From Hepatocystis sp. ex Piliocolobus tephrosceles (taxonomy: Eukaryota; Apicomplexa; Aconoidasida; Haemosporida; Plasmodiidae), in assembly GCA_902459845.2 (NCBI GenBank), contig CABPSV020000291.1:4954-19936 (forward strand): a stretch of DNA of 14,983 nucleotides, given 5' to 3'. Position 1 is the stretch's first letter, and every line of letters begins with the position of its first letter. The position numbers and the translations under genes were made by a program. Of this stretch, positions 1 to 14,983 are shown piece by piece. Under the pieces are notes generated by a model, which did not search any database, was not told the DNA's origin, and saw only the letters and a program-made list of their open reading frames with translations.

Positions 1-1007
1 TCAACATTTGTGTCAATTAGGTCAAGAAAATAAACAAGTGTATCATTATTCTTATTACAACTACTATTTGTATGGATATTCACGTTTTCCCTATCCCTTA
101 ACTTAGGATAAATTGAATTTACATATTTTTTATTCGATTTATTATGCAAATAATATAAAACCAAACCAGATATATAATTGTTATCATTCAGTGTGCTCAT
201 GTCATTATATATAGAAGCATGTAAGTGATCAGGGACAGGAATACTAATAATTGTAGATAAAAATTTTACTATCTCATTTATTTTAGTTTCATTTTTATTT
301 GTTTTCCTTACCCATAAATAATAGATATTTAAAATTTGAGCTGATAAAATAGAAACTTTAATATTAAAACTCCAAATAAGAATCAACAGATGTTCCAATG
401 ATTTGTATTTCGTTTTTCTTAAACAATTGTCTAATAAGAGGTAAGTAAATCTTAGCACTTGCTCAATTAGAAAATCTGATGGGATAAAATCAGGTTCGCT
501 TGTTTGATTTTCTGCTGTATTTTCATTGTCTCCATTTTTTTTACTACTACTGCTGTTGCTGCTCTCGGTGACAGTAACACTAGTAATAGCAGCAGCAAAA
601 GCAGCAGTAGTAGTAGTAGCAGTAGCAGTAGCAGAAGCAGCAGTCGAACTAGTACTGCTTCCACCACTATTACAATTCTTGTCATTTCCTTTTGAGCTAT
701 ACACAGTAGTATATCCCAACAACTCATTGATTTTATTTACGTCTTCCAAATTTGTTACACCGTTCAAATGTATTTTTAATTCATTATGTTCTATATATTT
801 ATAAAGTAAATCGTCAAATCTATTTAACACTGGTGCCCATGCAATCAAATCTGATTTAGGCCATATCCAATCAACAAACGGATATAAATGACCTAACAAA
901 CTATTATTGTCACATGTTGCTAATATATGGATAAAAAATTTTTCCTCCTCCCCAAGTTTGTTCAGCATTAATATAAAATTTTCATCTTTTGGAATTTGAA
1001 TTTTCAT
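1..1007 (-). CDS. HUWE1/Tom1-type HECT E3 ubiquitin ligase, N-terminal fragment (partial)
   Basis: The frame is open from an ATG at 1007 to the window edge (335 codons); the 3' part lies outside the window. An in-frame stop (1029-1031) lies just upstream and the ATG follows an A-run, so the start is well supported. Residues 47-65 (WIWPKSDLIAWAPVLNRFD) and residues 187-234, including KSLEHLLILIWSFNIKVSIL, resemble the two halves of the N-terminal DUF908 armadillo-like region of human HUWE1, where the equivalents are WNIGKCELYHWVDLLDRFD and YSSIEHLTTLLASSDMQV. A Ser/Thr/Ala low-complexity insert (about residues 114-157) separates the halves. Family members are very large scaffolds ending in a C-terminal HECT domain that transfers ubiquitin through a cysteine; that domain is not in this window. 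The family assignment rests on remembered HUWE1 sequence, so it is good but not certain. No intron is seen in this part. Confidence 0.82.
   Translation of the reverse strand, partial: MKIQIPKDENFILMLNKLGEEEKFFIHILATCDNNSLLGHLYPFVDWIWPKSDLIAWAPVLNRFDDLLYKYIEHNELKIHLNGVTNLEDVNKINELLGYTTVYSSKGNDKNCNSGGSSTSSTAASATATATTTTAAFAAAITSVTVTESSNSSSSKKNGDNENTAENQTSEPDFIPSDFLIEQVLRFTYLLLDNCLRKTKYKSLEHLLILIWSFNIKVSILSAQILNIYYLWVRKTNKNETKINEIVKFLSTIISIPVPDHLHASIYNDMSTLNDNNYISGLVLYYLHNKSNKKYVNSIYPKLRDRENVNIHTNSSCNKNNDTLVYFLDLIDTNV
537..668 (-). repeat. Ser/Thr/Ala-coding trinucleotide repeat inside the ligase gene
   Basis: On the plus strand this is a run of GCA, GTA and AGT triplets, markedly richer in G and C than its surroundings. 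On the coding strand it gives alternating Ser, Thr, Ala and Val residues (about 114-157). Length is a multiple of three and the frame stays open on both sides, as expected for an expandable triplet tract inserted into a loop of the folded domain. Confidence 0.75.
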
Positions 1008-2352
1008 TTTTTTTTTTTTTACGATATGTTAAGTGAGTTGTGCATATTCCTGCATATGTACATATATATATATATATATACATACATACACAAAAAATAC
1101 GTATAAACAATGTCAAAAATAAACAGAATTTGATAAAAAAAAAAAAAAAAAAAAAAAAAATGTATTCGCAACTATCGCAAATACTTCACATATATTAAAA
1201 ATTAATGCATATATATATATATATATATATATAACTAAAATTAAGAATATACTATAAAACGTAGTATATAACTTACAATTTATGTAAATATACACATGCA
1301 TACATGTTTAACAATGAAAAGCTATTATGCTAAAATTCTTGTCAAATAAAAATAATTTGAAAATATATAAATTTATTATTCAAGAATAAAAAATTATATA
1401 AGCTACTTTATATCCAAGTGTTTAAAAAGATGCATATAATTTTAATTTACTATTCAATGCAAAAATGTGTTTGTTATGTATATGCATGAATGTATGAGTG
1501 TGGGTATGAATGTGAGTGTATAAGTGTGAGTGTATGAGTGTGAATGTATGTGTATACATGCATATATGTATGTGGTATGTATGTATATGTACATATGTAG
1601 GCATAAAAAGTGATGAGTACACACGTATATCCATATAGTTATACATGCATTATATTTTTATTTTATTACCGAAAAGCAAAATTAAATTCAAATATATACA
1701 TGTACATATATATATATATATACACGTTTGTATATTTAAAAGTATAAATGAAAAAAAAGGTAATGCTTTTGTTTTTAAAAAAAACAGTATTTTCATAAAT
1801 TTGTTTACTTTTTTCCTTACAGGAATGAATGGAACGAAACTTACAATTTTACTATTTTTAATTTAATTTTTTTTTTTTTTTTTTAATTTTGTATAAAAAT
1901 GAGTATAAATAAAAAAAAAAAAATATATATATATATATATGAATATATAAGTTATGATTATGCAAGTATATGGATATGTAAGTATGTAAATATTTAAATA
2001 AATGAATGAATAAATAAATATATAAATAAATAAATAAATATTTAAATAAATAAAGCAATATTTAAATAAATAAATAAATGAATATTTAAATAAATATGTA
2101 AATGCATAAATATATGAACATTTATAGTTTAAAATGTATCCACATAAATATGTGAGTATGAACAAGAAGCTTAACTTTGTTTTGGGGTTTTTTCTTTAAT
2201 GTTTTGGGATTAAAAAAAAAAAAAAAAAAAGTATTTTTACGTTTTGTTTTTAGCATTTTACAAAAAATATTTTTACTTTCAGTTTTTAATAATGTTAATT
2301 TTTATTTTACTTTTTTTTCATTATGTTATGTTATTTTATTATTTAATTAAAC

Positions 2353-2354
<2 letters not shown>

Positions 2355-2429
<75 letters not shown>
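2355..2429. repeat. 75-base poly(T) tract
   Basis: An uninterrupted run of T lies in the non-coding gap about 1.35 kb upstream of the ligase start codon. Tracts this long are typical of Plasmodium intergenic DNA and their exact length is prone to sequencing error. Confidence 0.9.
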
Positions 2430-2430
<1 letters not shown>

Positions 2431-3434
2431 TTGCTATGACAAATTAAGTAGAACAAAGTTAACAAAAGAGAAAAAAAAAAAAAAATAAAATAAAAAAAAA
2501 AATATGCATATGTATTTTTAAATATGTGTTTCTTTTTTTATATATCCAATAAAATATATACATATATGTATATATATTATATTCACGCGTACGTTAACTT
2601 GTTCAGTTGTTCCATGAGGATGCATAAAGCAGGTTAAATTGTACGTTTTTTTTACTACATCTAAATATATGACATATAAAATAAATTATTATTATTTAAA
2701 AGATGCTCAAAAAAATATAAATATATATATATATATATATACCTAGGTACATGTATTGGCTACAACTATATTTTACTTGTGATAAAGTATTTTTGTATTT
2801 GACATTGTACTTTTCACTTTAGCTTTTTTTTTCTCCCCCGCTACATATAATATACCCATACCATACCCACCCACACGTGGCAACATTAAGCATAAACGCA
2901 GGTATATTTATTGTAGAAAAAAAAATCAACAAATGTTGCATGTAAATATTACAGGACTAAAAAAGAGTTTAGATAATTTTATATTAAAGTTTCATAACAT
3001 TTTTAAGTTTCATAACATTTAGAAATTTTTTTTCTTTTTAAATAAGTATAAATATGTTTGAAAAATATATTTTTTCGCAATATGATATAAAAAAAAAAAA
3101 AAAAAAAAAGGTTAAATATACAACATAGTTTTATTTTTTTTTTTTTTTTTGAAGCACATATTCAAACACTTATACATTCACAAAAAATATAGCAATTTCA
3201 AAAACATTATTAAAAAAGTAAAATAAAGTAGCTAGATTGTTATAAAAAAATAAATGGGTACACTTGGAATTTTTTTTTTTTTTTTTAATGGGACCTTATG
3301 ATATAGTTATATTGTATAAAAAAATAAATAAAAATAAGCTTATTCATCTGCAACTTCCCTCCGCCAGTACATATAATTCATATATTCACCCCAGTGTTGT
3401 ATATATATACTCAAAGATGTAACATATTTGTATG

Positions 3435-3465
<31 letters not shown>

Positions 3466-4010
3466 CGCACTTGACTATGTTTAATCATATTAGTAAAAAT
3501 AAATACGTCCATAAATAAGTAAATAAATATATATATGCGTGTGTGCACATATTTACATATTGGTGGACGTTCAATATAAAAATGTCAATTGTCACCTATC
3601 AGTCTATCTAGTCACATATCTATATACTACATACCTACCTATCTATCTATTTTTTTTGTTTTTTTTATAAAATGTTTGAAAATATAATTCATTTTTGCTC
3701 TTTTTTTTTCCCAGCATTTGTTTCGTTTCGTCTCATTTCGGGAAAATAGTCAAACATGTTAACAGTTGTTTCTTACAAGTTATTACATAAGTGAAAAAAA
3801 AAAGTATAAAGTTAGTGTACATTCATGTACATATATATATGTAAAAAAAAGAAAAAAAAAAAAAAAAGCAGGTGTGTATGCATAAGCAATACATATAAGG
3901 CTCATTCATTTCTTCTTATTAAATAATTTACAAACCACTGTCTTAGACTTATTTATAAATTAAATTTTGATACGATCATAATTAATATACATTTTAATAT
4001 GTAAAAATAC

Positions 4011-4043
<33 letters not shown>

Positions 4044-4145
4044 AAAAAATAAACTTATAATTTATCATTTTTTTTAAAAATCATTATAACGTAAAACAAA
4101 ATTATCAAAAAAAACAAAAAAAAAAACAAAAAAAAACTAAAAGAA

Positions 4146-4282
4146 AGCTAAAAAAAAGCTAAAAAAAAGCTAAAAAAAGCTAAAAAAAAGCTAAAAAAAG
4201 CTAAAAAAAGCTAAAAAAAGCTAAAAAAAAAACTAAATCAAAACTAAAACAAAACTAAAACAAAACTAAAACAAAACTAAAA
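4146..4282. repeat. Minisatellite: AGCT plus A-run unit, passing into an A4CTA4C unit
   Basis: The first block (about 4146-4229) has seven copies of AGCT separated by runs of A, with a unit of about 9-12 bases. It passes directly into a second block (about 4231-4282) in which CTAAAAC-type units of 11 bases repeat. It lies about 240 bases beyond the stop codon of the minus-strand hydrolase gene, in its presumed 3' untranslated or downstream region. Confidence 0.85.
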
Positions 4283-4521
4283 AATGTATAGAATAGGTGT
4301 AAAACGATATAATATGGTAGTATGATAATAACATGATTTACACCACACCTTAAATTTTTTTTCCCCCCACACTTACCTCCAATTTAATTATATACATATA
4401 CATATATAGAAATTGCTGTTCTATGCTAACTCAGCAACAACAGGTATAAATAAAAAAAAAAAAAAAAAAAATTTTGTCAAGTGGCATTTTTTTACAAATC
4501 AGCATTTTGATGCACTTATGT

Positions 4522-6516
4522 TCATGATGAAGGGAATAAATGATTATATAATTTCAAATCCGAATTATTTGGAATAAGAAAAAAGTTAAGGGCACAATAA
4601 TTAATTTCATTATTTTTTTCTGTTATAACTAAATGGGAAGCATGTTTAAATATAATCAAATGGCAATTAGTAAAGAATTTACTAGTATTTTTAAATACTT
4701 CAACATTACATATAGTATCTTTTTCCCCACCTAGAATAAGTACAGGTATGTTATGAATACCTACTTCTTTAAATATGTTATGTGCACTCCACATTTTTAA
4801 ATTGTTAATACATCCTAAAAGAGAATGAGTAATATTTTTTTTTACTAAAACTTGCCACATAATTCTATTATAAAAATAATCAGTATTATCTTGTGTAGGG
4901 TCATCATTTTTTTTTTTTTTTTTTGAAATAAAATATGGTACAGCAATAAAAGAAGATAAATTGATTAAACAAGGAAATACTTTTATTATTTTTACTAAAA
5001 ATGGTTTTTTTTCTAACACTCCAACAGGAGATATTAAAAGAATTTTTTTTACTTGATTTATATATTTTTTAGCAAAGCTCGTTGCAATAACACATCCCAT
5101 AGAAAAACCAATTAAATAAAATTGTTTATCCATCAAATTGAGATAAGTTAATAATTCTTCTGTTTGAGAAATAAAAAAATCTAAACAGTAAGTTTTTTTT
5201 TTATGATTATATTTTGGACAAGCAGACAAACCATGCCCATATAAATCAAAATTAAGAACTAAAAATTTATATTTTATTAGCATTTTTTGTATATTAAAAA
5301 ATGTTACATTAGTCCCATTCAAACCATGAAAAGTAATAACTAAAACCCCTTTTTTATTTCCTCTCAAATCATAATTTATAATCCCATATTTACCATAAAA
5401 TACATTTCTATAAACAAATGGGCATTGAATGTTTTTTTTTTTTAAATATTTAGGTACTTTATATATTATAAAATTTTGTTTATTTTGGGAAAATGTTCCA
5501 TACTCAGAATTTGACTTATTGTTCAAGGTGTTAATTGATTGATTAATCTGTTCATTTGTTAAATCATTTGTTGAATTATGAATCATGTTAGTATTTATTT
5601 TAGTAACATCATCAACGGGGAGTTCATTTTTCTCTACATTTTTTTTTTTCTTTCTAAACCTTATTAACTTTTTAAATTTCCATTTTTTTTTCTTTTTACT
5701 TTTTTTTTTATTTTCACATTGTTTATCATTCTTTAAAGATTGTTTATTTTTAACTTGTTCGTCAGACGTTAATAAACAAATATGATTGTTATTATTTTTG
5801 TTTATATGAACAGGTTGATCCGCGTCCTGTAAATTATTAAACATTTCGCTCACTGATTTACATATTATATGATTATTTATCTCATTTTCATTTATTTGTA
5901 TATTTATGTTTCTGACATTTTTTATATCATTAGTATAATTTATATTCTGTTCTGGACTTATTATACTTGTAAATACAGTTTTTATTTTTCTTTCGTCTTG
6001 AATTTTTTTTTTTTTTTTTTTATCTTGTAATGTATTTTCTGCGTTTCTTTCGTCTATGTTTTTTACCTTTTCATTTGGATTTTTTCCTTCTACATTTTTT
6101 CCTTCTACATTTTTTTCTTCTACATTTTTTTCTTCTATATTTTTTTCTTCTATATTTTTTTCTTCTATACTACTTTCGTTTTTTGTCTCTTCTTTTTTCT
6201 TTGTTGTTACCGTTTTGTGGCTATTTATTTTAGTCACTTTCACCAAGCTGGGTGAACAAAATGAGCTGTTTGTTGTTGTTTCAATTAACACGTTATTATC
6301 ACCCAAATCAACTTTATTATTTATATTATTTTTTACATTCCCCTTACTGGTTGATGATGTTAAATATTTTTTACTATTTTGTGGAATGTCTTCAATTTCT
6401 GTTAATTCCTCAGTTTGATTTTTATTGAGTTTTTTTGTAAGCTCGCCTGGTCGCTCACATTCGGTTCTTTCCTCGACTTTCTGTTCTCCCACTTGTTTTC
6501 CCTGTTCATTGTTCAT
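4522..6516 (-). CDS. Alpha/beta hydrolase (monoacylglycerol lipase/lysophospholipase-like), long disordered N-terminus
   Basis: This is a single-exon 664-residue protein. A stop codon sits two codons upstream of the ATG, so the start is firm unless there is an upstream exon. Residues 1-350 are low complexity: Asn/Lys/Glu-rich, with a pentapeptide repeat (121-145) and a polybasic stretch (269-292). Residues about 366-650 form an alpha/beta hydrolase fold: a strand ending in the oxyanion-type motif HGLNG (397-401), the nucleophile elbow GFSMG (470-474, Ser472), the acid in GGEKD (Asp600) and the base in ASHLV (His628). All three triad residues are present, so it should be an active serine hydrolase. 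A short KKKKK insert (532-536) falls in the cap region. The fold suits monoglyceride lipases, lysophospholipases and esterases; the substrate cannot be read from sequence. No signal peptide or membrane segment is seen. The divergent neighbour is the ASH2-like gene. Confidence 0.93.
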   Translation of the reverse strand: MNNEQGKQVGEQKVEERTECERPGELTKKLNKNQTEELTEIEDIPQNSKKYLTSSTSKGNVKNNINNKVDLGDNNVLIETTTNSSFCSPSLVKVTKINSHKTVTTKKKEETKNESSIEEKNIEEKNIEEKNVEEKNVEGKNVEGKNPNEKVKNIDERNAENTLQDKKKKKKIQDERKIKTVFTSIISPEQNINYTNDIKNVRNINIQINENEINNHIICKSVSEMFNNLQDADQPVHINKNNNNHICLLTSDEQVKNKQSLKNDKQCENKKKSKKKKKWKFKKLIRFRKKKKNVEKNELPVDDVTKINTNMIHNSTNDLTNEQINQSINTLNNKSNSEYGTFSQNKQNFIIYKVPKYLKKKNIQCPFVYRNVFYGKYGIINYDLRGNKKGVLVITFHGLNGTNVTFFNIQKMLIKYKFLVLNFDLYGHGLSACPKYNHKKKTYCLDFFISQTEELLTYLNLMDKQFYLIGFSMGCVIATSFAKKYINQVKKILLISPVGVLEKKPFLVKIIKVFPCLINLSSFIAVPYFISKKKKKNDDPTQDNTDYFYNRIMWQVLVKKNITHSLLGCINNLKMWSAHNIFKEVGIHNIPVLILGGEKDTICNVEVFKNTSKFFTNCHLIIFKHASHLVITEKNNEINYCALNFFLIPNNSDLKLYNHLFPSS
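6082..6156 (-). repeat. Five-copy 15-bp coding repeat (pentapeptide N-I/V-E-E/G-K)
   Basis: Five in-frame copies encode NIEEK, NIEEK, NVEEK, NVEGK and NVEGK (residues 121-145 of the hydrolase), flanked by decayed copies (IEEK before, NPNEK after). The left-to-right drift from EEK to EGK suggests unequal expansion. It lies in the disordered N-terminal half and should be length-variable between isolates. Confidence 0.85.
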
Positions 6517-6695
6517 TGTTTAATTTCTCTTTTTATCACAATGCAAAATATGACCGCTTTCTTTATGATGATATAATTTGTTGTTATGTTTAATTTTTTT
6601 TTTTCAATTAACTTATAGCAATACTTGCTTTTTGTATTTTCTTTCATTAAATTTGTCTTACTTTTTTTCTTCCTTCACTGCTTTCAATAGCTCAT

Positions 6696-6696
<1 letters not shown>

Positions 6697-6743
<47 letters not shown>
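6697..6743. repeat. 47-base poly(T) tract
   Basis: An unbroken T run about 180 bases upstream of the hydrolase start codon, on the promoter side. On the gene's own strand it is poly(dA), the nucleosome-disfavouring type of element common upstream of Plasmodium genes. Confidence 0.88.
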
Positions 6744-6749
<6 letters not shown>

Positions 6750-7052
6750 CATGAGTGATTTGGAAGCTTATCTTTTATTAGTTTTTTTTTTTTTTTTTTA
6801 CGAGCTTATATTTACAAATATCTGTTATTAGTTTTAATTTTCTGTGACTTTTTTTTTTTAATTTTTACAGTATTGTAAATAAGTACACACTTAAAATATA
6901 CTTTTATAATTTTCATAAAACATAAATGTTACTATGTTTTGTATTAACAAATTACAGCAATAAACAAAAATAAATGGACTTACCCTGTTTTTAAGAAGCA
7001 AAAACAAAGAGGTTAAAAGCAAAATAGAAATAGTTACGGCTAGAAGGAACAG

Positions 7053-7140
<88 letters not shown>

Positions 7141-7230
7141 AGAAAGAAACAGAAAAAAAACAGAAAGAAACAGAAAAAAAACAGAAAGAAGCAGAAAAAA
7201 AACAGAAAAAACAGAAAAAAACAGAAAAAA
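7053..7230. repeat. 87-base poly(A) tract followed by ACAGAAA-type tandem repeat
   Basis: An uninterrupted A run (7053-7139) passes directly into short tandem units built from CAGAAAGAAA and CAGAAAAAAA (7140-7230). The bases just before the run include AACAGA, so the poly(A) tract looks like an expansion inside the same repeat family. It lies midway in the divergent promoter region. Confidence 0.9.
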
Positions 7231-7960
7231 CAAATTGTAATTACATAAACTTAAAAATAATTACATGCCCAATATGTTATACTCATAAGTATATATATAG
7301 GTTATACATATATCGGTGTTAATAATGGAAAATAAAAAATAATACATGTATGTGTATATACATATATATATATATATATATATAAATTATAGTTCGCAAA
7401 AATACTAGTAGTGAACAGAATAATCATTACGTGAAACTAAAAAAAATGCAACAAATTGAGCAAGGACAAATAGTAAAATAAAAAAAAGTCCAATAAAAAA
7501 ATCTTATTCCTCAATCATCGTAATAGTAAAATTATTTTATGAGCGTATAAAAAAAGAGTTCATATATATATATATGTATGTAGGTACACACATACTACAT
7601 TTTGAAAGCAAAAATATGTACAAATATAATACAACTTAAAAGAATTTTAAAAAACAAATTACCTAATTTGAGAGAGAGTTAAATTTTTTAATTTATTAAT
7701 ATGGTATAAATTAATAATTAAGTGCGAAATATTTATAATGTGCTTATTTGCATGATATAATAAGTCATGCGCATATATATAACAACATTTTCATATGATA
7801 TTACTAACAAACAGCAATTATGATTAATACGGAAAAAATATAACTGCGGTTTGTTAACACTACGACAAAAAAAAAAAAAATTAACAAATTAACGAAGTAT
7901 ACATATACGTATATTTCTATTTTTTTTTTTTTTTTTTTATTTTTTTTTTTTTTTTTATGG

Positions 7961-8126
7961 ATGCTTAATTTTTTGCTTATTTCTCGCATAAAACTTTACT
8001 TTTTTTTTAATGTTTTTCCATTTAATCACGAAATTTTATTTTACTTTGATAAAAATATTAAAAAAAAACTACTTTCTTATATAAAAACGTCAGACACTAG
8101 CTACATTAATTTGTGTTTACGTCAAT
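7961..8126 (+). other. Possible 5' exon (weak candidate)
   Basis: An ATG-led frame of 55 codons has codon use and residues (KIKLYFF-like start, then a Lys/Ser/Asp/Tyr mix) that look more like coding DNA than the surrounding repeats. It ends at a GTAAAA donor-like site (8127). It lies upstream of the proposed ASH2 exon on the same strand. However, joining this donor to the obvious acceptor at 8506 creates a stop at the junction, so as written it does not fit. It may belong to a leader exon, a separate short transcript, or be chance. Confidence 0.2.
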
Positions 8127-8155
8127 GTAAAAAACATATACATATTTAAGTGTTC

Positions 8156-8158
<3 letters not shown>

Positions 8159-8194
<36 letters not shown>
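8159..8194. repeat. TA dinucleotide microsatellite
   Basis: An uninterrupted TA run of about 36 bases, upstream of the ASH2-like gene. Nothing suggests function beyond low-complexity AT DNA. Confidence 0.85.
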
Positions 8195-8202
<8 letters not shown>

Positions 8203-8408
8203 CGCATAATATCTTAGTGTTTATTTTTTATATAATCAACAATATTGATAAAATAAGTAGAAAAAAAAAAAAAAATATATATATATACAATAATAAATAA
8301 TGAAGTATCTTTGCAAAGTGGAAGTAAAAAAAAATGTAGATATTTTTCAGTGATGTGACATATTAAAAAATATAATTAATAATTATTAAAAAAAAAAAAA
8401 ATACACCA

Positions 8409-8435
8409 TACTATACTATACTATACTATACTATG
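8409..8435. repeat. ACTAT pentanucleotide repeat
   Basis: Five perfect ACTAT-type units continue to the right as decayed copies (about to 8500) before the AACAG acceptor-like site at 8506. This decayed repeat supplies the first 21 codons of the ATG-led frame from 8443, which is one reason to doubt that ATG as the true start. Confidence 0.75.
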
Positions 8436-8442
8436 TTATACC

Positions 8443-10266
8443 ATGCAACACTATATTATACCATTCTATATCATATCATGCCATGTCATAACATATCGTA
8501 CAACAGAAGAAATTAGACAATTAGAAAAAATTCAGCATTATAAAAAAAAAAAAAATTCGTTAAATAAAATAAATACAAAACAAAAAAAAAAAAAGCAAAA
8601 AAAAACAAAAAAAAAAAACTGCTTTATAAGGAAATTCATATATAAACAACATTTTAAAACGAATACTACTAAATCAGTAAATAATAATGTAAATAATTAT
8701 ACAGAAATAGAAGAAATAAGCAATTTTTTGTAATATTACAAAAAATATAAGTGCTTCTTTTCTTTTTATTATTTCTCTGTCAACTCCCTTTTTACTTCTC
8801 TCATCTTTTGGTCTTCTATCTTCATTGCCTCTTTCTTTTACTCCCTTTCTTTTACTGTACCTTTTTTTTTTATTGTACCTATCTTTTACTGTACCTTTTT
8901 TTTTTTTTACTGTACCTTTTTTTTTACTGTTTATCTTTTTTTTTCTTTTTATTTTTTTACTGCCATGCTTCTTCCTAACAGTAGTGACGAAAAAAAAGAT
9001 GAAACACTATCGTCAGAAAACAAAAACGAAGTAAACATAGCCACTGAAAAATATATGGATAAAGAATGTAACTTAGAACCAGTTGATTTACTTAATAACA
9101 ATAATAAAAAAAGAAAAGTAGTAATGTTCCAAGAGCAGAAAACAGTGAAAGTATTTGAAGTAGATAGATGTAGAAGAATTAGTCCTAAGAAAGTCCGTGT
9201 ACCTAACAAATTGCTCAATATTTGTAGTTATACAAATGAACAAAAACAAAAAGAAGGAGAGGAAAAAAATAATTATCCTAATAATAATAATATTAATAAT
9301 AATGGAAGTAACAATGTATTTAATAAAACGCCATTAGATAATCTAAAAGATGGAACATATATGATCGAAAATGAACCATCACAAAATCATAATAAATCAC
9401 ATAAGAGGGATAAACCAAATAAACATAGGAAATTAAATAAACGTGATGAAATAAATAAAAAAAAAGGAATAGAAAAAAAGGAAGGTATAGATAAAAAGGA
9501 GAATATGTTTATTGATGAAAATAAGAATAAAAACAATTTTTTTGATTATGAAAAATATCGAAATAATAATAATAATGTGACATTTTCAACGAAATATAAA
9601 GATAGTTGTATTACTTTGAGCCCTGACAAACTTACTTGTTATGGTGATAAAGGTTGGTCGAGTGTTTTTGTAAATAGTGGTGCTGATATTGGTAAATGGT
9701 ATTTTGAAGTAAAATTCGAAGGCCCTATAAATAAATTACAATTTGTAGGGTATAAAGAAAATTCTATAGAAATAAAACCACACATAAGAGTTGGATTTGC
9801 TTGTAGATATATGAGATATGATACCCCAATAGGAACAGATAAATACAGTTTTTGTGTTAATAGTAAAAATGGAAATATGTTTAATAAAGCTAAAGGTTAT
9901 GCTTGTATGGAACCATTTAAAATTAATGATGTAATAGGTTGTTACTTATATTTAAAAAATAAAAATACTTATAACTTTGATCCAAGATTAGATAATAAAT
10001 TATATGAATTTATACAAGGTGGTATTTTATGTGATCCTCAAAACCCACCACAATTAAAGAAAAATCAAGGATCTTATATTTTTTTTTCATTGAATGGACT
10101 AATAAAACGTAATGCTTTTTATAGTGTATATGAAGGATTTTACCACCCTGCTGTTAGTTTATATATGGGTGCTAGTGCCAGAATAAACTTAGGACCACAT
10201 TTTAAATATAGACATATAAACGGTTTTATTCCTTGCATATATATGCAGTTACCAGTTGTTTTGTAA
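8443..10266 (+). CDS. ASH2: ASH2-like SPRY protein (COMPASS/SET1 complex subunit), proposed two or more exons
   Basis: The main exon runs to 10266. Its C-terminal 225 residues match the Ash2L SPRY domain: PIGTDKYSF (cf. PLGYDKFSY in human ASH2L), then a region ending FYHPAVSLY and INLGPHFKY (cf. YFPAISLY and INFGPCFKY). ASH2 pairs with RbBP5, WDR5 and DPY30 to activate SET1-type H3K4 methyltransferases in the nucleus. The final residues (GFIPCIYMQLPVVL) lie where ASH2L carries its DPY30-binding helix. Upstream are Asn/Lys-rich tracts and a basic RVxF-like segment. A one-exon reading would start at 8965 (433 aa). I prefer exon 8443-8729 joined to 8982-10266 (523 aa), because the 8965 ATG lies inside a textbook acceptor and the phases match. 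The first exon's own start is unsettled: 8443 is the first ATG in frame, but an upstream exon spliced at 8507 or 8536 is possible. The N-terminal PHD/winged-helix part of animal ASH2L is not seen. Confidence 0.85.
8730..8981 (+). other. Proposed intron in the ASH2-like gene
   Basis: The donor GTAATA (8730) follows the Glu/Lys/Asn-rich frame. About 230 bases of pyrimidine-rich DNA follow, ending TTCTTCCTAACAG at 8981. Exon one leaves two bases of a codon and exon two supplies the third, so the frame is kept (TT plus T, Phe). The tract has imperfect TACTGTACC-plus-T-run repeats (about 8833-8940). The 252-bp length is usual for Plasmodium. Not proven without transcript data. Confidence 0.65.
8833..8940. 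repeat. Imperfect TACTGTACC(T)n repeats
   Basis: Four or five imperfect units of TTTACTGTACC followed by runs of T lie inside the proposed ASH2 intron and make up most of its polypyrimidine tract. Confidence 0.7.
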
Positions 10267-10860
10267 AAAAAAAAAAAATAAAATGAATAGTTACATAGAG
10301 TAACGTTGGCAAATTTACAGACATACATGTAAACTTTGGGGTATTCTCAACTGATATTATTATTTCCTTGTTTATATTGGTCTTAGACAATGTATTATGT
10401 TTTTTGTTCTTTTTTTTTTTTTTTTTGCTCTACTTTGTTTTATTCTCTTTTTTTAAATTTATTTTATTTAATTTTATTTTATTTAATTTTATTTTATTTT
10501 ATTTAATTTTATTTTATTTAATTTTATTTTATTTAATTTTATTTAATTTTGTTTTATTGTAATTAATTTTAACATGTTGAAATTTTTTTTTTTTTTATTT
10601 TTAATATCATATACATATTGATAAAAATTTTGTATATATATCTAAAGTTTCGAATAACTATTTTGTAATAAAATGTACATATATATGTAATTTATCTAAA
10701 CTTGTAAAATTTTTTCCATGTGGTACATGTACTTTTTTGTTCCATTTTATTTTTTTAATGCGTATTTTAAAATTTTTTTTTTTTAATAATAAAAACATGA
10801 TTAACCAAAAAGGTTTCATTCGAATATGTTATCTTGTAAAAACTGTTTTTAAATATATGC

Positions 10861-10907
<47 letters not shown>

Positions 10908-10945
10908 TGTAGCATATTTAACAAAAAAAAAAAAATAAATAAAAG
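10267..10945. other. Convergent intergenic region
   Basis: This separates the stop of the plus-strand ASH2-like gene from the stop of the minus-strand cis-prenyltransferase, so it should hold both 3' untranslated regions. It contains a TTTTATTTAA-type repeat (10450-10560), poly(T) runs and a TA run (about 10868-10898). No coding frame beyond Phe/Leu/Ile strings made by the repeat. Confidence 0.75.
10450..10560. repeat. ATTTTATTTAATTTT tandem repeat
   Basis: Imperfect 10-15 base units of ATTTTATTTAATTTT repeat about ten times within the 3' region shared by the two convergent genes. Confidence 0.82.
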
Positions 10946-11169
10946 CTAATGTTGACAGGGGTTAGAGTAAGAAAAGAGAAAATTAGTTGTTTGGAAAATT
11001 GTATAGTGTAAAATAACATATATAAACTGTAAAAAGTTAAAAAATGGCCAGTATTCATTGATAAAATAAATTTCGGTAAACTCTGAAATCTATCAAAAAA
11101 AAAAAAAAAAAAAAAAAATTGAGGTGGACGCATTTTGTTTATGTGCCATAATCGTAGGTACCTGCATGT

Positions 11170-11205
<36 letters not shown>

Positions 11206-13226
11206 CACGCTTTTATCAACATCTTTATGAAATTCGCACTTATTTTATTTTTTTTTTTTTGAACTTTACTTGATATAACATAAAATCCGATAATCTATGT
11301 TCGCCAGACGTTCGTATGAGAATGTTAGGCGGGGGTAGCTTGGAAGTAAGTAACTTGTCATGGTAATTAATTCTGCATCAAATAAATAAGTAGGTAAATC
11401 AATAGACAGGTAAATAAAAAAACAGGTAAATAAAAAAACAGGTAAATAAAAAAACAGGTAAATAAATAGAGCTAACCAAAAGTAGTAAGTTTGACGTAAA
11501 AAAAAAAAAAAAAAATCACACATACAAATGTAACACCTATCCATGTTTAATAAACTTGTGAAATGCTATTTTTCTTATTTTACATTTTTAATTTCTCAGG
11601 GTCATCTAAATAAAAGTATTTGCCACAATAGCATTTCATTTGAATATTGTTCTTAAATTTTTTTTTTTCATTTATTATTATTTTTTTTGAAGACTCGTTG
11701 TCGTTTTGGTTTTTTTCTATAGGAGATGAAGAATAATTAATGTTACGTTCTTGTAACAATTCCTTGCATGTGTCATAATATAAGTTGGGATTAAATTCGC
11801 ACAAGCTCATTTCATTTTTACTAGTGTACGAAAAAAATATGTTCAAAGTTAAGCTATAAAGTGGAACAAAAAAAAAAAATAAAAAAAAATATATTTATAA
11901 TACAACACTTATTTTTATATAAAAAAAAAAAAAAAATATATATATGTATATATATATATATATATATTAATAAAAACGACAAATGTGTTCTTATTATGTC
12001 TTACTTGTCAAAGCCCTTTGTTCTTTCTTCTATATTATATATAATTTTCCTATAATTTTCGTTAACATATGACAAATTACCAATTATTTTAATACGTATT
12101 TTATTTTCTTTTACAAAATTGCTAAAAAAAAAAAAAAAAAAAAAAAAAAGCCCATTATATTACATTTTTTTGTATAGATATATATAAAAAAAAAATATGT
12201 TATCATTGGATTTATATAACTGCTTTTGTATATGTATATAATTATACATATGCAATTTGATACATACATATGGTTGTATACGTATATGTACATATTTGTA
12301 ATTATAAAAAATAAAATATATCATTTTATCTTACAAAAAAAAATTTTCATTTATTAGAACTAAAATATTTAAGTAAAATAAAAAATGTATTTCCTCAGGG
12401 CTTCTATTATAATTTAACAAAGAGAGTGAAAATACTGATAAAATCTTTATGTTTAATCTAATACATATTTCTATAATCTACTAGCAGAATTAATAAAATA
12501 TGTCAAAAAAAATTTTTATTGAATAAGTATTTTTTTTTTATTAGTTCATAAGATATGTAATATTGTTGGGTGGAATATATAAGCACTGATATACGATATA
12601 TATATAGGACTATACACACACACCTATATATATATAGATCTATGTAAGTATGTTATATGTGTATAATAACTTGAATTAATGTTTTGGATCCCATATAATG
12701 ACCTAGAGACAAATGGATTCCTTTTTCTTTTGCATATCTTCTATTTCCATCCATAATAATAGCTTAACAATGTTAATGATGTAAACAGACAAAAAGAGAG
12801 AAAAATGCATTAATAAAAGTTAATACATATATGTATGTATGTGTGTATGTATGTATGTGTGTATGTATGTATGTGTGTATGTATGTATGTATGTATGTGT
12901 GTATGTATGTATGTATGTGTGTATGTATGTATGTATGTATGTGTGTATGTATGTATGTGCTTGGGTGTATATACATATAAATTTAGTCCTAAATAATTTT
13001 TTTTTTTTTTTTTTTTTTTCTCTTTTTTTACATATATGCTTAATGTTAATGTGTCCCCGTATAAGTGAAGTTACAATTCTTTCAATTCTAAAAATAAAAA
13101 AAATGTTTTATACATACATCATTTTTTTTTAAACAATTTACATATTTTAATTACAACATTATAACATTCTTAAATTTTTATTTATTTTTTTGAACTTATT
13201 TTTTTGTATAACATATTTAGAGCCAT
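10946..13226 (-). CDS. CPT: cis-Prenyltransferase (dehydrodolichyl/undecaprenyl diphosphate synthase family), eight exons
   Basis: It condenses isopentenyl diphosphate onto a short allylic diphosphate with cis geometry, giving the dolichol backbone used for N-glycans and GPI anchors, normally at the ER. Proposed minus-strand exons: 13226-13213, 13087-13032, 12762-12671, 12477-12335, 12121-12005, 11853-11584, 11372-11270, 11089-10946. They total 939 bases (312 aa plus stop), and every junction keeps frame. Motifs in family order: IIMDGNRRYAK (25-35, catalytic Asp28), LGHYMGSKTL (43-52), SLLNYNRSPEEI (73-84), KIRIKIIGNLS (109-119), LNIFFSYTSKNE (144-155), ILIRTSGEHRLSDF (248-261), FTEIYF (269-274; Glu271 matches the Mg-binding Glu213 of the E. 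coli enzyme) and YWPFF. Low-complexity residues (about 165-220) lengthen the loop before the RTSGE motif. Exons 2-8 are secure in outline. The 14-base first exon is the weakest; its ATG follows an A-run and gives a normal-length N-terminus. Confidence 0.9.
11407..11468. repeat. 16-bp tandem repeat in cis-prenyltransferase intron 6
   Basis: Four copies of CAGGTAAATAAAAAAA at exactly 16-base spacing lie in the intron 11583-11373, about 35 bases upstream of its acceptor. On the gene's strand they read TTTTTTTATTTACCTG, adding to the pyrimidine-rich tract. Confidence 0.88.
12829..12958. repeat. GTAT/GTGT tetranucleotide microsatellite in cis-prenyltransferase intron 2
   Basis: About 130 bases of GTAT units with interspersed GTGT variants lie in the intron 13031-12763. 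The strand-symmetric Tyr/His/Thr and Val/Cys/Met frames across it are artefacts of the repeat. Confidence 0.92.
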
Positions 13227-13614
13227 TTTTTAAACGGATTTGTCCAATCTTATGTACTATTTATTTTTTTTTATAAAAAGAAAGCATGCGCTATTAATAA
13301 AAAAAGTGAGAAAACAGCGAATATGTCAAGAATGTACTAAACGAATTTCTACATTTCTATTTATACATACATTTATGTATGTATGTATGTGTATAATGCA
13401 TGTGCGTATATATATATATGTATTTCATAAATGTAAATATTTCGTTCATCTAAATGTGATAAGGATAATGTATATTATGAAATAAAAAAATTTTTTGCTA
13501 ATGTGGTTAGAAAAACTCTATTTTTTTTACCCTAACTAATGAAATTTGCCAAAAAAAAAAAAAAAAGAAAAAAAAAATATATATATATATATAAAGATTT
13601 TACAAGGATGAAAC

Positions 13615-13651
<37 letters not shown>

Positions 13652-13785
13652 CTAAATTATATAACAGAAAGTATATTATAATAACAATAGTATAAAAAAA
13701 CAAATTTTTTTTTTTAATGTGAAAAACATTTTTCATATATTTTTATAAATTCAGTATGTAAAAATAATTAAGAAAAAACAAAAAA

Positions 13786-13979
13786 GAAAGCGAAAAAAGT
13801 AAGAGAAAAAAGAAAGCGAAAAAAGAAAGCGAAAAAAGAAAGCGAAAAAAGAAAGCGAAAAAAGAAAGCGAAAAAAGAAAGCGAAAAAAGAAAGCGAAAA
13901 AAGTAAGCGAAAAAAGTAAGCGAAAAAATTAAGCGAAAAAATTAAGCGAAAAAAGTAAGCGAAAAAAGTAAGCGAAAAA
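13786..13979. repeat. 13-bp minisatellite GAAAGCGAAAAAA, about 15 copies
   Basis: About fifteen units at 13-base spacing. Eight read GAAAGCG plus A-run, four GTAAGCG, two TTAAGCG and one GTAAGAG. Variants are clustered: GAAAGCG on the left, GTAAGCG and TTAAGCG on the right, showing local duplication. It lies about 560 bases upstream of the proposed cis-prenyltransferase start. All frames through it are low complexity, so it does not look like coding DNA. Confidence 0.92.
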
Positions 13980-14695
13980 GGCGTATTAAACTTTTCATTA
14001 TATAATCATTTGTTGTTTTCCTTTTTTTTTTTCTTTTAATTAATGACTTAATAATTTAATACAATAAAAATAAAAACTTGTGTATAAAATAGGGACATAT
14101 TTTACGACCAACAATATATATATAGCACAAGTGTCTACTGTGTTAAGTCGTGTGTAGGGTTTTGTTTTTTTACTAGACAAAAGGAAGAACAATGTATATT
14201 ACAAAAGGAATCATATGTGAATATATATATATATATATATATGCATTTATTTATAATTAAGTTCATTTTTGTTTTATTTAATAAGATCACATATCGTTTT
14301 AGGTGCACAATATGTACAGGCACAAATGTATATGTATATATGTCTATGTGTATACATTCAACGCGTAATGGAGAGGCAATTGTATGTTTTAACAAATCAC
14401 AATTATATGTGTTTTTAAAAAAAAATATACAAAAAAAAAAAAAAAAAAAAAAACTGTACTTTAAGTCATCATTTTATTTATATATAAATAAATACAATAT
14501 AAATGCGAATGGTGCCCTGTGAAAAAAATCAGTTTGTTGTTAGAAATAAAATACATACATAATATTTTAGGTGTTATTTTTGTTTATTTGTTTTTGTATT
14601 TGTTTTATATCTACACGTGTACGACATAAGTGCATTTAGAACATTGTTATGATATATATGTACATATGTACACAATTTCGTTTCTTGTATTACAG

Positions 14696-14718
14696 TTCTG
14701 ATATGTGGGAGGAAGTAG
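14696..14718 (+). other. Candidate 23-base mini-exon
   Basis: A strong acceptor-like string (CGTTTCTTGTATTACAG, ending 14695) is followed by 23 bases containing ATG TGG GAG GAA GTA G and then a GTAAAA donor (14719). The bases are unusually GC-rich here and would encode Met-Trp-Glu-Glu-Val. It could be the first coding exon of a plus-strand gene continuing past the right edge. No homology supports it. Confidence 0.25.
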
Positions 14719-14778
14719 GTAAAATTCTTTTGTTGTAACAATAGTTTTTTTACAAAAATATGTTCTAACATATAAAGC

Positions 14779-14813
<35 letters not shown>

Positions 14814-14876
14814 ATTACAAAAATGTAACTGTAAAAACATTTCGTTTGAAATTGATAGTTTTTTATTATTTATGTT

Positions 14877-14983
14877 TGCTTTATTTTGGCTTTATTTTGG
14901 CTTTTATTTTGGTTTTATTTTTGCTTTTATTTTTGCTTTTATTTTGGCTTTATTTTGGCTTTATTTTGGCTTTATTTTGGCTT
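14877..14983. repeat. GGCTTTATTTT minisatellite, cut by the window edge
   Basis: Units of 11-13 bases (GGCTTTATTTT with GGTTTTATTTT and TGCTTTTATTTT variants) repeat about nine times and run off the right end. Copies at both ends are GGCTTTATTTT, with the variants in the middle. Confidence 0.88.

What the first reader, a model, noticed from the sequence alone, without database searches (positions are those of the whole stretch)
10946..13226. A complete cis-prenyltransferase hidden in eight short exons
No single open frame here exceeds about 90 codons, yet motif hunting on the minus strand recovers every landmark of the family in the right order: MDGNRRYAK, GHYMGS, NYNRSPEE, IRIKIIGNLS, NIFFSYTS, ILIRTSGEHRLSDF and the YF..YWP segment. 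Splice sites fit between all of them, and the seven intron phases (2,1,0,2,2,2,0) all preserve frame. A simple ORF-based annotation would miss this essential lipid-carrier enzyme or call fragments of it.
Basis: partly seen in the sequence, partly recalled or inferred. Interest (0 to 1): 0.8.

Follow-up and report, generated by a model that had tools for sequence, protein, structure and literature searches.

The report
Monkey parasite's eight-exon dolichol-lipid enzyme
This stretch of what is likely a malaria-like monkey parasite's genome holds eight predicted exons that join into a complete version of a known malaria enzyme, which likely builds the lipid carrier used to attach sugars to proteins; the public database copy of this protein stops before the last exon.

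Summary
The finding holds up. The product is a cis-prenyltransferase (Pfam PF01255, 173 bits, cut-off 27) and aligns end to end with nine annotated Plasmodium orthologs (68-76% identity). Exons 2-8 are each found without any splicing assumption. It is therefore the ortholog of the characterised PfCPT (PF3D7_0826400), not a new kind of thing. The source is most likely Hepatocystis from red colobus blood: a UniRef entry filed under the monkey is identical over exons 1-7, then reads into intron 7 and lacks exon 8. Five apicomplexan entries break at this point. The protein lacks the C-terminal RXG motif, which fits the DHDDS (two-subunit) type, but no partner was found and my search was too insensitive to find one. 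Haemosporidian copies share a lineage-specific C-x-C in the insert and C-x-H at the C-terminus, a possible metal site. Exon 1 (14 nt) is the weakest part.

The parts
13213..13226 (-). exon 1 (14 nt, MALN + 2 nt); donor gttata; weakest part of the model
   Evidence: best of 18 open candidates, itself included, by 7.4 bits; the N-terminus M-x-LN occurs in 9 of 9 full-length Plasmodium orthologs
13032..13087 (-). exon 2 (IERIVTSLIRGHINIKHI), aligns with the N-terminal region of human DHDDS
   Evidence: 13.4 bits, E 0.001
12671..12762 (-). exon 3: MDGNRRYAK and GHYMGS motifs
   Evidence: 55.4 bits; also hit by PF01255 in the unspliced genome
12335..12477 (-). exon 4: VFSLSLLNYNRSPEE
   Evidence: 82.8 bits
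12005..12121 (-). exon 5: IRIKIIGNLS
   Evidence: 61.3 bits
11584..11853 (-). exon 6: NIFFSYTS, then the variable insert seen only in the haemosporidian rows of the alignment
   Evidence: (90.0 bits)
11625..11633 (-). C-x-C (C215, C217), the only invariant columns between L173 and I231 in the 17-row alignment
11270..11372 (-). exon 7: PPPNILIRTSGEHRLSDFMLYQ
   Evidence: (64.0 bits); same intron boundaries and phases as P. falciparum
11240..11269 (-). start of intron 7, read as VKFKKKKIK-stop in the deposited protein UniRef A0A8C9LLI4 (P0001)
   Evidence: sequence; protein
10946..11089 (-). exon 8: ISEFTEIYFINEYWP, last helix, tail and stop codon
   Evidence: (87.8 bits)
10949..10957 (-). C-terminal C-x-H (C310, H312); no RXG motif here
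8734..10266 (+). convergent SPRY-domain ORF, the same 3' neighbour as PfCPT
   Evidence: Pfam PF00622 7.1e-10; P. falciparum right homology arm encodes its C-terminus

Best explanation
The eight segments are likely the exons of one single-copy gene, the likely Hepatocystis ortholog of the Plasmodium cis-prenyltransferase PfCPT (PF3D7_0826400), whose 312-aa product is predicted to extend farnesyl or geranylgeranyl diphosphate with isopentenyl diphosphate into the long polyprenyl diphosphate that becomes dolichol. Shown here: the frames, motifs, junction fit, orthology, two shared intron positions and a shared neighbour. Inferred: splicing in the living parasite, enzyme activity, and ER location (the last two from P. 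falciparum work). Because the protein aligns with the N-terminus of human DHDDS and lacks the C-terminal RXG motif, it probably acts as the catalytic subunit of a two-subunit enzyme whose partner (an NgBR/NUS1-like protein) has not been identified here.
For: PF01255 8.4e-51 over residues 26-295. Solved relatives: 8kga 1.7e-29, bacterial UPPS 1f75 3.3e-29, human DHDDS 7.6e-28. Among the eight chains the DHDDS alignments begin at residue 3 and the other six at residue 19 or 20. Nine Plasmodium orthologs align over the full length. Exons 2-8 are found independently. 9 of 9 orthologs are gap-free across each junction. P. falciparum introns 6 and 7 lie at the same residues with phases 2 and 0, its recoded C-terminus reads KWIFSYSNPCPH, and the neighbouring SPRY gene is shared. 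P. falciparum CPT finds six matches in this 12.39-Mb assembly, all at this locus. An AlphaFold model of the P. falciparum ortholog (mean pLDDT 74.9) has human DHDDS as best Foldseek match (6z1n, E 2.8e-17). PfCPT knockdown cuts polyprenols and dolichols in vivo (PMC7414040 section 9).
Against: No RNA-seq was available. Exon 1 adds only 11 bits (559.2 against 548.2) and the next candidate is 7.4 bits behind; the ortholog N-termini are themselves annotations. Introns 1 and 3 have weak-looking donors (gttata, gttatt). No partner subunit was found, but the control failed: a human DHDDS query did not find even this CPT locus, so the NgBR searches say nothing. Bacterial UPPS structures follow DHDDS closely in the Foldseek list, and bacterial-type chains score as well as DHDDS by sequence.
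Confidence: 0.95

Rival explanations
1. The functional product is the truncated 274-aa form, made by retaining intron 7, as deposited for the monkey genome.
For: P0001 (identical over 265 residues) ends in the intron-7 read-through; P0015 (P. brasilianum) and P0016 (P. ovale curtisi) also diverge after MLYQ, and P0241 (T. annulata) ends LIYQVI.
Against: Exon 8 is strongly conserved (87.8 bits alone) and the full model gains 107 bits over the form without it (559.2 against 451.7). It carries columns invariant in a 32-row alignment (F, W, P). In P. falciparum the C-terminal tag construct carries the exon-8 end of the protein. The entries look like gene-prediction failures.
Confidence: 0.04
2. 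The locus is a decayed pseudogene kept recognisable by recent loss.
For: Many short frames; intron 2 holds a long (TATG)n repeat and homopolymers abound.
Against: All seven introns have GT-AG ends and keep frame, and the joined frame has no internal stop; the 23 columns invariant are all intact in the window protein.
Confidence: 0.02
3. The enzyme works alone as a homodimer, with the haemosporidian tail (FSYSNPC-x-H) taking the place of the RXG motif.
For: Tail C-x-H and insert C-x-C occur together in 13 of 216 homologs, all of haemosporidian type. The glutamate before the WP motif that aligns with bacterial 1f75 is kept (E271), whereas human DHDDS has a gap there. M. mazei MM_0014 lacks RXG and crystallised as a homodimer (PMC8131916, passages).
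Against: None of the apicomplexan homologs examined has RXG at the end, nor do nine named fungal, insect and ciliate relatives on the no-RXG list, so its loss is not special to this tail. No coordinates were available to test contact between tail and active site.
Confidence: 0.25

Closest known systems
PfCPT, PF3D7_0826400 (Plasmodium falciparum cis-prenyltransferase)
   Same: 71% identity over the whole length (P0005), introns 6 and 7 at the same places and phases, same convergent SPRY neighbour, same C-terminal FSYSNPC-x-H
   Different: Insert sequence and protein length differ (317 against 312 aa); intron 6 and 7 lengths differ (138 and 147 against 211 and 180 nt)
Human DHDDS (catalytic subunit of the DHDDS-NgBR complex)
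   Same: PF01255-type core, N-terminal region, best structural match; that DHDDS itself lacks RXG is recalled
   Different: The haemosporidian protein has a variable insert before RTSG and ends shortly after the last helix; its partner is unknown
Bacterial undecaprenyl diphosphate synthase (UPPS)
   Same: DGN-R, RTSGE-RLS and WP motifs, fold
   Different: Homodimer-type enzymes carry the C-terminal RXG motif (PMC8131916, passages), absent here
UniRef A0A8C9LLI4, filed under Piliocolobus tephrosceles
   Same: Identical over its first 265 residues, exons 1-7
   Different: Lacks exon 8; ends in intron 7; the species label is most likely the host's, not the parasite's

Membership tests
cis-prenyltransferase family (Pfam PF01255) | profile match over the curated cut-off | tested here: met
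   173 bits, cut-off 27; TIGR00055 uppS 176.2 bits, cut-off 109.55
cis-prenyltransferase family (Pfam PF01255) | conserved motif residues (DGN-R, GH, S/N/R, RTSG..R.S.F..Q, F and WP) | tested here: met
   the 23 columns invariant in a 32-row alignment are all present in the window protein
PfCPT orthologs | full-length alignment, shared intron positions, shared neighbour | tested here: met
   intron positions could be tested at DNA level for introns 6 and 7 only
homodimeric UPPS-type CPT | C-terminal RXG motif | tested here: not met
   absent from the window protein (sequence); among 117 of 120 listed homologs that could be scored 86 have it and 31 lack it
DHDDS-type catalytic subunit | no RXG, DHDDS-like N-terminus and fold | tested here: met
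   that lack of RXG marks this type is partly recalled
DHDDS-type catalytic subunit | works with an NgBR/NUS1 partner | tested here: inconclusive
   searches negative, but the positive control also failed and the assembly held is 12.39 Mb against 19.95 Mb reported for Hepatocystis
active enzyme | synthesis of polyprenyl diphosphate | not testable with these tools
   supported for PfCPT by knockdown (PMC7414040 section 9)

The most novel reading that the evidence does not exclude
Haemosporidian cis-prenyltransferases carry a lineage-specific metal clamp: the C-x-C of the variable insert and the C-x-H of the C-terminal tail bind one zinc ion, and this fixed tail does the job that the RXG motif (or NgBR) does in other organisms, making the malaria-parasite enzyme structurally distinct from the human one.
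Probability: 0.12. Interest if true: 0.6.

Novelty: new member of a known kind. Interest (0 to 1): 0.28.

Why it matters
It gives a complete, cross-checked model for a dolichol-pathway enzyme in what is most likely Hepatocystis, and shows that several public entries for this gene, here and in other apicomplexans, end or go astray at one and the same place. Anyone using those entries for phylogeny, structure prediction or drug-target comparison would work with a protein lacking conserved C-terminal residues. The missing RXG motif, the unknown partner and the paired Cys/His motifs are testable differences from the host enzyme.

Tried and rejected
NgBR/NUS1 partner in the same assembly: human NUS1 residues 73-293, the yeast Nus1 C-terminus and a DNA pattern for W-x-[IL]-R-x-[TS]-E (2 matches against 6 with the reversed control pattern; neither reads as an NgBR tail). 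Nothing found, but the control with human DHDDS found nothing either, so nothing follows. PF01255 at E <= 10 gave only this locus. A protein search with human NUS1 gave 503 proteins; the 120 listed bear vertebrate names, no name, or a name cut off before the species, so an apicomplexan relative further down would not have been seen.

Metal-site idea: I found no coordinates of the model in the Python box, so Cys/His distances could not be measured; the model's residues 179-212 are below pLDDT 50 and its tail is near 60. It stays a lead.

Rejected: pseudogene, chance assembly of motifs, and intron-7 retention as the main form (reasons under the rivals). The Rfam search of the window at gathering scores and the tRNA search found nothing.

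Full report
Observation. Minus-strand stop-to-stop frames up to 108 codons overlap the locus, so 'about 90 codons' holds for exons, not for frames.

Chance. I built a profile from nine full-length named Plasmodium orthologs (9 of the 16 haemosporidian-type hits; the window and P0001 left out) and searched the 591 stop-to-stop fragments of at least 15 aa of the window. Seven fragments reached E <= 1e-3: exons 6, 8, 4, 7, 5, 3 and 2, with 90.0, 87.8, 82.8, 64.0, 61.3, 55.4 and 13.4 bits; six others had E 0.064-0.9. The best of 66,706 fragments of 100 shuffled windows had 11.4 bits. At each junction I tried all in-frame open GT-AG choices within 60 nt. Nine of nine orthologs are gap-free over eight residues at each junction.

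Identity. Pfam PF01255 matches residues 26-295 with 173 bits. The protein search gave 5651 relatives at E <= 0.001, of which 120 were listed. The best 16 are haemosporidian by name or, for P0001 and the nameless P0011-P0014, by sequence; the nine full-length named Plasmodium proteins have 68-76% identity. The insert between the SYTS and RTSG motifs is the most variable part.

Known biology. P. falciparum CPT is PF3D7_0826400. Zimbres et al. 2020 (PMC7414040; abstract, passages and section 9 read) report that its knockdown strikingly reduces polyprenols 15-18 and dolichols 15-19, without a lethal phenotype, and show the tagged protein co-stained with the ER marker BiP. A 2024 preprint (PMC11343144, passages only) prints the DNA arms used to tag the gene. 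From these: intron 6 interrupts the codon after residue 235 in phase 2, intron 7 follows MLYQ in phase 0, as in the window; the recoded end reads KWIFSYSNPCPH; and the other arm encodes, on the opposite strand, GASAKINLGP, matching GASARINLGP near the end of the window's SPRY ORF at 8734-10266. Introns 1-5 could not be compared at the DNA level.

Source. The best hit, P0001, is a UniRef entry filed under the red colobus Piliocolobus tephrosceles. It is identical to the spliced product over its first 265 residues, exons 1-7, and ends VKFKKKKIK, the exact translation of the first bases of intron 7 (sequence). Aunin et al. 2020 (PMC7425995; section 6 and passages) report that the red colobus assembly ASM277652v1 contains Hepatocystis scaffolds (26.26 Mb) and that their own Hepatocystis assembly is 19.95 Mb with 22.05% GC. 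The window's GC is 18-25% per kilobase, 29% in the first. I infer that the window is Hepatocystis sp. ex P. tephrosceles; the assembly held here is 12.39 Mb in 611 contigs, which equals neither figure.

Annotation pattern. Of 216 relatives could be scored for the RTSG-xx-RLSDF-type motif (14 dropped for lack of it). Six lack the WP segment after it; five of the six are apicomplexan or of apicomplexan type (P0001, P0015, P0016, P0241 Theileria annulata, P0242 Theileria equi), and these five diverge right after [LM][IL]YQ; the sixth, P0310, is fungal. This fits an intron shared by Plasmodium and Theileria that gene prediction misses; it was not tested on Theileria DNA.

Type of enzyme. Of 120 listed relatives, 117 could be scored for the C-terminal RXG motif: 86 have it and 31, including the 13 haemosporidian-type and 2 Theileria proteins scored, lack it (only 12 of the 86 were printed). 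The other apicomplexans show no RXG at the end either, though some of these entries look truncated before that point. The human DHDDS alignment covers the N-terminal region, and DHDDS is the best structural match to a model of the P. falciparum ortholog. In the human complex the RXG motif of NgBR reaches into the DHDDS active site (PMC7573591, passages). I therefore expect a two-subunit enzyme. I found no partner, but the search was blind. Paper searches: NgBR with cis-prenyltransferase and Apicomplexa gave 0 papers, Nogo-B receptor with Plasmodium falciparum 2, and a looser search with Nus1 gave 8, three of which hold the word Nus1. I saw those three as listings only, and of the other five read only passages of one (PMC11414934).

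Paired motifs. In the 17-row alignment C215 and C217 are invariant in 17 of 17 rows and are the only invariant columns between L173 and I231. C310 and H312 are present in 14 of 14 rows that reach that point in frame (the window row and P0001 are the same protein over exons 1-7). Among the 216 relatives, tail C-x-H occurs in 13, and all 13 are of haemosporidian type and also hold C-x-C. C-x-C within 60 residues before RTSG occurs in 17 of the 211 with a literal RTSG (16 haemosporidian-type and P0270); the 5 without it hold no C-x-C at all. The Theileria, Babesia, Cardiosporidium, Cryptosporidium and Paramecium proteins printed lack the pair. Four Cys/His positions in a variable insert and a terminal tail suggest a zinc site. 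A search for cis-prenyltransferase, Plasmodium, zinc and cysteine listed one review, not read. This is inference and the boldest part of the report.

Verdict. A real, complete and correctly read gene model; a new member of a known kind, with an instructive annotation error and a testable lineage-specific feature.

Noticed in passing
window 4522-6519 (-): 665-codon open frame with an alpha/beta-hydrolase domain (PF12146 7.2e-16) and an EKN(I/V)E-type repeat in its N-terminal part (tandem repeat 6068-6194).
   Followed up: partly
window 3-1028 (-): Open-ended frame matching DUF908 (PF06012 8.7e-11), a domain that I recall from HUWE1/UPL-type E3 ubiquitin ligases.
   Followed up: no
window 12830-12958: (TATG)n microsatellite, 32 copies, inside predicted intron 2 of the CPT gene.
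   Followed up: no
window 13780-13979 and 14869-14983: 13-bp (15.4 copies, 96% matches) and 11-bp (10.2 copies) tandem arrays in the region upstream of the CPT gene.
   Followed up: no
proteins P0001, P0015, P0016, P0241, P0242: Five deposited CPT entries break at the same residue (after YQ), where PfCPT has intron 7.
   Followed up: yes
protein P0008: P. yoelii 17X entry is named 'variant 10', which suggests that many splice variants of this gene have been annotated.
   Followed up: no
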